Below, piece after piece: positions 1 to 64,000 of a DNA stretch of 64,000 bases. The notes under the pieces were generated by a model. It saw only the letters and a list, made by a program, of their open reading frames with translations, was not told the DNA's origin and made no database searches. This DNA is from Segetibacter sp. GTDB lineage: Bacteria; Bacteroidota; Bacteroidia; Chitinophagales; Chitinophagaceae. A program made the position numbers and the translations under genes. Location of the stretch: positions 1 to 64,000 of the forward strand of contig JAQBNO010000110.1 in the NCBI GenBank assembly GCA_028288485.1, given 5' to 3'. Position 1 is the first letter of the stretch, and every line of letters starts with the position of its first letter.

Positions 1-269
1 AAGTTGAAGATTACCTCTAAAAACGGCGAAGTTCAATACTCGTCCGTCATTCGGATTACCAATAATAATGTTGTTAACTTCCGCGCATTTGTTTCAGGAA
101 AGAACCTTTATACCAACCTCCCGACTGACGCTAAAAATATTTCTTTATTTAAACAGTAACCCGAGGAAACGGTTTTACAACTATACCATTACAAAGTATA
201 TCAAGCGGATTAATGATGGTGAAGGTGCAGTTGAAAGATGAAGTATTGGTAAGAAAGGTAGCGTATTAA
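1..269 (+). pseudogene. Broken 3' end of a T9SS cargo gene (type A sorting domain)
   Basis: Frame 1 enters from the left edge and stops at 157-159; its last residues include NLYTNLPTDAKNISLF, which fits the first half of a Por-secretion C-terminal domain. A different frame, closed by a stop at 150-152 and readable to the stop at 267-269, gives the second half, with TRGNGFTTIPL, SSGLMMVKVQ and DEVLVRKVAY. The two halves lie in order but in different frames, and about 10-15 residues that normally lie between them are missing. I infer a frameshift plus a small deletion that removed the working sorting signal. The upstream part of the gene is outside the window, so the cargo type is unknown. A sequencing error could explain the frameshift but not easily the missing residues. 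Confidence 0.6.
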
Positions 270-327
270 ACCGCCCCCAAACGGGCTTTAAAGACCAGGG
301 AATAAACCTTGCCGATTTTGGTGTGCG

Positions 328-378
328 GTACAAGTGTGCGACGCAACGGTGCTTAATAGAATTTCTGTTGCCTGGCCC
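328..378 (+). repeat. Dispersed repeat copy (GTACAAG/TGCGACGCAACG type)
   Basis: The core TGCGACGCAACG follows GTACAAGTG, and is followed by TTAATAGAATTT and a TTGCCTGGCC stretch. The same arrangement occurs at 25054-25106. It lies between the broken T9SS tail and the 3' end of rfbD, in the 160-466 gap, where I see nothing else. Confidence 0.75.
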
Positions 379-466
379 AAAAAAATCTCAGGTATTAGTA
401 ACAAGCGGTAAAGCAAGATGCCGATAGAAACAATACGTGCATCTCGTTTTACGCTATTATTTAATG

Positions 467-1330
467 CTATGATTGCAATAACTGTAAACATTGCTGCAAA
501 CTATCTTTCCAATCCTTTAAAGTAATTCCAAAAGTCGCTTGTATTTTGTCTTTATTCATAACTGAGTAAGCCGGTCGCCTGGCTGGCGTAGGGTAACCGG
601 AAGTATCGATAGGGTTTACCTTACATTGCAAGCCCGCCAATTCTTTTATAGCTGTTGCAAAATCAAACCAGGTTATTACGCCTTCATTCGAAAAATGATA
701 AATTCCAGGCTTGTTTCCAGGAGCTGTGGCAATTTGCATAATTACCTCTGCAAGATCGGCGGCATAAGTGGGTGAACCTAACTGGTCATTAATTACATTA
801 ATACTATCACGCTCTTTCATGAGGCGAAGCATCGTTTTTACAAAGTTGTTTCCGAAATAACTGTACACCCACGATGTTCGGATGATAACGACCGAGGGGT
901 CCATCATTAAGGCCCGCTCCTCTCCTTTCAATTTACTCTCGCCATAAAAATTAACGGGTTTAACGGGGTAATCTTCCGTATACGGTGTAGTGGCAGTACC
1001 ATCAAATACGTAATCGGTTGAAATATGAATGAACCTTGTATTTATTTTGCGGCAATTCTCTGCAAGATTTCCAACTGCCTCAGCGTTTATTTTCAATGCA
1101 AGGTCTTTATCGGTTTCAGCTTTATCTACGGCGGTATAAGCCGCCGCGTTTATACAAACTGCAGGCTGGTACTGCTCGAAAAAAGCATCTACTTTTTTAG
1201 CATCCGTAATATCAAGTTCCGCTACGTCTGTTAAAACATACTCGTATTGAAGGTACTTTTCTGATAATATTCTTAACTCGTTACCTAATTGACCATTTTT
1301 TCCTGTTACCAGGATTACCGGTTTCGACAT
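467..1330 (-). CDS. rfbD: dTDP-4-dehydrorhamnose reductase (RmlD)
   Basis: Last step of dTDP-L-rhamnose synthesis: NADPH-dependent reduction of dTDP-4-dehydro-L-rhamnose in the cytoplasm. The 287 residues are the usual length for the family. Seen in the sequence: an N-terminal Rossmann motif (VTGKNGQLG, residues 8-16), STDYVFDG at 104-111, and the short-chain dehydrogenase pair Y129/K133 in FYGESK. It lies 67 bp downstream of a DegT-type aminotransferase on the same strand, so the two are probably co-transcribed and supply nucleotide sugars for surface polysaccharide. The other rml genes are not in the window. The ATG at 1330 places the Rossmann motif at the expected distance from the N-terminus. 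Confidence 0.93.
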   Translation of the reverse strand: MSKPVILVTGKNGQLGNELRILSEKYLQYEYVLTDVAELDITDAKKVDAFFEQYQPAVCINAAAYTAVDKAETDKDLALKINAEAVGNLAENCRKINTRFIHISTDYVFDGTATTPYTEDYPVKPVNFYGESKLKGEERALMMDPSVVIIRTSWVYSYFGNNFVKTMLRLMKERDSINVINDQLGSPTYAADLAEVIMQIATAPGNKPGIYHFSNEGVITWFDFATAIKELAGLQCKVNPIDTSGYPTPARRPAYSVMNKDKIQATFGITLKDWKDSLQQCLQLLQS

Positions 1331-1397
1331 AATCGTTGTTTTAGCTGAATTTTCTGCTGGTGATTGTATGGTGGCATCTAACTTGGGCCTTTTGCTG

Positions 1398-2531
1398 CTA
1401 CTTCCCGTTTATAAAGTGAAGAACATGGCCGGCGATATATTGCAACTGCTCTTCATCGAGTTCGGTGTGAATGGGCAGGGAAATTACCGTCCCGGTTAAC
1501 CAGTCAGTAACCGGAAGTTCATAATCTCCGCCACCAAACGCCGCAAACATTTTCTGCCGGTGAGCAGGAACAGGATAATAGATCATCGACGGTATTTTCT
1601 GCTCCGCCAGGTATTTATTCAACTCGTCCCTGTCGGCGCCGCTTAATTGCAAAGTGTATTGATGATAAACGTGATTTGTAAAAGCAGCAGTTTGAGGAGT
1701 AATTATCCTCTCATTTCCCGCAAACGCCTTATCATAAAATACCGCTGCTTTTTGCCGGGCAGTTATGTACTCGTCAAGATATTTCAGTTTAACGTCAAGA
1801 ATAGCGGCCTGGATAGAATCGAGTCTCGAATTACAGCCAACCACATCATGGTAATACCTTTCTTTCTGGCCATGATTGGCGATCATCTTCAGTTTTTCTG
1901 CAAGGGAATCATCGTTTGTAAAAATTGCCCCGCCGTCGCCAAATGCTCCAAGATTTTTCGATGGATAAAATGAAGTTGCTCCAATCGTTCCTATTGCACC
2001 CGTTTTCTTAGCAGAACCATCAGAAAAAGTATAATCACAGCCAATAGCCTGGGCATTATCTTCGATAACATATAAATTATGGGCTTTTGCTATTGCCATA
2101 ATTTCTTCCATATTAGCTGCCTGGCCGTATAAATGCACAGGAACAATCGCTTTTGTTTTTGACGTTATAGCTTTTTCAATCGCCTTAGGGTCGATACAAA
2201 AAGTTGCTTTATCAACTTCCACAAAAACCGGTGTGAGCCTGAGTAATGCTATAACTTCAGTGGTTGCTATATAGGTAAAAGAAGGCGTAATTACCTCATC
2301 ACCGGGTTGAAGGTCTAAGGCCATCATTGCTATCTGGAGGGCATCTGTTCCATTTGCACACGGGATGGTATGCTTAACATTTAGATAAGCAGATAAATTT
2401 TTAGAAAATTCGTGAACAGCTTTCCCGTTTATATAAGCAGCAGTGTCAAGAACCTGGTGTATACCTGCATCCACCTGTTCCTTTATTTTGAGGTACTGTG
2501 TTTTGGTATCCACCATTTGAATTGCCTTCAT
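1398..2531 (-). CDS. DegT/DnrJ/EryC1/StrS-family sugar aminotransferase
   Basis: PLP-dependent transfer of an amino group to a keto-sugar nucleotide, giving an amino sugar for surface polysaccharide. The 377 residues match the family. PLP contacts are visible: EDNAQAIG (D158) and the Schiff-base lysine K192 in SFYPSKNLGAFGDGGAI. The exact substrate cannot be read from the sequence; similar proteins act on 3-keto or 4-keto dideoxy sugars. It precedes rfbD on the same strand. Translation could also begin at Met6, five codons in. The gene is divergent from waaA across a 107 bp gap that holds candidate promoters for both directions. Confidence 0.9.
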   Translation of the reverse strand: MKAIQMVDTKTQYLKIKEQVDAGIHQVLDTAAYINGKAVHEFSKNLSAYLNVKHTIPCANGTDALQIAMMALDLQPGDEVITPSFTYIATTEVIALLRLTPVFVEVDKATFCIDPKAIEKAITSKTKAIVPVHLYGQAANMEEIMAIAKAHNLYVIEDNAQAIGCDYTFSDGSAKKTGAIGTIGATSFYPSKNLGAFGDGGAIFTNDDSLAEKLKMIANHGQKERYYHDVVGCNSRLDSIQAAILDVKLKYLDEYITARQKAAVFYDKAFAGNERIITPQTAAFTNHVYHQYTLQLSGADRDELNKYLAEQKIPSMIYYPVPAHRQKMFAAFGGGDYELPVTDWLTGTVISLPIHTELDEEQLQYIAGHVLHFINGK

Positions 2532-2551
2532 ACAACATGTTTGAATGGCGG

Positions 2552-2559
2552 CAAAGCTA
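2552..2559 (-). promoter_or_regulatory. Candidate -7 element for the aminotransferase/rfbD unit
   Basis: On the minus strand TAGCTTTG fits the Bacteroidota -7 consensus TAnnTTTG, 20 bp before the ATG. No convincing -33 TTTG is seen. Confidence 0.35.
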
Positions 2560-2610
2560 CATTAAAAAGCCCTTTTACCTCACTTGTTAACTTTAGATAG
2601 TATGAAAGGT

Positions 2611-2618
2611 TATTTTTG
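2611..2618 (+). promoter_or_regulatory. Candidate -7 element for waaA
   Basis: TATTTTTG fits TAnnTTTG and lies 20 bp before the GTG start of waaA. A TTG about 24 bp upstream could serve as a poorly spaced -33 element. Confidence 0.35.
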
Positions 2619-2638
2619 TTTAAACTTTAATAACCAGA

Positions 2639-3889
2639 GTGGGAAAATTATTTTACCAACTTTTCATTAGGCTTTATCCAATTACTATAAACCTGGCTTC
2701 TCCCTTCAATCATAAAGCAAAACTTTGGATAAAAGGCCGGAAAGGGATCTTTGATAAAATGAAGGAAACTGTTACCGGCCAACCGCTGATTTGGATGCAT
2801 TGTGCGTCTTTGGGAGAATTCGAACAGGGAAGGCCTTTACTTGAAAAGATAAGGCGTGAATATCCGGGCCATAAAATACTCCTCACTTTTTTTTCTCCTT
2901 CCGGTTACGAGGTAAGGAAAAATTATACGGGTGCCGATTATATCTTTTACCTCCCAATGGACAACATGCAGAATGCAGTCCGGTTTTATGAAATCGCACA
3001 ACCTAAACTAGTGCTTTTTATAAAATATGAGTTTTGGAATTATTACTTACAGGAGGCTAAGAAAAGAAATGTTCCATTATTGTTGGTATCAGCAATTTTT
3101 AGAAAGTCACAACCATTTTTTAAATGGCACGGCCACTTTTACCGCAAAATGCTTCACTGCTTTACTCACATTTTTGTACAAAATAAAGAATCATTGAGGC
3201 TCCTGCAATCTGTCGGATTCACTGTAAATATCTCTTTAGCCGGCGACACCCGTTTCGACAGGGTTATTGAAATTGCCGAGGGCTTTCATCCCATTCCTTC
3301 CGTTGAATCATTTTGCTTTGGTTCGGATGTAATTGTTGCAGGCAGTACCTGGACCGAAGACGACAAAGAACTGGCTCATTATGCAAACTCCCGTGACAAT
3401 ATCAAGTTTATCATCGCCCCTCATAACATTGGTAAAGACAGGTTAGCAGAATGCCGGCGGCTTTACAAACACTCGATACTTTTCTCCGGCTTAACTACTC
3501 CAAACCTGGCTGCAGGTTGCAACACAATTATTATAGACAATATCGGGATGCTTAGTAGCCTGTATAAATATGCAACAGTAACTTATGTTGGTGGAGGTTT
3601 TGGGGCCGACGGCGTTCACAATGTACTGGAAGCTGCAGTTTTTGGAAAACCTGTAGTATTCGGACCTGAATATTCAAAATTTATAGAGGCAGTCGAGTTA
3701 GTTGAAAATGGCGGCGGAATTACTATTGAAAATGCCCAGAAACTGGAGGCTAAATTTGATACACTTTTAAAGAAAGGAGCAGATTATACAAAGTCGTGCA
3801 ATGCAGCTTTGAGCTATGTTTACAGTAATAAAGGTTCAACCGAAAAAATACTGAAGTTTATTTATGAAAACCGTCTTTTAACCAACTGA
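2639..3889 (+). CDS. waaA: 3-deoxy-D-manno-octulosonic acid (Kdo) transferase
   Basis: Transfers Kdo from CMP-Kdo to lipid A precursor at the inner face of the cytoplasmic membrane. The 416 residues are a normal length. Seen: a short hydrophobic N-terminus, the acceptor-domain motif MHCASLGEFEQGRP with its likely catalytic Glu near residue 60, and a C-terminal donor domain with YVGGGFGADGVHNVLEAAVFGKPVVFGP, the CMP-Kdo binding signature. The start is a GTG, the only reasonable start ahead of the conserved N-terminus. Its last 28 bp overlap the 3' end of the convergent gene at 3862-4668, and no terminator is visible there. Confidence 0.93.
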   Translation: MGKLFYQLFIRLYPITINLASPFNHKAKLWIKGRKGIFDKMKETVTGQPLIWMHCASLGEFEQGRPLLEKIRREYPGHKILLTFFSPSGYEVRKNYTGADYIFYLPMDNMQNAVRFYEIAQPKLVLFIKYEFWNYYLQEAKKRNVPLLLVSAIFRKSQPFFKWHGHFYRKMLHCFTHIFVQNKESLRLLQSVGFTVNISLAGDTRFDRVIEIAEGFHPIPSVESFCFGSDVIVAGSTWTEDDKELAHYANSRDNIKFIIAPHNIGKDRLAECRRLYKHSILFSGLTTPNLAAGCNTIIIDNIGMLSSLYKYATVTYVGGGFGADGVHNVLEAAVFGKPVVFGPEYSKFIEAVELVENGGGITIENAQKLEAKFDTLLKKGADYTKSCNAALSYVYSNKGSTEKILKFIYENRLLTN

Positions 3890-4668
3890 TCAAAAGTTTT
3901 AACCAGTTCAAGATTGACGTCCCAGCCAATTTTTACTTTCAGTTCGCGCTGGATCCAATACTCGGCCTCGGCATAAATATTAAAGCTGTTGATTGTTTTA
4001 ATAGAACGTTCGTACATATTCTCGTCATCCCTGAACAACTCTCGTATAAACCTGTGCCGGTCATTTATGCTGATAGCTTTCCTAAGATCGCGGATAGGCA
4101 CTTCCTGCAAAACAGAAGCCATTTCGGCTTTGTTCTGCTTTAATTTTTCATTAATCGATGCCGGAGCTCCTTCAACAACCATGGTATCATTTAATTCATA
4201 CACTGCTTTTTCCTGGTGAGCTAAAGTGGGGATATCTAAAATCGGGTCTAACGACCACGGGCTTCCTTTCTCTTCCTTCACAGGTAAAACCGTTTGCCAC
4301 GGCTTCTGCTCAATAAAATGTGGAATAGGCTCTGGTTCAGGTTTAGGAGTTGGCATTGGGGCCGGTTCTGGCATCGGCGACTCTGGTTCTGGCATTGGCT
4401 CTGCTACCGGCTCAGGCTCACTTTCCGGCTTAGGTACCGGTTTATATGAAAGGTGTTCGAGTAACCCTTGTCGTGTTGCTTCAGGATGAATTACAATGGC
4501 ATTTGGAGCCATCACTGAAACCTTCTTTGCTTCGCTGTTATTGACCTGTTTGGTTTGTAAAAATAACTCACCGTGCAATAATTGGGCAGTAACCAACATA
4601 TGTTGTACGTCGGCCTTCTGCGAAAATTGCTCCTTCAATTTATCAATTAAAACACCCACTCTTTCCAT
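3862..4668 (-). CDS. Proline/glutamate-rich protein of unknown function
   Basis: A 268-residue protein whose family I do not recognise with certainty. It has three parts: an N-terminal section (1-75), a Pro-Glu-rich spacer (about 76-118, built of PEPEP/PMPEP units), and a charged helical C-terminal domain (about 190-268, with PIRDLRKAISINDRHRF and YWIQRELKVKIGW). There is no signal peptide or membrane segment, so it is probably cytoplasmic. The spacer is likely a stiff extended linker. The gene is convergent with waaA (28 bp overlap) and divergent from tdk. The opposite strand is also open over the spacer and would give a Gly-rich peptide, which I take to be a by-product of the repeated codons. 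Confidence 0.75.
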   Translation of the reverse strand: MERVGVLIDKLKEQFSQKADVQHMLVTAQLLHGELFLQTKQVNNSEAKKVSVMAPNAIVIHPEATRQGLLEHLSYKPVPKPESEPEPVAEPMPEPESPMPEPAPMPTPKPEPEPIPHFIEQKPWQTVLPVKEEKGSPWSLDPILDIPTLAHQEKAVYELNDTMVVEGAPASINEKLKQNKAEMASVLQEVPIRDLRKAISINDRHRFIRELFRDDENMYERSIKTINSFNIYAEAEYWIQRELKVKIGWDVNLELVKTFDQLVKRRFS

Positions 4669-4751
4669 TGGAAAATATACTTTTGGGGATTAGTAAGGGG
4701 TTACGAGGTAAAATTACTAACTCTTTGCATACAACAACAAGTTAATTCAGA

Positions 4752-5318
4752 ATGTTTATTGAACCTAATATTTCCGGCGAACGCAGGGGGTGGATCGAAG
4801 TTATTTGCGGTAGTATGTTCAGCGGAAAAACAGAAGAACTGATTCGCCGGTTAAGAAGGGCGCGGTTTGCTAACCTGAAAGTTGAGATATTCAAACCGGC
4901 TATCGACGTTCGTTTCGATGAAACAGCCGTTGTAAGCCACGATTCAAATTCCATCCATTCTACACCCATCGATAATTCACAAACTATATTATTATTAGCC
5001 AACGATGTCGATATTGTAGGTATTGATGAAGCACAGTTTTTTGACGATGAAATAATCAACGTTTGCGAAAAACTGGCTTTAAAAGGAATAAGGGTAATTG
5101 TTGCAGGACTAGATATGGATTACAAGGGACAGCCTTTTGGCCAGATGCCGAAGCTGCTCGCTATTGCTGATTTCATTACCAAGCTTCATGCTATATGTGT
5201 GCGCTGTGGTAACCTCGCAAATATCTCTTACCGTAAATCTGCACAGGAAGGACAGGTGTTATTAGGCGAAATGGATGTTTATGAGCCGCGCTGCAGAAAA
5301 TGTTATCATGAAGGATGA
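4752..5318 (+). CDS. tdk: Thymidine kinase
   Basis: Phosphorylates thymidine with ATP in the pyrimidine salvage pathway. The 188 residues fit the type II (bacterial) family. Seen: P-loop GSMFSGKT (20-27), the Mg/active-site segment [10 protein letters not shown], and zinc-binding cysteine pairs near the C-terminus (CVRCGN and CRKCY). It is a stand-alone gene, followed by a 179 bp gap carrying a dispersed repeat and then ccmB. Confidence 0.96.
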
Positions 5319-5367
5319 AAGAAAGAAGAATATTTTGGTAACCAGCAGCAATGCTACTGCCAGCAGC

Positions 5368-5388
5368 CGTTGCGTCGCACTCTTGTAC
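5368..5388 (-). repeat. Dispersed repeat copy (TGCGACGCAACG type)
   Basis: Minus-strand copy: GTACAAGAG directly followed by TGCGACGCAACG, identical over 21 bp to the copy starting at 25054. It lies between tdk and ccmB. Confidence 0.75.
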
Positions 5389-5497
5389 TTTAACCTACAA
5401 TTAGCGGCTAAACCATATTCATATAAATCATTGTAAACAAGGCCATTTAAACAACGATAAAACAAATGAAAAGGAGCCTTCCAAAATTTACAATCTA

Positions 5498-6157
5498 TTG
5501 AACTCACTTAAAACAATTACCGCGCTTTTCAAAAAAGACCTGTTATTAGAAATACGACAGCAGTACAGCTTTTACGGCGTATTACTATATGTGTCGTCAA
5601 CCATATTTGTTCTGTATCTGGCCATGGGCCAGCCAGAAGACGAAGTATGGAACGGGTTATTCTGGATGATACAGCTTTTTGTGTGTGTAAATGCAGTTGC
5701 GAAGAGCTTCTTGCAGGAGAGCAAGGGACGAATGTTGTACTTCTACTCTATTGCCGGCCCGCGGGACTTCATTCTTTCAAAACTACTTTTCAACGCTTTG
5801 CTCATGCTGATAATGAGTATTATGAGTTTGCTCCTATTCCTCTTACTGATGGGAAACCCTTTAAGGCAACCTTTACAATTCATTGGATTGGCAACATTAG
5901 GTGGGGTTAGCCTGAGTGTGGTATTTACCTTTTTAGCAGCGATTGCTTCCAAGGCACAACAACAGGCCGCTCTTATGGCTATCCTCGGTTTTCCAATTAT
6001 TATTCCTCAGCTCCTGCTGCTGATGAAAATTGCAACGATTGCCTTTTCATCTGTCATACAGGCGGGACTTGGACAAATGGTTCTATTATTAATTGCATTA
6101 GATGCAATGGTAGTTGTTCTCTCTATTATTTTGTTTCCCTTTCTCTGGAAGGATTAA
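5498..6157 (+). CDS. ccmB: Heme exporter permease subunit CcmB
   Basis: Membrane subunit of the CcmABC complex, which helps hand heme to the periplasm during cytochrome c maturation. The 219 residues hold about six hydrophobic segments. The N-terminal amphipathic stretch (ITALFKKDLLLEIRQQ) is the usual start of the family. The frame opens with TTG at 5498; no ATG is in frame upstream, and the next internal Met falls inside a membrane segment, so TTG is the best start despite being unusual. ccmC follows after 157 bp. The ATPase subunit gene ccmA is not in this window. Confidence 0.85.
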   Translation: MNSLKTITALFKKDLLLEIRQQYSFYGVLLYVSSTIFVLYLAMGQPEDEVWNGLFWMIQLFVCVNAVAKSFLQESKGRMLYFYSIAGPRDFILSKLLFNALLMLIMSIMSLLLFLLLMGNPLRQPLQFIGLATLGGVSLSVVFTFLAAIASKAQQQAALMAILGFPIIIPQLLLLMKIATIAFSSVIQAGLGQMVLLLIALDAMVVVLSIILFPFLWKD

Positions 6158-6314
6158 GCTACAACTATTTGTGCGTCACCTATTTTATCAATTCTTCTTC
6201 GCTAGAATGAACACCTTTCCCCTAATTTTGTTGCTTTATTTTTCACGACTTCTTGAGCTTAAACAGGGTTAGCTGAGCGCTATCTTACTTTTATGCTGTA
6301 AAACAATAACAACC

Positions 6315-6992
6315 ATGATTAGAAAATCCTGGTGGAAAACGCTATCAGTAGTTTTATTAATATATACATTTACTGCCGGCTTTCTCATCAAAGTTCCTCA
6401 CGTAGGCAATTTGTATGGCTCCATCCGTAACTTCTTTTTTCACGTACCCATGTGGTTTGGAATGATGGTACTTTTTTTAATTTCTGTTATTTACGCCATT
6501 AAACATCTCCGCAATCCTACTATTGACTCCGACATCTATTCGAAAGAGTATGCAAAAACAGGTACCGTGTTTGGTGTGTTAGGGCTGATTACCGGCTCTA
6601 TTTGGGCAAACTACACCTGGGGTGAGGCATGGAGTAACGATCCCAAACAATTACTGGCTGCCATATCCCTGCTTATATATGCTGCTTATTTTATATTACG
6701 AAACTCTATTACCGATATAGACAAAAGAGGACGCATAGGCGCTGTTTACAATGTTTTCGCCTGCGCTATGCTCTTTCCTACATTATGGATTATTCCAAGA
6801 ATGGTAGAAAGTCTGCATCCGGGCGGACAGGGAGTAGAGGGAAACCCTGGAATGGGCGGTAAAGACCTTGATGCGACGATGCGGGTCGTTTTTTGGCCGG
6901 CAGTTATAGGATGGACTTTGTTAGGTGTATGGATAACAACCCTTAAAATAAGATTTGAACAACTTAAAGAAAAACAAACAGTAAATGTTTAA
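6315..6992 (+). CDS. ccmC: Cytochrome c biogenesis protein CcmC
   Basis: Inner-membrane heme-handling protein that delivers heme to the chaperone CcmE. The 225 residues have six predicted membrane segments, and the periplasmic tryptophan-rich loop appears as WANYTWGEAWSNDPKQL, the WWD-type heme-binding signature in a diverged form. Its last 8 bp overlap the start of a small ccmD-like gene, so the two are translationally linked. The same fold occurs in CcsA and CcmF, but length and context favour CcmC. Confidence 0.88.
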   Translation: MIRKSWWKTLSVVLLIYTFTAGFLIKVPHVGNLYGSIRNFFFHVPMWFGMMVLFLISVIYAIKHLRNPTIDSDIYSKEYAKTGTVFGVLGLITGSIWANYTWGEAWSNDPKQLLAAISLLIYAAYFILRNSITDIDKRGRIGAVYNVFACAMLFPTLWIIPRMVESLHPGGQGVEGNPGMGGKDLDATMRVVFWPAVIGWTLLGVWITTLKIRFEQLKEKQTVNV

Positions 6993-7215
6993 TAGAAAAT
7001 CTTCTTTACTTGCTTTTGCATTTTTGATAAACCAATGCGTGAATGCCCAGTCAAATGCAACAGTTGCAACTGCTGAAAAAACGGGATTTATGCGAAGCGA
7101 GGCAAAAATCTATGTAGTGATGATTGTCGTAATTACCATTCTTGCAGGTTTAATACTTTACCTGTTTAGATTAGACAGAAAATTAACTAAACTTGAAAAA
7201 GGTAGTAGTCTGTAG
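6985..7215 (+). CDS. Small membrane protein, CcmD-like
   Basis: A 76-residue protein with an N-terminal hydrophobic, signal-like segment (about 7-22, ending near CVNAQS), one membrane helix (about 44-62), and a short basic cytoplasmic tail. It begins inside the ccmC stop region (8 bp overlap). Size, topology and position match CcmD, which holds the CcmABC-CcmE complex together. The sequence itself is too short to prove membership, so the call rests mainly on context. Confidence 0.6.
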   Translation: MFNRKSSLLAFAFLINQCVNAQSNATVATAEKTGFMRSEAKIYVVMIVVITILAGLILYLFRLDRKLTKLEKGSSL

Positions 7216-7372
7216 AAAGTCATGAATTACGCGACGGATGATTTGCGTATTACAGTACAACAGAGCCACGCCCCGGCGGGCACGATGTTGACACCAGTTT
7301 TAATGTAGACCACATAAATAAAACCCTTAAAACGAGTACTTCCAAATATGACATTAGATAAATTAGAATAAT

Positions 7373-8791
7373 ATGACAGTGACTGAGAACTACAGCTTCT
7401 TTGATAGTGTTATCCGGAGCTTTGATAAAGCGGCAAAGTTTACAAGTTGGGATTTGGGAATATTGGAACAGATTAAGGCTTGCAATAGTGTCTACAGGAT
7501 GAAATTCCCGGTTAGAATTGGAGATAATATTGAAGTGATTGAAGCTTACCGGGTACAACATAGCCATCACAAAACCCCCTGCAAAGGCGGTATACGCTTT
7601 AGTATGGAGGTAAACCAGGACGAGGTTATGGCGCTTGCCGCATTGATGACCTATAAATGTGCAATTGTAAATGTGCCTTTCGGAGGCGCTAAAGGTGGAA
7701 TTAAAATTGACCCGAAAAAATATACTGCTTTCGAACTCGAAAAAATCACCCGACGTTATACTTCTGAATTAATCAAGAAAAATTTTATCGGCCCCGGCAC
7801 CGACGTGCCTGCTCCTGATTATGGAACAGGGGCTCGTGAAATGGCGTGGATCTTAGATACCTATGTTGCGATGCACCCGGGAGAAGTAGATGCCGCAGCC
7901 TGTGTTACCGGCAAACCCGTATCGCAGGGCGGCGTTCGCGGAAGAACCGAAGCAACCGGGTTGGGCGTTTTCTTTGGCATTAGGGAAGTTTGCAATATGG
8001 CCTCTATAATGGAAGGACTTGGATTAACCATGGGAATTGCTGGTAAAAGAGTCGTTGTTCAGGGCCTCGGCAACGTGGGCTACCACTGTGCAAAATACTT
8101 TCGGGAACATGGAGCTAAAGTGATCGCAATTGCTGAGTGGGAAGGAGCAGTATACAATCAAGATGGACTAAACGAAGAAGATGTTTTTCAACACAGGAAG
8201 GCAAAAGGCACAATATTGAACTTTCCCGGCGGACAAAACCTCGCATTAAATACTGATGCACTGGAACTTGATTGTGATATTTTGATTCCGGCAGCCTTGG
8301 AGAATGTCATCAACGGGCAAAACGCACCCCGGGTAAAAGCAAAAATTATTGGCGAGGCTGCAAACGGTCCATTAACACCCGAAGCAGATGAAATTTTCAT
8401 TGCTAAAGGAACACTCGTAGTTCCCGATATGTACCTGAATGCAGGAGGTGTAACAGTAAGTTATTTTGAATGGTTGAAAAACCTTAGCCATGTCCGCTAC
8501 GGGCGGCTCGAAAAGCGTTTTACCGAAAACATGAACAAACACATCCTGGGGCAAATAGAAAATCTTACAGGAAAAAATGTTGATGCAAAAGAAAGAACGT
8601 TTATAGAACATGGTGCTGACGAGGTCGATCTTGTTCACAGCGGACTGGAAGAAACAATGGTAACCGCGACCAAGGAAATTATGGATGTTTGGAAAAGCAA
8701 TCCAGGAATACCTGATATGCGCACGGCCGCTTATGTTTGTGCCATAAACAAAGTTGCCACCAGCTATGCTGAACTCGGTATTTTTCCTTAA
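7373..8791 (+). CDS. gdhA: Glu/Leu/Phe/Val dehydrogenase, probably glutamate dehydrogenase
   Basis: Oxidative deamination of an amino acid (or the reverse) with NAD(P), linking amino acid and 2-oxoacid pools. The 472 residues are slightly longer than typical hexameric glutamate dehydrogenases. Seen: PCKGGIRFS with the catalytic-site lysine, [10 protein letters not shown], and the dinucleotide-binding motif [28 protein letters not shown] closes the cofactor domain. Substrate choice (Glu versus branched-chain) is inferred from overall resemblance. It is a single gene closed by a clear terminator at 8820-8848. Confidence 0.85.
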
Positions 8792-8819
8792 TGAAATGTT
8801 TATATTTTATTTATTTCGT

Positions 8820-8848
8820 AAAAATCCCTGTCCGGCGCAGGGATTTTT
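8820..8848 (+). terminator. Rho-independent terminator of the glutamate dehydrogenase gene
   Basis: A 10-11 bp stem (AAAATCCCTG pairing with CAGGGATTTT) around a 7-base loop, ending in a run of T. It lies 29 bp after the stop codon. Confidence 0.88.
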
Positions 8849-9081
8849 GTTTTCTAATTTATTTTTTGGTAAAATTGCATCTCCATTCTTTTTTTTTATT
8901 TGATTATACATCTACTCCAGGAAAGTTTAAGGAAGGCAAATAAGATTTGAGTATTAGTTTTTTGCTAACATTCATGTCATAAAGCGCTTATTCACTTATT
9001 AGAATAAATCTTCTATATTCGCCCGCACTTAAAATATTCTGTACAATAATTGTCTTTTCGTTCCGTTTAATACGAGTTAAA

Positions 9082-10626
9082 ATGTTTCAAATGCAAAAAT
9101 TGCGTCTAAGAAATTTCATCATCCTGTTTGGGGCCCTTGCATTAGTGGCATCCTGTAAGAAGAAGGTTCAGAAGTCAGAAATGACTGGCTGGAATTATAA
9201 TGATAAAAACATGGGTGGTTATAATGTAGCTAAAGCCAAGGACGTTAAAACCGGCCCTGGATTAGTGTTTGTTCAAGGTGGTACTTTCAGTATGGGCGCA
9301 ACCACCGAAGATATCATGGGCGACTGGAATAACATTCCCCGCCGTGTAACCGTAAACTCCTTTTTTATCGATAAAACGGAAGTGGCAAACGTTCACTACC
9401 GCGAATACATTCACTGGATTGAAAATGTATTTTCAGACCCTCAGTATGAAGCGGTTGTTAACGGTGCAAAACCTGACACTCTGGTTTGGAGAAGCGAACT
9501 TGCTTACAACGAGCCTTACGTAGAATATTATTTCCGCCATCCTTCTTACAATTTTTATCCCGTAGTTGGTGTTAGCTGGAAACAGGCTTCCGATTTCGCC
9601 ATCTGGCGTACCGACAGGGTTAACCAAAATGAATTGATCCAAAACGGCTACCAAAACAAGAACGTTGTTAAAACTGAACTTGCAGGCGGTGGACAAGAGA
9701 ACTTCAATACCAAGTCATACTTAATGGGCGAATACCAGGGTGTACCAGGTAAACCAAAAAAGAATCAACTAAAAGACTCGCAGGGTCGTCCTCGTACCAA
9801 GGTTAATTTTGATGATGGTATCTTATTACCCGGTTACCGTTTACCAACAGAAGCGGAGTGGGAATATGCAGCTTTAGGTTATATCAATCAAAACCCATCA
9901 CCTCGTAAGAGCGAGAAGAAGCGTGGTGAAGAAAATAACTCAAACAAGCAGATCTATTCATGGCAGAATGATGGTTTCGATAACCTCCGTTCAACACGTC
10001 GTGGTAACTGGCAAGGTAGCTTCTTAGCAAACTTTAAGCGTGGTAACGGTGATAACATGGGGGTTGCTGGTGGATTGAATGACCGTTCAGCTATTCCGGC
10101 TGAGGTTACTGCATTTTTCCCTAATGGGTTCGGCGTGTATAATATGAGTGGTAACGTAAGCGAGTGGGTTGCCGATGTATACCGTCCTTTAACAAATATC
10201 GATGCTGATGACTTTAACCCTTACCGTGGTAACCGTTTCCAGAAAAATGATATGAGTGGCGGGGAAGGTAACCTGAGAGATAGCATTGGTAGAATAAAAA
10301 TGATAGACGAGAACGACTCAACATTGCGTCTTCGCCGTAATTATCAAAGATCGTATGCTGTTAACTACCTCGATGGAGACTCTTTAAGTAATTCAACTTA
10401 TGGATATGGAATGACTACACTAGTGTCGGACCAGTCAAGAGTTATTAAAGGCGGTAGCTGGAACGACAGGCCTTACTGGTTAAGTCCTGGCACACGTCGC
10501 TTTATGGAAGAAGATCAAAGCAGCAGTACTGTAGGTTTCCGTTGTGCTATGATTGCCCCTGGTTCTCCTGAAGGTCCTGGTCGTAAAACCGGTAACTTCT
10601 TTCCAAAACGCCGACAAAAGAAATAA
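9082..10626 (+). CDS. gldJ: Gliding motility lipoprotein GldJ (sulfatase-modifying-factor fold)
   Basis: Outer-membrane lipoprotein of the gliding/T9SS apparatus. The 514 residues start with a lipoprotein signal ending in LALVASC. After it come TGWNYNDKNMGGYN, typical of GldJ, and an FGE/SUMF1-type domain (VFVQGGTFSMGAT near residue 70, LPTEAEWEYAALGY, MSGNVSEWVADVY, VIKGGSWND, GFRCAM). GldJ and GldK share this fold; the N-terminal motif and DWNNIPRRVTVNSFF favour GldJ. It is not expected to be an active formylglycine enzyme. Met4 (9091) is an alternative start. A terminator follows directly. Confidence 0.85.
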   Translation: MFQMQKLRLRNFIILFGALALVASCKKKVQKSEMTGWNYNDKNMGGYNVAKAKDVKTGPGLVFVQGGTFSMGATTEDIMGDWNNIPRRVTVNSFFIDKTEVANVHYREYIHWIENVFSDPQYEAVVNGAKPDTLVWRSELAYNEPYVEYYFRHPSYNFYPVVGVSWKQASDFAIWRTDRVNQNELIQNGYQNKNVVKTELAGGGQENFNTKSYLMGEYQGVPGKPKKNQLKDSQGRPRTKVNFDDGILLPGYRLPTEAEWEYAALGYINQNPSPRKSEKKRGEENNSNKQIYSWQNDGFDNLRSTRRGNWQGSFLANFKRGNGDNMGVAGGLNDRSAIPAEVTAFFPNGFGVYNMSGNVSEWVADVYRPLTNIDADDFNPYRGNRFQKNDMSGGEGNLRDSIGRIKMIDENDSTLRLRRNYQRSYAVNYLDGDSLSNSTYGYGMTTLVSDQSRVIKGGSWNDRPYWLSPGTRRFMEEDQSSSTVGFRCAMIAPGSPEGPGRKTGNFFPKRRQKK

Positions 10627-10644
10627 TCGAAAAGTCGTATAAAC

Positions 10645-10676
10645 AAAAGCCATCCGTTTTAAACGGGTGGCTTTTT
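10645..10676 (+). terminator. Rho-independent terminator after gldJ
   Basis: The arms AAAAGCCATCCGTTT and AAACGGGTGGCTTTT pair with one G-T wobble, followed by further T residues. It lies 19 bp after the gldJ stop. Confidence 0.85.
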
Positions 10677-10770
10677 GCTTTCTAAGTATTTGCTGTTGTT
10701 AATCTTAGTACCTCAGTCGTTATTATTTTAGTTTCTTATGGACCGTGCGGTTTTGCTACTATGATTCATT

Positions 10771-10790
10771 CTTGCGTCGCACTCCTGTAC
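10771..10790 (-). repeat. Dispersed repeat copy (TGCGACGCAA type)
   Basis: Minus-strand GTACAGGAG followed by TGCGACGCAAG; two differences from the 25054 copy. It lies in the 10627-10978 gap between the gldJ terminator and murF, which otherwise holds only the duplicated segment and the murF promoter. Confidence 0.65.
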
Positions 10791-10929
10791 TTTTTTTCAG
10801 TATTCGGCATAAAAACGGCCGCCGCTTTTATTCATTAGTTTGCCAGGATTTTCATTTCCCGTACGTACCTCCACTCTTACTGATCCTGGTTCTAAATTTC
10901 CATTTCAATATAATCCTTGCAATCCTAAC

Positions 10930-10957
10930 AATCATGGTTCTATAATCATGGTTCTAT
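10930..10957 (+). repeat. Perfect 14 bp tandem duplication upstream of murF
   Basis: AATCATGGTTCTAT occurs twice without a gap (10930-10943 and 10944-10957). The second copy runs straight into the candidate -7 element of murF. Confidence 0.9.
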
Positions 10958-10964
10958 ACTTTTG
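10957..10964 (+). promoter_or_regulatory. Candidate -7 element for murF
   Basis: TACTTTTG fits TAnnTTTG and ends 14 bp before the TTG start of murF, which would give a very short leader. Confidence 0.4.
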
Positions 10965-10978
10965 CCAAAACTTTTACT

Positions 10979-12262
10979 TTGACAACAGAGCAATTATACG
11001 AGCTTTATCTGCAACATCCGTCAGTTCAAACAGACACCCGCCAGTTGAAGCAGGGAGATATTTTCTTTGCACTCTCAGGACCCAATTTTAACGGAAACAA
11101 GTTTGCTCTTAAGGCTCTTGAATCTGGTGCTTCCTATGCAATCGTCGACGAAGAAATTCCAAATGAAGATGGCAGGATCCTTAAGGTAGACAATGTGCTC
11201 GAAAGCCTGCAACTGCTTGCCAAATGCCACCGCGAACAATTCGACATCCCTTTTATAGCAATTACAGGAAGCAATGGAAAAACAACGACAAAAGAACTGG
11301 TAAATGCAGTTTTAGCAGGTCATTTTAGAACCTATACAACCGAGGGAAATCTTAATAATCATATCGGAATCCCCCTTACTCTATTACGGGTAATGAAAGA
11401 TGCAGAAATGGCTGTCATAGAAATGGGCGCTAACCATCAAAAAGAAATTGCCGGGTATTGTGAGTATGTAGAGCCGACACACGGCATTATTACAAATTGC
11501 GGGAAAGCTCATTTAGAGGGTTTCGGAGGAGAAGAAGGCGTAAGAAAAGGCAAGGGCGAACTGTTTGATTACTTACGCTCCAATAGCGGTACGGCCTTCA
11601 TTTTTAATGATTATGGCTACCTCCGCGAAATGAGTAGTGGCATTGCAAATATAATTACTTACGGAACTGCTGATGCCTTCGTTACTGGCAAAGCGCTGGC
11701 GGTCGAAACTTTTTTAGTGGTTGAACTACTTAACGAAGAATTACCGGCAATAATTAAAACACAACTGGTAGGAGATTATAACCTCCCTAATGTTTTGTGT
11801 GCAGTTGCTGTAGGAAAACATTTTAAGGTGCCAATGCCTGCAATTATAGAAGCAATCGAGAAGTATACACCCGGAAACAGTCGTAGCCAAATGTTGGTTA
11901 GAGGAACGAATCATATCATATTAGATGCCTACAATGCAAATCCATCGAGTATGAAAGTTGCCATCGAAAACATTGCAGGAATCGACTCCGACTTAAAAGT
12001 ACTAATGCTGGGGGGAATGATGGAATTAGGCGACGAGAGCCTTAATGAACACCAAAATGTAGTTGACATCATAAAGAAATATAACTGGAATAAAGTAGTT
12101 CTCGTGGGAGGTGATTTTGGAAAGATCGAACATCCTTTTTTATACTTTAATACTTCAACAGAGGCTGGTGACTGGTTTAAGCAACAGGACTTTAAAAATA
12201 CCTACTTTTTAATTAAAGGCAGCAGAAGTATAAAAATGGAAAAAATTACAGAAGTTATATAG
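10979..12262 (+). CDS. murF: UDP-N-acetylmuramoyl-tripeptide--D-alanyl-D-alanine ligase
   Basis: Adds D-Ala-D-Ala to the UDP-MurNAc-tripeptide, the last cytoplasmic step of the peptidoglycan precursor. The 427 residues fit Bacteroidota MurF. Seen: N-terminal UDP-binding domain (TDTRQLKQGDIFFAL), ATP P-loop GSNGKTTT (97-104), EGNLNNHIGIPLTLL, and the C-terminal ligase domain (LDAYNANPSSMK, MLGGMMELGDES). The reading starts at TTG 10979; the family N-terminus begins right here, and no in-frame ATG fits better. It is not next to other mur genes. Confidence 0.93.
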   Translation: MTTEQLYELYLQHPSVQTDTRQLKQGDIFFALSGPNFNGNKFALKALESGASYAIVDEEIPNEDGRILKVDNVLESLQLLAKCHREQFDIPFIAITGSNGKTTTKELVNAVLAGHFRTYTTEGNLNNHIGIPLTLLRVMKDAEMAVIEMGANHQKEIAGYCEYVEPTHGIITNCGKAHLEGFGGEEGVRKGKGELFDYLRSNSGTAFIFNDYGYLREMSSGIANIITYGTADAFVTGKALAVETFLVVELLNEELPAIIKTQLVGDYNLPNVLCAVAVGKHFKVPMPAIIEAIEKYTPGNSRSQMLVRGTNHIILDAYNANPSSMKVAIENIAGIDSDLKVLMLGGMMELGDESLNEHQNVVDIIKKYNWNKVVLVGGDFGKIEHPFLYFNTSTEAGDWFKQQDFKNTYFLIKGSRSIKMEKITEVI

Positions 12263-12374
12263 GCACTTTCACTTTTAATAATATGACTCGCTTAGGCACG
12301 AGAGGTATGGAAATTGCGGTAATATTTCTTTAAGATTGAATCAGGATTAGCTGGCGTTGGACACATTAGCCGGG

Positions 12375-12420
12375 GAAAGCTGAATAGAAAATCTACAAGT
12401 AAAAGCGAGCGACATCACCA
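12375..12420 (+). repeat. Degenerate dispersed repeat copy
   Basis: GAAAGCTGAATAGA, then TACAAGTAAAAGCGAGCGAC. The first half also precedes the copy at 44404, which shows that the repeat unit extends upstream of GTACAAG. It lies in the 272 bp gap between murF and trxA. Confidence 0.45.
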
Positions 12421-12534
12421 AAGGGACCCGTTGGGATACGATGGTGACAGCTTTATTTCGCTGGTTACCCAAAAAATAACTATCCCTCCTAATTCTTATT
12501 CAATTATTGATAAACCTCGAATAAAGCCTGTTTT

Positions 12535-12852
12535 ATGAATACAGAAGCAAAAGAAACATTCAGCGATATCATAAAGGGAGACAAACCTGTTTTAGTAGAC
12601 TTTCATGCAGAATGGTGTGGCCCATGCAAAATGATGAAACCGGTGTTGGAAGAGTTAAGAAAAACGCTTGGAGACCAGGTTAGAATTTTGAAGATTGATA
12701 TTGATAGAAACGCCGCCCTGGCAACCTCTTTAAACATCTCGGGAGTACCTACGCTGATCTTATTTCAAAGAGGTAAAACCCTTTGGCGGCAATCAGGTGT
12801 ACTATCAGCAAAACAATTGCAGTCGATCATTCAACAGAAAGCTTTGGCTTAG
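12535..12852 (+). CDS. trxA: Thioredoxin
   Basis: Cytoplasmic disulfide reductant. The 105 residues are a single thioredoxin domain with the WCGPC active site at 27-31, the preceding VDFHAEW strand, and the cis-proline segment ISGVPTLILF. There is no signal peptide, which separates it from the secreted TlpA-type proteins common in this phylum. The DUF983 gene follows after a gap of about 65 bp on the same strand. Confidence 0.95.
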   Translation: MNTEAKETFSDIIKGDKPVLVDFHAEWCGPCKMMKPVLEELRKTLGDQVRILKIDIDRNAALATSLNISGVPTLILFQRGKTLWRQSGVLSAKQLQSIIQQKALA

Positions 12853-12916
12853 GGGCAACTTCGAAAGTTAATCGATCAGTGAATGAATCGCTAACTTGCG
12901 TCTTCAACTTTTTACC

Positions 12917-13372
12917 ATGAGTGAGAAAGCCAGGAAGCCGATGTACCTGTGGGCAGTTCTAACCAACCGCTGCCCCCGGTGTCGCGAAGGGAAAATTTAT
13001 ACCACCGAAAATGCATACGACCTGAAGAATAACATGAAGATGCACGAAAAATGTATCGTGTGTGGCCAGGTTACAGAAATTGAGGTTGGCTTTTATTATG
13101 GAACAAGTTATGTTAGTTATGCCCTTACAGTTGCTTATAGCGTAGCAACCTTTATTGCGTGGTGGGTTATACTCGGTTTTTCACTGTACGATAACAGTAT
13201 TATTTACTGGCTGATTTTTAATGGCGTTACACTCGTATTACTGCAACCTTACTTTATGCGTTTATCGCGCTCGCTTTGGCTGAGCTGGTTCGTAAAATAC
13301 GATCCTAATTGGAAGAATAAACAAGCAAACGATTACGAAAGAATCGTAAAAGAACATATGAACAACTGGTAA
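12917..13372 (+). CDS. DUF983 family membrane protein
   Basis: A small protein of unknown function, 151 residues from the ATG at 12917. Two CxxC pairs (NRCPRCREGK and KCIVCGQ) suggest an N-terminal zinc-binding knuckle, followed by EVGFYYGTSYVSYAL and two membrane helices, the DUF983 pattern. The frame is open 21 bp further up to a TTG, but the ATG (MSEKARKP) is the better start. It may share a transcript with trxA. Confidence 0.85.
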   Translation: MSEKARKPMYLWAVLTNRCPRCREGKIYTTENAYDLKNNMKMHEKCIVCGQVTEIEVGFYYGTSYVSYALTVAYSVATFIAWWVILGFSLYDNSIIYWLIFNGVTLVLLQPYFMRLSRSLWLSWFVKYDPNWKNKQANDYERIVKEHMNNW

Positions 13373-13470
13373 ATACTAAAGAGCTTCGAGGCAACATTGT
13401 TTACCCGAAACTGATAGCATCCATACCGGTTTCCCTTTCGTACCTTATTTCAATTTAATTTCTTCAAGGC

Positions 13471-16311
13471 TTAATTTCGTTCGGCGCAAGTCCAACCTCC
13501 CAGTTTGTTCCTGAAACATGCATAATTAGCCAGCAGCGTTTGACTGGTCGTTTTTCCCGCAGACTGCTGGCAAAGCAAAACCTTTGTTTTTACGGGATAA
13601 ACCATAGCCCCGGCAGGTGCCAAAGCATATTTTAGCTGGATACCACTTGTGGCTGCTACCGAAACAGTATTAACAAACGGTTCTCCTGTTTCAAAGTCAG
13701 TGAATGAAACCCCTACTTTTACAGGTTTTTGCTTCTCGTTTTTAACATAACTCTCGTAAATTTTCCTTTTGGCCAATTTGGCTGAAAACTTTTCGGTGTC
13801 AGATACCGGCGGAGCAGGAGCCGTAAAGGAACAATTCCCGTTTAATTTTACCTCTTTTACAGGCTTTGTTGTTGAGGGCTGAGTTGTAGAATCTATATTT
13901 CTAAGCTGAGTTATTGAAACCCACTCGTCTTCCCTGCTGCTATTTCCCTCGTAATGAACCTTATATAAATACTCGCTTTCTTTATCTACTATAACTGCCT
14001 TTTCCCAGACCCCACCGTTCTTTACTTCTGCAATTTTTTTGAATGCAGCCGTTATTGGTGATGCATTACGGGTCATTGAAGCCCCCGGTACTTCCACTTT
14101 TGTAACCGGTTCTTTTCCAACTGGTGCAGGCTTATTAATATCAACTTCTTTTGGGGCAGGTACTTTTTCTGGTGTTGACGCAGGAGTACTATGAATAACT
14201 TCCGGAGTAGTTATTTGGGAAGTCTCTTTTTGTGTAACTGCTTTATCAACATTGTTGTTTGATGGTGAACCAGCAATGGTATCAACAGGAACTGATACTT
14301 CTGGATGAACGGGGGTACTATTTATTGCCGCGCTGTTTGCCGAAGTATTTGCTGAGGCATGTTCGCGCCGATAACGTTCGTAGGGCAAATTCGATGCAAA
14401 TGCGGGAGTTATTGTAGTATTTGCCGTCTCCGGAGTTTTTTGCATAGCATCTTTCTCAGTTGCTGCTGTAGTATTTAAAGAAGTTACATTAGTATTTGTG
14501 GGCTCAGCCACTTTTTGTTCTGCAATCTTTTCCACGGCTGGCGTTGCAGGTGCTGAAGAAGCTATATTAGCATTTCCATGTTCAGTAGCTTTCTGCGCTG
14601 TAACTTTTTCGGGAGTTGGTGCTGCCGCTGAAGAAACAAGATTTGTATTTGCTGTGCCCGTTGTTTTCTGTACTGAAACTCTATCTGGTGTTTGTGTTGT
14701 ATTTGCTGAAGAAAGAGAAGAACGCTCTTCTCTTTCCCCCGCGTTCTTTTGATCTACCTCGTCGGCAAATTGTGGTACAGAGCCCGGGGAATTTATACTC
14801 ATTTTAGTGGTATCTGCTTCCGCTGCTTTATCAATAGAGTCCATCCGGTCAATTTCTCTTTGTATGGCAAGTTGTATAGTATCTACCCTCGTCTTCGAAA
14901 TGGAATCTAACCGACGAACTTCTTTTTGCAGATCTACCTTTTGATCAACCGCTGCTGTTGAAGCTACAATAGCAGCAACTTCTTTTTTAGGCTGTTCTTT
15001 ATGAGCCGCCAATTTTGCTGTTCCACTTGTTTTAAGTTCCTTCTTTACCCCAGCTTTTACAGCCGGCTGTTTAGCGGCAGGTGTTTTTGTTGATTTAAGC
15101 TCTTTTAACAAAGTATCTTTCAACGCCGTCGCTTTTGCAATAACTGTAGGCATAACTGGTATATTCTCCTTAGACGCGCTATCATTTACAATTGCAATAC
15201 TTTTTGGACGTTTAGTATCAGTTGAAGCCGTCTCCTTTACAACTGCCACGCTTTCGGCCGTTTTTGCATCCTTAGCCTCAGTGTTTTTCGGCACCGCCAC
15301 CGTTGTTATTCCAGTAGTTTTTATTGTATTGTTCTCTTTTGAAATAGTAGTTTTTGCCGCAGGCACTTTTGTAATACCGGCCGACTTTCCGGGTTTCTTG
15401 TCTTTAGCTAATCCTACTTTTGACGAGACGGTTTTAGGATCTGGCGCACCCACAATAACTTCTTTTGCGGAGTCAGGCCGGTTAACAGGAGGAGCGATAG
15501 CTGTTTCGTTTGCAACGGTATCAATAGAAGGAGCAACTTTTGTTGGAGTACCCCGGCTTTCACTTGTATTCGAAACGGCGGCAGTATTTTCAACCTTCTC
15601 TTCCTTTTTAACCATTTGGTTGTTTGAAGCCACAGGTTCGCTTGTTCTTTCCTCTTTTTCGAATTTTTCTTGTTGCAGGGCTAACGCTGCAGCTACGGCG
15701 GCTGCTTTTTCAATAGAGTCTAGCCGCAAAATCTCTCTTTGTATGGCCAGTTTAAAAGTATCAACCTTAGTATGACCTATAGAATCTAAACGCTTGGCCT
15801 CTTTAGTTAAGTTAATAGTTGAATTTTTGGCTGCAGTTACTAAAGCTGCGTCGGAAGGCAAAAGGATATTTTTTATTGCCAGGTTTATTTTACCAGCATT
15901 GATAGAGGTGTCCTTCAAAGCGTTTCCTTTATTAACACCTGTTTTATTCGGGGTTGTTGAATTTCGTGCAGGTCGGGAAGAAGCGTTTACCTTTCTGGAT
16001 CCGGCTAACTGGCTTTCTTTTAATAACCGCGCCGCATTTTCTTCTTCTCTTAGCCGGTTTGCATTTTGCCAAACCCGGGTTCCTTCCTGTCGCCTCACCA
16101 TATAATAGATGACATCAACTTCCTCTAACGGGCCTTCTCCGCGGGTTTGTAATATTTCGGCCTTCATTCCTCCACCCACATCAATAACTTCATGCTTTTG
16201 AAACTTCCGTCCTGTTTGCCCCGAAGCAAAAAAAGAAGCACAAAGAAAACTTACCTGAAAAAAAAATATTATAAAAGCCTTTGTCTGCTTTCTAAACTTC
16301 ACACTTTTCAT
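13471..16311 (-). CDS. Large secreted low-complexity protein with Tudor-like C-terminal domain
   Basis: A 946-residue protein I cannot assign to a family. Seen: a signal peptide (hydrophobic 12-30, ending near FASGQ); a short globular N-terminal region (about 35-105); a Ser/Thr/Ala/Lys-rich stretch of some 650 residues; and a C-terminal section. The stretch holds two copies of a helical unit (RLDSIG...VDTFKLAIQREILRLDSI near 170-205 and RRLDSIS...VDTIQLAIQREI near 465-500) and four degenerate units of about 27 residues around EKVTAQKATE. Near 770-825, GVWEKAVIVDK, YLYKVHYEG and EDEWVSITQL fit a Tudor-knot-like barrel. The last 100 residues are Cys-containing and look folded. It is probably a surface or periplasmic spacer protein. 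It stands alone, 93 bp upstream of the metZ stop. Confidence 0.7.
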   Translation of the reverse strand: MKSVKFRKQTKAFIIFFFQVSFLCASFFASGQTGRKFQKHEVIDVGGGMKAEILQTRGEGPLEEVDVIYYMVRRQEGTRVWQNANRLREEENAARLLKESQLAGSRKVNASSRPARNSTTPNKTGVNKGNALKDTSINAGKINLAIKNILLPSDAALVTAAKNSTINLTKEAKRLDSIGHTKVDTFKLAIQREILRLDSIEKAAAVAAALALQQEKFEKEERTSEPVASNNQMVKKEEKVENTAAVSNTSESRGTPTKVAPSIDTVANETAIAPPVNRPDSAKEVIVGAPDPKTVSSKVGLAKDKKPGKSAGITKVPAAKTTISKENNTIKTTGITTVAVPKNTEAKDAKTAESVAVVKETASTDTKRPKSIAIVNDSASKENIPVMPTVIAKATALKDTLLKELKSTKTPAAKQPAVKAGVKKELKTSGTAKLAAHKEQPKKEVAAIVASTAAVDQKVDLQKEVRRLDSISKTRVDTIQLAIQREIDRMDSIDKAAEADTTKMSINSPGSVPQFADEVDQKNAGEREERSSLSSANTTQTPDRVSVQKTTGTANTNLVSSAAAPTPEKVTAQKATEHGNANIASSAPATPAVEKIAEQKVAEPTNTNVTSLNTTAATEKDAMQKTPETANTTITPAFASNLPYERYRREHASANTSANSAAINSTPVHPEVSVPVDTIAGSPSNNNVDKAVTQKETSQITTPEVIHSTPASTPEKVPAPKEVDINKPAPVGKEPVTKVEVPGASMTRNASPITAAFKKIAEVKNGGVWEKAVIVDKESEYLYKVHYEGNSSREDEWVSITQLRNIDSTTQPSTTKPVKEVKLNGNCSFTAPAPPVSDTEKFSAKLAKRKIYESYVKNEKQKPVKVGVSFTDFETGEPFVNTVSVAATSGIQLKYALAPAGAMVYPVKTKVLLCQQSAGKTTSQTLLANYACFRNKLGGWTCAERN

Positions 16312-16404
16312 ATTACTAAATTAACTGGGTTGCCTATTCAATATATGGCAATTATAATATTTTTCCCGATCATTTTCTTCTTTCACCCTCAGTTGTGTTC
16401 GGCA

Positions 16405-17574
16405 TTAACATTTTTCCAGAGCCTGGCTGATGTCGTTTAGTATATCGTCCTGGTGTTCTAAACCTACAGAAATCCGGATTAAACCCGGCGTAATATTTAC
16501 TGCCAGTCTTTCTTCTTCCGTAAGTTTTGCGTGGGTTGTACTGGCAGGGTGAGATGCTATGCTGCGTGTATCGCCGAGGTTAGCAGTAAGCGTTAACATT
16601 TTAAGATTATTTAAAAAGTTACGTCCCGCATCTAAACCGCCTTTTAGTTCAAAACAAACTATTCCACCGCCGCTTGCCATTTGTTTAATGGCAATATCAT
16701 ACTGCGGATGACTTGGAAGGAATGGATATTTTAATGAAGCAATCTTTTGATTTCCTTCTAATGCTGTTGCTAAATAAAGGGCATTTTTTGCATGCCGTTC
16801 CATCCTAACATCTAAAGTTTCAAGGCTACGGCTCAAGATCCAGGCGTTAAAAGGCGACATTGACGGGCCCGTGCTGCGGCAAAAAAGGTAAATGTCTTTG
16901 ATCAATTCCTTTTTACCTACAATTACACCACCCAATACCCTGCCTTGTCCGTCGAGCCATTTTGTAGCTGAATGAACAACAAGGTCGGCTCCTAAATCAA
17001 CAGGTCGTTGACCGATTGGCGTAGCAAAACAATTGTCGACATTAAAAATGACATTATGCTTTTTTGCTATTGCAGCAACATATTGAAGATCGATAATGTC
17101 GAGGCCAGGGTTAGTAGGGGTTTCGACGTAGATCATTTTTGTATTTGGCCTGATAGCCGCTTCCCATTCTCCAGGTTTATCTGCACTGACATAGCTGTAT
17201 TCAATACCGTATTTCGGCAGATACTTGGTAATGACCGTATGGGTACTACCAAAAATTGCATTGCATGACAACAGGTGATCACCTTTTTTTAGTAAGGCCA
17301 TGAACGAGGCGAATACAGCGCTCATACCCGATGAAGTGGAGAAACCTGCCTCTGCACCTTCAAGAGCCACCATTCTGTCAGTAAATTCCTGCACATTCGG
17401 GTTGCTGAAACGGCTATAGATATTATAGTCGGTTTCGTCGGCAAAAGTCGCCCTCATTTCTTCCGCATCATCAAAACAAAAGCTGCTGGTTAAAAAGAGA
17501 GGAGACGAATGTTCCATTTCATTGGTCTGTTCGGTACGTATTCTTATTGCCTTGGTTATAGGATGTTGTTCCAT
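16405..17574 (-). CDS. metZ: O-succinyl/acetyl-homoserine sulfhydrylase (Cys/Met metabolism PLP enzyme)
   Basis: PLP enzyme that joins an activated homoserine to sulfide to give homocysteine for methionine synthesis. The 389 residues fit the family. Seen: SRFSNPNVQEF, the GFSTSSGMSAVF pocket, ETPTNPGLDIIDL, and the PLP lysine K205 in HSATKWLDGQGRVLGG. The LDGQGRVLGG signature is typical of MetZ rather than cystathionine gamma-synthase. metX lies nearby on the other strand and would make O-acetylhomoserine, so the true substrate may be the acetyl ester. A dispersed repeat lies 87 bp upstream of the start. Confidence 0.87.
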   Translation of the reverse strand: MEQHPITKAIRIRTEQTNEMEHSSPLFLTSSFCFDDAEEMRATFADETDYNIYSRFSNPNVQEFTDRMVALEGAEAGFSTSSGMSAVFASFMALLKKGDHLLSCNAIFGSTHTVITKYLPKYGIEYSYVSADKPGEWEAAIRPNTKMIYVETPTNPGLDIIDLQYVAAIAKKHNVIFNVDNCFATPIGQRPVDLGADLVVHSATKWLDGQGRVLGGVIVGKKELIKDIYLFCRSTGPSMSPFNAWILSRSLETLDVRMERHAKNALYLATALEGNQKIASLKYPFLPSHPQYDIAIKQMASGGGIVCFELKGGLDAGRNFLNNLKMLTLTANLGDTRSIASHPASTTHAKLTEEERLAVNITPGLIRISVGLEHQDDILNDISQALEKC

Positions 17575-17660
17575 AGCATAATTTTTTGGGTTGAAATAGT
17601 ATCGAGGTACTAAGCAGGCACAAAATACCAGTTAAAAAAAGCCGGATAGAAAATATAAAG

Positions 17661-17684
17661 GTACAAGGGAGTGACACAACGATG
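17661..17684 (+). repeat. Dispersed repeat copy (GTGAGTGACACAAC variant)
   Basis: GTACAAGG then GAGTGACACAACGATG, one change in the core compared with the copy at 32525. It lies between metZ and the OsmC gene. Confidence 0.75.
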
Positions 17685-17791
17685 TTGAAGGTGGTTATCT
17701 GGCTCGCAACCAAAAATATCTTTTAAAACACGATCGCTGCAGCGCCTCGCATTTTTTTTACGGGCACGCTTGCTTTAGTCTTAATAGCTCA

Positions 17792-18229
17792 TTATACCGC
17801 GGCAGTTGCTTCCAGCACCTTAACATCCCATGTTATTTCGCATCCTGCCCTTCGGATAGTTTCGGCAACCGAGCAATATTTATCCATAGAAAGAGCGCAT
17901 GCTTTCCGTGCCTTATCGATGTCGATATTTCCCCTCAGTTCAAAAACAATTCTTACATTCTTCCAAAGCGATGGCTCGAGCCCGGTTTCACGTTCGCCTT
18001 CAATTTTCATATCGAAACCTTCTACTGTTTGTCTTTGCTTTTTTAAAATAGCAACGATATCAATGCCGCTACAACCACCCATACCCATCAGCAACATCTG
18101 CATAGGCCTGATACCATAATTTACGCCACCAGATTCGGGATTGCTATCCATTCTTACTGTATGACCATTCGCATCTTTGGCCTCAAAACCAAAGTCGCCT
18201 TCTTTGCGGGTCAGCTCAATTTTAACCAT
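17792..18229 (-). CDS. OsmC family protein
   Basis: OsmC/Ohr-fold protein of 145 residues from the ATG at 18229. Seen: PMQMLLMGMGGCSGIDIVAIL, with the one conserved cysteine of the YhfA-like branch, and CSVAETIRRAGCEITWDV, with a second cysteine near the C-terminus. Family members reduce organic peroxides or bind small thiols; the role here cannot be told. It is divergent from metX across 69 bp. The frame stays open upstream to a TTG next to the metX start, but that extension has no family resemblance. Confidence 0.85.
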   Translation of the reverse strand: MVKIELTRKEGDFGFEAKDANGHTVRMDSNPESGGVNYGIRPMQMLLMGMGGCSGIDIVAILKKQRQTVEGFDMKIEGERETGLEPSLWKNVRIVFELRGNIDIDKARKACALSMDKYCSVAETIRRAGCEITWDVKVLEATAAV

Positions 18230-18298
18230 GACAAAAATATTTTTACAAATGTAATTCAAGCAATCTGTTACTTTGAGTTTTGAACCGAGGAAGAACAA

Positions 18299-19318
18299 AT
18301 GAATTATTTCGAACCAGGCGGAGCTTTTATTACAGAAGGTGGTGAAACTTTACAAGGCCTAACCATAGCATACGACACTTACGGAACATTAAATCCGGAA
18401 GGAGATAATGTGGTTTGGGTGTGCCACGCCCTTACCTCCAATTCGGCGGTAACCGATTGGTGGCCGGGAGTGGTGGGAGAAAACACCGTTATCGACCCTG
18501 CAAAATATTTTATTGTTTGTGCTAACATTTTGGGTTCCTGCTATGGTTCTTCCGGGCCAACCAGTATCAATCCCAAAACCGGTCGTCCATTTTATAGCGA
18601 ATTTCCTGCTGTCACCATCAGGGATATGGTAAATGCACATATACTGCTGCGTCAACATTTAGGGATTGAAAAAATATTCCTGTTAATGGCCGGAAGCATG
18701 GGTGGTTACCAGGCCCTGGAGTGGTCAGTTATGGAAAAAGAAAGAATCGAAAATCTTTTTTTAATTACTACCTCGGCCGCCGAGAGTGCATGGGGTATTG
18801 CGATTCATACTGCACAACGATTGTCTATTGAAGCAGATGCTACCTGGGCAGAGCCAAGCCCGGATGCCGGCAAAAAAGGATTAAAAGCTGCAAGGGCCAT
18901 TGGAATGCTTACCTATCGTAATTACAAAATCCTGGTACAGCAACAAACTGATAAGGATGTGGACAAAACTGATAATTTCAGGGCATCATCTTATTTAATT
19001 TACCAGGGCGAAAAGTTGGCGAACCGCTTTAATGCACAAAGTTATTGGTTGCTTACCAAGGCCATGGACAGCCATAACCTTGCAAGGGGCCGCAATAAAA
19101 CGATCGAACAGGTGCTACAGTCAATAACACAAAAAACTTTGATCATAGGCATAACAAGTGACATTCTTTGCCCGGTCGATGAGCAAAAATATATTGCCAA
19201 CAATCTTCAAAATGCCACTTATATTGAAATAGACTCTTCCTATGGTCACGACGGCTTTTTGATAGAGTGCGACAAAATTTCCGGGCATCTTGAGGAGTGG
19301 ATCGCAGGAATTAGGTAG
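18299..19318 (+). CDS. metX: Homoserine O-acetyltransferase
   Basis: Acetylates homoserine with acetyl-CoA, the committing step of methionine synthesis in this phylum. The 339 residues form an alpha/beta-hydrolase fold. The nucleophile S133 sits in AGSMGGYQALEW; the other triad members are probably the Asp in SDILCPVDEQKY and the His in YGHDGFLIE. NYFEPGGAFITEGG and HALTSNSAVTDWW are typical family segments. Some MetX-like enzymes use succinyl-CoA, which I cannot exclude. With metZ close by on the other strand it forms a two-gene methionine module. Confidence 0.92.
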   Translation: MNYFEPGGAFITEGGETLQGLTIAYDTYGTLNPEGDNVVWVCHALTSNSAVTDWWPGVVGENTVIDPAKYFIVCANILGSCYGSSGPTSINPKTGRPFYSEFPAVTIRDMVNAHILLRQHLGIEKIFLLMAGSMGGYQALEWSVMEKERIENLFLITTSAAESAWGIAIHTAQRLSIEADATWAEPSPDAGKKGLKAARAIGMLTYRNYKILVQQQTDKDVDKTDNFRASSYLIYQGEKLANRFNAQSYWLLTKAMDSHNLARGRNKTIEQVLQSITQKTLIIGITSDILCPVDEQKYIANNLQNATYIEIDSSYGHDGFLIECDKISGHLEEWIAGIR

Positions 19319-19376
19319 TAGCTTTTTCAGGCAGTTCGGATTCTTTGTGGCGCTACGGTTGTCGGAATCGATCCCT

Positions 19377-19397
19377 CGCGACGTCACTTACTTGTAC
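19377..19397 (-). repeat. Degenerate dispersed repeat copy
   Basis: Minus-strand GTACAAGTAAGTGACGTCGCG, a mix of the two core types. It lies in the 19319-19622 gap after metX. The rest of that gap shows nothing except the queE promoter. Confidence 0.55.
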
Positions 19398-19610
19398 CAA
19401 ATATTTTCATAGCGACTTTTTACCTCATCCTCTTCCGATAGCCAGCGGAACCTTATCCTGAAGGAGAAGGAGGGCGGCCAAACGATATAAATTCGCCTTT
19501 TTGTTCTAACAATTCTGCTGTAGCCCCCAAATTGGGTACTATAATCGTTAAAATATCTTCAAACGCTTACCAACGTTTCGCGGGGTTCTCTTCCATGGTC
19601 TCAAATCATT

Positions 19611-19618
19611 TACTTTTG
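19611..19618 (+). promoter_or_regulatory. Candidate -7 element for queE (possibly leaderless)
   Basis: TACTTTTG fits TAnnTTTG and ends only 4 bp before the queE ATG, so transcription may start at or next to the start codon. Confidence 0.4.
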
Positions 19619-19622
19619 CACG

Positions 19623-20246
19623 ATGGATTTTGCTCCGACATCTGTTATAACCAGGCTTCCAGTTATGGAAGACTTCTACACTATCCAGGGAGAAGGATTT
19701 CACCAGGGACGTGCTGCTTATTTCATCCGTCTTGCCGGCTGCAATGTTGGTTGTTTCTGGTGCGATGTTAAAGAAAGCTGGGATGTAGACAATCATCCCA
19801 AAATAGCATTAGATGATATTGTACAAAAAGCATGTTCAGAACCGGGAAGACTGGCGGTAATTACAGGCGGGGAACCTTTAATGCATAACCTCGACGAACT
19901 TACATGGCGGCTACAATCCGCGGGTTTTGAAACGAATATTGAAACATCCGGCTCGTTCCCTATGAGCGGTAGCTGGAACTGGATCTGCGTATCGCCCAAA
20001 AAATTCAGACCCCCAACCCCTGAAGCACTTAGCCGTGCTAATGAGTTAAAGGTGATCATTTACAACAAGAACGATTTTGCCTGGGCAGAAAAACAGGCGG
20101 CAGAGGTCAATGAACGCTGTAAACTCTATCTTCAGCCTGAATGGGAAAGAGCAGCTATTATGACTCCCCTTATTATCGACTACATCAAACAAAACCCCCG
20201 ATGGGAACTAAGCCTGCAGATACATAAGTACATTAACGTGCCATAA
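19623..20246 (+). CDS. queE: 7-carboxy-7-deazaguanine synthase
   Basis: Radical SAM enzyme of queuosine (7-deazaguanine) synthesis that contracts the pterin ring of 6-carboxytetrahydropterin. The 207 residues match the family. The cluster cysteines are C40, C44 and C47 in AGCNVGCFWCDVKESW, a CxxxCxxC motif, and VITGGEPLMHN is the SAM-binding GGE motif. ETSGSFP and CVSPKKF are also family features. The other queuosine genes are not in the window. Confidence 0.93.
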   Translation: MDFAPTSVITRLPVMEDFYTIQGEGFHQGRAAYFIRLAGCNVGCFWCDVKESWDVDNHPKIALDDIVQKACSEPGRLAVITGGEPLMHNLDELTWRLQSAGFETNIETSGSFPMSGSWNWICVSPKKFRPPTPEALSRANELKVIIYNKNDFAWAEKQAAEVNERCKLYLQPEWERAAIMTPLIIDYIKQNPRWELSLQIHKYINVP

Positions 20247-20419
20247 AGCCGGGGTGAAAGGTCAAAGGTGACCGATAAACAATACGACCTATTTATACTT
20301 TACTTTTTTTACGTTTGACGTTTGACGTTTCATCTCTCACAACTCGGCTCTCACATAGCAATTTTAACAACGACAGTAAAAAAAGTTTTACGACCTTCAT
20401 TTCAATTCGAATTGATGAT

Positions 20420-22333
20420 ATGAAGAAAGTTTTCCTGGTGCTTTTCTGTTCCATTGCGTTAGGTTCAATAGCCCAATCTTATGATCCCGGTAAGGTAAAT
20501 AAAAAAGCAATTGATTTGTACGAAAGAGCGTTAGACAGGTTGCAAAATGACAAAGTAAACGAAGCGGTTGCCCTGTTAAATAAAGCCATCGAAATCGATG
20601 GACAATATATAGACGCAATTCTATCATTAGCCAGTGTTTATGGTGAGATGAAAGATTACAAAACGTCGGTCGAACAATTTGAAAGAGGCCGGGCTTTAGA
20701 CACAAATTATTTCCGCTTTTTTAACCTTCCTTATTCTATAAACCTCGCTGGCCTCGGCCGTTTCCAAGAGGCATTACAGGCAATAAACCAATTCCTTTCC
20801 GTTAACGAAATCAGTGGCCGAAGTCGCAAAAGTGGCGAGTATAGAAAACTTACCTACGAGTTTGCAGTTGAATATGCTAAAAAGCACCCCGCCGGCAGCT
20901 ACGTTTTTTCTCCTGTCAACCTCGGAGATAGCGTTAACTCCGACAAAAGCGAGTATTATCCTTCAATAACTATTAACGATAGTCTTTTTGTATTCACCCG
21001 CAGGGGCCAGGGTTTCCGGGAAGACTTTTTTGAATGTAATATTCTTGGTGACAAAAAATTTTCGAAATCTCAATTGATAAACGGCGATATAAACCTGGAG
21101 CCTTCTAAAGGAGCGATTAATATTTCGCAGGACGCAGAATGGCTGATTTTTGCCGGATATAATTTTCGGGGCGGATACGGCGAGTTTGACCTTTATATTT
21201 CATATTACACGCCAACGGGTTGGAGCGAACCTGAAAATCTTGGGAGGAATATTAATACTGAAAGCTGGGAAAGCTCCCCGAGTTTAAGTCCCGATAAAAG
21301 AGCATTGTATTTCAGCAGTAACAGGCCGGGAGGTTATGGCGGTAAGGATTTATATGTGAGTTACAGGCTTGCAAATGGCAGATGGGACCAGGCGGCAAAC
21401 ATGGGCCCAACTGTTAATACTGCCGGCGATGAACTTGCTCCTTTCATTCATGCTGATAATGCAACCTTGTATTTTACCAGTGACGGATTACCGGGTTACG
21501 GCAACAGCGACATTTTTCTTTGCCGCAAAGGCCCTAACAATGAATGGAGTATCCCTGAAAATATAGGCTACCCGATAAATACTATTGAAAGTGAAGGCAG
21601 CTTATTCGTTGCTGCAGATGGAAAAACTGCTTTTTATGCGAGTGACAGAAGTGACAGCCGCGGCGGCCTCGATTTGTACGCCTTCGAAATGAGGCCCGAT
21701 GTCCGTCCTGCAAAAACACTATATGTAAAAGGTAAGGTGTACGATGTAAAAACAAAGAAGGGGCTTCCCAGCGCAGTTGAGCTTATTGACAACAGCAACC
21801 GGAAAGCAGTTACGAATGTTCAAACCGACGAAACGGGTAATTACTTCATGACGCTTCCTACCGGAAAGGATTATACGTTTACGGTAAACAGGAAAGGCTA
21901 TTTGTTCTTCAGCGAATTGTTTCCACTAAGCAAAAGCAGCCCCGACAGTACCTATGATAAAGATATCCCTTTGCGACCTATTGAGTTAAATGCATCTCTT
22001 GTTTTAAAGAACATATTTTTCGAAATCAACTCTGCCCAACTACAACCTGTAAGCATGATTGAAATAGATAAGTTGCTGCAAATGATGGGAGAAAATCCAA
22101 CGCTGAAGGTGCAGATAAATGGATACACTGACAATGTTGGTAAACCTGCAGACAATCTTAAACTTTCAGCTAATCGTGCAAAATCTGTAGTAGACTATCT
22201 TGTAAGCAAAGGCATTAAGACGAGTCGGTTACTGTTCAAAGGATTTGGAGAAACCAAACCAATTGCCGACAACAAAACCGAGGCAGGACGAGCGTTAAAC
22301 AGAAGAACCGAGTTTGTAATTATCGGGCAGTAA
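20420..22333 (+). CDS. PorE-like OmpA family protein (TPR, PD40 propeller, CRD, OmpA)
   Basis: A 637-residue envelope protein. Seen in order: signal peptide (about 1-18, ending SIAQS), TPR-like helices (about 25-130, RALDRLQNDKVNEAVALLNKA), a WD40-like/PD40 propeller (about 190-410, with repeated SSNRPGGYGGKDLY and SDGLPGYGNSDIF type blades), a carboxypeptidase-regulatory-like domain (about 430-510) and a C-terminal OmpA domain (NGYTDNVG, ANRAKSVVDYL, NRRTEF) for peptidoglycan binding. This is the domain order of PorE, which anchors the T9SS to the cell wall. Bacteroidota carry several such paralogues, so the symbol is left open. The frame is open upstream to 20315, but ATG 20420 gives the signal peptide. 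Confidence 0.83.
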   Translation: MKKVFLVLFCSIALGSIAQSYDPGKVNKKAIDLYERALDRLQNDKVNEAVALLNKAIEIDGQYIDAILSLASVYGEMKDYKTSVEQFERGRALDTNYFRFFNLPYSINLAGLGRFQEALQAINQFLSVNEISGRSRKSGEYRKLTYEFAVEYAKKHPAGSYVFSPVNLGDSVNSDKSEYYPSITINDSLFVFTRRGQGFREDFFECNILGDKKFSKSQLINGDINLEPSKGAINISQDAEWLIFAGYNFRGGYGEFDLYISYYTPTGWSEPENLGRNINTESWESSPSLSPDKRALYFSSNRPGGYGGKDLYVSYRLANGRWDQAANMGPTVNTAGDELAPFIHADNATLYFTSDGLPGYGNSDIFLCRKGPNNEWSIPENIGYPINTIESEGSLFVAADGKTAFYASDRSDSRGGLDLYAFEMRPDVRPAKTLYVKGKVYDVKTKKGLPSAVELIDNSNRKAVTNVQTDETGNYFMTLPTGKDYTFTVNRKGYLFFSELFPLSKSSPDSTYDKDIPLRPIELNASLVLKNIFFEINSAQLQPVSMIEIDKLLQMMGENPTLKVQINGYTDNVGKPADNLKLSANRAKSVVDYLVSKGIKTSRLLFKGFGETKPIADNKTEAGRALNRRTEFVIIGQ

Positions 22334-22435
22334 ATAACCAGATTTGTAAGATTTTAGTGTATTATGAAGAGAAGTGTAGGTTGTAATTGATTTTGAAGGT
22401 TTTTGGGGACCAACTTCATTGCTGATATTAAACTT

Positions 22436-22456
22436 CGTTGCCACGCTCGCTTATAC
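22436..22456 (-). repeat. Dispersed repeat copy (GCGAGCGTGGCAACG variant)
   Basis: Minus-strand GTATAAGCGAGCGTGGCAAC closely matches the copy at 37220-37240. It lies between the convergent PorE-like and transglutaminase genes. Confidence 0.6.
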
Positions 22457-22592
22457 TGTAGATGCATCTTTGAACGTGGCAGTGTGCCCTAAGTTTGTCG
22501 AAGGGTCGCACTCTTCAACGTTTGTATCTTATTTGTACAAACTGAACGTGCTGTAGAATGAAAAGCGAACCACTTATTCCTTTGTACTAAGC

Positions 22593-23663
22593 CTATTCTT
22601 CAATACTCACTCTATATCTCATCGCAAGTTCACCGTTATAAATCACATTTAATTCTTTTGTTTGGCGAGACTTGATATCATACACATATGCTACTTTATT
22701 TCCGCTAAGAGTATATCTCGGTTTAAGCAGGTTACCTATATTTATGATGGAAGAGTTACCGGGAGTACTTTCAACAGCAACGGGTTTAAGTGATGCTACA
22801 ACATCTATTTCATTTTCATGTTCATCAGTTTCAAGTTCAAAAGAAATTTTACCTCCAACCTTCGACACGATTAAACCCGCTGCCGGTTTAAAAGATCTGA
22901 TTTTGTATTTTCTAAAAGCTGAAAATATATAGGGCTGATTATAGAATTGTTTAAGTGTAATTGGATTTGAAAGCAATGACCACTTATCCTCTAATGGAAA
23001 ATGGTCGTTGATGAGTTGATCAGCAGGCGTTAAAAAATAATACTCATCGTATTCCTTTTTAAAATTGGTTACCGCAGTATTCGAATAACCGCTTGCCCAT
23101 GTCGGGTCTAGCAAATACCATTGCTTGTCTATTTCAACTGCATTCCAGGCATGAATTCTTTTGGTTGGTTCCCCTATTGTGTCGGAATACCATCTGACAT
23201 AGCCAATAACTATTTCCGCTTTGATATCTGCGATCTCGCACAAGGTTTTAAAAAGCCGGGTATAACCGTCACAAATGGCAACTTTCTCTTTCAAAACTTT
23301 CTTTACTATATTGTCGTGATAGTTTTTATAAACGGTGGCACTATCTGGAAACCTGTGCGGCTGGAACAAACCATTGTAGATCTTATTTAAATTATAGTAA
23401 CCTTTTGTATCGTAAGCAATGTTTTCCGTAATCCATTTAAAGATTGATCTTACCTTTTCAGATTCAGTTGTATAGGTTGCAGTAAGATTTTGGGCAAGTG
23501 TATCGGGGGAACTGAAATGTACAGTTTTAACGGTGCTATCGATCGCTGTAAAATCGATTGAAGCGGGCTGGCTAATAACGCCGGAAGCAGTAAGAAGAAA
23601 AAAAACGAAAAGAAGTTTCTTAATTATCCTGCCAACAAAAAAATTCACTCTCCACTCATCCAT
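22593..23663 (-). CDS. Secreted transglutaminase-like domain protein
   Basis: A 356-residue exported protein with an N-terminal hydrophobic signal (about 13-31, ending ASGVISQ). The transglutaminase/cysteine-protease core holds the expected triad: Cys in KVAICDGYTRLF, His in KRIHAWNAVEI and Asp in YLLDPTWASGY. The region before it (KVRSIFKWITENIAYD) is the usual lead-in of the family. The C-terminal part (about 260-356) is beta-rich and unassigned. It is probably a periplasmic or surface protease or crosslinking enzyme; the substrate is unknown. It is convergent with the PorE-like gene. Confidence 0.85.
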   Translation of the reverse strand: MDEWRVNFFVGRIIKKLLFVFFLLTASGVISQPASIDFTAIDSTVKTVHFSSPDTLAQNLTATYTTESEKVRSIFKWITENIAYDTKGYYNLNKIYNGLFQPHRFPDSATVYKNYHDNIVKKVLKEKVAICDGYTRLFKTLCEIADIKAEIVIGYVRWYSDTIGEPTKRIHAWNAVEIDKQWYLLDPTWASGYSNTAVTNFKKEYDEYYFLTPADQLINDHFPLEDKWSLLSNPITLKQFYNQPYIFSAFRKYKIRSFKPAAGLIVSKVGGKISFELETDEHENEIDVVASLKPVAVESTPGNSSIINIGNLLKPRYTLSGNKVAYVYDIKSRQTKELNVIYNGELAMRYRVSIEE

Positions 23664-23881
23664 AATATGAAGTTAATATTACTTTACCGCCAAAAAGGAT
23701 GAACAGTTGCAAATATTTCTTAAGAAATTGATCGCTACCACAAAAGCGAATTGAAAAACAATGGCCTTGTTTTCAAAAAAAGACTAATAGGTCTTAGGTT
23801 TCTTTCAATACTCTTTTAATAAGGCACATTTACAACTTCATATTATTTTTATATCTTATCACTCTCAAAAGTTGATTGTTT

Positions 23882-24979
23882 ATGACCACCGACCTGCTTT
23901 ACCAAATTGCACTGACCCTCGTTCCTAATATTGGCGCAGTTCAGGCCAAAATACTGGTAGAGCACTTTGGCGATGCAGAAGGTGTATTTAAAGCGTCAAA
24001 AAAGGAACTTGAAAATATTGAAGGCATTGGTGATGTAAGAGCCACAAGTTTAAAATTATTTAGTCGCTTTACTATTGCGGAAAAAGAAATAGAATTTATT
24101 GAAAAATTTAAAATCGAACCACTTTTTCTGAAGGATGCAAAATATCCTAAGCGGGTTTTAAATTGCTACGACTCCCCTACCTTATTGTATTACCGGGGAA
24201 ATGTTGATTTGAATGCAGCGAGGATCATCAGCATCATTGGTACCAGGAATCATACGGAGTATGGCAAACAGGTAACCGAGCAACTGGTCAGCGAGTTACA
24301 AAGCCAAAACGTGTTAATTGTTAGTGGCCTTGCTTACGGTATAGATGCGATCGCTCATAAGGCTGCAATCAACAATAATATTGCAACAGTTGGCGTGCTC
24401 GCTCACGGATTAGACAGTATTTATCCGCCGGCACATGCAAGCCTGGCAAAACAAATGTCGTTGAATGGCGGGCTGCTAACAGAATTTAATAAAGAAACAC
24501 CACCTGACAGGCACAACTTTCCCAGAAGAAACAGGATTGTAGCAGGCATGGCCGATGCTACTATTGTGGTTGAAACTGCTATAAAAGGCGGAAGTATGAT
24601 AACTGCAGAACTAGCGAATGATTATAACCGCGATGTGTTTGCTTATCCCGGCCGGGTAACAGATAGCCGAAGCGCAGGTTGCAATTACCTGATAAGAACC
24701 AAAAAAGCGGTTTTACTTACCGATGCCCGGCAATTAATTGAAATGCTTGGCTGGAGTACTAAAAAGCCGAAAAGAAAAGAACAAAAAGAACTATTCATTT
24801 CTTTCACTGCCGATGAACAAGTATTGGTTGATATTTTAAAAGAAAAAGAAACAGTACATATTGATGAGATCTTTTTAAAAAGTGGTCTTACGAGCAGCAC
24901 TGTAGCGGCCGCCATGCTTAGTCTTGAATTTCAAAATGTATTGTCTTCTCTGCCGGGGAAGATGTATAGGCTTTTGTAA
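23882..24979 (+). CDS. dprA: DNA processing protein DprA
   Basis: Binds incoming single-stranded DNA and loads RecA in natural transformation. The 365 residues contain an N-terminal helix-hairpin-helix/SAM-like region (GAVQAKILVEHFGDAEGVF), the Rossmann core (IIGTRNHTEYGKQV, VSGLAYGIDAIAHKAA, NFPRRNRIVAGMADATIVVE, GSMITAELANDYNRDVFAYPG) and a C-terminal winged helix (about 300-365). All parts of full-length DprA are present. The ATG at 23882 is preferred over a TTG 6 bp upstream. Confidence 0.95.
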   Translation: MTTDLLYQIALTLVPNIGAVQAKILVEHFGDAEGVFKASKKELENIEGIGDVRATSLKLFSRFTIAEKEIEFIEKFKIEPLFLKDAKYPKRVLNCYDSPTLLYYRGNVDLNAARIISIIGTRNHTEYGKQVTEQLVSELQSQNVLIVSGLAYGIDAIAHKAAINNNIATVGVLAHGLDSIYPPAHASLAKQMSLNGGLLTEFNKETPPDRHNFPRRNRIVAGMADATIVVETAIKGGSMITAELANDYNRDVFAYPGRVTDSRSAGCNYLIRTKKAVLLTDARQLIEMLGWSTKKPKRKEQKELFISFTADEQVLVDILKEKETVHIDEIFLKSGLTSSTVAAAMLSLEFQNVLSSLPGKMYRLL

Positions 24980-25053
24980 GTCGGGAAGTGAGAAAATGTT
25001 GCAGGTTAACAAGTTGAAAAGTTGAGGGTGTGTTGGATGCACGGGGCGGTTTA

Positions 25054-25106
25054 GTACAAGAGTGCGACGCAACGATTTTCAATAGAATTCCCAAAGCCAG
25101 GTTCCA
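25054..25106 (+). repeat. Dispersed repeat copy, best preserved of the GCGACGCAACG type
   Basis: GTACAAGAG, then TGCGACGCAACG, then CAATAGAATTCC and GCCAGGTTCC. The downstream part matches the copy at 328-378. It lies between the convergent dprA and precorrin-2 dehydrogenase/TSUP genes. Confidence 0.8.
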
Positions 25107-25130
25107 AAAGAAAAACAACAACGGTTAAGG

Positions 25131-26603
25131 CTACAACAATATTCTTAAACTCCAGATTATTACCAGTACCCCCAACAAAATAAACGATGCTTTGCGGGGA
25201 AGCCTGCCCGCTAACCTTGCAGCAATAGGCGCTGCGATTAAACTACCTATTATTAACGCAACTATCACCTGCCAATGCGTTACGCCTAACAGGGCAAAAA
25301 AAGTTAACGCACTTGCAAATGTTACAAAAAACTCGGTTAAACTAACCGAACCAATAACAAACCGCGGGCTGCGTCCTTTTGTTATAAGTGTGGTGGTAAC
25401 AATAGGCCCCCAGCCGCCGCCGGCAAAAGAATCGAGGAAACCGCCAACCCCGGCGAGTAATCCATATTGTCTAAACTTTTTTTGTTTTTTACTTTCCCTG
25501 AACGCATTAATAAATATCCGGATACCTAAGAGCAAGGTATAAACTGCCATGATCGGTTTAAGATATTGAGCATGCGTGTTACCAAATTTTGATAAAAGAT
25601 AAGCTCCGGCAATTGCACCTATTACGCCCGGTATTACCAATATTTTAAACAACTTCCTGTTTACATTACCAAACTTATAGTGACTGTAACCCGAGGCTCC
25701 ACTTGCAAACATTTCGGCCGTATGAATGCTGCTGCTGATAGAAGCAAGATTAACACCCGAAGATAATAACAGGGTAGTACTGGTAACGCCATAGCCCATG
25801 CCTAAAGCTCCATCTACTAACTGTGCAAAAAAGCCGGCAAGAATCATCCAGTGAAAATTTGGATCGAGCGTTTGATAAAATTCTACAGTTGAATGCGCAA
25901 AACCTTTTAAAGGCACAAATGAAAAAATAAAATGGCCAATAAGCATAAGTGCAAAAACACTTACAGAATAGGTTGCAAACCGGCGCCAGTTTATATTCCT
26001 TTCGCCTCCTTCAGTTTCTACCAGAGTTTGAGTTATTGCGTTCAGCTTTTTTACCTTGGCAGCAAAGTCTCCCTGCAGGTTGTTTCGTATACTTTGAAGA
26101 TTGTCTAATAATTCATCAATTTCATTCGGAAGCGATTGGTTAAGCACTTCTTTTAATCTTTTGGCAGCGGTTGGAGATTTTCCATTAGTTGAAATAGCAA
26201 TTTTTAGATTGCCTTTTCTTACAACAGATCCCAGGTAAAAGTCGCAGAGGGCGGGTTTATCAGCAGCATTAACCAATTTTCCATGACTTTTTGCCTCATT
26301 ACTTATTGTGGCGCTGGCGACAGGATCATCAATGGCAACAATTACGAGATCTGCAGTGGCGAGATCGTTCGTTTCAAATGGTCTTTCATGTAAAACTATG
26401 TTCGTATTTTCTGCGGCAAGCTTTTTAACTTCATCGTTAATAGTAATACCAACTAAATTTATCTTAGTGGAAGGAGAATTGTGCAAAACCGTATTCAACT
26501 TCTCTAAACCGATATTTCCCCCGCCTACAATTAAAAGACGCATCTGCTCCAGCTTTAAAAAAACCGGGAACAAGTTGTTTACTTCTTTAGCTATTGTAGG
26601 CAT
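25131..26603 (-). CDS. Fusion of precorrin-2 dehydrogenase and TSUP sulfite/sulfonate exporter
   Basis: A 490-residue two-part protein. Residues 1-200 form a siroheme synthase N-domain: Rossmann motif RLLIVGGGNIGLEKL (about 22-36), NAADKPALCDFYLGSVVRKG, and ISTNGKSPTAAKRLKE; this part should oxidise precorrin-2 to sirohydrochlorin. Residues 205-490 hold about eight membrane helices of the TauE/SafE (TSUP) family, with LVDGALGMGYGVTSTTLL and the second repeat FAGGGWGPIVTTTLITKG. It is the last gene of the sulfur cluster, after cysI. Siroheme for CysI would be made by the first half. The second half may move sulfite or another sulfur anion. A terminator lies between it and cysI. Confidence 0.87.
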   Translation of the reverse strand: MPTIAKEVNNLFPVFLKLEQMRLLIVGGGNIGLEKLNTVLHNSPSTKINLVGITINDEVKKLAAENTNIVLHERPFETNDLATADLVIVAIDDPVASATISNEAKSHGKLVNAADKPALCDFYLGSVVRKGNLKIAISTNGKSPTAAKRLKEVLNQSLPNEIDELLDNLQSIRNNLQGDFAAKVKKLNAITQTLVETEGGERNINWRRFATYSVSVFALMLIGHFIFSFVPLKGFAHSTVEFYQTLDPNFHWMILAGFFAQLVDGALGMGYGVTSTTLLLSSGVNLASISSSIHTAEMFASGASGYSHYKFGNVNRKLFKILVIPGVIGAIAGAYLLSKFGNTHAQYLKPIMAVYTLLLGIRIFINAFRESKKQKKFRQYGLLAGVGGFLDSFAGGGWGPIVTTTLITKGRSPRFVIGSVSLTEFFVTFASALTFFALLGVTHWQVIVALIIGSLIAAPIAARLAGRLPRKASFILLGVLVIIWSLRILL

Positions 26604-26670
26604 AATTTATCTCTTTTTTGTGTTTCACCCTTCGGTAACGTTGATCACTGTTTTTTAGCCAGAAAGTTTC

Positions 26671-26718
26671 AAAAACAAAAAATAGCCGTTGCAACTTAAA
26701 TTTTTGCTTCGGCTATTT
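26671..26718 (-). terminator. Rho-independent terminator after cysI
   Basis: The arms AAATAGCCG and CGGCTATTT (26680-26688 and 26710-26718) close a loop of about 21 bases and are followed by T residues on the minus strand. It may lower read-through into the precorrin-2 dehydrogenase/TSUP gene. Confidence 0.7.
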
Positions 26719-26740
26719 ATTATTTTGACTGCTTCTTTTA

Positions 26741-28414
26741 TTATTGATTTAATACGCTCCGGTAAGCAAAATCACCAAAAGTTTCTCCGTTTATCCTTTC
26801 ACTTGCAAATTTACCGAACAGGTGATCTAATTCAGTTAGTATACCCTCTTCATCTAAACTTTCTCTGTATAACTTATTTAAACGTTCCCCTACCCTGTCT
26901 CCACCTATTTGCATGTTGTATTTCCCGGGAGCAGTGCCTACAAAACCAATTTCTGCTGCAAATGGCCTTGCACAGCCGTTAGGGCAACCGGTCATGCGAA
27001 TTGTAATCTCTTCACCATCAAGACCGTATTTCTCCAGTATAGGTTCAATTTTAGACAGTAATGTTGGCATATACCTTTGTCCTTCCGCCAGGGCTAAAGG
27101 ACAGGTATTCAAAGCAACACAGGCAATAGAATTTTTACGAATTACCGAAGCGTTATCTGTATGCTCGATTACGTGGTAACGTTCCAATATTTCCTGGATA
27201 ACCTCTTTATCTTCGGGCTTTACATCTCCAATTAAAACGTTTTGGTTACAGGTAAAGATAAAATTGCCCTTACCCGTTTCAGCCACTTCAAGCAAAGCTG
27301 CCTTTAATGAAATATCTTCATCATCTAATATTCTTCCATTTTCCACAAAAACGGTATAGTACCATAAACCTTCATGGTTTTGTTCCCAACCATAATAATC
27401 GACACGGGAGGTAAACGTAAAGGGCCTTGCCTCTTCCAGTTCAAAGCCGCATCTCCTTGCCATTTCTTCCTTCCACCAGTCAAGTCCAAGGCGGTCAACC
27501 GTATATTTTAACCTGGCTACTTTACGATCGCTACGATTTCCATAATCTCTCTGAATAGTGAGTACTTCGTAAACAGCCTTCAGCGTTTTTTCTTTTGTAT
27601 CGGTAAAGCCAAGTATAGAAGCAAGTCGGGGATAATGATCAGGATTACCATGGGTAGCTGACATTCCTCCACCAATTGCAAGGTTAAAGCCTTGTAATTT
27701 CCCGTTTTCTATGATTGCAATTAAACCGAGGTCGTTGGCAAGCACATCAACATCATTGTTTGGGGGAATCGCGATTGCCACTTTAAACTTGCGGGGCATG
27801 TACCTGTTTTGGTATAACGTGTCCTCTTCCAGTTTTTTATCAGCTATCTTCTCCCCGTCGAGCCAAATCTCGTAATAAGCGTTTGTTTTTGGCAAAAGCA
27901 TATTGGCTATATCTGTAGCATAAGCAAAAATTTCTTCATGAAGCGGCGATTGTTTAGGGTGCGAAGTACAAAGCACATTACGGTTTATATCGCCACAGGT
28001 AGCAATAGTTGTAAGGCCTGCCTGGTTAAATGCTTTAAGTGTAGGTTTTACTTTCGACTTTAAAATGCCGTGTAACTGAATAGTCTGCCTCGTTGTTATT
28101 TTTAAAACACCAGTAGAATTTTCCCCGGCAATATTATGAAGTGCAATCCATTGTTCAGGAGTTATAACACCACCTGTTAAGCGCAAGCGGATCATAAAGG
28201 AATATAAACGCTCCAGTTTTTTTTCTGCACGTTCATCCCTGCGGTCACGATCATCCTGCACATACATTCCATGAAAGCGAACAAGGGCCACATCATCTTC
28301 ATTTATATTGCCCGTAATCTCGTTTTCAAGGCTTTCAACAAATGTTCCCCGCAGGTTATCACTTGCCATCTTTATCCTTTCTGTTGATGATAAGTTCTCG
28401 TTATTATTCACCAT
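26741..28414 (-). CDS. cysI: Assimilatory sulfite reductase hemoprotein subunit
   Basis: Six-electron reduction of sulfite to sulfide at a siroheme-[4Fe-4S] centre. The 557 residues fit the family. Cluster cysteines are visible as CVALNTCPLALAE and MTGCPNGCARPF. Siroheme-contact segments include ITTRQTIQLHGI and CGDINRNVLCTSHP. It is preceded by cysJ (219 bp gap with a degenerate repeat) and followed by the precorrin-2 dehydrogenase/TSUP fusion. A nitrite reductase of the same fold is possible, but the flavoprotein partner and the surrounding cys genes point to sulfite. Confidence 0.92.
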   Translation of the reverse strand: MVNNNENLSSTERIKMASDNLRGTFVESLENEITGNINEDDVALVRFHGMYVQDDRDRRDERAEKKLERLYSFMIRLRLTGGVITPEQWIALHNIAGENSTGVLKITTRQTIQLHGILKSKVKPTLKAFNQAGLTTIATCGDINRNVLCTSHPKQSPLHEEIFAYATDIANMLLPKTNAYYEIWLDGEKIADKKLEEDTLYQNRYMPRKFKVAIAIPPNNDVDVLANDLGLIAIIENGKLQGFNLAIGGGMSATHGNPDHYPRLASILGFTDTKEKTLKAVYEVLTIQRDYGNRSDRKVARLKYTVDRLGLDWWKEEMARRCGFELEEARPFTFTSRVDYYGWEQNHEGLWYYTVFVENGRILDDEDISLKAALLEVAETGKGNFIFTCNQNVLIGDVKPEDKEVIQEILERYHVIEHTDNASVIRKNSIACVALNTCPLALAEGQRYMPTLLSKIEPILEKYGLDGEEITIRMTGCPNGCARPFAAEIGFVGTAPGKYNMQIGGDRVGERLNKLYRESLDEEGILTELDHLFGKFASERINGETFGDFAYRSVLNQ

Positions 28415-28483
28415 TGCTATTTATTGAAATGTTTTAAATCTTTTTGCACCCAGCTGTATTGCTACTTTTCGGCTTTACTTCCG

Positions 28484-28504
28484 GCAAGGCGCGACTCTTG
28501 TACT
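28484..28504 (-). repeat. Degenerate dispersed repeat copy
   Basis: Minus-strand GTACAAGAGTCGCGCC, keeping the GTACAAGAG half but with a shortened core. It lies between cysJ and cysI. Confidence 0.4.
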
Positions 28505-28633
28505 GTTTATTTCGTATTCAAATTTAGAAATTGATTATTGAACATAAGACCTGGCAATTGCGTCATTTAAATGTTCAATGTTCAACTTTCCATATCCAAT
28601 TTTAACCTTTAACCATTGCCCATTCACCTCTCC

Positions 28634-30349
28634 CTAATACACATCCTTCAAATACCTTCCCTCGTCTTTTAAAAGCTCCACAAATTGTACCGCTTCTTCA
28701 ATGGTTTTATTTCCGAACTTCTCGACAATCTGCATCAGCGTGTCTTCAACATCTATACTCATTGGATCTTTTGCCCCGCATACATAAATAGATGCACCAT
28801 TGTCAATCCAGTTGTATAATTCCTGTCCATGTTTCAGCATCTTATGCTGCACATATACTTTCTCTTTTTGGTCTCTTGAAAAAGCAACGTTCAACCTTGT
28901 AAGCGTTCCTGTTTCCTTCCAGTTTTGCAATTCGGTCTGGTAAAGGAAGTCTGTCACAAAATGTTGCTCTCCGAAAAATAACCAGTTGCGACCTGATGCT
29001 CCCGTTGCGTCGCGGTGAGCAAGGAATGAGCGGAAAGGCGCAATACCTGTTCCCGGCCCAATCATTATGATATCTTTATCGTCTTCAGGCAACCTGAACT
29101 GAAGATTCTTATGAATATAAAACTCCACTTCACTATCTGCCTTTAACTGGCACAAATAGTCGGAACAAAGGCCGCATTTCCATTCATCATTTACGTGAAA
29201 CCTATCTCTTGCAACCGTTAAATGAACTTCTCCGCTATGCGCTTCAGGAGATGAAGAAATGGAATACAATCTCGGAGCGATCGGTTCGAGAAGTTCAATC
29301 AACTCTGGAAACTGGCTATTATCTTTTAAAGGATAGGCTGTCAGCAGATCAAATAAAGCAATTTTAACCGATGGTATTACCTCCCCTATGAGGGTTGCAT
29401 ATTTACTCACCACTCTTTCAGGAATATAAAAAATATTCAGCTTCTTTTTCAACAGGTCATAAGCCGTAACTTCTTCACTACGGAAAGTGAAAGTCTTCTC
29501 ACGGTCAATATTTAAAAGCTCAACAATTGGCTCAACAATTCTTAAAGGGTTTTCAGGAATAACGCCTAAAGCATCTCCAGGTAAATATTCTATATCATCA
29601 GCTCCAATTTCTATATGGTGCGTTTCTTTATTCGACCCCCTGTCGTTAAGATTAATATTGGATAAAATACTACCGTGGTAGATTTTCTTGCCGGTAGCTT
29701 TTTTAGCAACAACCGGGGCTGAAGCAACAGACTGCGACGCAACGCCATTAGAATTTGATGTTGTTGTTAACTGGTGCATTACCTGCGCAAACCAACCTTC
29801 CGCATCACTTTCATAATCGACATCACATTTCTGCAGCGGAATTATTCTTTGCCCCCCTAATTTATTCAGTTGCTTATCTACGTCTTCGCCGGCAGTAGCA
29901 AACAAGGGATATGAAGTATCACCAAGTGCCAGTACTCCATACTTCAGTTTTTCCAGTTGCAGGTTATTCTGGTGAATATAATCATAGAATTTTTTTGCAG
30001 CAGCAGGCGGTTCTCCCTCTCCATGTGTACTTACAATTGCCACGAAATAGGCTTCTTTAGCAAGATCGTTCATCCTGTATTGGTCGAGGCTTACAACTTT
30101 TGCATTAATCCCACTTTTTTTGGCTTTTGCCGCAAATTCACCTGCCAGCTTTTTAGAGTTACCGGTTTCGGTTCCATAAGTAATGGTGATCTTATTTACA
30201 AGCGGTTTTGCATCCGCTACCGCTACCTGTGGCGCAGCCTTTCCGTTTGAAAGTGAACCGAACAAATACCCGCTCGCCCATACTTTTTCGTCATGAGTTA
30301 GGGTTTCCAGAAAATCAAGTAGGGTTTTTAATTTAGACTCTGCCAGCAT
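28634..30349 (-). CDS. cysJ: Sulfite reductase flavoprotein subunit
   Basis: Passes electrons from NADPH through FAD and FMN to CysI. The 571 residues hold a flavodoxin domain (about 50-190, ITYGTETGNSKKLA and STHGEGEPPAAAKKF), a linker (about 195-222), the FAD-binding domain (RLYSISSSPEAHSGEVHLTV) and the NADPH-binding domain (GPGTGIAPFRSFLAHR, WLFFGEQH, YVCGAKDPMSIDVE), ending with the family's aromatic C-terminus (RYLKDVY). The linker is Ser/Ala/Val-rich and carries an in-frame copy of the dispersed repeat core. The start overlaps the end of cobA by 17 bp, so the two are tightly coupled. Confidence 0.94.
   Translation of the reverse strand: MLAESKLKTLLDFLETLTHDEKVWASGYLFGSLSNGKAAPQVAVADAKPLVNKITITYGTETGNSKKLAGEFAAKAKKSGINAKVVSLDQYRMNDLAKEAYFVAIVSTHGEGEPPAAAKKFYDYIHQNNLQLEKLKYGVLALGDTSYPLFATAGEDVDKQLNKLGGQRIIPLQKCDVDYESDAEGWFAQVMHQLTTTSNSNGVASQSVASAPVVAKKATGKKIYHGSILSNINLNDRGSNKETHHIEIGADDIEYLPGDALGVIPENPLRIVEPIVELLNIDREKTFTFRSEEVTAYDLLKKKLNIFYIPERVVSKYATLIGEVIPSVKIALFDLLTAYPLKDNSQFPELIELLEPIAPRLYSISSSPEAHSGEVHLTVARDRFHVNDEWKCGLCSDYLCQLKADSEVEFYIHKNLQFRLPEDDKDIIMIGPGTGIAPFRSFLAHRDATGASGRNWLFFGEQHFVTDFLYQTELQNWKETGTLTRLNVAFSRDQKEKVYVQHKMLKHGQELYNWIDNGASIYVCGAKDPMSIDVEDTLMQIVEKFGNKTIEEAVQFVELLKDEGRYLKDVY
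29733..29756 (+). repeat. Dispersed repeat core inside the cysJ linker
   Basis: TGCGACGCAACG is followed after 4 bases by TAGAATTT, as in the intergenic copy at 328. Read on the minus strand in the cysJ frame it encodes part of the linker (NSNGVASQ). Confidence 0.55.
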
Positions 30350-31190
30350 TTATGGTTGCTTTATTTAAATTATCGATTGTTAGAGGGTTGGTAACGGGCT
30401 TAAAGTAGTACTCGTGGCTTTCGCTGTTTTCAAGCCAGCGAAATTGTTCGTGAAGTGCCACTACTTTTCCTATAATCACCAACGAAGGTGAGATAAAAGG
30501 TTTCCCCATTAATTCTTCTTCATAGTTATATAAACTGCAAATATGAACATTTTGTAAAGGAGTTGTGGCTTGTTCTACTACCGCCAGCAGTTTTTCTGCT
30601 GAAATGTTATTTTCAACCAGCTTGATTACCAGCTGATCGAGGGTTTCAGAAGACATATAAAAAACAAGTGTATCATTGGTTTCTGCCAGTTCTTTCCAGT
30701 ATTCGTCGGTTACAACATCAGATTTATAATAAGTAAGCAAACGGACAGCGGTTGAATACCCCCTGGCAGTTAAAGGAATGCCTGCATAAGCGGCCGCACC
30801 TAACGCCGCCGTAACACCAGGAATAATTTCGTAAGGAATATTGTTTGAAACTACTGTTTCCAGTTCATCCATAATATTTGAGAAGATCGATACGTCACCG
30901 CCTTTTAGCCTGACAACCAATTTTCCTTGCAGTGCAAATTGTACAATAAGTTCGTTTATTGTGGCCTGCGGCGTCGAAACACCTCTCCGGCATTGTTTAC
31001 CTACATAAATAATTTCTGCGGCAGGCTTTACATATTCGGTTAAAATTCTTTCACTTACCAGCCTATCGGTTAATACAACATCGGCGCGTTGCAGGTAGCG
31101 TGCTGTTTTAACCGTTATTAGTTCAGGGTCGCCCGGACCAGCAGCAGCCAATATCACTTTTCCTTTCACCTGTCCGTTTCCACTTGTCAT
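30333..31190 (-). CDS. cobA: Uroporphyrinogen-III C-methyltransferase
   Basis: Methylates uroporphyrinogen III twice with SAM to give precorrin-2, the siroheme precursor. The 285 residues contain LAAAGPGDPELITVKTARYL, VVRLKGGDVSIF, and IPGVTAALGAAAYAGIPLT, all typical SUMT motifs; a C-terminal extension of about 30 residues is not assigned. Together with the dehydrogenase half of 25131-26603 it would supply siroheme to CysI. The ferrochelatase step has no separate gene in the window. The gene overlaps cysJ by 17 bp. Confidence 0.92.
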   Translation of the reverse strand: MTSGNGQVKGKVILAAAGPGDPELITVKTARYLQRADVVLTDRLVSERILTEYVKPAAEIIYVGKQCRRGVSTPQATINELIVQFALQGKLVVRLKGGDVSIFSNIMDELETVVSNNIPYEIIPGVTAALGAAAYAGIPLTARGYSTAVRLLTYYKSDVVTDEYWKELAETNDTLVFYMSSETLDQLVIKLVENNISAEKLLAVVEQATTPLQNVHICSLYNYEEELMGKPFISPSLVIIGKVVALHEQFRWLENSESHEYYFKPVTNPLTIDNLNKATINAGRV

Positions 31191-31294
31191 TAAAAATCTT
31201 TTCTGTACAAAAAATCACCACTATCTGTGCTTCTACCAAAACTGAAAGATGAAGCGTGAAAAACTTTCACTTTTACCGTTTAACGTTTCACATA

Positions 31295-32206
31295 CTAAAA
31301 CAATCCCTCAATAGATAAATATCTTTCACCCGTATCGTAACTAAACGTAAGAATTCTTGAACCTTTTGGAAGCTCGGGAAGCTTTTTAGCAACTGCAGCA
31401 CACACGGCCCCGGTTGATATACCTGCAAGAATCCCCTCTTCTTTTGCTAAACGCGTTGCATAATCAAAAGCTTCTTCCTTTTCAATAACAATGGTTCCGT
31501 CTAATGCAGCCGTATTTAATATAGATGGAATAAACCCTGCACCAAGGCCCTGTAATGGATGAGGACCAGGAGCGCCTCCACTTATAACGGGTGATAAGGC
31601 AGGCTCAACAGCAAATACTTTCAGGTTGGGAAACTTCCCTTTCAATACTTCACTTAAAGCGGTAATATGTCCACCGGTTCCAACACCTGTAATTATATAA
31701 TCGAGGCCGTCGGGAAAATCGGTTAATACTTCCTGGGCAGTTGTACGACGGTGGATAGCAGTATTTGCGGCATTATCGAATTGTGAAGGCATCCAGGCAT
31801 TTGGTGTTGTGTTCACTAATTCTGTTGCCTTTTCAATAGCACCTTTCATCCCTTTTTCGCGTGGCGTTAGTTCCACTTTTGCACCAAATAAAACCAATAA
31901 TCTTCTTCTTTCTATGCTCATCGAATCGGGCATAACCAGAACCACCTTATAACCTTTTACGGCTCCCACCATTGCAAGACCGATACCTGTGTTTCCCGAT
32001 GTAGGTTCAACAATAATACTCCCTTCTTTTAAGATACCTTTTTGCTCAGCATCTTCGATCATAGCCAATGCTATCCTGTCTTTGATGCTGGCACCCGGGT
32101 TATTCTTTTCCATCTTCATCCAAACCTCGTAATCGGGGCTAAACAATTTGTTGATCTTAACATGGGGGGTATTCCCGATCGTTTCTAATATATTATTTGC
32201 TTTCAT
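31295..32206 (-). CDS. cysK: Cysteine synthase (O-acetylserine sulfhydrylase)
   Basis: PLP enzyme that replaces the acetyl group of O-acetylserine with sulfide. The 303 residues match the family: [14 protein letters not shown], the PLP lysine in [11 protein letters not shown], the acceptor loop [11 protein letters not shown], and the phosphate loop [11 protein letters not shown]. It lies between cysE, which supplies its substrate, and cobA, on the same strand. The 468 bp upstream gap carries an inverted pair of dispersed repeats. Confidence 0.95.
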
Positions 32207-32256
32207 CTGGTGATTTTATTAGTTTTTATGTAACCGGCGATTTGGTCATTTTTCAA

Positions 32257-32548
32257 CATTGTTGTGTCACTCACTTGTGCTGAATCGCCTTACGCCTCAA
32301 ACTAAAAGGCACCTTCAACAAACTGATAACACTTCTATTCTATCTAAGTTATTTACTACTGAAACCTTTAATTCTAACAGCCTCTTATACTTCGAAAAAG
32401 CCACTACCAATATCTCTATTACAGAATAGGAAACACGTGATCTCGGTAAACTCTGTTCAAAAATACTTCAACCTGCCGAAATGCTCCATAAATTCAGTAA
32501 GCAGTGCCAAAAAAAGAGCAAACTGTACAAGTGAGTGACACAACAATG
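32257..32548. repeat. Inverted pair of dispersed repeats bounding a 292 bp segment
   Basis: The left end (32257-32280, minus orientation) and the right end (32525-32548, plus orientation) match at 23 of 24 positions around GTGAGTGACACAAC. The right copy continues into TTTAATAGATATTC, as other copies do. The 244 bp between them has no open frame of note. It fills most of the 32207-32674 gap between cysE and cysK; the remainder shows nothing recognisable. A second pair of almost equal size is at 55823-56110. Confidence 0.7.
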
Positions 32549-32674
32549 TTTAATAGATATTCGATTGCCCGCTACTAAAATTCTTTTATCACCTCCCTGC
32601 AGCCCTCTCCTCGCTGAGAGGAAAAAATTCCTATTTCCCTTTAATCTCTCCCTAATCCCAAAAACGCTGGTTCT

Positions 32675-33508
32675 CTAAATCACAAAATTCAAAGCCTGCG
32701 ACAATGGATTTTTATCTCTCACCTGTATTTCGCTCTTATGATAAACAACTGAAAACGCAGGAACACTATAGGTAAGCCAAACATTACCACCTATAATACA
32801 ATCGTGGGCAATAATGGTTTCGCCCCCCAAAATGGTAGCTCCCGAATAAATAATTACGTTATCTTCTATTGTAGGGTGCCGCTTGGTACTAGCCGTATTT
32901 TTGGCAACATTCAATGCGCCAAGTGTTACGCCCTGGTAAACTTTCACATTGTTTCCGATGATAGAAGTTTCGCCAATCACGATACCTGTACCGTGATCGA
33001 TAAAAAAAGAATCGCCAATTTGGGCACCGGGATGAATATCAATACCGGTCTTACTATGTGCATACTCTGAAAGAATTCTCGGCAATGTTTTTATGCCCTG
33101 CTTGTGCAACTGGTGTGCAATACGATATATAGCGGTGGCATAAAAACCGGGATAAGCAACCAGCACTTCCTCGATGGATTGAGCGGCCGGGTCGAATTTA
33201 AGAATAGCTTCCGCGTCTAAAAATAACTGCTGGTAAATCTCGGGAATAGCCTTAAAAAGTTGTTCTGTATGAAGCTTTACTTCCTCTTCATCTTTAATGA
33301 GTTCGTATAACAAGGCCGAAAAAGTGCTTTTTAGACTTTCGAATTGCTCTACCAATTTCTCCTCTATCTTATACTTCTTTTCATGTGTTCCAAACAGGAA
33401 GAAAAATAGCTCATCGATAAAAGTTTCTGCAATCTGTTTATCGGGGAAACCGCTAAAACATGTCTTGTTCCGGTTGAAAAGTTTATGTATAAATTCCTGT
33501 TGGTCCAT
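32675..33508 (-). CDS. cysE: Serine O-acetyltransferase
   Basis: Acetylates serine with acetyl-CoA to give O-acetylserine. The 277 residues have an N-terminal helical part (1-150) and a left-handed beta-helix with hexapeptide repeats (GIDIHPGAQIGDSFFIDHGTGIVIGETSIIG, then VTLGAL and ATILGGETIIAHDCIIGGNVWL). The catalytic His lies in DIHPGA or DHGTG, as in the family. The N-terminal part is long, as in the EpsC type. It lies upstream of cysK in the same direction. Confidence 0.92.
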   Translation of the reverse strand: MDQQEFIHKLFNRNKTCFSGFPDKQIAETFIDELFFFLFGTHEKKYKIEEKLVEQFESLKSTFSALLYELIKDEEEVKLHTEQLFKAIPEIYQQLFLDAEAILKFDPAAQSIEEVLVAYPGFYATAIYRIAHQLHKQGIKTLPRILSEYAHSKTGIDIHPGAQIGDSFFIDHGTGIVIGETSIIGNNVKVYQGVTLGALNVAKNTASTKRHPTIEDNVIIYSGATILGGETIIAHDCIIGGNVWLTYSVPAFSVVYHKSEIQVRDKNPLSQALNFVI

Positions 33509-33691
33509 TTTAATAAAAGCTGGGTTTGTATTCTTAGTCCCTTCATTATCCGTTTTACAAGGTCGGTCAAAGCTGAGGCAGGACTAACAAATGGTAACAA
33601 TGTATTTAGCGGAAAAGCTACAAAAGTACTACCTGTGGCTCATTTAACTATTTCAACTTGTTTGATCAATAAATATTTAAATGATGCCAGG

Positions 33692-34417
33692 CTAAATTCC
33701 AGCACCGTGAACGTGCAAACCGCATTCTTTTTTACCACTGTCTTCCCACCACCACCGGCCGGCCCTGAAGTCTTCACCTTGTTTTATCGCCCTGGTACAT
33801 GGCTGACAACCAATACTGACAAAGCCCCGGTCGTGTAAAATATTATAAGGGATGTTATACTTGGCAATAAAAGATTTTACTTCTTCAGTCGACCATCGTA
33901 CGATTGGGTGATACTTAATCAAGCCGTTCACCTCATCCCATTCAAAAGGCTGAAGGTCGTGGCGGTTTGGAGAATGCTCGGCGCGAAGACCAGTTACCCA
34001 AATCGAATTTCCTTTTAATGCCCTTCTTAAAGGTTCAACTTTACGGATATGGCAGCACCCTATACGGTTTTCAGGCGCTTCGTAAAAGGAGTTTGGTCCT
34101 TTTTCAGTAACAAAAGGTTGAAGCAATGAATTATCAGGGTAATAAACGTCGATAGTAGCATTATACCTTTCAATGGTGCGGCTCCATACTGAATAAGTTT
34201 CAGGAAAGAGGCGACCTGTATCTAACGTAAATATTTTTATCGGCAGATTATTTGAAAGTATGTAATGGGTAATTATTTGATCTTCCCAGCTAAAACTGGT
34301 GGAAAAACAAACCTGCCCCGGGTATGACAGCGCCAGCTGTTCAAGCATTTCTTCTATTGAGATTTCGCCAGCACGGGTCTGTAAAACAGATATATGATTG
34401 GATAGTTGTTCAGTCAT
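33692..34417 (-). CDS. cysH: Adenylylsulfate (APS/PAPS) reductase
   Basis: Reduces activated sulfate to sulfite with thioredoxin as donor. The 241 residues contain CFSTSFSWEDQIITHYI, the TGLRAEHSPNR loop, and the C-terminal catalytic C232 in KECGLHVHG. Two cysteine pairs (GCCHIRK and GCQPC) are those that hold a [4Fe-4S] cluster in assimilatory APS reductases; E. coli-type PAPS reductases lack them. I therefore expect APS as the substrate. It is the first gene of the sulfur cluster and has a strong promoter. ATP sulfurylase genes (cysD, cysN) are not in the window. Confidence 0.93.
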   Translation of the reverse strand: MTEQLSNHISVLQTRAGEISIEEMLEQLALSYPGQVCFSTSFSWEDQIITHYILSNNLPIKIFTLDTGRLFPETYSVWSRTIERYNATIDVYYPDNSLLQPFVTEKGPNSFYEAPENRIGCCHIRKVEPLRRALKGNSIWVTGLRAEHSPNRHDLQPFEWDEVNGLIKYHPIVRWSTEEVKSFIAKYNIPYNILHDRGFVSIGCQPCTRAIKQGEDFRAGRWWWEDSGKKECGLHVHGAGI

Positions 34418-34445
34418 TTTAAGCCAACATTAATATTTGGAGGTG

Positions 34446-34477
34446 CAAAATTAAGGGAGAATTATTCGTCTACCAAA
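34446..34477 (-). promoter_or_regulatory. Promoter of the cysH sulfur cluster
   Basis: On the minus strand TTTG, exactly 20 bp, then TAATTTTG: a full match to the Bacteroidota consensus TTTG-N19/20-TAnnTTTG. The -7 element ends 28 bp before the cysH ATG. Confidence 0.7.
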
Positions 34478-34648
34478 TGAGTAGGGTTCTGCAACGTTAA
34501 CAACTACCCAAAACACAGCTGCAACCCTCACCAAGTAGTACGATATTTCACTTACTAAACCCCCCGATCTAAAAAAAGACCTATTGTTTATCTTAAAACT
34601 GAACTCACCATATAATTCAAAAGATTTTTAAAATCGTTTCTTAACTTT

Positions 34649-34656
34649 TACTTTTG
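34649..34656 (+). promoter_or_regulatory. Candidate -7 element for the J-domain gene
   Basis: TACTTTTG fits TAnnTTTG and would leave a leader of about 65 bases. The rest of the 34418-34727 gap shows only this and the cysH promoter. Confidence 0.35.
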
Positions 34657-34727
34657 TTGCAACCAGCAGGAACTTGTTTTCTATATTCATTTCGACACAC
34701 GTTTATTTCGAGTAACCACAATTCCAG

Positions 34728-35669
34728 ATGAAAAATTACTACCAGATATTAGGCATCCAGGAAACTGCTTCGAAAGAACAGGTGAAAAAGGCATATAAGC
34801 AACTCTCTCTGAAATACCACCCCGATAAAAATAATGGCGATCATTTCTATTCAGAATTGTTTAAAAACATAAATGAAGCAAACCAGGTTCTTTCGAACGA
34901 TTCAAAAAGGGCAGAATATGATTTTTTATTGAATGACTATTTTCATCATATCAGAAAATGGCAACAGTCTGATGCTAAAAGGAACGAAAGAGGTTTCGCT
35001 GGAAATGAAAAAGTCAGGAATCGTTTATTTAAGGCAGGATGGTTAGCGGGAGGACTGGCAGTAGTAAGTCTTCTTTTATTGCTTTTAATTGAGAAAGAAA
35101 TTATCCCAAACGTTTTTGAAACACCCCAGGAAGTAGATATCTTAAACCTGAGACTATTAAAAGATGAAACGGTAACTGAACCTCGGTTGAAAGATCCGGT
35201 AAAAAAATCACCGCTACCCGGAAAAATTGAAATGAAACATATTTATTCTTCGATAGTTCATCGCAAGAAACAGCCGAAACCCGATCAAAAAAAGTCGACC
35301 GTGTTTAAGGTAAGTGAAATAAAAAAGACGGATTCACCATATGTACGGGCTCAAAAACTTCCTCAAACTAAACCGGCACAACAAGCATTGGCGCCTAAAG
35401 AAAGTATTGAAAAGATCTTAACGGAGCAACAAATGATTAACGTTTACAACGATATAACTAACAAAAAAAGGGATTTTCATAATGCATCGAACTGCGTAAA
35501 GATCTTTAAAACAAATAACTGCAACATCAAAAATGCTTTCGCAATAGCTACATTTTTACAGCGCAAAGGATTTACAATCGCTGGCCGTGAAAAGTCGGGG
35601 AATGATGCAATAGGGATTAATATTGCGGCAACTCATAACTGTATTACTGTCACCATGGGGGCACTGTAA
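34728..35669 (+). CDS. Membrane-anchored J-domain protein
   Basis: A 313-residue protein with an N-terminal J-domain (1-70; HPD at 31-33 in LKYHPDKNNGDHF), one membrane helix (about 104-121, LAGGLAVVSLLLLLL) and a C-terminal region of unknown fold (about 125-313) rich in Lys, Pro and Gln, with a Cys-containing end (NASNCVKIFKTNNCNIKN). The J-domain should recruit DnaK to the membrane. It is not DnaJ itself: there is no G/F or zinc-finger region. With the J-domain in the cytoplasm, the C-terminal part would be in the periplasm. The patatin gene follows after 174 bp on the same strand, with its own candidate promoter. Confidence 0.8.
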   Translation: MKNYYQILGIQETASKEQVKKAYKQLSLKYHPDKNNGDHFYSELFKNINEANQVLSNDSKRAEYDFLLNDYFHHIRKWQQSDAKRNERGFAGNEKVRNRLFKAGWLAGGLAVVSLLLLLLIEKEIIPNVFETPQEVDILNLRLLKDETVTEPRLKDPVKKSPLPGKIEMKHIYSSIVHRKKQPKPDQKKSTVFKVSEIKKTDSPYVRAQKLPQTKPAQQALAPKESIEKILTEQQMINVYNDITNKKRDFHNASNCVKIFKTNNCNIKNAFAIATFLQRKGFTIAGREKSGNDAIGINIAATHNCITVTMGAL

Positions 35670-35790
35670 TTCTTCCTTTTTTTACTGTAAGACCAGTTTC
35701 TTAACCCTCTATCTCTTGCGCCGGCTACAGTTCAATACACTTCTCTTTCAACTCATTGCCCAATATGTACTGCGGTCTAAAACTCCCGAT

Positions 35791-35798
35791 TATTTTTG
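35791..35798 (+). promoter_or_regulatory. Candidate -7 element for the patatin gene
   Basis: TATTTTTG fits TAnnTTTG, 45 bp before the ATG. No clear -33 element is seen. Confidence 0.35.
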
Positions 35799-35843
35799 AT
35801 GTATGAAATAATCAATCTATCTTAAAACCCTAAAACCAGCTAT

Positions 35844-36995
35844 ATGAGTATTTGGGGACCACTAAAAGATCGTTATGAAACGAAGCAACCACGTAAAATT
35901 CTATCGATAGATGGTGGGGGCATCAGGGGAATTGTTGCCCTGGGAATGCTCGCCGAAATGGAAAGCCAGTTAAAAAACAAACTAAAAAGGGGCAGCGATT
36001 TCCGGTTATGCGACTATTTTGATTATATAGGAGGAACCAGTACCGGTGCTATAATTGCGTCTGGCCTATCAATCGGCTTATCCGTACAGGAACTCCTTAA
36101 CTATTACCTCGACAAAGGGAAGCTGATGTTCGACAAGACTTTCATATTGAAACGTTGGAAGGCCTTATACGAATCGGGCCCTATTCTACAAAGCCTTAAA
36201 GAAACTTTTGGCGCAGATACGGATCTTACTTTAAACAATGGTAAATATAAAAGCTTACTGCTTGTGGTGGCTATGAACAGAACGACCGACTCTCCGTGGC
36301 CAATCAGCAATAACCCCTTAGCAAAATATAACAACCCCGACCGACCCGATTGTAACGCAAAAATCAAACTCTATCAATTAGTAAGAGCGAGCTCGGCGGC
36401 GCCCGTCTTTTTTCCTCCCGAAACGTTGCAATGGGATCCCAACGATGATGATAAAACTTTTGTTTTTGTAGACGGAGGCGTTTCGCCTTACAACAATCCC
36501 GCCTTTTTAATGTATCGTATGGCCACTCAGCCTGCCTACAACCTTAACTGGGAAACAGGTGAAAATAAACTGCTCATCATTTCTGTAGGAACCGGTGCTG
36601 CAGTCAGTACCGGTGAATATAGTAACATTCTCGATACTGCTCAGAACTTACCCAACAACCTCTTGTACGCAATGGCGGTTGACCAGGATATTAACTGTCG
36701 TACCGTTGGTCGCTGTACTTATGGCGCTCCTATTGACCGCGAGTTGAGATATATGATACCAATGGACAAACACGGAAATATCAGTCCGCTATCGCAAGAT
36801 ACAGATCGGCATTTTCTTTATGCCCGATACAATGCAGACCTAAGTACTGAAGGATTGAAAGAACTTGGTCTCGAAAACATCAAATCAGAAAACGTGAGGA
36901 AAATGGATACAGTTGATTATTTAGACGAGCTGCAAGCAGTTGGAAAAGCGGCTTCAAAACAGGTAGATCTTGCTCACTTTGGGTCTTTTGTTTAA
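35844..36995 (+). CDS. Patatin-like phospholipase
   Basis: Predicted lipid acyl hydrolase of 383 residues, cytoplasmic or membrane-associated, with no signal peptide. The full patatin signature is present: oxyanion glycine motif SIDGGGIRG (21-29), nucleophile Ser66 in GGTSTGAI, and the dyad Asp210 in VDGGVSPYNNP; all catalytic residues are kept. Patatins of this kind serve as membrane-damaging effectors in several prokaryotic immune systems (for example CapV in CBASS), but also as ordinary lipases. The next gene on the same strand, 341 bp on, is the DRHyd-TPR-SLOG protein. No nucleotidyltransferase or cyclase gene lies nearby. Confidence 0.9.
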   Translation: MSIWGPLKDRYETKQPRKILSIDGGGIRGIVALGMLAEMESQLKNKLKRGSDFRLCDYFDYIGGTSTGAIIASGLSIGLSVQELLNYYLDKGKLMFDKTFILKRWKALYESGPILQSLKETFGADTDLTLNNGKYKSLLLVVAMNRTTDSPWPISNNPLAKYNNPDRPDCNAKIKLYQLVRASSAAPVFFPPETLQWDPNDDDKTFVFVDGGVSPYNNPAFLMYRMATQPAYNLNWETGENKLLIISVGTGAAVSTGEYSNILDTAQNLPNNLLYAMAVDQDINCRTVGRCTYGAPIDRELRYMIPMDKHGNISPLSQDTDRHFLYARYNADLSTEGLKELGLENIKSENVRKMDTVDYLDELQAVGKAASKQVDLAHFGSFV

Positions 36996-37044
36996 TGAGT
37001 ATAAACTCTTTTTGGTACCCGCTTTTGGTATTTCATAGCATCAT

Positions 37045-37066
37045 CGTTGCGTCGCAATCACTTCAT
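37045..37066 (-). repeat. Dispersed repeat copy, hybrid of the two core types
   Basis: Minus-strand TGATTGCGACGCAACG: the TGCGACGCAACG half is intact, while the other half resembles the GTGAGTGA variant. It lies just after the patatin gene. Confidence 0.6.
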
Positions 37067-37157
37067 CGGCAGAATAATGAGCAACATTTTTAATTGGATG
37101 TTACTCATCGTACTCTAAATAGTTTTCGTACTTCTACATTTTGCAAAAAGGCAAAAA

Positions 37158-37240
37158 GTACAAGAGTGCCGCCCTTCTACAAGGCCAGGGTAAACTACCA
37201 CCCTGAACAACGTGTTACAGTACAAGCGAGCGTGGCAACG
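37158..37240 (+). repeat. Two dispersed repeat copies ahead of the DRHyd-TPR-SLOG gene
   Basis: GTACAAGAGTGCCGCCCTT starts at 37158, and a second copy, GTACAAGCGAGCGTGGCAAC, starts at 37220; the second matches 22436-22456. With the inverted copy at 37045 they fill the 36996-37336 gap, which has no gene. An open frame runs through them into the next gene but is unlikely to be translated. Confidence 0.6.
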
Positions 37241-37336
37241 GCTGCTGAAAAAAGAGATAAAGCTGGTAACAAAATAACCACTCAAAGAAGCAACTGGAAC
37301 TTTATTGAATTCAAAAAAATCTCTACGATTACAAAT

Positions 37337-39334
37337 ATGGAAGCTTTTATTGTTCGCCCTTTTGGTATAAAACAGGATGTGGATTTCGAAAAAGTACATA
37401 ATGAACTAATTATGCCTGCTTTAAAAAAAGTTGGCATTAAAGGAGGTACGACAGCACCAATTGTTGAGCAGGGCAACATAAGAGAAGACATGTTTTCGAA
37501 ACTGCTAACTGCTGATCTCGTTATTGCAGATATCTCTATTCACAACGCTAATGTGTTCTACGAATTGGGTATCAGGCATGCATTACAGGATAAACGAACA
37601 TTTTTAATTCGAAGTGCAAAAGATGAGGTTCCATTTGACCTTAAAACCGACCGGTATCTAAGTTATGATACGGCTAATCCTGCTGACAGCTTAGATGCAT
37701 TAGTAGCAGGTCTTAAGGCTACAATGCTATCGGACAGGCAAGACAGTCCTGTTTTTTACATGCTTCCAAAACTGGAAGCCCAGGACAGGGAACGTTTTTT
37801 AGCAGTCCCTTCCGATTTTGGAGAAGAAGTGGAAATTGCTAAAGAAAGCAGGCAAAAAGGAATGTTAGCTTTGTTAGCTGCAGAGGCAGAAGGATTTCCG
37901 TGGATCATACCTGCCTTGCGTGTTGTAGGAAATGCGCAGCACAGCCTGAAAGCGTATGAAGTAGCGCGAATTACCTGGGAAAAGATTCGGGATATTTATC
38001 CAAACGATCTTGAAGCGAACGACCGCCTTGCCACTATATACCAGCGACTTGCAGAAGGTGAAATGAAGTTGGATGCAACATCAGGTAAGGAACTGCTGGC
38101 AAAATCGGACATCGCAATTAGTCGGATGCTTGAAAATTATACAAAGCTTGATAAGTGGAAACGCGCCGAAGTTTATTCATTAAAAGCCCGCAACACCAAA
38201 TTCAGGTGGATAGACAACTGGAGGTGCGTACCCGCCGATAAAACCAGGAAAACTGCTTTACAGTCCAAATTCCTTGTTGAAGCTTACCAGGATTATGAAC
38301 GCGCCTATCATGAAGACTTAAACCATTTCTATTCAGGCGTTAATGCCCTTGGATTACTTACGGTGCTTATTAGCCTTGCAGATAGCCTTCCCGATGATTG
38401 GCTGGAAGAATTTGATACAGATGACGAAGCTTTATCAGAACTAAAAAAGTATAAAGACAAGCAACAAAAGTTGTCGACGGTGGTGCAAACCTCGGTTGAA
38501 GCAGAAAAGAAAAGATTACAACGCGAAGGAAAAAACGATCCGTGGGTAACTATTACAGAAGCCGACCTGAACTGCCTGATTTCGAAAAAGCCATCACGTG
38601 TAGCTAATTTATACCGGGATGTACTGCTCGCCGCAGACGAACAAAACTTCGATTCTACCAAAAGGCAATTGGAAATTTATAAAGAATTGGGAGTATTGAC
38701 AGAAAATATAAATGCTGCACTTGCAGAATTCCAGTTACCGGAAAAAACTGATGAAGGTAAAACACATTACCTCCTGTTCACCGGTCACATGATTGACCAA
38801 AAAGACAGGAAAGAGCCGCGGTTTCCGGCTTTGAAAGAGGCCCCGGTTAAGGCAGCCATAAAGGAAGCCGTGGAAAAAGAAAAAGAAAAAACAAACCGAA
38901 AATTAAAAGGAATTTCGGGGGGAGCGTGTGGCGGCGACATTTTGTTTCACGAAGTATGTGCTGAATTAGGGATCGAAACAGAACTGTTCCTGGCACTTCC
39001 AAGGGAAAAGTTTATCCAGGAGTCAGTGGAGTTTGGTGGTGTTGAGTGGATAGAACGATTCGACAAACTGTTTAATAAACTTCGCAAACGCTATTTATCA
39101 CAAAATAAAGAGCTCAATAAATGGTTGCAGAGAAAAGAGAATTATTCAATCTGGGAACGCAATAATTTATGGATGTTGAATAGCGCACTCGATTGTGGTG
39201 GCATGCAAATGACATTAATTGCTTTGTGGGATGGAAAGGGAGGAGACAACGTTGGCGGAACTGAACACATGGTAAAAGAGGCAAAAGACAGGGGAAGTAA
39301 GGTAGTTGTTTTAGACGTTAACAAGATAGGTTAG
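37337..39334 (+). CDS. DRHyd/TIR-like, TPR-scaffold and SLOG-like three-part protein
   Basis: A 665-residue cytoplasmic protein. Residues 1-135 resemble the nucleoside deoxyribosyltransferase/DRHyd (TIR-like) fold: MEAFIVRPFG, ADLVIADISIHNANVFYELGIRHAL, with the glutamate E76 of YELG matching the catalytic position of that superfamily. Residues about 150-470 are all-helical and TPR-like, in the manner of the MAP3K TRAFs-binding (ASK1) scaffold. Residues about 473-665 look like a SLOG Rossmann domain: LLFTGHMIDQKDR, PRFP, GGACGGDILFHEVC, and LPREKFIQESV. The ATG at 37337 is chosen because the conserved domain begins there; the open frame extends 81 codons further up through repeats. It may act as a nucleotide or NAD-derivative sensor or enzyme. 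The partner candidate is the patatin. Confidence 0.8.
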   Translation: MEAFIVRPFGIKQDVDFEKVHNELIMPALKKVGIKGGTTAPIVEQGNIREDMFSKLLTADLVIADISIHNANVFYELGIRHALQDKRTFLIRSAKDEVPFDLKTDRYLSYDTANPADSLDALVAGLKATMLSDRQDSPVFYMLPKLEAQDRERFLAVPSDFGEEVEIAKESRQKGMLALLAAEAEGFPWIIPALRVVGNAQHSLKAYEVARITWEKIRDIYPNDLEANDRLATIYQRLAEGEMKLDATSGKELLAKSDIAISRMLENYTKLDKWKRAEVYSLKARNTKFRWIDNWRCVPADKTRKTALQSKFLVEAYQDYERAYHEDLNHFYSGVNALGLLTVLISLADSLPDDWLEEFDTDDEALSELKKYKDKQQKLSTVVQTSVEAEKKRLQREGKNDPWVTITEADLNCLISKKPSRVANLYRDVLLAADEQNFDSTKRQLEIYKELGVLTENINAALAEFQLPEKTDEGKTHYLLFTGHMIDQKDRKEPRFPALKEAPVKAAIKEAVEKEKEKTNRKLKGISGGACGGDILFHEVCAELGIETELFLALPREKFIQESVEFGGVEWIERFDKLFNKLRKRYLSQNKELNKWLQRKENYSIWERNNLWMLNSALDCGGMQMTLIALWDGKGGDNVGGTEHMVKEAKDRGSKVVVLDVNKIG

Positions 39335-39473
39335 TCAAAAAATGTTCGATCATTCTAAAGTTAAAACAAACGGACTTTCAGAAATTTCGTGGAAAGTTCA
39401 GCTTTTCAGTAGATAAAGTAGCTAATTGCAGTTGAAGAAGCGCAGCGGGAAACTGAAACTGTAAACAGCTGTT

Positions 39474-40886
39474 CTATTGCCCTTTCCATTCAGGGTTCAA
39501 AAGATTGCCATACTTCTCCAAAATTACCCGTAAAGCATCTACCTGGTTCGTTAGTGCTTCCTGCATGCCTACAGCATTTCCGATACCCTTTGCCTGTTCT
39601 AAGGCGTTTTGGTATTCCTCCATATTGCCAAGGCCGAAATATGCTTCCGCCTTATTTACCAGGGTCCAGAACTTCTGCTCGTCCTCCACCATTTGCTGAT
39701 TTTTAAGTACTTCAGCATCCATCACTGCATCCTTCTTGGCATTTTTCGCTTCACGATCGATCACCGCTTTCCAATCTTTTTCGCACATGGCGAGAACATC
39801 TTTCCTGATCCGGTTTGCCCATACCATATCTGCTATTTTCTCTTCTTTCGTTTTGTCGAGAAAACTGGCAGCGCGGCAGTTCAAAAGATAAGCGAGGTTA
39901 ATTCCGTTATATCGATTGTTCAACAGGTAAAATCCGCGTTGAAAAAGTAATATTGCGTCTTCAAGATGATTTTCCCCTTCACCAATCTCGAACAGTTTTT
40001 TCTCGATTGCTCCCGCCAACATAACCGTTTCAGAATCGTTCGTATGCATCAGGTCGAGTTTTTCCAATAATGCATTTGCTTCTATTAATGCTGTTTTTTT
40101 ATCGGCTGTTTCATCTTTATAAGTAGCAAGGGCAAGCCGCTGGTATAAATAGGAGAAATTAGACGTAATGGCTTGCTGGTTGTTGCAGTTCGAAAGAAGG
40201 ATGGCAGAATTAAAGAGCCCTTTTGCACGGGAATAGTTCTTGTTTTTTATTGCCTCCTCGCCCTGTTTTACGATCAGAGACAAAGTTTGGCGTTCTACGT
40301 CTTCATCATGGTCACCGTTTTTAGCAGGAGAGTTTGATATAGCTTCATTCACCTCTGTAGCAACAGCTTCCGCCTTATCTTTGAGAGCAGGGGGAATTAG
40401 ATCATTTAAAAAAGTATATACCGGGCTATCAGGAGTTTCATCGGTTAGAATTGCATCGAGCGTTGCTCCCAATTGCTTTTGAAAACGCAAAACTTCGAAA
40501 TAGTCGAGACTTTCACCCGAATGTTTGTATTTATTAATTTTTATGTGGTTGACATCAAATGGAAGGCACAATTGGTCTTCCGACATCACGATTGTACTTC
40601 TGGGACGTAGAGCGTAGCGAACGCCTAACTCGTAAAATGCGTTGGCGTTCGCGGTAGAAAGATCAGCAACAACTATATCAGCTTTGTACAATTCCTTATA
40701 CATCGGCACATCTATACTTCCCGAATTTGGAATTTCATCTGCCCGTACGCAAATCATTCCTTTACTCTCTATCACAGGTTTTATCAATGCTTCGTAAGAC
40801 ATGTTCAGGTTTAATTTACGACCTGTCGCAAGGTCTGTTTTTATTCCAAAACCCATCACAACAAAACAACGTTTTTTATCTTCCAT
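39474..40886 (-). CDS. DRHyd/TIR-like and TPR-scaffold protein
   Basis: A 470-residue paralogue of the first two parts of the convergent neighbour. Residues 1-150: RCFVVMGFG near the start, ADIVVADLSTANANAFYELGVRYAL with E86 of YELG kept, and LPFDVNHIKINKY. Residues about 185-470 are helical TPR-like repeats; TRAFs-binding-type segments such as NRYNGINLAYLLNCRA are visible. There is no SLOG domain and no membrane segment. The ATG at 40886 opens with MEDKKRC, the usual start for this fold; the frame extends 20 codons upstream without resemblance. It ends 139 bp from the convergent gene. Confidence 0.78.
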   Translation of the reverse strand: MEDKKRCFVVMGFGIKTDLATGRKLNLNMSYEALIKPVIESKGMICVRADEIPNSGSIDVPMYKELYKADIVVADLSTANANAFYELGVRYALRPRSTIVMSEDQLCLPFDVNHIKINKYKHSGESLDYFEVLRFQKQLGATLDAILTDETPDSPVYTFLNDLIPPALKDKAEAVATEVNEAISNSPAKNGDHDEDVERQTLSLIVKQGEEAIKNKNYSRAKGLFNSAILLSNCNNQQAITSNFSYLYQRLALATYKDETADKKTALIEANALLEKLDLMHTNDSETVMLAGAIEKKLFEIGEGENHLEDAILLFQRGFYLLNNRYNGINLAYLLNCRAASFLDKTKEEKIADMVWANRIRKDVLAMCEKDWKAVIDREAKNAKKDAVMDAEVLKNQQMVEDEQKFWTLVNKAEAYFGLGNMEEYQNALEQAKGIGNAVGMQEALTNQVDALRVILEKYGNLLNPEWKGQ

Positions 40887-41207
40887 AACTGTTTGTGTTT
40901 CACCAAGATTAGATGAAAAATTACATAAAAATCCGTAACTATACAAATAGATAAATTAATAAGCCGGAAGGCATAAAAGCAGACAGCCTGCCACACGCCG
41001 ATTTTAGTAAACCAGAAACAATAACTCGCAATACCTGATTAGGTGAAAGGCGCATAAAAATCAGCAAGATGAGATTTCAACTTCAACAACGTGAATATTG
41101 GCTGTACAATTAGGCATGCAGCAAGTAATGATGCAGGTAACAAGTTTATCATATTCTTATCCACTTTAATTATTCAGGCAATGCTATTATAGTGGAAGAC
41201 GGTTCTA

Positions 41208-42194
41208 TTATTTAAACCGGTAGGAAGCGTGGAAGCCACCGAATATATGATAGGTCTCCTGTAACTTGGTTTCCCGGGTTTGAAAAGTAATATGAAAACC
41301 ACCGGAAAGTCTTGGAGTAGAATACATGATTCCTGCTCTTGACGAAAATACCAAAGGTGCACTTTTTGAAACCAATCGTCCTTTATCCGCTCTTAAAAGT
41401 CCGCCTTGCACAGTGGCGTTGTATACCTGGTACGTTAGTTCTGGCTGTAGATAACCAAATAACTCCGTTTTGTAACGAGGCGCCCTACTTTCACTACTTT
41501 GCAATCTCGTGTTCCAGAAACTACTTTCCGACATCGAATTTTGTTTTCCGAATTGAAGCAGAACAGACTGGCTTATGTTGGTATAAATAGTTCCAAGGCT
41601 CGCATTGGAAACTGGCGTAATTTGAAAATAATCTGCGGTGCTGTTTTTAATGAGTGAAAAACCGTAGCTACCCTGTGCATTAATCCCAACTTCATTTTTT
41701 AATCCGTATGCGAACATCCAATCCCAAAAATCACTGTTTATTTTAAGTAAGGGATGGACAGCATCCAAAAGCTTTTGTCCTAGCGACGCGGGCCCAATTG
41801 TTCCGATAGTACCTCCTAACTTAAGGTACCTGTTGTTTTTTGTAAATTGCGATATTGAAAATCCCCCATAGAGATACCCGGTAATGGGGCGATCAAGTTC
41901 GTTCACAACATACACTTCCCTTATGCCGGGGGTAAATATTTTCTGCGACAACTCGTAATTATAAATTGTCTTAATTATACCCGCTCTGTTCCTCTTACCC
42001 AGAAGTGAATAGTTTAATAGAATTCCGTTGGTATAATATCCGTCTGTTCCGCGAAAAGCAAAAGCATCATTATCTATACTATAACTAAACTGCTTATTAA
42101 AATTGTCTGGTTTTACATTTTGAGCCCGAATAGAGGTTGTAATTAAAGTTAAAAAAAGAATAAAAAAAAGGAGTTCAACTCGACCCTCGCTCAT
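41208..42194 (-). CDS. LpxR-like outer-membrane lipid A deacylase family protein
   Basis: A 328-residue beta-barrel with a signal peptide (ending SIRAQ, about residue 25). The LpxR family motif SIDNDAFAFRGTDGYYTNG is seen at 39-57; the pair DND...TDGYYTNG holds conserved active-site residues in LpxR, which removes the 3'-linked acyl chains of lipid A in the outer membrane. The C-terminus ends in an aromatic barrel strand (FHASYRFK). Activity and substrate are inferred. Between it and 40886 the 40887-41207 stretch shows nothing recognisable. Confidence 0.82.
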   Translation of the reverse strand: MSEGRVELLFFILFLTLITTSIRAQNVKPDNFNKQFSYSIDNDAFAFRGTDGYYTNGILLNYSLLGKRNRAGIIKTIYNYELSQKIFTPGIREVYVVNELDRPITGYLYGGFSISQFTKNNRYLKLGGTIGTIGPASLGQKLLDAVHPLLKINSDFWDWMFAYGLKNEVGINAQGSYGFSLIKNSTADYFQITPVSNASLGTIYTNISQSVLLQFGKQNSMSESSFWNTRLQSSESRAPRYKTELFGYLQPELTYQVYNATVQGGLLRADKGRLVSKSAPLVFSSRAGIMYSTPRLSGGFHITFQTRETKLQETYHIFGGFHASYRFK

Positions 42195-42273
42195 ATTCGA
42201 CCGTTTATATTAGAAAAGCTTAAAAAATAATGGTGTAATTTAGACCCGAAGAACAAAAGAGAAAAATATTCTT

Positions 42274-42669
42274 ATGCGTTTACTGATAATGGTGTTTTTG
42301 TTGTCTTTCTTTTTGGCCTGCAGGAAAGAAGATCCCGTAATTGACATAGATCCTCTTATAGGCAAATATTTAACCTGCGATAGCATAAGAACAATAGTAA
42401 ACGGCAACGAAACAGTAACAATAAAAGGGAGAGGAACAGGCTCTGATGTTGTGTTTGATAGTGCAAAAGTCTATACAATTTTTTCCACTCCGCAACAGAA
42501 TTTTTTTTATGGGATCAAGAACCCGAAAATATATTACTGGAAAAGAGGCCTGAGCGTGCACGACGGCGACTATCTGAAAATAAAATCAAAAGAGGGGAAA
42601 AAGATAGTTTTTGAACACAAGGATATTGTAACCCGTAGGCTTGATATTTATTATCATACTGCTCAGTAA
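42274..42669 (+). CDS. Small lipoprotein of unknown function
   Basis: A 131-residue protein with a lipoprotein signal (MVFLLSFFLAC, lipobox LAC). The mature part is beta-rich (VTIKGRGTGSDVVFDSAKVYTIF and FYGIKNPKIYYW), like small lipocalin-type lipoproteins of Bacteroidota. It is divergent from the LpxR-like gene across 79 bp. No function can be assigned. Confidence 0.72.
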   Translation: MRLLIMVFLLSFFLACRKEDPVIDIDPLIGKYLTCDSIRTIVNGNETVTIKGRGTGSDVVFDSAKVYTIFSTPQQNFFYGIKNPKIYYWKRGLSVHDGDYLKIKSKEGKKIVFEHKDIVTRRLDIYYHTAQ

Positions 42670-42729
42670 ACTACCGTTCCTGTTTTTACTGTCTTCTGTT
42701 TAAGCACTGCAATTTTAAACCAGTCGCTT

Positions 42730-42963
42730 ATGAAGGATGTTATTTGTTGCGCATTCTATTCGTGCGTATTATTATTTCTTTTGTGCGCAAGCAGCCTACT
42801 TTTATTCAACATCGTTGTCCGGAATGAATCCCTTTTGCTGATGTCATTCCCTTGTACTTATATAACTACTTTCTTCTGTTTTATCACGAGGGCAATTACA
42901 ACAACTGCGAAAGAATTTCCTAAAAGGAAGTTCTTTGTTTGTAAAAACCAGCAATTCATGTAA
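42730..42963 (+). CDS. Doubtful small Cys-rich membrane ORF
   Basis: 77 codons from an ATG, with two hydrophobic stretches and many cysteines. I recognise no family. It lies 60 bp after the lipoprotein gene on the same strand. It may be a chance frame in a low-GC stretch. Confidence 0.25.
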   Translation: MKDVICCAFYSCVLLFLLCASSLLLFNIVVRNESLLLMSFPCTYITTFFCFITRAITTTAKEFPKRKFFVCKNQQFM

Positions 42964-43501
42964 AGAAGGGGTTTGATCTGCTTTATCCCTTCTGCGGGTG
43001 TACTTATGGATACTCATCATACTCCAATCCTGTCCTTACAGCGGAGGTTCAAAAACAAATTCACCTGTCTTCACAAAACGACATCGGTTTGATTTAAACG
43101 GAATCTAGGACATGTATAAATCTTTGGGGTAGGTTTAAATCACTCTATTTAGCAGAACGGATATTCTACGGTTTAAATACGATGGTCACTGCGTCGTCGC
43201 TTGTATTTGCAAAATATGCCTTACTTCCTGTTCGTAGAGTTTTCCGTTTTTACCGTTTGAACTAAGTTAATAAAGTTTAATATTTTACTGTTAATTGTGC
43301 TTACAATTGGAACTTATTTAGACGACATTTCTGCCGCGTAGCGAACCAGGAAAATCATTGACTGAAGAAGCAGTACAAATTTGATTTACAGCACAGGTTC
43401 AATAGTTTCTTCACCTTTGCTTAGTCTTTTTTGGCACGCAGTTGGTTTTATAAATATTATAATTATATGTTTCAACGCTATTGCATTAAAATCGGGAAAT
43501 C
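42964..43501. other. Non-coding stretch with no recognised feature
   Basis: 538 bp without a convincing gene in any frame. AGAAGGG and CCCTTCT (42964-42970 and 42987-42993) can form a stem just after the preceding ORF, but there is no T run, so a terminator is doubtful. Confidence 0.5.
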
Positions 43502-43651
43502 ATGAATACCAAAAAAACAAAAACGACCGAGACCTTTATTAGGCCCGAACAGTTCGAAGAATATACCAAAAGAGGATTTGTCGTATTTATTGAGCGACCA
43601 ACAGCTTTTGGAACTTTTAAGGCAATCAAAATAGAGTTTATTTCAAAATAA
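43502..43651 (+). CDS. Small hypothetical protein
   Basis: A 49-residue ORF starting with ATG (MNTKKTKTTETF) and containing EEYTKRGFVVFIERPTAF. It is hydrophilic, with no signal or membrane segment, and its composition is protein-like rather than random. No relatives are recognised. The following 196 bp up to the response regulator show nothing. Confidence 0.45.
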   Translation: MNTKKTKTTETFIRPEQFEEYTKRGFVVFIERPTAFGTFKAIKIEFISK

Positions 43652-43847
43652 TTCCCCTTCTCATATTGAAAAATGAAATTCGCGGCAAAAGAGGCTAAAG
43701 CAGAATTATTATGCGATGCCCCACTGTAACAACGTAACTACCGGGAATAACCAGATTTTTATTAAAGTTGAAATTTGTAAAGACCGGAAAGTTTATTTGT
43801 AAACGATGATTCGAGCTAATTGTCCAGCTGGAATTCTCAATTACAAC

Positions 43848-44252
43848 TCAGTCGTCTGAACGGCCGACAACATTCGTTATTGAATTGATTGCGTTGTTCC
43901 AGCCATCGATCGTAGCCGGTTTGGTAATAAATCCACTAATGCCCATTTTAGTGCAATAATCAATATCTTCTTTTGAAGATGAAGTAGTTAAGACTACAAT
44001 AGGAATTGCTTTAAGACGTGAAGAAGACTTTATTTCAAGCAGAATTTCTTTACCGTCTGTTTTAGGAAGATTGAGATCCATAACAATAATTTCCGGTAAA
44101 GTTTCAATTGTCTGAAGATAGGGAAACGCTTTATCTCCTTCCATTATTACCTGCATCCGGTAATCAACTTTGTTTTCGTTTAATGCATCTTTTAATAAGT
44201 CAACATCATCAATATCGTCCTCAATAAGTAAAATGTCGAGGGGTATTTTCAT
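43848..44252 (-). CDS. Single-domain response regulator
   Basis: A 134-residue CheY-like receiver domain with no output domain. Seen: acidic pair E11/D12 in LLIEDDIDD, phospho-acceptor D59 in IIVMDLNLPKTDG, the Thr in VVLTTSSSKEDI and the Lys in GFITKPATI. The form resembles the Rcp1-type receivers that pair with phytochrome or hybrid kinases. No kinase lies nearby, so its partner is unknown. ATG 44252 is used; the frame continues 15 bp to a GTG. Confidence 0.9.
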   Translation of the reverse strand: MKIPLDILLIEDDIDDVDLLKDALNENKVDYRMQVIMEGDKAFPYLQTIETLPEIIVMDLNLPKTDGKEILLEIKSSSRLKAIPIVVLTTSSSKEDIDYCTKMGISGFITKPATIDGWNNAINSITNVVGRSDD

Positions 44253-44403
44253 GCCGTAAAATTGCACTTATTATTTAATCTCAAGAAATATTAGTGAGGA
44301 ATTGCAAGGTACTGATCCATAATTTTCTGTAACAATTAACTTTATTCTTACAAGTACTTATGTCATTGCATCTTCGAACAATAGCTTAGTTGGTTGTTGG
44401 GAT

Positions 44404-44445
44404 GAAAGCTGAATAAAGAGTTTGGGTACAAGTGACTGATGCATC
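44404..44445 (+). repeat. Degenerate dispersed repeat copy
   Basis: GAAAGCTGAATAAAG, then GTACAAGTGACTGATG; the first half matches the copy at 12375. It lies in the 44253-44576 gap next to a terminator, with nothing else seen. Confidence 0.5.
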
Positions 44446-44456
44446 AAGCCGGCTAA

Positions 44457-44493
44457 CAAAAAACGTAAAAGCCTGCAACAGCCTTTACGTTTT
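44457..44493 (-). terminator. Rho-independent terminator after the FAH-family gene
   Basis: The arms AAAACGTAAA and TTTACGTTTT surround a 14-base loop, followed by T residues on the minus strand. It is 84 bp downstream of the FAH-family gene. Confidence 0.7.
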
Positions 44494-44576
44494 CTCGTTT
44501 GATAAAAAAAGAGTTATAACCAGTAATAAAAAAGGAGACTATTTTCTTTGCGGAGTAGAAAAATATCGTTCTAAGC

Positions 44577-45188
44577 TTACTTAACTTCTAATTCGAACAT
44601 TTTCTCCTTCTCGAGGAAGCCTTCTAAAATATCGCCAACTACGCATTCACCTACTCCTGCCGGAGTTCCAGTATAGATAAGGTCGCCAATATTTATAGAA
44701 AAGTAATTGGAAATATGCGATAAGATCTGGTCAAATGAAAAAAGCATGTCGCTGGTTATTCCTGTTTGCACCAATTCACCATTTTTTAGGAACGAGAAAT
44801 TAATGGGCTTTTTCAACATTTCTGGTGTAGTATCCTTCCATATTCCCGCAACTGCTGAATTATCCCACGCCTTGGCCTTCTCCCAAGGCAAACCTTTCTT
44901 TTTAAGTTCTGCCTGTATATCGCGGGCCGTAAAATCTATACCTACCGTGATAGCATTATAATACTTAGACGCCTGTCTCTCATTAATATACTTACCATTT
45001 TTGCTAACCCTCAAAACAAGCTCCGCTTCGTAATGCAGTTCGTTACTGAATTCAGGGTAGTAAAACGGAGTATGAGACTGCAACAGGGCACTCTTAGGCT
45101 TCATAAAAATCACCGGCTCATCAGGCACCTCATTTCCAAGCTCCCTGGCATGTTCAACATAATTCCTTCCTACACAAAAGATTTTCAT
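44577..45188 (-). CDS. Fumarylacetoacetate hydrolase family protein
   Basis: A 203-residue single-domain FAH-fold enzyme. Seen: KIFCVGRNYVEHARELGN, the metal ligands in ELHYEAELVLRVSK, GIDFTARDIQAELKKKGLPWEKAKAWDNSA, and YTGTPAGVGECVVGD. This short form is typical of acylpyruvate hydrolase/oxaloacetate decarboxylase-like (FAHD1) enzymes, which cleave C-C bonds in small diketo acids. The substrate is not certain. It has its own terminator. Confidence 0.87.
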   Translation of the reverse strand: MKIFCVGRNYVEHARELGNEVPDEPVIFMKPKSALLQSHTPFYYPEFSNELHYEAELVLRVSKNGKYINERQASKYYNAITVGIDFTARDIQAELKKKGLPWEKAKAWDNSAVAGIWKDTTPEMLKKPINFSFLKNGELVQTGITSDMLFSFDQILSHISNYFSINIGDLIYTGTPAGVGECVVGDILEGFLEKEKMFELEVK

Positions 45189-45325
45189 AGATTATTGTTT
45201 TTCTAAAATAATAAAGAAGCAACCGGTAAAATTTTGAGGTGAGCCTGCAGTTCGATTACTACCATAATATTTTATACCCATATATAACGTAAGAATTTTA
45301 AATTATTATGCAAGAATTAAAATTA

Positions 45326-45901
45326 TTATGAAACCTGCCACGTATTTATTGTATTCATTGTTCTCTCAAGCCCAATAAAAACGAGGTTTTCGATCGCTTC
45401 AATACTCTTTTCGATTTTAGCCTGCACAACTGGTAACTCTTCTTTACTCCATTTACCCAGAACAAATTCTACCTGTAAACCTTTAGGATAATTATTTCCT
45501 ATACCGAAGCGCAGCTTGGGATAACAGTCCGTCCCTAAAACAGCCTGTATATCCTTTAAGCCGTTATGACCGGCGTGGCTACCGCTTCCCCTGAGACGCA
45601 ATTTAGAAAGTGGCAAGGCGAGATCGTCAACAATCGTTAGCGTATTGCTAAGTTCTACCTTTTCTTTATCGAAATAATATTTAAACGCCCGTCCGCTAAG
45701 GTTCATATAGGTAGTTGGTTTAATGCACACCAACACCCTTCCTTTAAATTTTACTTCTGCTACTTCTGCTAATCTCTCGGTTTTGAAAGAACCGCCATGT
45801 TTGGAAACAAACGCATCAAGAACGTCAAAGCCGATATTATGTCTCGTATTAGAATACTCACTTCCAATATTGCCCAGGCCGATGATCAAGAATTTACCCA
45901 T
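45326..45901 (-). CDS. pth: Peptidyl-tRNA hydrolase
   Basis: Releases tRNA from prematurely dropped peptidyl-tRNA. The 191 residues match the family: IIGLGNIGSEYSNTRHNIGFDVLD, with the catalytic H21, CIKPTTYMNLSG, and GSHAGHNGLKDI. The ATG at 45901 is preferred over a TTG two codons upstream. It follows rplY and prs in the same direction, a common cluster in this phylum, but a terminator separates it from rplY. Confidence 0.95.
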   Translation of the reverse strand: MGKFLIIGLGNIGSEYSNTRHNIGFDVLDAFVSKHGGSFKTERLAEVAEVKFKGRVLVCIKPTTYMNLSGRAFKYYFDKEKVELSNTLTIVDDLALPLSKLRLRGSGSHAGHNGLKDIQAVLGTDCYPKLRFGIGNNYPKGLQVEFVLGKWSKEELPVVQAKIEKSIEAIENLVFIGLERTMNTINTWQVS

Positions 45902-45904
45902 TAG

Positions 45905-45912
45905 CAAAAATA
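45905..45912 (-). promoter_or_regulatory. Candidate -7 element for pth (possibly leaderless)
   Basis: Minus-strand TATTTTTG fits TAnnTTTG and ends 3 bp before the pth ATG. Confidence 0.35.
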
Positions 45913-46145
45913 CTTGGGAAAAGTACTATTTCTATTTTGAAATAATAAAAAACCCTAAAATTACTTATGAAATCAGGTTTAACAGGAGAATTCGTTTAAT
46001 TGAAAAACCAGTCTTCAAAAAGCATTTTTGGAATGTGGAATTAAAGAAACTGTAACCTGAATTAGAAAAAAACGATCGGGTTGCAAAATGCACTTAAAGA
46101 AGTCATATATGTATTAAAATTAACTGTCCAAGGCGAGGACGGCAC

Positions 46146-46172
46146 AAAAAAACCCGGTCGATGGCGACCGGG
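46146..46172 (-). terminator. Rho-independent terminator after rplY
   Basis: An 8 bp GC-rich stem (CCCGGTCG with CGACCGGG, loop ATGG) followed on the minus strand by seven T residues. It is about 20 bp after the rplY stop. Confidence 0.93.
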
Positions 46173-46192
46173 CTCTGAATAAAAAGAAGTAA

Positions 46193-46774
46193 TTATTTTT
46201 TCTTTTCGTCTTTGTTTTCTTCCTGTTTCAACTGGCGGGTTAAGACAACCGACGCAATTGGAATTCTTGGACTGTTTAAAATTTCCATGTTCTCCACCTT
46301 GACATCTTCTATTCTCACGTTACCATTAAGTTCAAGATTAGTGATGTCTACATAAATTGCTTCGCGCAGATCATTTGGTAATGCCTTAACCTTTACAGAT
46401 TTCATTTTAGTTACCAATTTACCTCCAGCTTTTACGCCGGCCGGAACGCCTGTAAGATGCAGAGGAAGGGTCGCTACCACTTTTTTGTCACCTACCAACT
46501 CTAAAAAGTCGAGGTGCAAAAGCTCATCAGTCACTTTTTCGAACTGAAGGTCCTTTAAAATGCACACGTAAGTTTGGCCTTCGATTTTAATTTCCGCCTG
46601 CATAAATTCACTGGTGTAAACGATTGGCTTGAAAGCCTTTGCAGGAGCAGCAAAATTTACTTCCCGAGCACCCCCGTAAATTACACCAGGCACTAATTCC
46701 TGAGAGCGAAGCTGGCGGGTGGCTTTTTTGCCCATTTCGGTCCTCAGTTGTCCTTCGATTGTAATTGTCTTCAT
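46193..46774 (-). CDS. rplY: Ribosomal protein bL25 (long, CTC-type)
   Basis: 5S rRNA-binding protein of the large subunit. The 193 residues comprise the N-terminal L25 domain (1-90, GKKATRQLRSQELVPGVIYGG, VCILKDLQFEKVTDELLHLDFLEL) and the C-terminal TL5/CTC domain (about 95-180, VPLHL-like VATLPLHLTGVPAGVKAGGKL). The tail is Lys/Glu-rich. It lies 23 bp after prs and is probably co-transcribed with it. Confidence 0.95.
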   Translation of the reverse strand: MKTITIEGQLRTEMGKKATRQLRSQELVPGVIYGGAREVNFAAPAKAFKPIVYTSEFMQAEIKIEGQTYVCILKDLQFEKVTDELLHLDFLELVGDKKVVATLPLHLTGVPAGVKAGGKLVTKMKSVKVKALPNDLREAIYVDITNLELNGNVRIEDVKVENMEILNSPRIPIASVVLTRQLKQEENKDEKKK

Positions 46775-46797
46775 TTTTATGATTGTTTAAATAATTG

Positions 46798-47763
46798 CTA
46801 TTGTCTTTCTTCTCTTTTTGCTTTTAGTTGAGAATGAATAAATAAACTTGTGATACTCCTGTTTTCATATGCATTACGAATGGCTATTGCAAAGAGGTCG
46901 GCCACCGAAAGGCATTTAATTTTAGAACTTTCCCTTTTTAGGGGTATCGTATCGCAAACAACTAATTCATCAAGGACACTATTTTCAATATTTTCATAAG
47001 CTTTTCCGCTCAGAACCGGATGAGTACACAAAGCTCTAACACTTTTTGCACCTTTATCCATAAGTAGTCCCGCCGCTTTAGCCAATGTCCCTCCCGTATC
47101 ACAAATATCATCTATAAGAACTATATCCCTGCCGGTTACATCACCTATTACTACCATGCTCGCAATCTCGTTGGCCCTTTTGCGATGTTTGTCGCAAATG
47201 ACCATTTCTGTGTTAAAATAACTGGCAATTTCACGAACACGATTGGTACTTCCCACGTCGGGGGCGGCAAAGGTAAGGTTTTTCAGTTTAAGTTTTTCTA
47301 TATATGGAATAAAAATGGCTGAACTGTCGAGGTGGTCCACGGGTATGTCGAAGTAACCCTGGATCTGGGGTGCGTGTAAGTCCATGGTAATAATACGATG
47401 TGCACCTGCTGCAACCAAAAGGTTCGCGATAAGCTTAGAACCGATAGCCACTCTCGGCTTGTCTTTCCTGTCTTGCCTTGCATAGCCATAGTACGGCATT
47501 ACTACAACAATCTTATAAGCACTTGCACGGCGTGCTGCATCAATCATGAGTAACAGTTCCATGAGGTTGTCGGAGGGCGAATTAGTGCTTTGAATTAGAA
47601 AAACATAGTCGCCACGAATACTTTCCATATACACCGGCTGAATTTCGCCATCACTAAACTTCTGAATATTGATCTTACCTAAGGCAGCACCAAATCGCTC
47701 TGCTATTTTATTGGAAACTCCTTGCGTACCTGTACCTGAAAATATCTTTATTGAGGGGTTCAT
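46798..47763 (-). CDS. prs: Ribose-phosphate pyrophosphokinase
   Basis: Makes PRPP from ribose 5-phosphate and ATP for nucleotide, His and Trp synthesis. The 321 residues include FSDGEIQPVYMESIRGDYVF, the catalytic flexible loop region YYGYARQDRKDKPR, MDLHAPQIQGYFDIPVDHL, and the PRPP loop IVLIDDICDTGGTLAKAA. All active-site motifs are intact. It is the first gene of a prs-rplY unit; a TATCTTCG close to the -7 consensus is seen 17 bp upstream. Confidence 0.96.
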   Translation of the reverse strand: MNPSIKIFSGTGTQGVSNKIAERFGAALGKINIQKFSDGEIQPVYMESIRGDYVFLIQSTNSPSDNLMELLLMIDAARRASAYKIVVVMPYYGYARQDRKDKPRVAIGSKLIANLLVAAGAHRIITMDLHAPQIQGYFDIPVDHLDSSAIFIPYIEKLKLKNLTFAAPDVGSTNRVREIASYFNTEMVICDKHRKRANEIASMVVIGDVTGRDIVLIDDICDTGGTLAKAAGLLMDKGAKSVRALCTHPVLSGKAYENIENSVLDELVVCDTIPLKRESSKIKCLSVADLFAIAIRNAYENRSITSLFIHSQLKAKREERQ

Positions 47764-47836
47764 AACCAGAAATGTGCGGCGAAGATAGAGATTAGCGATA
47801 GAAAGTTTTAATTTCAGTAACGATAAAATATTTAAA

Positions 47837-48526
47837 ATGAATAATCAAAGCATCAAGAATTGGGCGGTTGACGACAGGCCGAGAGAAAAACTGGCAATGA
47901 AAGGTGCAGAAAGCCTTAGCAATTCTGAACTTTTGGCTATACTCATTAATAGTGGAACGCAAGAAAAAAGTGCTGTAGACCTGGCTAAAGACTTACTGGC
48001 AGCAGTGGAAAATAACCTGCAGAGAATGGCAAAATTATCGGTAAAAGATATGGTAAATCTAAAAATAAAAGGGTTGGGGCCGGCAAGGGCGATCACAATA
48101 GCAGCGGCTCTTGAACTAGGTATCAGAAGAAATATGGCTGAGAATAAGAAGGAAGTTATTCAATCGAGTAAAGACGTTGCCAGCTATTTACAGGCGCAGC
48201 TACAATATAAGAAACGAGAAGTTTTTGCGGTCGTTTTTTTAAACCGAGCCAACAAAATAAATCACTTTGAAATAATAAGCGAAGGAGGAATAACCGGTAC
48301 AGTAGCGGATCCGAGAATAATTTTAAAAAAAGCACTAGAACATGATGCAGTAAGCATGGTATTGTGCCATAATCATCCGAGTGGAAATCTTAAACCAAGC
48401 AGGCAAGACGAGGAACTAACCGGTAAAATAAAAGAAGCTGCGAGCTATTTCGACATTAAGGTAATGGACCACATTATAGTAAGTGAAGAAGGCTATTATA
48501 GCTTCGCGGATGAAGGGATGTTGTGA
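47837..48526 (+). CDS. radC: RadC/JAB-domain protein
   Basis: A 229-residue RadC family protein, historically tied to DNA repair, though its real function is unsettled. Seen: an N-terminal helix-hairpin-helix region (about 50-85, VNLKIKGLGPARAITIAAALELG) and the JAB metal-site motif LCHNHPSGNLKPSRQDEELT, followed by VMDHIIVSEEGYYSF. It is divergent from prs across 73 bp. Length and motifs are those of the chromosomal form. Confidence 0.93.
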   Translation: MNNQSIKNWAVDDRPREKLAMKGAESLSNSELLAILINSGTQEKSAVDLAKDLLAAVENNLQRMAKLSVKDMVNLKIKGLGPARAITIAAALELGIRRNMAENKKEVIQSSKDVASYLQAQLQYKKREVFAVVFLNRANKINHFEIISEGGITGTVADPRIILKKALEHDAVSMVLCHNHPSGNLKPSRQDEELTGKIKEAASYFDIKVMDHIIVSEEGYYSFADEGML

Positions 48527-48592
48527 CAACTTTTACCGGGCAACAGTGATTAAACCAAAAAAATAAAAGTAACTTATAAAACATTTAAGGCT

Positions 48593-49294
48593 ATGAAATT
48601 TTTATACTTAATCTTAGCAAATGGTTGTCTATTTGCCAATGATACTACGGCTCAGGAAACGCTCAAATTTACTGTGCCGGCGGGCGAAAGTATAAGTTCG
48701 ATACTGGCAGACACTATAATTTTCAAACATCCTAATTTTGTCTACGGCGGTGTATATTTTAAAAATAGAGAAGTTTCAAACGCCTTACTTAATTATAATT
48801 TACTCTTAGGAGAGATTCAATTTATTGACCAAAAAGGCGATACCCTTAGCTTAGCAGATGAAAATAACATTAAATATATTACCGTCGGAAAAGACTCATT
48901 TTTTTATAGCAAGGGCTTCATACAATTGGTTACCGCAAATGACGCAGTAAAATTAGGCGTTATTGAAAAATTAACCCTTGCTGATAAAAAGAAAATCGGC
49001 GCATATAATCAACCGACTACAAGAAGTTCAACAAGATCATATAGTAGTGTCTCAATAAATAACCAGAGAAGTCTTCTTTCGATGAGTGAGGAAATGGTTT
49101 TTACAAAAGAGCGGAAATACTATTTAGGAGATCGGTTCAGTAAATTTCTTGAACTTAACAAAAAGAATTTGTATAAAATGTTTTCTGCTAACTATACAGA
49201 AATTGAAAGTTATTTAAAAGAAAATGCGATCGACTTTAATAAAAAGGATGATGTTATAAAACTATCTTCCTTTTTGCAACGGTATTCTAAATAA
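48593..49294 (+). CDS. Secreted protein of unknown function
   Basis: A 233-residue protein with a likely signal peptide (hydrophobic 3-15, ending near TTAQE). The mature part has a beta-rich first half (FKHPNFVYGGVYFKN, GEIQFIDQKGDTLSL) that may form a small barrel, then a Ser/Thr/Arg-rich spacer (TRSSTRSYSS) and a helical C-terminal part (YLKENAIDFNKKDDVIKL). The family is not recognised. It follows radC by 66 bp on the same strand. Confidence 0.75.
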   Translation: MKFLYLILANGCLFANDTTAQETLKFTVPAGESISSILADTIIFKHPNFVYGGVYFKNREVSNALLNYNLLLGEIQFIDQKGDTLSLADENNIKYITVGKDSFFYSKGFIQLVTANDAVKLGVIEKLTLADKKKIGAYNQPTTRSSTRSYSSVSINNQRSLLSMSEEMVFTKERKYYLGDRFSKFLELNKKNLYKMFSANYTEIESYLKENAIDFNKKDDVIKLSSFLQRYSK

Positions 49295-49336
49295 CCGGTT
49301 TACGGATTGTTCGCCCCCCTAACTAGCTTCAAAACA

Positions 49337-49648
49337 TCATGCTTGAGCGGTAGGCCCTCCAAAATTCAACGGAATTTCAACTTGCTCTAAATCCTGGATG
49401 GTTCCGTTTGCAGCTTCATAACGGTTTACATTATCTTCAAGGGCTTTTAGGAATCTTTTTGCATGCATCGGCGTGAAGATAATCCTACTTTTTACTTTGC
49501 TTTTAGGAGTACCTGGCATAACACTTACGAAATCTATTACAAATTCTGCGTGGCTATGGGTAATGATTGCAAGATTTGCATAAGTACCTTCAGCCACTTC
49601 TTCACTTATTTCTATGTTTAACTGGTTGTTGGGTTGTTGATCTGCCAT
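49337..49648 (-). CDS. DUF3467 family protein
   Basis: A 103-residue cytoplasmic protein. EEVAEGTYANLAIITHSHAEFVIDFVSVMPGTPKSKVKSRIIFTP-like segments, in particular YANLAIITHSHAEF and DFVSVMPG, and HAKRFLKALEDNV are the DUF3467 pattern. Function is unknown; relatives are often found as single small genes in Bacteroidota. It is convergent with the preceding gene across 42 bp. Confidence 0.87.
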   Translation of the reverse strand: MADQQPNNQLNIEISEEVAEGTYANLAIITHSHAEFVIDFVSVMPGTPKSKVKSRIIFTPMHAKRFLKALEDNVNRYEAANGTIQDLEQVEIPLNFGGPTAQA

Positions 49649-49798
49649 CTAAAAATATTTTTACGCCAAAAGTAAGCCTAAATGAAAGAAAAGAGGTTGA
49701 GTTGACGGACTTCTAAAAAAAACATGGAGAAATAATATTTGAAACGATTATTAACCTGATTTGGAAAAGGTACTTAGGTCGGGTTTATAAAAGATTTT

Positions 49799-49843
49799 AA
49801 ATAGTAAGAGGCTGTCCTTTTAAGGAACAGCCTCTTACTATTT
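49799..49843 (-). terminator. Strong terminator of the SusC/SusD operon
   Basis: Perfect 17 bp arms (AAATAGTAAGAGGCTGT and its complement) plus an inner CCTT/AAGG stem. It lies 28 bp after the last operon gene, and the AT-rich stem end gives T residues on the minus strand. Confidence 0.88.
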
Positions 49844-49870
49844 AAAATATGTGACATTAGCCATTCACGC

Positions 49871-50851
49871 TTACCGGGGGCCTACATAAGTGAAAGTTTC
49901 ATCAAATCTTGTACGTATAGTAGAACCTGGTTGCAATAAAAAATACCTTACTTTCATTTCCTTAGTCGCCGGATTCCATTTATTGGTTCCAGAAGGATCA
50001 ATAGCGGCAGAACGGCCATTAGATGCAGGCTGTCCGTAATAATTTACAACACTTGTTACAGTGCCGCTTCCAGTTGGATCAAAATTAAATTCCGGGGAAT
50101 AGGCTCCATAAACACTTAATGAACCAGCACTGCTTATGGGGTGGTAATAATCGTGATAAACGGGATAGAACATCGCAACACTATTTGCTCCGGTTGTTAC
50201 TAAATGAACCTCTTCAGGATAACGTCCCGTGATGGCTGCATTCGTCTGGTCTACCATTGTTCCATTAATAGTGTACACACCATCATATATATTTTTAACT
50301 GTTACAATTGCAAACACGTTATTAAAATTACCACTCACCTTAATATCAGGATCAGATACACTTTTAACTCTAAAACCTAATGCAAATTCTCCACCTATCA
50401 AGTCCTGTGGAACAAGAGAAATGCTCATAGTTCCCTCCCTGCTTCCAGCGGGTATAGTCACCGTCAAATTGTTCGAAGACAAAGTATAAATACTTGCCGG
50501 AAGCGTATCATAGTGTGTACCATTAGTATCATTGTACGCCTGAATTAATGAATGCATGTATTCAAGCTGCACCTGGATTTCTTTATCTGCAGGTTCAGCT
50601 GAAGCTAGTCGGATGGTTACCAGTGGTTGGGAAACTTTCGCAGTACCAATATCAAAGGCAACAACCCTTGAACTTTGGTAAGACGTAGTAGCATCCACTG
50701 TTCCCATAATCTCGACCATTTTGGGAGACGCATAAATAGGGGGAACCGTAAGGCCTTCGTCTACCAATTTGTCTTTTAAACAGCCGGTACTGATTAGTGT
50801 TACTAAAGCAAAAGCTGATGACCCAACTAAAAATCTTAATATCTTTTCCAT
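49871..50851 (-). CDS. DUF1735-containing surface lipoprotein
   Basis: A 326-residue lipoprotein (lipobox LISTGC, Cys 24). The N-terminal half fits the DUF1735 domain: VVAFDIGTAKVSQPLVTIRLASAEPADKEIQVQLEY and SLVPQDLIGGEFALGFRV, seen as shorter blocks. The C-terminal half is beta-rich and unassigned (MFYPVYHDYYHPIS, MKVRYFLLQPG). Last gene of a SusC-SusD-DUF1735 operon, 22 bp after susD. It is probably a surface glycan- or protein-binding accessory to the transporter. Confidence 0.85.
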   Translation of the reverse strand: MEKILRFLVGSSAFALVTLISTGCLKDKLVDEGLTVPPIYASPKMVEIMGTVDATTSYQSSRVVAFDIGTAKVSQPLVTIRLASAEPADKEIQVQLEYMHSLIQAYNDTNGTHYDTLPASIYTLSSNNLTVTIPAGSREGTMSISLVPQDLIGGEFALGFRVKSVSDPDIKVSGNFNNVFAIVTVKNIYDGVYTINGTMVDQTNAAITGRYPEEVHLVTTGANSVAMFYPVYHDYYHPISSAGSLSVYGAYSPEFNFDPTGSGTVTSVVNYYGQPASNGRSAAIDPSGTNKWNPATKEMKVRYFLLQPGSTIRTRFDETFTYVGPR

Positions 50852-50873
50852 ATTATCAGTTTGAACAGTTTAT

Positions 50874-52430
50874 TTATTTATCCCAGAATAATTTAGACTG
50901 GGTTGTAACAGAACCTTGTGCTGCAACACTTGCTGCATTAACGGCTAACTCTTGTGAAGGATAGTATAACCTTACAGGAATTGTCCTGGAGCCTCTGGCA
51001 GTATTTACTGAAAGAGGTACGTCAGATGGCACTCCAAGTCTTCTGTAGTCATTCCATGCTTCTAATGGATTAATACCAATTAAAGCGATGTACTTTTGTC
51101 TTACGATAAAATTAACCCTTTCAGTTTGAGTCGCTCCGGCGTTATCCCAGGTAGCAGAAGGATGTTGTAAAAACATTACAGCAGATTGTGCCGGGGTAAA
51201 TACCACAGAATCTAGAGTATTAGCCACATTGCGGATGGGCGGGTATTTTGCTCCAAGCCATAAAAACGATTCTGTAACTGCACCTTCATACGCACCTTTA
51301 ACATTACCGGCATAAGGACCGCCAATATCCCATCCCCTGGCCACTGCTTCTGCCTGTAGAAACATGCTTTCTACTGAAGTAACTATCCATTGTGCTTGAT
51401 TAAATGATCTAACCAATCCTTCACCAATATTAGAAGTCTGGTCTCCACCAAAAGCAGTATTAGGCTCGGAACCATAAACTGTTCCTACAAAAGGGTTGTT
51501 AGCATTAGTAGGAGATTTCGCAGGTTTAAAAAAGTAGCCTAACCTCGGGTCATTACTTTGTTTTAGTAGAGTAACACTATATGCATTTGCTCTATAGAAG
51601 GTATTAGCCTCAGTACCCGAGGGCAACAAGCCATACGCGCCATAAAAAGGGCTTTGTTTACCCACATCATTCTGATAACCAGGGTTTACATCGGCAGACT
51701 CTCCAGACTGAATAACACCGCCATTCGCCTTAATTTTCGCTAATTCTGCTGTCGGGTTTGGCGTGATTTCGGACTGCCTGACTAGCAACCGCAGTTTAAT
51801 TGTATTTGCCAGCTTTATCCATAAAGTGTTGTTTCCACCATTTACAATGTCAGCTGATTTTATTAAACTCGTAACCGGCGCCGCCTTCAATAGTGTAATA
51901 GCAGTATCAAGTTTAAGCTGAAGGTTGGCGTAGATGTCTTGCGCTTTATCATAAGCAGGGGTAGGAAATTCAGTAGGTCGGAATGCCTGCGAATATGGGA
52001 CGTTACCATAAATGTCAACAAGATTTTGGAAAAGGTGAGCCTTCATTATCATTGCTGCACCCCTAAAAAAAGGTTGATTGTTTGCCCTGGATTTTTCCTC
52101 CACCTGGTGAAGATCAAATAAAACATTATAAATACCTGCCCATTTTACTTCCTGGAAAGTATTTGTAATATTATAACTCGATTCCTCTGTACTTGGGTTA
52201 AATGAACCTGATGCAGACCAATAGCCCATCCAATTTGCTAACCATCCATAACCATTAGCAGTTTGAACACCAACTCCATGTAATGCATTTGGAAGTATAA
52301 GCTCAGGTGTAATAATCGAAGCAGTAGGCTGATTTGGATTTTCATTTATATCCAATTGTTTTTTACATCCCGCCAGCCCTGAAGAAAGGAGTAATGCAAA
52401 AAAGACAACGTTCTTTATATTGTTTTTCAT
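50874..52430 (-). CDS. SusD/RagB-family outer-membrane lipoprotein
   Basis: Surface lipoprotein that lids the SusC channel and binds the ligand. 518 residues; lipobox LSSGLAGC (Cys 22). It is of the SusD-like_2 type: NENPNQPTASIITPELILPNALHG, WANWMGYWSASGSF-like segment, LWIKLANTIKLRLLVRQSE, and the C-terminal QKYIALIGINPLEAWNDYRRLGVPS followed by QSKLFWDK. It lies 16 bp downstream of susC. The ligand is unknown; no glycosidase or peptidase gene in the window indicates it. Confidence 0.93.
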   Translation of the reverse strand: MKNNIKNVVFFALLLSSGLAGCKKQLDINENPNQPTASIITPELILPNALHGVGVQTANGYGWLANWMGYWSASGSFNPSTEESSYNITNTFQEVKWAGIYNVLFDLHQVEEKSRANNQPFFRGAAMIMKAHLFQNLVDIYGNVPYSQAFRPTEFPTPAYDKAQDIYANLQLKLDTAITLLKAAPVTSLIKSADIVNGGNNTLWIKLANTIKLRLLVRQSEITPNPTAELAKIKANGGVIQSGESADVNPGYQNDVGKQSPFYGAYGLLPSGTEANTFYRANAYSVTLLKQSNDPRLGYFFKPAKSPTNANNPFVGTVYGSEPNTAFGGDQTSNIGEGLVRSFNQAQWIVTSVESMFLQAEAVARGWDIGGPYAGNVKGAYEGAVTESFLWLGAKYPPIRNVANTLDSVVFTPAQSAVMFLQHPSATWDNAGATQTERVNFIVRQKYIALIGINPLEAWNDYRRLGVPSDVPLSVNTARGSRTIPVRLYYPSQELAVNAASVAAQGSVTTQSKLFWDK

Positions 52431-52446
52431 GTTAATCTTTATGTTT

Positions 52447-55400
52447 TTAAAATGTCAAAACTACAGAACCACCAAAAATTCTGGCTGGAGGAGTTGAGAA
52501 TACGTTGTTAATTCCGAAGGTGTTACCCGCAGATGTGTAATTGAATTCGGGATCTGTCCACTGATTTGATTTAGGTAAAAAAGTGAATAGATTTCTACCA
52601 ACTGCGCTAACAACAAACCTCTTGATCACCTGTGTTCCGCCAACCCAACTGAACGGCAATTCATAGGAAATGGCCAGCTCCCTTAATTTCCAAAAAGCAG
52701 CGCTGGTAAAGTAATTCGTACCAACAGACGTATTGGTTGTTCCCGTAGCAAAGAAATTTCTTCCACCACTGGCAACCTGGATGTTGGTGTTTTCTACATA
52801 TTTTCCTGAACCTGGAGCATCTTCGTAAACTGAGTTAGGGAAAACAAATCTCTGCCTTCCGAACTGTGCGCTACGTGCAGAAATACCGGTAAAATCCATA
52901 TCGTTTCCTATACCATGATAAGCATGATGTCCGCCTCTGTAATCCCAGGTCATAGCAATTGTGAAACCTTTTATAGAAAATGAAGGGTTTAAACCAACGA
53001 TCCATAACGGTAACGATCTGCCGCGGGTAACGAGGCTATCTTGCAATGAAGGATAACCTGTAGACTTGTCTACTATTACTCGGCCTTGTCCATCCCTTTT
53101 ATAATCGCTTAATTTAAAAACAAATGCAGGCTGACCTACAATCGCATAGTTATATACATCAGGGGCGCTGGCTGAACTTTGGGTAAACTCGTTTACACCT
53201 CCAATAGCCAGTTCGTTAATGCCTGGAAACAGGGAAGTAATTTTATTATTATTAAATGTTGCGTTAATCCCAAAATTAATTCTGCCTTGTCCAATTCTCA
53301 CTAATGGTGTAAGATTTAAATCTAATTCTACACCATAGTTGTTAAAATCAGCAGCATTAGCAACATAGGTTGTATAACCTGTAGCTGCGGACTGTTGAAC
53401 CTGTAGGATTTGGTTGGTATTTTTCTGGAAAAAATAAGTAGCATCTAAATTGATTCTGTTTCTCAGGAAGCCGAGTTCAAGACCCAACTCTCTTGAGTTA
53501 ACGAATTCAGGTTGTATAAACGGATCTGTAAATGCATTCCCAGCGCTAAATCCACCTAAGTTTCCATATGGAAATCCACCGGTGGTTGTGTATATCGGTT
53601 GCAACTGGTAGTTTCCTAAATTCACATTTGCAGACCTTGAAATAGATGCTCTCACTTTTGCATAAGAGAGCAGGCGGTTTCCTTTTAAAGATGAAATTGC
53701 ATCGGTAAGTAAAACAGACGCGCTTGCGCTCGGATAGAAATATGAATTTCTGTTTATATTTAGGCGACTATCCCAATCGTTAGCGCCTGAAAATTCAAGG
53801 TTAGCCCAGCCCTTGTAATTTAAACTAAGCTGGCCAAACACTGAAAGAAGCCGGTTTCTAAAGTTTACTTCTGCAGCCACAGCTTCTCCCAACCTTACAG
53901 ATGGATTGTATATACCTGGAACAAGTAAATTGTTACCGGCAACACTTATACTCTTACTATCATTCTGCCTGTACCTGGTACCTAATACATAATTGATCCT
54001 AAAATCACTTATTTCTCTCCTTCCGTTTAAAAAGAATTCATGCGTAACCCTACTGGTGTTATTTTGGCCATCAGTTACGAAACCAGGTTGAGGATCAAAT
54101 TGTTGACCCCTGGTAGTCTGTGCAAAGTCAGAAGTAACTACAGGACCATTTTCGCTTTTTGCAGAGTTGAAATTAGCAGAAGCTCCAACACGATAAGTCG
54201 CATTTAGCCAATCAGTGAAACCGTAATTTACCTCAACATTCCCTAAGAGATTATCGCCTCTGCCCTTTATCCTGTGGTTTTCAATTACCCAATAAGGATT
54301 CACAAAATATTCATTGTAATAATTAGAGAATTCTGCATATTTGTTAGTAGTAGGATACTTGTAACTGGTTAAAGGAACATGAGCAGGAGTATTGAGAACT
54401 GTAAAATAAACACTGCCATTATAACTACCAGGAAACCTTGCCGAATAAGCTGCGTCATTCACTATATTAAAATTCGTTTGAATATAGTTTAAATTAGCTG
54501 TTACTTTTAACTTTCCATATTCTTTAGAACCGTTGAACCTTAAGGAAGTCCGGCGATTTTTGTCCTTTGGCATCAAACCCTGAATCTCAGCATTTTGGGC
54601 AGAAACATAGAAACCTTCCCCGCCAAAAGAAACATCGGTTTGCATTGTCAAACCATTATTCCAAAATTTCTTTCTGTCGTTATTCGGGCTATAAGGTACT
54701 TTTTGCTGATCTCCACCTTCCAACTCCGGACCTAATGGAACTAACTCACCGTTAAATTCCGGACCGAACTGCTGGTTTTCAATAGGATCGTACAAAGGCC
54801 TTCCCAGCGCATCTTCACTTGTACCACCGCCAAAGCTTTTTTGCAGCTTAGGCATAAATGAGACTCTCGCCAGTTGAACTGTATGCCCAACGGTTACAAA
54901 AGGTTTACCGGCCGAACCTCTCCTGGTGGTCACCAAAATAACGCCGTTAACTCCATCGGGACCATAAAGTGCCGATGCAGAAGCCCCCTTTAAAACAGTA
55001 ACTTCCTGAACATCTGTTGGGTTCAACGTTGCCATGAAAGTAAGAGGTGTAGGAATGTTATCTACCACTAATAAAGGTTGGTTATTACCTGTTAATGACC
55101 TAATTCCACGTAAATTAATTCTAACGTCTTCAAACACACCGCTATTAACGGTAGTAATGTTTACTCCAGACATTTTTCCTGTGAGGCCATTTTGAAGGTT
55201 TACTGCTTTAGCCTGTGTTAATTGCGTATTATTTAACCGAGCAGTAGCATAACCTAATTCTTTAGCCTGCCGTCTAATACCTAATGCGGTTACAACAACT
55301 TCATTAATCATAGCATTGGCACGGCTTAGTCTAATGGCTACCGTATTTTGAGCACCTACTTTGATTTCTGTGCCTGCAAAGTTGGTTGAAGAGACCAACA

Positions 55401-55605
55401 AAACATCACCAGTTTTGGCATTAATGCTGAAATCTCCATTTGCATCCGCAGATGTTCCTGTAGTTGTTCCCCTGATCACAATAGAGGCACCACTGACGGG
55501 CTGGCCGCTGTCGTCGGTAACCCTCCCTGTGACTGGGCGTTGTTGAGCAATTGCTAACATTGAAACCAATATTAACAACGTGAATAATGATACAATTTTT
55601 CTCAT
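52447..55605 (-). CDS. SusC/RagA-family TonB-dependent transporter
   Basis: Outer-membrane TonB-dependent importer of 1052 residues. Seen: signal peptide (1-20, SMLAIAQQ), an N-terminal carboxypeptidase-regulatory-like domain (about 25-105, GRVTDDSGQPVSGASIVI), the family signature VVVTALGIRRQAKELGY, the plug domain (NLQNGLTGKMSGVNI, LLVVDNIPTP, GASASALYGPDGVNGVILVTT) and a 22-strand-type barrel ending in GGSVVLTF. No anti-sigma or SusR-type regulator is next to it. A decayed second SusC/SusD pair lies directly upstream. Confidence 0.96.
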   Translation of the reverse strand: MRKIVSLFTLLILVSMLAIAQQRPVTGRVTDDSGQPVSGASIVIRGTTTGTSADANGDFSINAKTGDVLLVSSTNFAGTEIKVGAQNTVAIRLSRANAMINEVVVTALGIRRQAKELGYATARLNNTQLTQAKAVNLQNGLTGKMSGVNITTVNSGVFEDVRINLRGIRSLTGNNQPLLVVDNIPTPLTFMATLNPTDVQEVTVLKGASASALYGPDGVNGVILVTTRRGSAGKPFVTVGHTVQLARVSFMPKLQKSFGGGTSEDALGRPLYDPIENQQFGPEFNGELVPLGPELEGGDQQKVPYSPNNDRKKFWNNGLTMQTDVSFGGEGFYVSAQNAEIQGLMPKDKNRRTSLRFNGSKEYGKLKVTANLNYIQTNFNIVNDAAYSARFPGSYNGSVYFTVLNTPAHVPLTSYKYPTTNKYAEFSNYYNEYFVNPYWVIENHRIKGRGDNLLGNVEVNYGFTDWLNATYRVGASANFNSAKSENGPVVTSDFAQTTRGQQFDPQPGFVTDGQNNTSRVTHEFFLNGRREISDFRINYVLGTRYRQNDSKSISVAGNNLLVPGIYNPSVRLGEAVAAEVNFRNRLLSVFGQLSLNYKGWANLEFSGANDWDSRLNINRNSYFYPSASASVLLTDAISSLKGNRLLSYAKVRASISRSANVNLGNYQLQPIYTTTGGFPYGNLGGFSAGNAFTDPFIQPEFVNSRELGLELGFLRNRINLDATYFFQKNTNQILQVQQSAATGYTTYVANAADFNNYGVELDLNLTPLVRIGQGRINFGINATFNNNKITSLFPGINELAIGGVNEFTQSSASAPDVYNYAIVGQPAFVFKLSDYKRDGQGRVIVDKSTGYPSLQDSLVTRGRSLPLWIVGLNPSFSIKGFTIAMTWDYRGGHHAYHGIGNDMDFTGISARSAQFGRQRFVFPNSVYEDAPGSGKYVENTNIQVASGGRNFFATGTTNTSVGTNYFTSAAFWKLRELAISYELPFSWVGGTQVIKRFVVSAVGRNLFTFLPKSNQWTDPEFNYTSAGNTFGINNVFSTPPARIFGGSVVLTF

Positions 55606-55631
55606 CGGTGTGTATTTTTAAAATTAAAGCG

Positions 55632-55662
55632 CAAATATAAGTCCCTGTTAAAAAAAAGTAAA
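55632..55662 (-). promoter_or_regulatory. Promoter of the intact SusC operon
   Basis: Minus-strand TTTA, 19 bp, TATATTTG: one mismatch to TTTG-N19/20-TAnnTTTG. The -7 element lies about 26 bp before the susC ATG. Confidence 0.55.
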
Positions 55663-55822
55663 GTTTTCTTAAAAATGATGAATGGTTTGGTTGAATGACA
55701 AGTGGTAAACAGCCTTTGCTGCATTCTTTCGGAAATTTTTTAAAACTATTCCACCTGCCACGGTCTTAACGAAGGAGTTGGGTGGAATTATTTTTGGTAC
55801 TTGACTTCGTAACTTTTTTGAA

Positions 55823-56110
55823 CATCGTTGTGTCACTCACTTGTACTGCCTACACTTTATTCCGCGGTTATTGCAGTAAGAAATTAAGCAATACAACGGC
55901 GATCCTTGAAATCCTCTGGAGTAAAATTCATTGGCGGCCCCTCAATTCTTAATCACGGTAAACAAAGTGTGGTATACATTAATAGGTATCACTCAAACAC
56001 CAGAACTATATTCTACCCGGTTTTCCGGGTTAAAGGCAGGAGTTAGGAAAGATGGTTTTGAATCAAACGTGCTGCATGTAAAACGGCGGCACAAGTGAGT
56101 GACACAACAA
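55823..56110. repeat. Inverted pair of dispersed repeats bounding a 288 bp segment
   Basis: The left end (55823-55846, minus orientation) and the right end (56089-56110, plus orientation) share GTGAGTGACACAAC next to G(T/C)ACAA. The 242 bp inside shows no gene. The size is almost the same as the pair at 32257-32548, but the inner sequences do not obviously match. Confidence 0.65.
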
Positions 56111-56272
56111 AAGCTGCCTGGAAACACTTAAGCCGGAAACCAAAGAAAATAAATTGAAGAATAATTCAGACAATATCAGGCGCAGTTAAATAATGAGACC
56201 CTGTAAGGTCTGCAATTAATAAATAAAAAGACCAACCCAAAAAACTAAGTGGCTTTAATAAAATTTCTTTAG

Positions 56273-56760
56273 CTAAAGTTTATCCCGGAACAATTTTTAT
56301 TCTACTTTATCGCCCGTATTTAGCGACAGCTGACGTATAATTTGTACCGTTTAATTGCTGTTCGTTGCCGGGTAAGGCAAGGCGGTTTGGATAACCCGAT
56401 ATTGCATTAACAGGACGTGATAACTTAGGATAATTCAACCTCCTGATCCCGGTCCAGCCTTCGAATGGGCGGCTATACAATGCAATCCATTTTTGAAAAC
56501 CAATTTTTGCTTCCAGGCGCCTGCAGCAGTGGCGCAAGCTACTTCAGGTTTTGCAAGGTAGGCGTCTGCATCGGCAGCAGATGCGCCCCAATACATTATT
56601 GACGCTTTGATTGCATTATTATAATGCTCTTCTGCAGTACCGGCTACTGTATACCACGCTCTTTTGCTTCTGCACGTAAGAATTCAGTTTCTACATAACC
56701 GGAGAACAGGAAGGCAGCGTCGCTGCCGAACAATTTATCGCCCGGCTTCGACATCACTTA
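56273..56760 (-). pseudogene. Decayed SusD-like gene (3' part)
   Basis: Pieces of a SusD-like_2 protein are readable in order but in different frames: DKLFGSDAAFLFSGYVETEF and LRAEAKERG, then after a shift WYTVAGTAEEHYNNAIKAS and YWGASAADADAYLAKP, then QKWIALYSRPFEGWTGIRRL and YPNRLALPGNEQQLNGTNY, then after another shift KLFRDKL before a stop at 56273-56275. At least three frameshifts and one in-frame stop separate the pieces. The N-terminal half of the gene is absent. It follows the SusC relic in the same direction, as in a normal pair. Confidence 0.85.
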
Positions 56761-57035
56761 CTAGGTGGGAAACCTGAGGCGACTGTACTGGAAGTAATGG
56801 GAGGAAAGGGACTAGCATTTTGAAGCACACTTCTAAAAATCGCTAAGGGTATCGGCACCGATGTTGTAGCCTTATAGATTATTCAATAAGCTTTGAACAT
56901 GCTAACAGTATGTTTATAAATTGTGGCCGGACGATATCCGTTCAACTATAAATTGCTATTTTGCTTTTGTGGTTAGTTGAACCGGAGGTTTTTCAAATGC
57001 CACAACTTCATAACCACTTAATCGTTTGTCTGGTA

Positions 57036-57412
57036 TCATTGAAGGAAGTTCTGGTTTACAATACCTCCGCTATAACCGGTACCATACCTGCATTTACCAT
57101 CTACTTTAGAATAATTGGCTAAAGCAGTCGCGGTTAGTTTAGACGTGATATTATAGGTAGAACCAAAGTTTATGGTATTTTTCAATATGCGACTATTTGG
57201 TAAAACGACACGTTCATCGCGCCTGGTGTAACCTAACTTAAAGGCAGCCTTGTCGGATCCGCTGTCGATCATTACACTATTATTGGCAGAACGCCTGTTT
57301 CATAAAAAGTTGAGGGATCATTCTGAGCTGCGACCCACAGGCTTGAGCAGCATGGTAGTGTATTCTTTTTTCTATGGATACCTAAAGCCGTAACAACAAC
57401 CACCCCGTCACC
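57036..57412 (-). pseudogene. Decayed SusC-like gene (internal deletion and frameshifts)
   Basis: VVVVTALGIHRKKNTL, the SusC signature at the end of the regulatory domain, is followed within a few codons by AAQNDPSTFYETGV and then, after a one-base shift, NNSVMIDSGSDKAAFKLGYT and NTINFGSTYNITSKLTATA, from the early barrel. About 100-200 residues of plug domain are therefore missing. The frame ends in NQNFLQ and a TGA where SusC proteins have a Trp (TGG). Most of the barrel is gone. No promoter is seen for it. Confidence 0.85.
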
Positions 57413-57534
57413 AACTTAAAGTTGAACGAAGGTTTGAAAATAACCCTAATAAAATCTGGATGGAACCCGAAGCAATGAGATGGAAAACTTGTAGAGCATA
57501 ACAGGTACACTATTAGGATTTCTCCCATAAAAAC

Positions 57535-59598
57535 TCAGAAAGCGTACACCAGCTGGAATTTTATTTCGCTTTTTTTATTCCCGTTAATTTCATCGATACC
57601 GCTACTAATCGAAGTTTTATTTGCATAGATAGTTTGTGCCCACCTAAACCAAACGGTCATCTTCTTACTTAAATCATAATTGCAATTAATATAATAGCGA
57701 AGCCCTTTACCAATAAATAAAGGAATAGAAAAACTATATAAGACGTCACTTTCAAAAGCATACAGCCGGCTTTCAAACCCATCCGTTTCAAAATACTGCA
57801 TGCGTCCATTGAATGAAACAGGTTTAGCGAAAGGCTTATACCTTGCATCAAAATAAGCCAGGAAACCTTGTTGGCTCCGGTCCTTTTCATGTAGATCAAA
57901 CCAAATTACTTCTACCCTGTTTCGTAAAGTAACTTCCCGGCTGACATTATAGGAGACCTGTGTCCGCCAGTTTTGCCTGGGCCTTGTAAATACAGGCCTT
58001 GTAGCAAGATCGAGCCCTGAGAGGTTGATAGCTTTGCTTTCATTTCTATATCTCGTATATACTTCTACCTGTTTGTTAGGTTTATAAGTAAGTTGTACAA
58101 AGTATTCTGCTCCTTTGGTTGGTGCATCAACCCGGTAACGCAACCAGGGAAAACTGAAAACATCAGTATATGCATCAATTCTTAAAAAGGATTTCGGCCG
58201 TATGGCAATGCCGGTAAACAAACCGTTCTCATTGGTTGGAAAAGTACTTTCTGTAAATGCATTGCCGTAAAGGGTTTGATAGTTCTTTTCTATGTTCCGA
58301 TATACTAATGAAGCATCCACTTTAGGATCGATACTTGCCAATACACCACCTACAAATGCTTTCGACCTGGTTTTATCCATTGCTGCTTCACCGAAAAAAT
58401 GAACGCTGCGAAAGCTAAAACTATAATCGGCCGAGTAATTATGCCAGTCTTTTCCCTGGATTGCATGTTGATTATATGGCCTGATATTCCTAACAAGCGG
58501 CATTGAAAACTGGAATGCAACACCATTCACCCCCACATGTAAACTATTCTTTTTAAAAGATATATTTCCACCATAAGAAGTTTGGGTAATCATATTTTTC
58601 TTTCCAACTTCAGTAATGGTGCGATGATAGCCGGTATTTAATATGGTTGAAATAAAATCATCGTTTGTTACAGTAGTATCATTATTAAAGCTTGCATCTA
58701 ATTTACGAATGGAAGCAAAAGCAGTTGCTTCCAGGCTTTTTCCACCTACTGTAATTCCTGCTCCCCGCTGAAAATTATATTCACCTGCCGAGTTATACGG
58801 TCTTAAAATATCCGCTTGTCGTTTGATGGCTGTTATATCTGCACTTTTTTTAAAAGCAAGGCTTTGCCAGTGAATTAGTCCCTGTCCCAGGTTAACTGTA
58901 AAATCACCTACTGCTAATAATTTTACAGGCCCCAGCTTTCTTGCAAACAAATGGAGCGAATAGAAGTCGAACCCACTTTTTTGGCTGCCTTTAAAAAACT
59001 GTTCGCCGGCGTCTTTATCGCCAGTTATGCCGAACTGCAATAAGTTTCTGTACACGTACTTATACCTGAAGAAAAGCCTTTGGGGGCTGCCGGGGTACCG
59101 GTTGCCTATGCTATCGGCACGAAGAAAAGCTTTACTTTTCTCAAGTACCTGTTGTAATCTTATCAGAATAGAATGTTGACCTTCAGTAAGTCGCTGGGCA
59201 ATATCTGAAGACAATGGGATTGAACTTCCAACCCTTATATATGGTAATACCCGCCGAATCGTTTCCACATCCCATCCAGGCACAGATTGCAATTCATAAA
59301 TACTTATAAGATTACCAAGTAGTTGCCGGTAGCGAATGAGGTTTGTAATTTGCAAATCCGTCAACAGCCGCGTTTCACGTAGATCATTTGCTTCGATTGA
59401 GTTGAGGTTAAGCGGCATTTTACGAGACTGGTCTAACACTTGTAAATAACTGTCATCTTCGGTTTCGCCGTCCTGTTGTTCGGTAAGGTTTTCCAGTTGC
59501 TGTTCGGTAGTACTCCCGGGCTGCACCAGGTTTTCCTGTTGCGCATACGTACTATTACAAAACAGAATAGCTAATAATATTAATGTAATTGTTTTCAC
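57535..59598 (-). CDS. Helix-hairpin-helix outer-membrane barrel protein
   Basis: A 687-residue exported protein: signal peptide (1-19, NSTYAQQ), an acidic Gln/Glu-rich segment, a ComEA-like helix-hairpin-helix part (about 60-115, PLNLNSIEANDLRET and ISIYELQSVPGWD), then a long beta-rich region ending in an aromatic strand (IKFQLVYAF), as expected of an outer-membrane barrel. Such HhH-barrel proteins are widespread in Bacteroidota without known function. Its ATG overlaps the stop of the preceding gene by 4 bp (59595-59598), so the two are translationally coupled. Confidence 0.83.
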   Translation of the reverse strand: MKTITLILLAILFCNSTYAQQENLVQPGSTTEQQLENLTEQQDGETEDDSYLQVLDQSRKMPLNLNSIEANDLRETRLLTDLQITNLIRYRQLLGNLISIYELQSVPGWDVETIRRVLPYIRVGSSIPLSSDIAQRLTEGQHSILIRLQQVLEKSKAFLRADSIGNRYPGSPQRLFFRYKYVYRNLLQFGITGDKDAGEQFFKGSQKSGFDFYSLHLFARKLGPVKLLAVGDFTVNLGQGLIHWQSLAFKKSADITAIKRQADILRPYNSAGEYNFQRGAGITVGGKSLEATAFASIRKLDASFNNDTTVTNDDFISTILNTGYHRTITEVGKKNMITQTSYGGNISFKKNSLHVGVNGVAFQFSMPLVRNIRPYNQHAIQGKDWHNYSADYSFSFRSVHFFGEAAMDKTRSKAFVGGVLASIDPKVDASLVYRNIEKNYQTLYGNAFTESTFPTNENGLFTGIAIRPKSFLRIDAYTDVFSFPWLRYRVDAPTKGAEYFVQLTYKPNKQVEVYTRYRNESKAINLSGLDLATRPVFTRPRQNWRTQVSYNVSREVTLRNRVEVIWFDLHEKDRSQQGFLAYFDARYKPFAKPVSFNGRMQYFETDGFESRLYAFESDVLYSFSIPLFIGKGLRYYINCNYDLSKKMTVWFRWAQTIYANKTSISSGIDEINGNKKSEIKFQLVYAF

Positions 59599-60419
59599 TC
59601 TTTTTCAGCTTGCTTGAAATTGATCAACAGTAAAAGACCAGGAGTGAAACCCAGCTGGGGATGATAAGCTGTATTCAAATCAATTCTGGCAAAACCAAGT
59701 TGCAAACCAATGCCAACATAACTATTATTGCCAAGTGTTGAAATGCCGGTCCTGATAAAAACCCTTTCGTGAAGATTATACTGTAGCCCTGCATTTACAC
59801 TTACCTGTTGATCTTCCTGCTTTACGATTTCTGTACTGAGAAAAACTTTTTCAGAAGCCTCATAACCCACACCGAAGCGGTAAACGGAGGCGAGTTTTTC
59901 GCTGCCGGTTTTGCCCAACTTACTGCTGGTAGGATTATACACATGAATACCCGTGTGTAGTTTATCTGTTAAATGAAATATTGCCCCGCCTTCGAAGTTA
60001 ATGGCTGAGGCAGTTCCATAACCTGCAATACGAACCGTATGATAATTAAACTTTACGCCAATGTCGACCTGGGCCGTAATTTTCCTTGCATAAAGAAAAC
60101 CTAACTGGCTTTCATTAAAAGCTGCCGAACCAAAATAATCTCCCTGGAAACCAATGGTGCCTGAAGAAGTTGGCACTGCTATAACTGCAGAATAACCGTT
60201 TAACTCTTCAAGCATAAATCGTCTTTCGCCGTATACACCAAAACCAGCTGATTTTAATTGGGCCAGGGATGCCTGGTTAGAAGTTGCAGAAAAAATGTCG
60301 GAAAAATTTTTACTGTATGCACCAAGGCCGGCATACCGTACTGATAATGGCTGCCTAACTACCTGCGCGTTTGCGGGCAACAAAAAAAGAACAAATATTA
60401 TTAGAATAAAAAATTGCAA
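59595..60419 (-). CDS. PorV/PorQ-like outer-membrane beta-barrel protein
   Basis: A 274-residue barrel with a signal peptide (1-18, ending ANAQ). SVRYAGLGAYSKNFSDIFSA and NQASLAQLKSAGFGVYGERRF resemble the N-terminal region of PorV/PorQ (FadL-like) proteins of the T9SS, and alternating short strands fill the rest (GIGLQLGFARIDLNTAY). It is shorter than PorV (about 390) or PorQ (about 330), so it may be a relative rather than either. It is coupled to the HhH barrel gene by a 4 bp overlap and is divergent from folD. Confidence 0.72.
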   Translation of the reverse strand: MQFFILIIFVLFLLPANAQVVRQPLSVRYAGLGAYSKNFSDIFSATSNQASLAQLKSAGFGVYGERRFMLEELNGYSAVIAVPTSSGTIGFQGDYFGSAAFNESQLGFLYARKITAQVDIGVKFNYHTVRIAGYGTASAINFEGGAIFHLTDKLHTGIHVYNPTSSKLGKTGSEKLASVYRFGVGYEASEKVFLSTEIVKQEDQQVSVNAGLQYNLHERVFIRTGISTLGNNSYVGIGLQLGFARIDLNTAYHPQLGFTPGLLLLINFKQAEKE

Positions 60420-60520
60420 ACCGGCATGGTTTATAAAGAAAAATACTCATAAGAACTGATGAATGCAAAATTTTAATTACAATACTCTTAACAATCGACA
60501 TTAAATTTAAAAAGCGTCAA

Positions 60521-60528
60521 TACCTTTG
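60521..60528 (+). promoter_or_regulatory. Candidate -7 element for folD (possibly leaderless)
   Basis: TACCTTTG fits TAnnTTTG and ends 5 bp before the folD ATG. Confidence 0.4.
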
Positions 60529-60533
60529 CGCCC

Positions 60534-61466
60534 ATGTTACTACTCGATGGAAAAATTGCTTCGCAATCAGTTAAGGATGATCTGAAAAAGGCAACACAGG
60601 ATTTAATTGAGCAAGGGAAAAGGGCGCCGCACCTTGCCGCCGTACTTATTGGCAACAACGGTGCAAGCGAAACTTATGTAGCCAGCAAAGTAAAATCGTG
60701 CAGCGAGATCGGCTTTACCTCTACCCTTATCCGCTTCAACGATTCGATAAGCGAAGATGAACTGCTTCAAAGGATCGACGAGTTGAATAATGATGACTCC
60801 ATCGATGGCATTTTAGTGCAACTTCCCCTTCCCAAACATATCAATGAAGGAAAAATTATCGATACTATTCATCCCGAAAAAGATGTTGACGGATTTCACC
60901 CGATGAATGTTGGACGGATGGTACAGGGATTAGAAACCTTTATTCCTGCAACACCTTATGGAATAATGCTGTTGATGGAACATTATGATCTTCAAACCAA
61001 AGGAAAGCACGCAGTGGTAATTGGACGCAGCAATATTGTCGGCAGGCCTATGAGTATTTTGCTCAGCAGCAATTTGTTGTACGGAAACTGCACGGTTACA
61101 CTTGCTCACAGGTATTCGCAGGACTTACACCAGATAACTCAGCAGGCAGACATTATTATAGCAGCAGTAGGAATCCCCGATTTTATAAAGGCCGACATGA
61201 TTAAAGAAGGCGCCATTGTTATAGACGTTGGTATCACCCGTGTCGACGACCCCACTTCTCCTAAAGGTTATCGCATTAAAGGCGATGTGGATTTTGTAAA
61301 TGTGGCGAAAAAAGCTTCGGCGCTATCACCTGTTCCGGGAGGCGTAGGACCTATGACTATCTCTGGCCTGATGAAAAATACAATGGATGCATACATTCGT
61401 CGGATAGCGGTCCCCATTCATTTAAAGGGTGATGAAAGCGTAATGAAAACAAATTTACGGGATTAG
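60534..61466 (+). CDS. folD: Methylenetetrahydrofolate dehydrogenase/cyclohydrolase
   Basis: Two-step conversion of 5,10-methylene-THF to 10-formyl-THF, the one-carbon donor. The 310 residues include the catalytic Tyr/Lys segment ETYVASKVKSCSEIGF, VQLPLPKHINEGKII, DVDGFHPMNVGRMVQG, the NADP-binding VVIGRSNIVGRPMSILL, and PVPGGVGPMTISGLMKNT. The family is usually 280-300 residues, so the short C-terminal tail is slightly extended. It is followed after 42 bp by a small hypothetical gene. Confidence 0.96.
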   Translation: MLLLDGKIASQSVKDDLKKATQDLIEQGKRAPHLAAVLIGNNGASETYVASKVKSCSEIGFTSTLIRFNDSISEDELLQRIDELNNDDSIDGILVQLPLPKHINEGKIIDTIHPEKDVDGFHPMNVGRMVQGLETFIPATPYGIMLLMEHYDLQTKGKHAVVIGRSNIVGRPMSILLSSNLLYGNCTVTLAHRYSQDLHQITQQADIIIAAVGIPDFIKADMIKEGAIVIDVGITRVDDPTSPKGYRIKGDVDFVNVAKKASALSPVPGGVGPMTISGLMKNTMDAYIRRIAVPIHLKGDESVMKTNLRD

Positions 61467-61508
61467 ATATCGCTCTAACAGAAAGCATAAAGACAAATAG
61501 CATATTTA

Positions 61509-61754
61509 ATGATACAACGCGAAGTAACCGACAAAGAAAATGTAAAATGGACCTGTGTGCAAGCGTATAGTGGCCTACAGGAAAAACTATCGGATAAAGC
61601 TGCGGCGCTTTCAGAAAATAAAGAAGGAAAGTTTACAGTGGTATGTACTCCCTCCGGGGGAGCTCAAACGGTAAGATTAGAACTTCCGGAGAATTGGACA
61701 CAGCAAATGCAAGACGAAGAAATAGTGAATGCAATAGCGGAAAACCAGCGATAA
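61509..61754 (+). CDS. Small hypothetical protein after folD
   Basis: An 81-residue hydrophilic protein (MIQREVTDKENVKWTCVQ at the start, VVCTPSGGAQTVRLELPENW in the middle). There is no signal or membrane segment. Its place 42 bp after folD on the same strand suggests co-transcription. I do not recognise the family; related short proteins are common in Bacteroidota. Confidence 0.65.
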   Translation: MIQREVTDKENVKWTCVQAYSGLQEKLSDKAAALSENKEGKFTVVCTPSGGAQTVRLELPENWTQQMQDEEIVNAIAENQR

Positions 61755-61792
61755 CTTTTTGTTTTTGGGTTGCCGGCAAATGGTTTTCTATA

Positions 61793-61828
61793 GCACCAGT
61801 GAGCCCGCCATGGCGGGCTCACTGGTGC
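61793..61828. repeat. Perfect 36 bp palindrome
   Basis: An exact palindrome centred on CATG: the 18 bp arm starts GCACCAGTGAGCCCGCC. It lies 39 bp after the small gene behind folD and could form a hairpin or cruciform. There is no T run, so a standard terminator is less likely. Confidence 0.9.
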
Positions 61829-61960
61829 CGCAAAGCAGGAAGCAGCTTTTTTGACCATCCGCGAATTCCTGGCTTCTATTTCAGCCTCACCAGTAATCAA
61901 ATAGTTTATTTATAGATTTTGAAGTGGCTAGAAAGAGCTGATCGGGAACAAATTGTTGCA

Positions 61961-61973
61961 GTATGCGACGCAA
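61961..61973 (+). repeat. Fragment of the dispersed repeat
   Basis: Only TATGCGACGCAA is kept. It lies in the 61755-62594 gap, which holds this fragment, the 36 bp palindrome, a second stem at 62079-62106, a terminator at the right end and no gene. Confidence 0.4.
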
Positions 61974-62078
61974 GAAACCTTAGGGGGCGGCCCGCAGCCA
62001 TGTAAAATAAACTTTTAGTGCGATCATTTGCAGTGCAAGCCGGTGGCTTCTTATTGTAAGAGGCCTCCACCCGCTTGT

Positions 62079-62106
62079 TTCTGAAACCGCTTCGCTGGTT
62101 TCAGAA
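62079..62106. repeat. Inverted repeat, 10 bp arms
   Basis: TTCTGAAACC and GGTTTCAGAA are separated by 8 bases. It lies in non-coding sequence with no T run. Confidence 0.7.
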
Positions 62107-62541
62107 CGCCTTCGCCTGGCACTCAACCGGCTGATGTAACTTATGCAATAACTGTTGTCAGAAGCGAATATTATAACACCAATCCATAAAAACAGACACC
62201 AACTTTACTCTTTTGTTGCCGCTGGCGATGCAGAAAAAAGGATTGCGACCCTTCGGCTTCGCTCAGGGTAAAAAAAACTGCTACGCTACGTTCTATCAAA
62301 GAATTGAAAGTTGAACTGAGCGTAGCAACGATGATTCTTATAGTACAAAAAGCTGGTATCCAAAAACATTGCAAATCAAGACAACAAAAACGAGTTCATT
62401 AGTAGAAAAGCGGAAAAGAGTTACTAATGCTTGCCCCAAAAAAGATTTTTTCCTAAAAACAGCTCCAGCTATGAGTATCAATTCAGCAGTCGGAGCGAAA
62501 AAAAGACCGTCAAACGCCGCACAAAAATTTACATAAACATT

Positions 62542-62578
62542 AAAAAGCCAGGTCGATGCCATCGCACAACCTGGCTTT
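62542..62578 (-). terminator. Rho-independent terminator after the CHU-type protein
   Basis: The arms AAAGCCAGGT and ACCTGGCTTT pair around a loop that itself can fold (CGAT/ATCG), followed by T residues on the minus strand. It is 16 bp after the stop codon. Confidence 0.88.
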
Positions 62579-62594
62579 CAACCTTTACCGCCGG

Positions 62595-64000
62595 CTAACG
62601 AACGAGGGTAACATTTCCTTTAAAGGGGAACACAATATTATTAACGCAAACTACTTCTAACAGGTACACATAAACGTCGGGTTGCATTTCCTTCCCATTC
62701 ATTCTACCGTCCCACCCATACGCCGGGTTATTCGCACTTATTCCATCTCTTGCAAACACCACCTGTCCCCAGCGGTTAAATATTTTGAAAGTCCTGATAT
62801 TATAAAGTCCCGAACCACGCGGATAAAAACTATCGTTCATGCCATCACCATTTGGAGAGAAAGTATTTGGCATATACACGTTTGCATTATTACAAATTAC
62901 GTTAACAAGAATATCATCAGTTGCTGTACAGTTTCCATCGTTATATGCTGTAACATTAAAGGTGGTAGTTTCTTTCGGCGCTGCCAACGGCTCTGCACAC
63001 GATCCACAACTCAACCCCTGCTCGGGTGTCCATCTCCATTTGGTAATATCAGCCGTATTTTTAGTTTTCAGCTTAATAGCGCTTCCCAGTTGTACTGTTA
63101 TAGCAGCGCCGTTGGTTATGTCAGTTACGGGTTTTGGATAAACCTTCAATTTTATATTAGCGGTTTCTTTAAAACATCCGAGCGTGTCTTTACCGGTAAC
63201 CACGTAGGTAATTGTTGTATCAGGCTTGCTTTTTACAGTTCCGCTTTTCGCGTTGTCAAGGTATAACGGAGGTGTCCAGGTATACACGTCGGCACCTGTT
63301 ACCTGTAAGTCTATTGATTCGCCGATACATAATGTGTCACCTTTTGGAACCACCATTTTAAATGGATGCAATACTTTAATTGTAATTGAGTCCTGGTTCG
63401 TACAACCAAACACCGTCTTTCCTGTTACATAATAGGTCGTTAATTTGTCGGGCTTGGCTACCGGCTTATCACAGTTTGTACAACTCAGAGAATTATTAGA
63501 TTTCCAGGTGTATTTATCCGCTCCTGTTACCTGCAAGGTATAACTGGTGAACTTGCAGATAGTAGTATCGCGCCCAGCATCTACTACCGGCTTCGGATGA
63601 ATAATCACTTTCCTGCTTACCTCATCTGTACAACCATCGCTATTTGTAACTTTTACAACTACAGGGTAACTGCCGGCTTTGGGGTAAGTTTGTAATACAG
63701 GATTTTGAGTGCGGGAGATTTGTCCGTTCCCCAGATCCCAGTTCCAGGTCACCTTAGAAGTGTCTGTTCTTACAAAGGCTCCTTTAAAAGTCAACTGGCC
63801 AGGTTCACATGCTGATGTATCTCCCATAATCCTTACATCGGGCGAGTTAACAACTTTAATATATTTTTCTTCAACAGTGGTATCAGCACAGCCAAACTTA
63901 GTGGTAGTAATTAAAGTAACGTTATAATAGCCGGTGGTGGTAAATTTATGCGTTGCGGCCCTGCCGGTTGATATACCTCCATCTCCAAAATTCCACTTAC
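62595..64000 (-). CDS. PKD-repeat protein with gliding-type (CHU/type B) T9SS C-terminal domain, partial
   Basis: C-terminal 468 residues of a larger surface protein; the frame is open to the right edge, so the start is outside the window. Seen in order: one PKD domain at the edge (WNFGDGG, TTTGYYNVTLIT), a second one (WNWDLGNGQISRTQNP, YPKAGSYPVVVKVTNSDGC), then three repeated Cys-rich units (YTWKSNNSLSCTNCDKP, YTWTPPLYL, WRWTPEQGLSCGSCAEP), and the type B signal domain (YMPNTFSPNGDGMNDSFYPRG, IFNRWGQVVFARDG, YGWDGRMNGKEMQPDVYVYLLE). Such proteins are exported by the T9SS and kept on the cell surface; SprB-like adhesins share this end. An internal ATG at 63827 is not the true start. Confidence 0.9.
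   Translation of the reverse strand, partial: KWNFGDGGISTGRAATHKFTTTGYYNVTLITTTKFGCADTTVEEKYIKVVNSPDVRIMGDTSACEPGQLTFKGAFVRTDTSKVTWNWDLGNGQISRTQNPVLQTYPKAGSYPVVVKVTNSDGCTDEVSRKVIIHPKPVVDAGRDTTICKFTSYTLQVTGADKYTWKSNNSLSCTNCDKPVAKPDKLTTYYVTGKTVFGCTNQDSITIKVLHPFKMVVPKGDTLCIGESIDLQVTGADVYTWTPPLYLDNAKSGTVKSKPDTTITYVVTGKDTLGCFKETANIKLKVYPKPVTDITNGAAITVQLGSAIKLKTKNTADITKWRWTPEQGLSCGSCAEPLAAPKETTTFNVTAYNDGNCTATDDILVNVICNNANVYMPNTFSPNGDGMNDSFYPRGSGLYNIRTFKIFNRWGQVVFARDGISANNPAYGWDGRMNGKEMQPDVYVYLLEVVCVNNIVFPFKGNVTLVR

Follow-up and report, generated by a model that had tools for sequence, protein, structure and literature searches.

Background

Prokaryotic immune systems that combine signals derived from NAD with the TPR-S scaffold were reportedly predicted by Burroughs and Aravind in 2020. 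In TPR-S systems a DRHyd or TIR domain stands at the N-terminal end, an effector is linked, and there is a link to ASK. Many TPR proteins serve as scaffolds for binding, and in ASK1 the regulatory region holds the protein inactive. In plants, EDS1, a lipase-like protein with a helical part, is the end point of TIR signalling. Thoeris joins an enzyme of the TIR/DRHyd family to SLOG sensor logic, and TIR and DrHyd domains are described as NADase effectors in immune systems (PMC9503650).

We report the analysis of three genes from the 6.4 Mb genome of a Segetibacter species, here called PAT, B and C, which lie in a window of 64,000 nucleotides (the whole stretch of DNA analysed) and which an earlier note had read as a patatin lipase beside two DRHyd-TPR proteins. 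The trio belongs with the predicted TPR-S systems, and not with CBASS or Thoeris, and its scaffold type is common to ASK1. From domains, folds and linkage, we give a probability of roughly 0.6 to the reading that PAT and B form an immune module of the abortive-infection type, in which C would be a related accessory or a second sensor.

Results and Discussion

Layout of the locus

Table 1. Features of the PAT, B and C locus, in window positions
Feature	Position	Strand	Remarks
PAT (patatin-like phospholipase, proposed effector)	35844..36995	+	383 aa; Pfam, PDB and relatives
PAT-B spacer with dispersed-repeat sequence	36996..37336	.	origin of likely false TTG start at 37094
B (DRHyd - TPR-S - SLOG protein)	37337..39334	+	665 aa; alignments A1 and A3; AlphaFold2 model
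B DRHyd domain, about residues 1-153	37337..37795	+	catalytic-type Glu76 in NANVFYELG
B TPR-S scaffold, residues 157-474	37805..38758	+	
B C-terminal SLOG-like domain, residues 475-665, about 190 aa	38759..39331	+	
C (DRHyd - TPR-S protein)	39474..40886	-	470 aa from ATG 40886; convergent with B

All three genes are present at 35844..40886, as the earlier note had placed them, and the last of these positions is the ATG of C (Table 1). Its picture of a patatin followed by two DRHyd-TPR genes is right as to content, with one correction: C is encoded on the minus strand, convergent with B, and a single three-gene operon was rejected on this ground. A dispersed repeat with 40 other matches listed in the genome (75-100%) occupies 37009-37285, between PAT and B; it has many matches in congeners as well. 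The longer open reading frame of B from TTG 37094 was rejected because it extends into this repeat, which makes that codon a likely false start, and the start of B is most likely the ATG at 37337. Promoter-like sites are at chance level (11 against 11.2 expected) and terminator-like sites slightly over it (8 against 5.5, sd 2.2).

The near neighbours of the trio in the window are cysteine genes, a DnaJ-domain gene and LpxR, with no defence island, and within the window neither a TIR gene nor an invader sensor stands beside the three genes. Synteny within the genus apparently breaks on both sides of the segment 34490-43870, whose flanking blocks lie on different contigs or at least 30 kb apart in the relatives listed; the trio would therefore sit in a variable segment, together with the DnaJ-domain and LpxR genes.

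Domains and folds of the three proteins

PAT is the intact patatin that had been described, with a Pfam match (PF01734) of 2.6e-28 and all three motifs, GGGIRG, GTSTG and DGG; the family profile and the GxSxG / DGG dyad are both present. It matches patatin-17 (1.9e-22) and CapV (1.2e-20) in the PDB, and the phospholipase effectors of PADLOC at 8e-44. Relatives 65-76% identical to it lie near a B gene in two genomes (G002, and G003 of the same genus) or near a SLOG gene (G016). Among 45 linked patatins GTSTG is kept in 43, the remaining two being gapped; GGGxRG stands in 39, with other forms in three and cut or gapped sequence in three; and DGG stands in 43, with one NGG and one gap.

Both B (2.6e-9; 38 bits) and C (2e-13; 51.3 bits) pass the 27.6-bit cut-off of Pfam TPR-S (PF20308) in hmmscan, and C also passes MAP3K_TRAF_bd at 4.7e-8; a six-frame TPR-S search of the whole genome listed C alone. 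The AlphaFold2 model of B (pLDDT 90.5, pTM 0.86) allowed the structure check that the earlier note had proposed to be run on this protein, and the N-terminal domain is indeed of a DRHyd/TIR fold, matching in fold comparison the TIRs of SPARTA and AbTir and also DNPH1 (the match to DNPH1 by sequence is weak, E 0.04-0.1). The glutamate of YELG in this DRHyd-family fold, Glu76, is invariant (73/73). The supposed DRHyd-like N-terminus of C is likewise upheld by sequence, since YELG is kept and the domain is 34% identical to that of B over 145 residues; the PADLOC TIR-effector model matches both (1.2e-7 in B, 3.7e-11 in C). With E values up to 1 admitted, Pfam detected neither SIR2 nor TIR in PAT, B or C, and it gave no kinase match in B or C.

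The suggested tie of the scaffold to ASK is supported by TPR-S in B and C and by ASK1 among the best fold matches of the scaffold. A DRHyd domain followed by a helical scaffold is thus seen in both proteins, with YELG and TPR-S in each, but the earlier note had missed the third domain of B, a C-terminal domain of about 190 aa with the YpsA/SLOG fold in fold comparison. When B, C and the SLOG part were searched against the PDB as sequence profiles, nothing beyond TPR and chance-level matches came up, and a plain Foldseek search with the whole of B was dominated by TPR proteins. The glycine motif of the SLOG domain is variable (G528 and G529 in 50/73), so this domain may do no more than bind.

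The fold matches to SPARTA and AbTir, with the account of TIR and DrHyd domains as NADase effectors in PMC9503650, would suit a DRHyd domain that is itself the killer, an NADase controlled by SLOG and TPR-S with the patatin as accessory or second effector. We regard this as quite unlikely: the commonest partner found (below) is a lipase of some kind, and C-type DRHyd-TPR genes adjoin TIR genes, beside which such a killer would be redundant.

Linkage seen from B

The genome_contigs collection, scanned with B, yielded 130 pattern matches, among which 88 relatives were confirmed and 80 loci retained. These 80 were found via two DRHyd motifs and chosen by B alone; they are not independent, as near copies (Bradyrhizobium) and short contigs are included. 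By record title they come from Bacteroidota, Proteobacteria, Acidobacteria, Nitrospira, Actinobacteria and Planctomycetes. With 76 of the 80 matching over most of the length and the model of B at pLDDT 90.5, the domain signals of the trio are far beyond chance.

A patatin lies within 1.5 kb of B at 44 of the 79 loci that have a tblastn scaffold hit: upstream on the same strand in 35, downstream on the same strand in five and downstream convergent in four, with the aligned ends at most 84 nt apart in 21 of the 35 upstream cases. Within 4 kb, by local profile, 45 of the 80 loci have a patatin, 22 a TIR gene, 55 either and 25 neither, some contigs among these 25 being short. With genomes taken to be 5 Mb each and the density of this patatin clade across the family as background, chance would place a patatin near B at about 0.01 loci. 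The linkage of patatin with DRHyd-TPR genes is therefore conserved, here and in the reciprocal test from the patatin side; with this linkage, and with B of DRHyd/TIR fold, neither of the two objections that the earlier note had raised against itself, absence of linkage and unrelated folds, holds.

PAT distances also track B distances across 42 rows (Pearson 0.73, Spearman 0.49, 0/2000 permutations), a correlation to which shared species history can add. Such frequent pairing and correlated distances are also consistent with B as a bound inhibitor and not a signal maker, PAT being a toxin restrained by TPR-S in toxin-antitoxin logic while DRHyd and SLOG sense the loss or gain of a normal nucleotide, e.g. 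NAD+, on depletion by a phage; the binding habit of TPR proteins and the self-restraint of ASK1 agree with it. We think it unlikely, since a pure sensor has no obvious need of the catalytic-type glutamate that is invariant in the DRHyd domain and since a TIR takes the N-terminal place in a TIR-TPR-S protein beside a patatin.

Nine TIRs lying near B or PAT went into the local TIR profile, and three of the nine also belong to the reverse-test set. A Pfam check of ten TIR candidates near B confirmed nine, while for L069 the 25 families listed out of 54 do not include TIR; the 22 loci with a TIR comprise 14 confirmed by Pfam, L069 and seven called by local profile. From 22 of the 35 patatin-less loci, 27 neighbouring proteins were scanned, and immune-type or lipase-like partners appeared at eight: DUF4062-iSTAND (L070), NB-ARC and TIR-nSTAND1-WD40 (L074), LCAT/PGAP1 with no patatin found (L086 and L088), Roc-COR-TIR (L104), TIR-WD40 and PGAP1 (L105), and TIR-NACHT (L109 and L112). 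At the other 14 the scanned neighbours were of neither type, L071 among them having a bestrophin-like channel gene. Neighbours of the relatives include TIR, NACHT, nSTAND and SIR2 genes. At L024 (4335-7550, in G002) SIR2-TIR and nSTAND1 genes follow PAT-B directly downstream, and this pair is perhaps part of a larger immune operon.

Linkage seen from the patatin

Run on 244 genomes of the family, the patatin profile gave 18 strong matches (453-667 bits), followed by a gap down to 145, and DRHyd or TIR genes stand beside 15 of these 18 clade patatins. DRHyd is the neighbour of ten, seven of these with a scaffold match, and all ten had built the profile. Near the eight patatins outside the profile there is no DRHyd gene, and near five of them there is a TIR gene (G230, G051, G069, G143, G098); G121 and G172 have neither, and the contig of the eighth, G215, measures 3.7 kb. 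Twelve weaker patatins served as controls, scanned with the local profiles and two of them on contigs under 4.4 kb; no DRHyd or TIR gene adjoins any of them, and the comparison of 5/8 with 0/12 gives a Fisher p of 0.0036. Pfam confirmed the three reverse-test TIRs used in the local profile; those of L220 and L222 were called by local profile.

Protein C and its mobile relatives

In 36 fetched regions and the window we found 27 C-type genes, seven with a patatin nearby and 20 with no such patatin in the fetched stretch. Patatin linkage is scattered and not clustered on the C tree (six changes; 280 of 500 shuffles as low), so that C may be an independent neighbour at this locus. The order PAT>B><C recurs in another genus (L054/L157), with a C scaffold 54-55% identical, and none of the flanking genes of the window that were tested was found beside it.

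Among 72,556 plasmid records, 71 contain relatives of C, and 36 of the 71 are conjugative. A TIR gene is next to the C-type gene in four of seven plasmid regions viewed, at 4-6 nt in two E. coli plasmids (same protein, about 41% identical to C) and in Pseudomonas pA7J1, and at 267 nt in an Agrobacterium Ti plasmid. The Aliarcobacter region has a TIR gene about 5 kb from the C-type gene, and the Rhizobium region a patatin and then DUF4071. In the almost unannotated Paraburkholderia record a SLOG-like match lies 184 nt from the C relative and is encoded on the other strand. The close arrangement, a C-type gene and then a TIR gene after 4-6 nt, is seen on conjugative or mobilizable plasmids (L177 6013-9209, L238 5013-8209, L239 2896-4542), and the two E. 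coli plasmids with the pair also carry DUF4231. The pair is possibly a mobile defence unit, and in E. coli it offers a tractable second system. On a Rhizobium plasmid (L178 304-12651) two SLOG matches, a DRHyd gene, a patatin and a DRHyd-TPR gene spread the parts of B over separate genes. The matches to B in 81 plasmid records and 36 phage records are all partial, with no match that covers more than 80% of B, and a search of viral contigs with C gave four relatives, which were scanned with profiles.

An ASK-like pathway outside immunity, for stress or for remodelling of membrane lipids and triggered by redox or nucleotide stress, would account for a window in which no defence genes adjoin the trio and for the many C-type genes of the family with no adjacent patatin. 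It is nevertheless very improbable in view of the patchy distribution of B, found at full length in 3/38 relatives, of the carriage of C relatives on plasmids and of the recurrent TIR, STAND and SIR2 neighbours.

Apparent exchange of enzyme and lipase around TPR-S

At L027 (G016) PAT is followed by a separate SLOG gene of 184 aa and by a C-type DRHyd-TPR gene, which is to say the parts of B split over two proteins. At L218 (G051; 4835-8821) a patatin adjoins a TIR-TPR-S protein, followed by an alpha/beta-hydrolase-TPR-S protein. Used as a query on 395 genomes of the phylum, the latter had matches in 16, seven of them long (over 200 bits and aligned across the TPR-S part); five of the seven are directly beside a DRHyd gene with a weak scaffold match, one is beside a TIR, and one has neither in the stretch covered. 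From these neighbourhoods it appears that both partners of TPR-S can be replaced, the enzyme being TIR or DRHyd and the lipase a patatin or an alpha/beta hydrolase. The layout of a lipase-like part with a helical sensor, at L218 and at L241-L247, recalls plant EDS1.

A proposed mechanism

PAT and its two partners, which resemble in build the sensor half of the human stress kinase ASK1, are probably an anti-virus self-destruct switch, because this set is met again in distantly related bacteria and next to known immune genes. The trigger, substrate, messenger, direction of signalling and outcome that we infer are as follows. An invader cue would activate the DRHyd domain or domains. These would either cleave a nucleotide, with NAD+ or one of its derivatives as the most likely substrate, or bind the nucleotide that a TIR protein produces; that nucleotide would be bound by the SLOG and TPR-S parts of B, and the scaffold, of the ASK1 kind, would change shape or oligomerise and so release or activate the patatin. 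Hydrolysis of membrane phospholipids would then stop or kill the infected cell, and with it the phage. That DRHyd handles a nucleotide, probably NAD-derived, is suggested by its kinship with the TIR, DrHyd and SLOG domains treated in PMC9503650. On this reading Glu76 marks the candidate signal maker, SLOG/TPR-S would be the sensor, and Ser66 marks the patatin as candidate effector. Against an immune module speak the lack of a sensor gene and of a defence island here, the frequent occurrence of C without a patatin, the 25 of 80 B loci that have neither patatin nor TIR within 4 kb, the 14 of 22 patatin-less loci whose scanned neighbours are of neither immune nor lipase type, and the repeat between PAT and B.

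More tentatively, and at somewhat less than even odds, we suggest that the ASK1 scaffold derives from a bacterial immune switch. In this switch SLOG and TPR-S would read a nucleotide product of DRHyd or TIR and so turn on a lipase, and the patatin and the alpha/beta-hydrolase-TPR-S effectors would be interchangeable outputs. Such interchangeability would imply a bacterial TIR-to-lipase pathway with the logic of plant TIR-EDS1 and the scaffold of animal ASK. If the immune module itself operates as outlined above, a compact two-gene unit joins NAD-derived immune messengers, the scaffold of the ASK stress kinases and a lipase output.

Comparison with known systems

No title or abstract on this module appeared among the literature records listed, which cover few subscription papers, so that studies may exist; subject to the 2020 TPR-S paper, we consider new both the combination of a DRHyd-TPR-S-SLOG protein with a patatin and the reciprocal exchange of lipases. 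The earlier note took the locus, if real, for a distinct arrangement; it is instead one form of a widespread module.

CBASS with CapV shares the patatin effector. It was rejected because no match to the SMODS cyclase (PF18144), one cyclase family, was found in the whole genome, in line with the earlier statement that no cyclase is nearby, and because PAT scores 111.8 against a CBASS_lipase cut-off of 200. Thoeris (ThsA SIR2-SLOG, ThsB TIR) shares the TIR/DRHyd-family enzyme and the SLOG sensor logic, but the trio has no SIR2 or TIR Pfam match, its SLOG is fused to a DRHyd-TPR protein and its linked output is a lipase. YpsA (SLOG) and DNPH1 (a deoxynucleotide hydrolase) match in fold the domains at either end of B and are not known as scaffold fusions. 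EDS1 resembles the alpha/beta-hydrolase-TPR-S fusion by analogy only, and a phmmer search of PDB sequences with that fusion as query, taken to an E of 1, listed no chain of EDS1. The N-terminal and central regulatory region of ASK1 (MAP3K5) has a scaffold like that of B and C, which lack the ASK kinase domain. Closest are the predicted TPR-S systems, with which B and C share the TPR-S domain, the N-terminal DRHyd/TIR domain, the linked effector, here of toxic type (45/80 within 4 kb), and the ASK link; the trio appears to differ from them in the C-terminal SLOG domain that B adds and in its frequent partner, a single patatin clade.

Follow-up and report, generated by a model that had tools for sequence, protein, structure and literature searches.

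The question raised by this locus is whether a patatin-like phospholipase and two neighbouring DRHyd-TPR proteins, here called D1 and D2, form an immune or stress system, and which of the genes belong to it. The genes lie in a 64,000-nucleotide stretch of Segetibacter sp. DNA (the window), whose positions are used below. The patatin gene (35844-36995, plus strand, 383 aa) follows a DnaJ-domain gene (34728-35669, plus strand; ORF list and Pfam) and precedes D1 (37337-39334, plus strand, 665 aa). D2 (39474-40886, 470 aa) runs convergently towards D1 from the minus strand, which rules out a single operon of all three genes. An LpxR homologue (41208-42194, minus strand) lies beyond D2. The open frame of D1 reaches back to a TTG at 37094, but the alignment with its relatives begins at the ATG at 37337. 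The 81-codon open extension before this ATG (37094-37336) is absent in the relatives, occurred in one copy only in a search within the window, and is probably a spacer.

The patatin, the proposed effector, had been described as intact, and the analysis agreed. The Pfam Patatin match had an E value of 2.6e-28, and by sequence motifs the domain is complete, with the oxyanion loop and the Ser and Asp of the catalytic dyad. The GIRG, GTSTG (Ser66), and DGG (Asp210) motifs were invariant in 13 aligned patatins, of which the L004 copy, cut off by the start of its contig, begins with GIRG. Patatin effectors in bacterial immunity are mainly known with cyclic-oligonucleotide signals. The window patatin resembles the effector of CBASS systems of the CapV type: against the PDB it matched a patatin structure (1.9e-22) and CapV (1.2e-20), and it matched the PADLOC CBASS-type phospholipase profiles at 8e-44. 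Unlike CBASS, the window has no CD-NTase cyclase, and the patatin scored 111.8 bits against NCBI CBASS_lipase, under the cut-off of 200. A PADLOC scan of 43 other window ORFs (E ≤ 1e-10) found no cyclase and no CBASS or Thoeris gene (ThsA/ThsB), as had been stated from the sequence. The same scan matched four models with one ORF each (ShosA twice, PsyrA, and ZorB), which are taken to be putative housekeeping look-alikes.

D1 and D2 were originally predicted to join an N-terminal YELG domain to a TPR scaffold, and this architecture was recovered in both. The TPR-S family PF20308, with a curated cut-off of 27.6 bits, matched D1 at E 2.6e-9 (38 bits) and D2 at E 2e-13 (51.3 bits); D2 also matched MAP3K_TRAF_bd (E 4.7e-8). 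The DRHyd-like domain of D1 covers approximately residues 1-138 (37337-37750). The PADLOC TIR-effector profile matched the N-terminal domain of D1 (1.2e-7) and of D2 (3.7e-11), and an alignment of 21 such domains showed D60, D65, N70, N72, E76, G78, and R80 to be invariant. A profile built from the 21 sequences matched DNPH1, a deoxynucleotide N-hydrolase, with E 6.3e-4 over 46 positions and the YELG residues aligned. Single-sequence family matches were marginal, with PF05014 found in 6/21 members (best 0.0092) and TIR_2 in 7/21 (best 0.004). The proposed kinship to DRHyd/TIR folds finds some backing in the DNPH1 match, the family matches being marginal, and nothing else in the assignment is as uncertain as the DRHyd fold.

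The TPR scaffold of D1 spans residues 157-474 (37805-38758). The D1 model had a pLDDT of 86.6 and a pTM of 0.83, with moderate confidence in the DRHyd domain. The best fold match for the TPR parts of both D1 and D2 was the regulatory region of ASK1, and Foldseek aligned D2 along ASK1 from the N-terminal domain onward. For ASK1, the N-terminal domain and TPRs are described as a regulatory dimer (PMC10972558). The likeness is to the N-terminal half of the animal protein, that is, the thioredoxin-binding domain and the TPR regulatory region. Unlike ASK1, neither D1 nor D2 gave a kinase domain match in the Pfam scan, and D1 has a SLOG domain after its TPRs where ASK1 has PH and kinase domains. In this soil bacterium, D1 is built like the sensing half of ASK1 and probably controls a membrane-cutting lipase.

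The SLOG domain (residues 475-665; 38759-39331) was missed when D1 was read as a DRHyd domain and a scaffold only. Structure alignment of the model gave this third domain a fold like that of the SLOG protein YpsA, which was not in the Foldseek top 50 for D1 and ranked second by VIA-align, a method that only re-aligns the Foldseek list. Both the Rossmannoid YpsA-like fold and a glycine-rich motif are present in D1. The SLOG residues G529, A530, G532, G533, D534, W571, R608, N610, W631, D637, G640, and G641 were invariant in 13 D1 proteins, some of them only about 30% identical to the window D1. According to PMC9503650, the TIR, DrHyd, and SLOG domains form one clade that makes or senses NAD-derived immune signals, YpsA-like SLOGs include cADPR sensors, and ThsA is gated via its SLOG.

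Conservation of the linkage in relatives bears on which genes belong together. The patatin adjoined D1 on the same strand in 11/12 other readable full-length D1 neighbourhoods, the exception being L068. These neighbourhoods were L001-L004; L036-L041 and L043, taken from 395 genomes of the phylum; and L068, taken from 298 genomes of the order. Any D1 match was present in 40/395 genomes, and matches to the N-terminal part only or the SLOG only were not counted as D1. G254/L042 was excluded since a contig end cuts its D1, and L107 and L108 are repeats of L004 and L002. Several of the linkage genomes are of the same genus, which makes the independent lineages fewer than the counts. The gene order is patatin-D1 in the window and L001-L004 and D1-patatin in L036-L041 and L043. 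In L003 the pair shares a four-base overlap. A TIR gene lies between them in L041, where the patatin ORF is short (286 aa), and a 173-aa ORF lies between them in L004, where the contig start cuts the patatin.

The reciprocal survey of the 395 genomes found 10 close patatins (E ≤ 1.9e-45; the next match was 1.9e-22). Eight, the window included, were beside D1, one was beside a D2-like gene (L052), and one was solitary (L091). The D1-linked patatins formed two groups in the patatin tree, and a tree following the D1 split was not rejected (p-AU 0.132). Patatin and D1 distances correlated over 10 gene pairs (r 0.73), a correlation that shared ancestry alone could yield. The conserved unit is patatin and D1. 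We read it, at somewhat less than even confidence, as a two-gene abortive-infection (or stress-suicide) module in which NAD or a related nucleotide would trigger a gated lipase; perhaps it is a self-sacrifice defence against viruses. The invariance of the putative catalytic and binding residues (21 N-terminal domains, 13 D1 proteins), a patchy distribution, and conflict-type neighbours favour such a module. Against it stand the L068 D1 without a patatin, the solitary L091 patatin, and three of five long plasmid patatins with other neighbours.

The linkage did not extend to D2. A patatin was near only 5/24 D2-like genes (window, L001, L052, L102, and L113), and this rules out D2 as an obligatory third gene. 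The 24 neighbourhoods were the window, L001, L046-L050, L052, L055, L069-L074, L102, L103, L106, L109-L113, and L198, with only 152 bases visible on one side of L110. L051, a 353-aa DRHyd protein, was left out of the count. Ten further loci were left out for short flanks (L018, L019, L021, L024, L027, L030, L032-L034, and L101), and no patatin was found within these flanks. The exact patatin-D1-D2 arrangement of the window was repeated only in L001. D2 is commoner than D1, occurring in 6/298 genomes of the order and 7/10 of the genus. Thus, the original prediction of one set holds for patatin and D1 and fails for D2, which is optional.

These distributions also bear on a different explanation, that the proteins belong to a lipid- or oxidative-stress response and not to defence, with an ASK1-like sensor adjusting membrane lipids. 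The ASK1 stress-kinase matches of both TPR parts would suit it, and so would the D2 relatives, which often lie in ordinary chromosomal surroundings without a patatin (e.g., L049, L050, and L069). PMC7272460 implicates YpsA in oxidative stress. We consider a stress response quite unlikely in view of the rare and patchy occurrence of D1 (2/298 genomes of the order, 3/10 of the genus), the plasmid relatives among conflict-type genes, and the variability of the chromosomal spot. The stretch from the DnaJ-domain gene to the LpxR homologue is flanked by a cysH-side gene run on one side and by pth/L25/prs-type genes on the other, and these flanks hold no defence island. The flanks are syntenic in the congener G591, where the counterparts of the genes at 33692, 44577, and 46798 are 68%, 83%, and 96% identical. 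Between the same flanks G591 (L081/L082) has approximately 30 kb of other genes, of polysaccharide type by inspection. The spot (window 34418-44576) is variable.

A second kind of linkage was found on a Rhodococcus plasmid (L105), the one fusion locus at which the neighbouring gene was examined. A 479-aa DRHyd-TPR-S gene (TPR-S E 6e-16) lies beside a 560-aa frame whose first part is a SLOG (E 1e-21 and 29% identity to the D1 SLOG) and whose second part is a patatin (42%). The public protein starts 46 residues later than this ORF, without the first part of the SLOG, and the 11-base overlap of the two frames depends on the start chosen. Upstream of the pair is a TIR-like/nSTAND1/WD40 gene, in which Pfam identified nSTAND1 and WD40 and inspection suggested the TIR part. 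A search with the L105 fusion scored 7,999 candidates, of which 5,599 proteins had E ≤ 1e-3. In the best 120 of the 5,599, the patatin motif lay at least 150 residues in for 119/120, and a SLOG-like motif preceded it in 109/120. Most of the listed homologues were 540-580 aa and spanned the whole query. The precomputed SLOG family PF10686 was assigned to 7/120 listed homologues, and a PF10686 scan of three fusions gave 20.3-27.5 bits, under the cut-off of 28.2. No match to the SLOG-patatin fusion was found in viral contigs.

The SLOG is therefore found on either partner, as DRHyd-TPR-SLOG with patatin or as DRHyd-TPR with SLOG-patatin. By the Rosetta-stone argument, this suggests that the pieces act together and that the SLOG adjoins the lipase. 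The patatins of L052 and L113 pair with D2-like DRHyd-TPR-S genes with no SLOG found nearby, so the SLOG is not essential everywhere. Such pairs would be expected if sensing were direct, without a soluble messenger: the TPRs would bind a phage or stress protein and mechanically free the patatin, the DRHyd domain would serve as another toxic effector or play a structural role, and the SLOG would be a lipase adaptor. A precedent is the DUF4062 family, a TIR-like anti-phage NADase for which PMC13174449 reports assembly with a phage portal protein. The strict conservation of the SLOG residues and the fusion of the SLOG to patatin, by motif, in 109/120 listed homologues suggest a ligand-binding role instead, and we regard direct sensing as unlikely, though a serious competitor.

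In the messenger-gated module that we prefer, D1 would hold the patatin in check at rest. A cue would arrive at the ASK1-like TPR scaffold, and the DRHyd domain, through its YELG glutamate, would cut NAD+ or a related nucleotide at its N-glycosidic bond. The product may then be bound by the YpsA-like SLOG. As the SLOG is the part adjoining the patatin, its ligand-bound form would release or cluster the lipase, and the freed patatin would attack membrane phospholipids until the cell stops. D2 may be an optional further sensor of the D1 kind. The shuffling of the SLOG between D1 and the patatin marks it as the candidate physical switch of the lipase. We tentatively speculate that D1 is a self-contained device, with a signal-making DRHyd domain and a receptor SLOG on one chain and an ASK1-like scaffold between them, gating a phospholipase; it would be a bacterial equivalent of the ASK1 input half, with a lipase output in place of a kinase. 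If so, messenger-gated membrane attack would be extended to the NAD/DRHyd branch, and D1 would provide a simple bacterial model for the stress-sensing part of ASK1. The SLOG-patatin fusion offers a single protein in which the switch could be assayed directly.

The neighbours of the relatives suggest where else a signal might come from. SIR2-TIR and nSTAND1 genes lie near the patatin-D1 pair in L003 and L004, and L003 also has a SLATT/DUF4231 gene. With L041 and L105, these are loci with TIR, SIR2-TIR, or TIR-nSTAND1 genes beside the module, as might be seen if D1 acted in trans, its SLOG receiving a signal that other proteins of the cell, of TIR or SIR2-TIR type, had made and its DRHyd domain being a non-catalytic binder. 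No gene of this kind adjoins the module in the window, and Glu76 and Asn70/72 do not vary among the 21 N-terminal domains; action in trans is quite unlikely. TIR genes also adjoin D2-like genes in L103 and L106 (annotated, with DUF4231 genes close) and in L047, L048, and L074 (TIR-like by inspection).

Predicted TPR-S/DRHyd immune systems, and with them the TPR-S class, were reportedly defined by Burroughs and Aravind in J Bacteriol in 2020. The window resembles such systems in the TPR-S of D1 and D2, the ASK1-like scaffold, and the nucleotide/NAD-type N-terminal domain, and also in the linkage to a predicted effector that the class is said to have. Thoeris (ThsB TIR with ThsA SIR2-SLOG) likewise has a TIR/DRHyd-class domain and a SLOG linked to an effector; unlike Thoeris, the proposed effector here is a patatin and not SIR2, and DRHyd and SLOG share one chain with TPRs. 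A search of the literature, with most subscription papers, including the 2020 TPR-S paper, outside its range, found neither a description of the patatin-D1 arrangement nor a paper with both "SLOG" and "patatin". The identification of a patatin effector with ASK1-type DRHyd-TPR scaffolds was supported by sequence, fold, and linkage, and patatin with D1 is most likely an apparently undescribed variant of the predicted TPR-S/DRHyd systems.

In L068 the D1 relative has no patatin; its row of genes also encodes an AAA ATPase, a DUF4062 protein, and a protein of 1311 aa (L068:8239-16558). This row is the same scaffold in another conflict-type operon. It is like the DUF4062 NADase defence Swarozyc (PMC13174449) in having a DUF4062 gene; unlike the module, it has another NADase domain and the extra AAA and 1311-aa genes. 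In L044, L045, and L054, proteins of 564-572 aa shared only D1 residues 481-591, within the SLOG, and in L044 and L045 they were preceded in conserved order by a 268-aa gene and a large (1350-1361-aa) gene.

The window patatin matched 265 plasmid records, five of them over at least 80% of its length. The two closest (46% and 42%) are the Rhizobium and Rhodococcus cases, and one stretch of the Rhizobium plasmid (L102) holds the patatin, a DUF4071 gene, SLOG-like and DRHyd-like genes, and DUF4231. The other three long ones (33%, 29%, and 26%) had no TPR-S gene listed within approximately 5 kb and no D1/D2 match, and one of them is in a CBASS-type operon. L199, a partial plasmid patatin match, had no TPR-S gene or D1/D2 match nearby. 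No plasmid record matched D1 over 80%. D2 matched 71 plasmid records, four of whose neighbourhoods were examined (L102, L103, L106, and L198). L198 lacks a patatin, and its D2-like gene converges with a separate SLOG-like gene. Enterobacterial plasmids commonly carry a TPR-S ("TRAFs-binding") gene, which in L103 precedes two TIR genes and one DUF4231 gene. On the Agrobacterium plasmid L106 a TPR-S gene has several TIR genes around it, together with DUF4231, macro-domain, and DarT-family genes, in a region dense in NAD/ADP-ribose conflict genes.

Among phage records, 36 matched D1, none over 80% of the query, and none of the best 80 of 156 D1 relatives in viral contigs extended beyond residue 231. 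Staphylococcus and Streptococcus phages carry the DRHyd-like domain by itself (approximately residues 2-119), and the rest of D1 is absent there. One viral contig (L194) carries a partial D2 relative. The record of L001 is titled Williamsia sp. (MAG); its genes are Bacteroidota-like (60-71% to those of the window), and it is probably misassigned.
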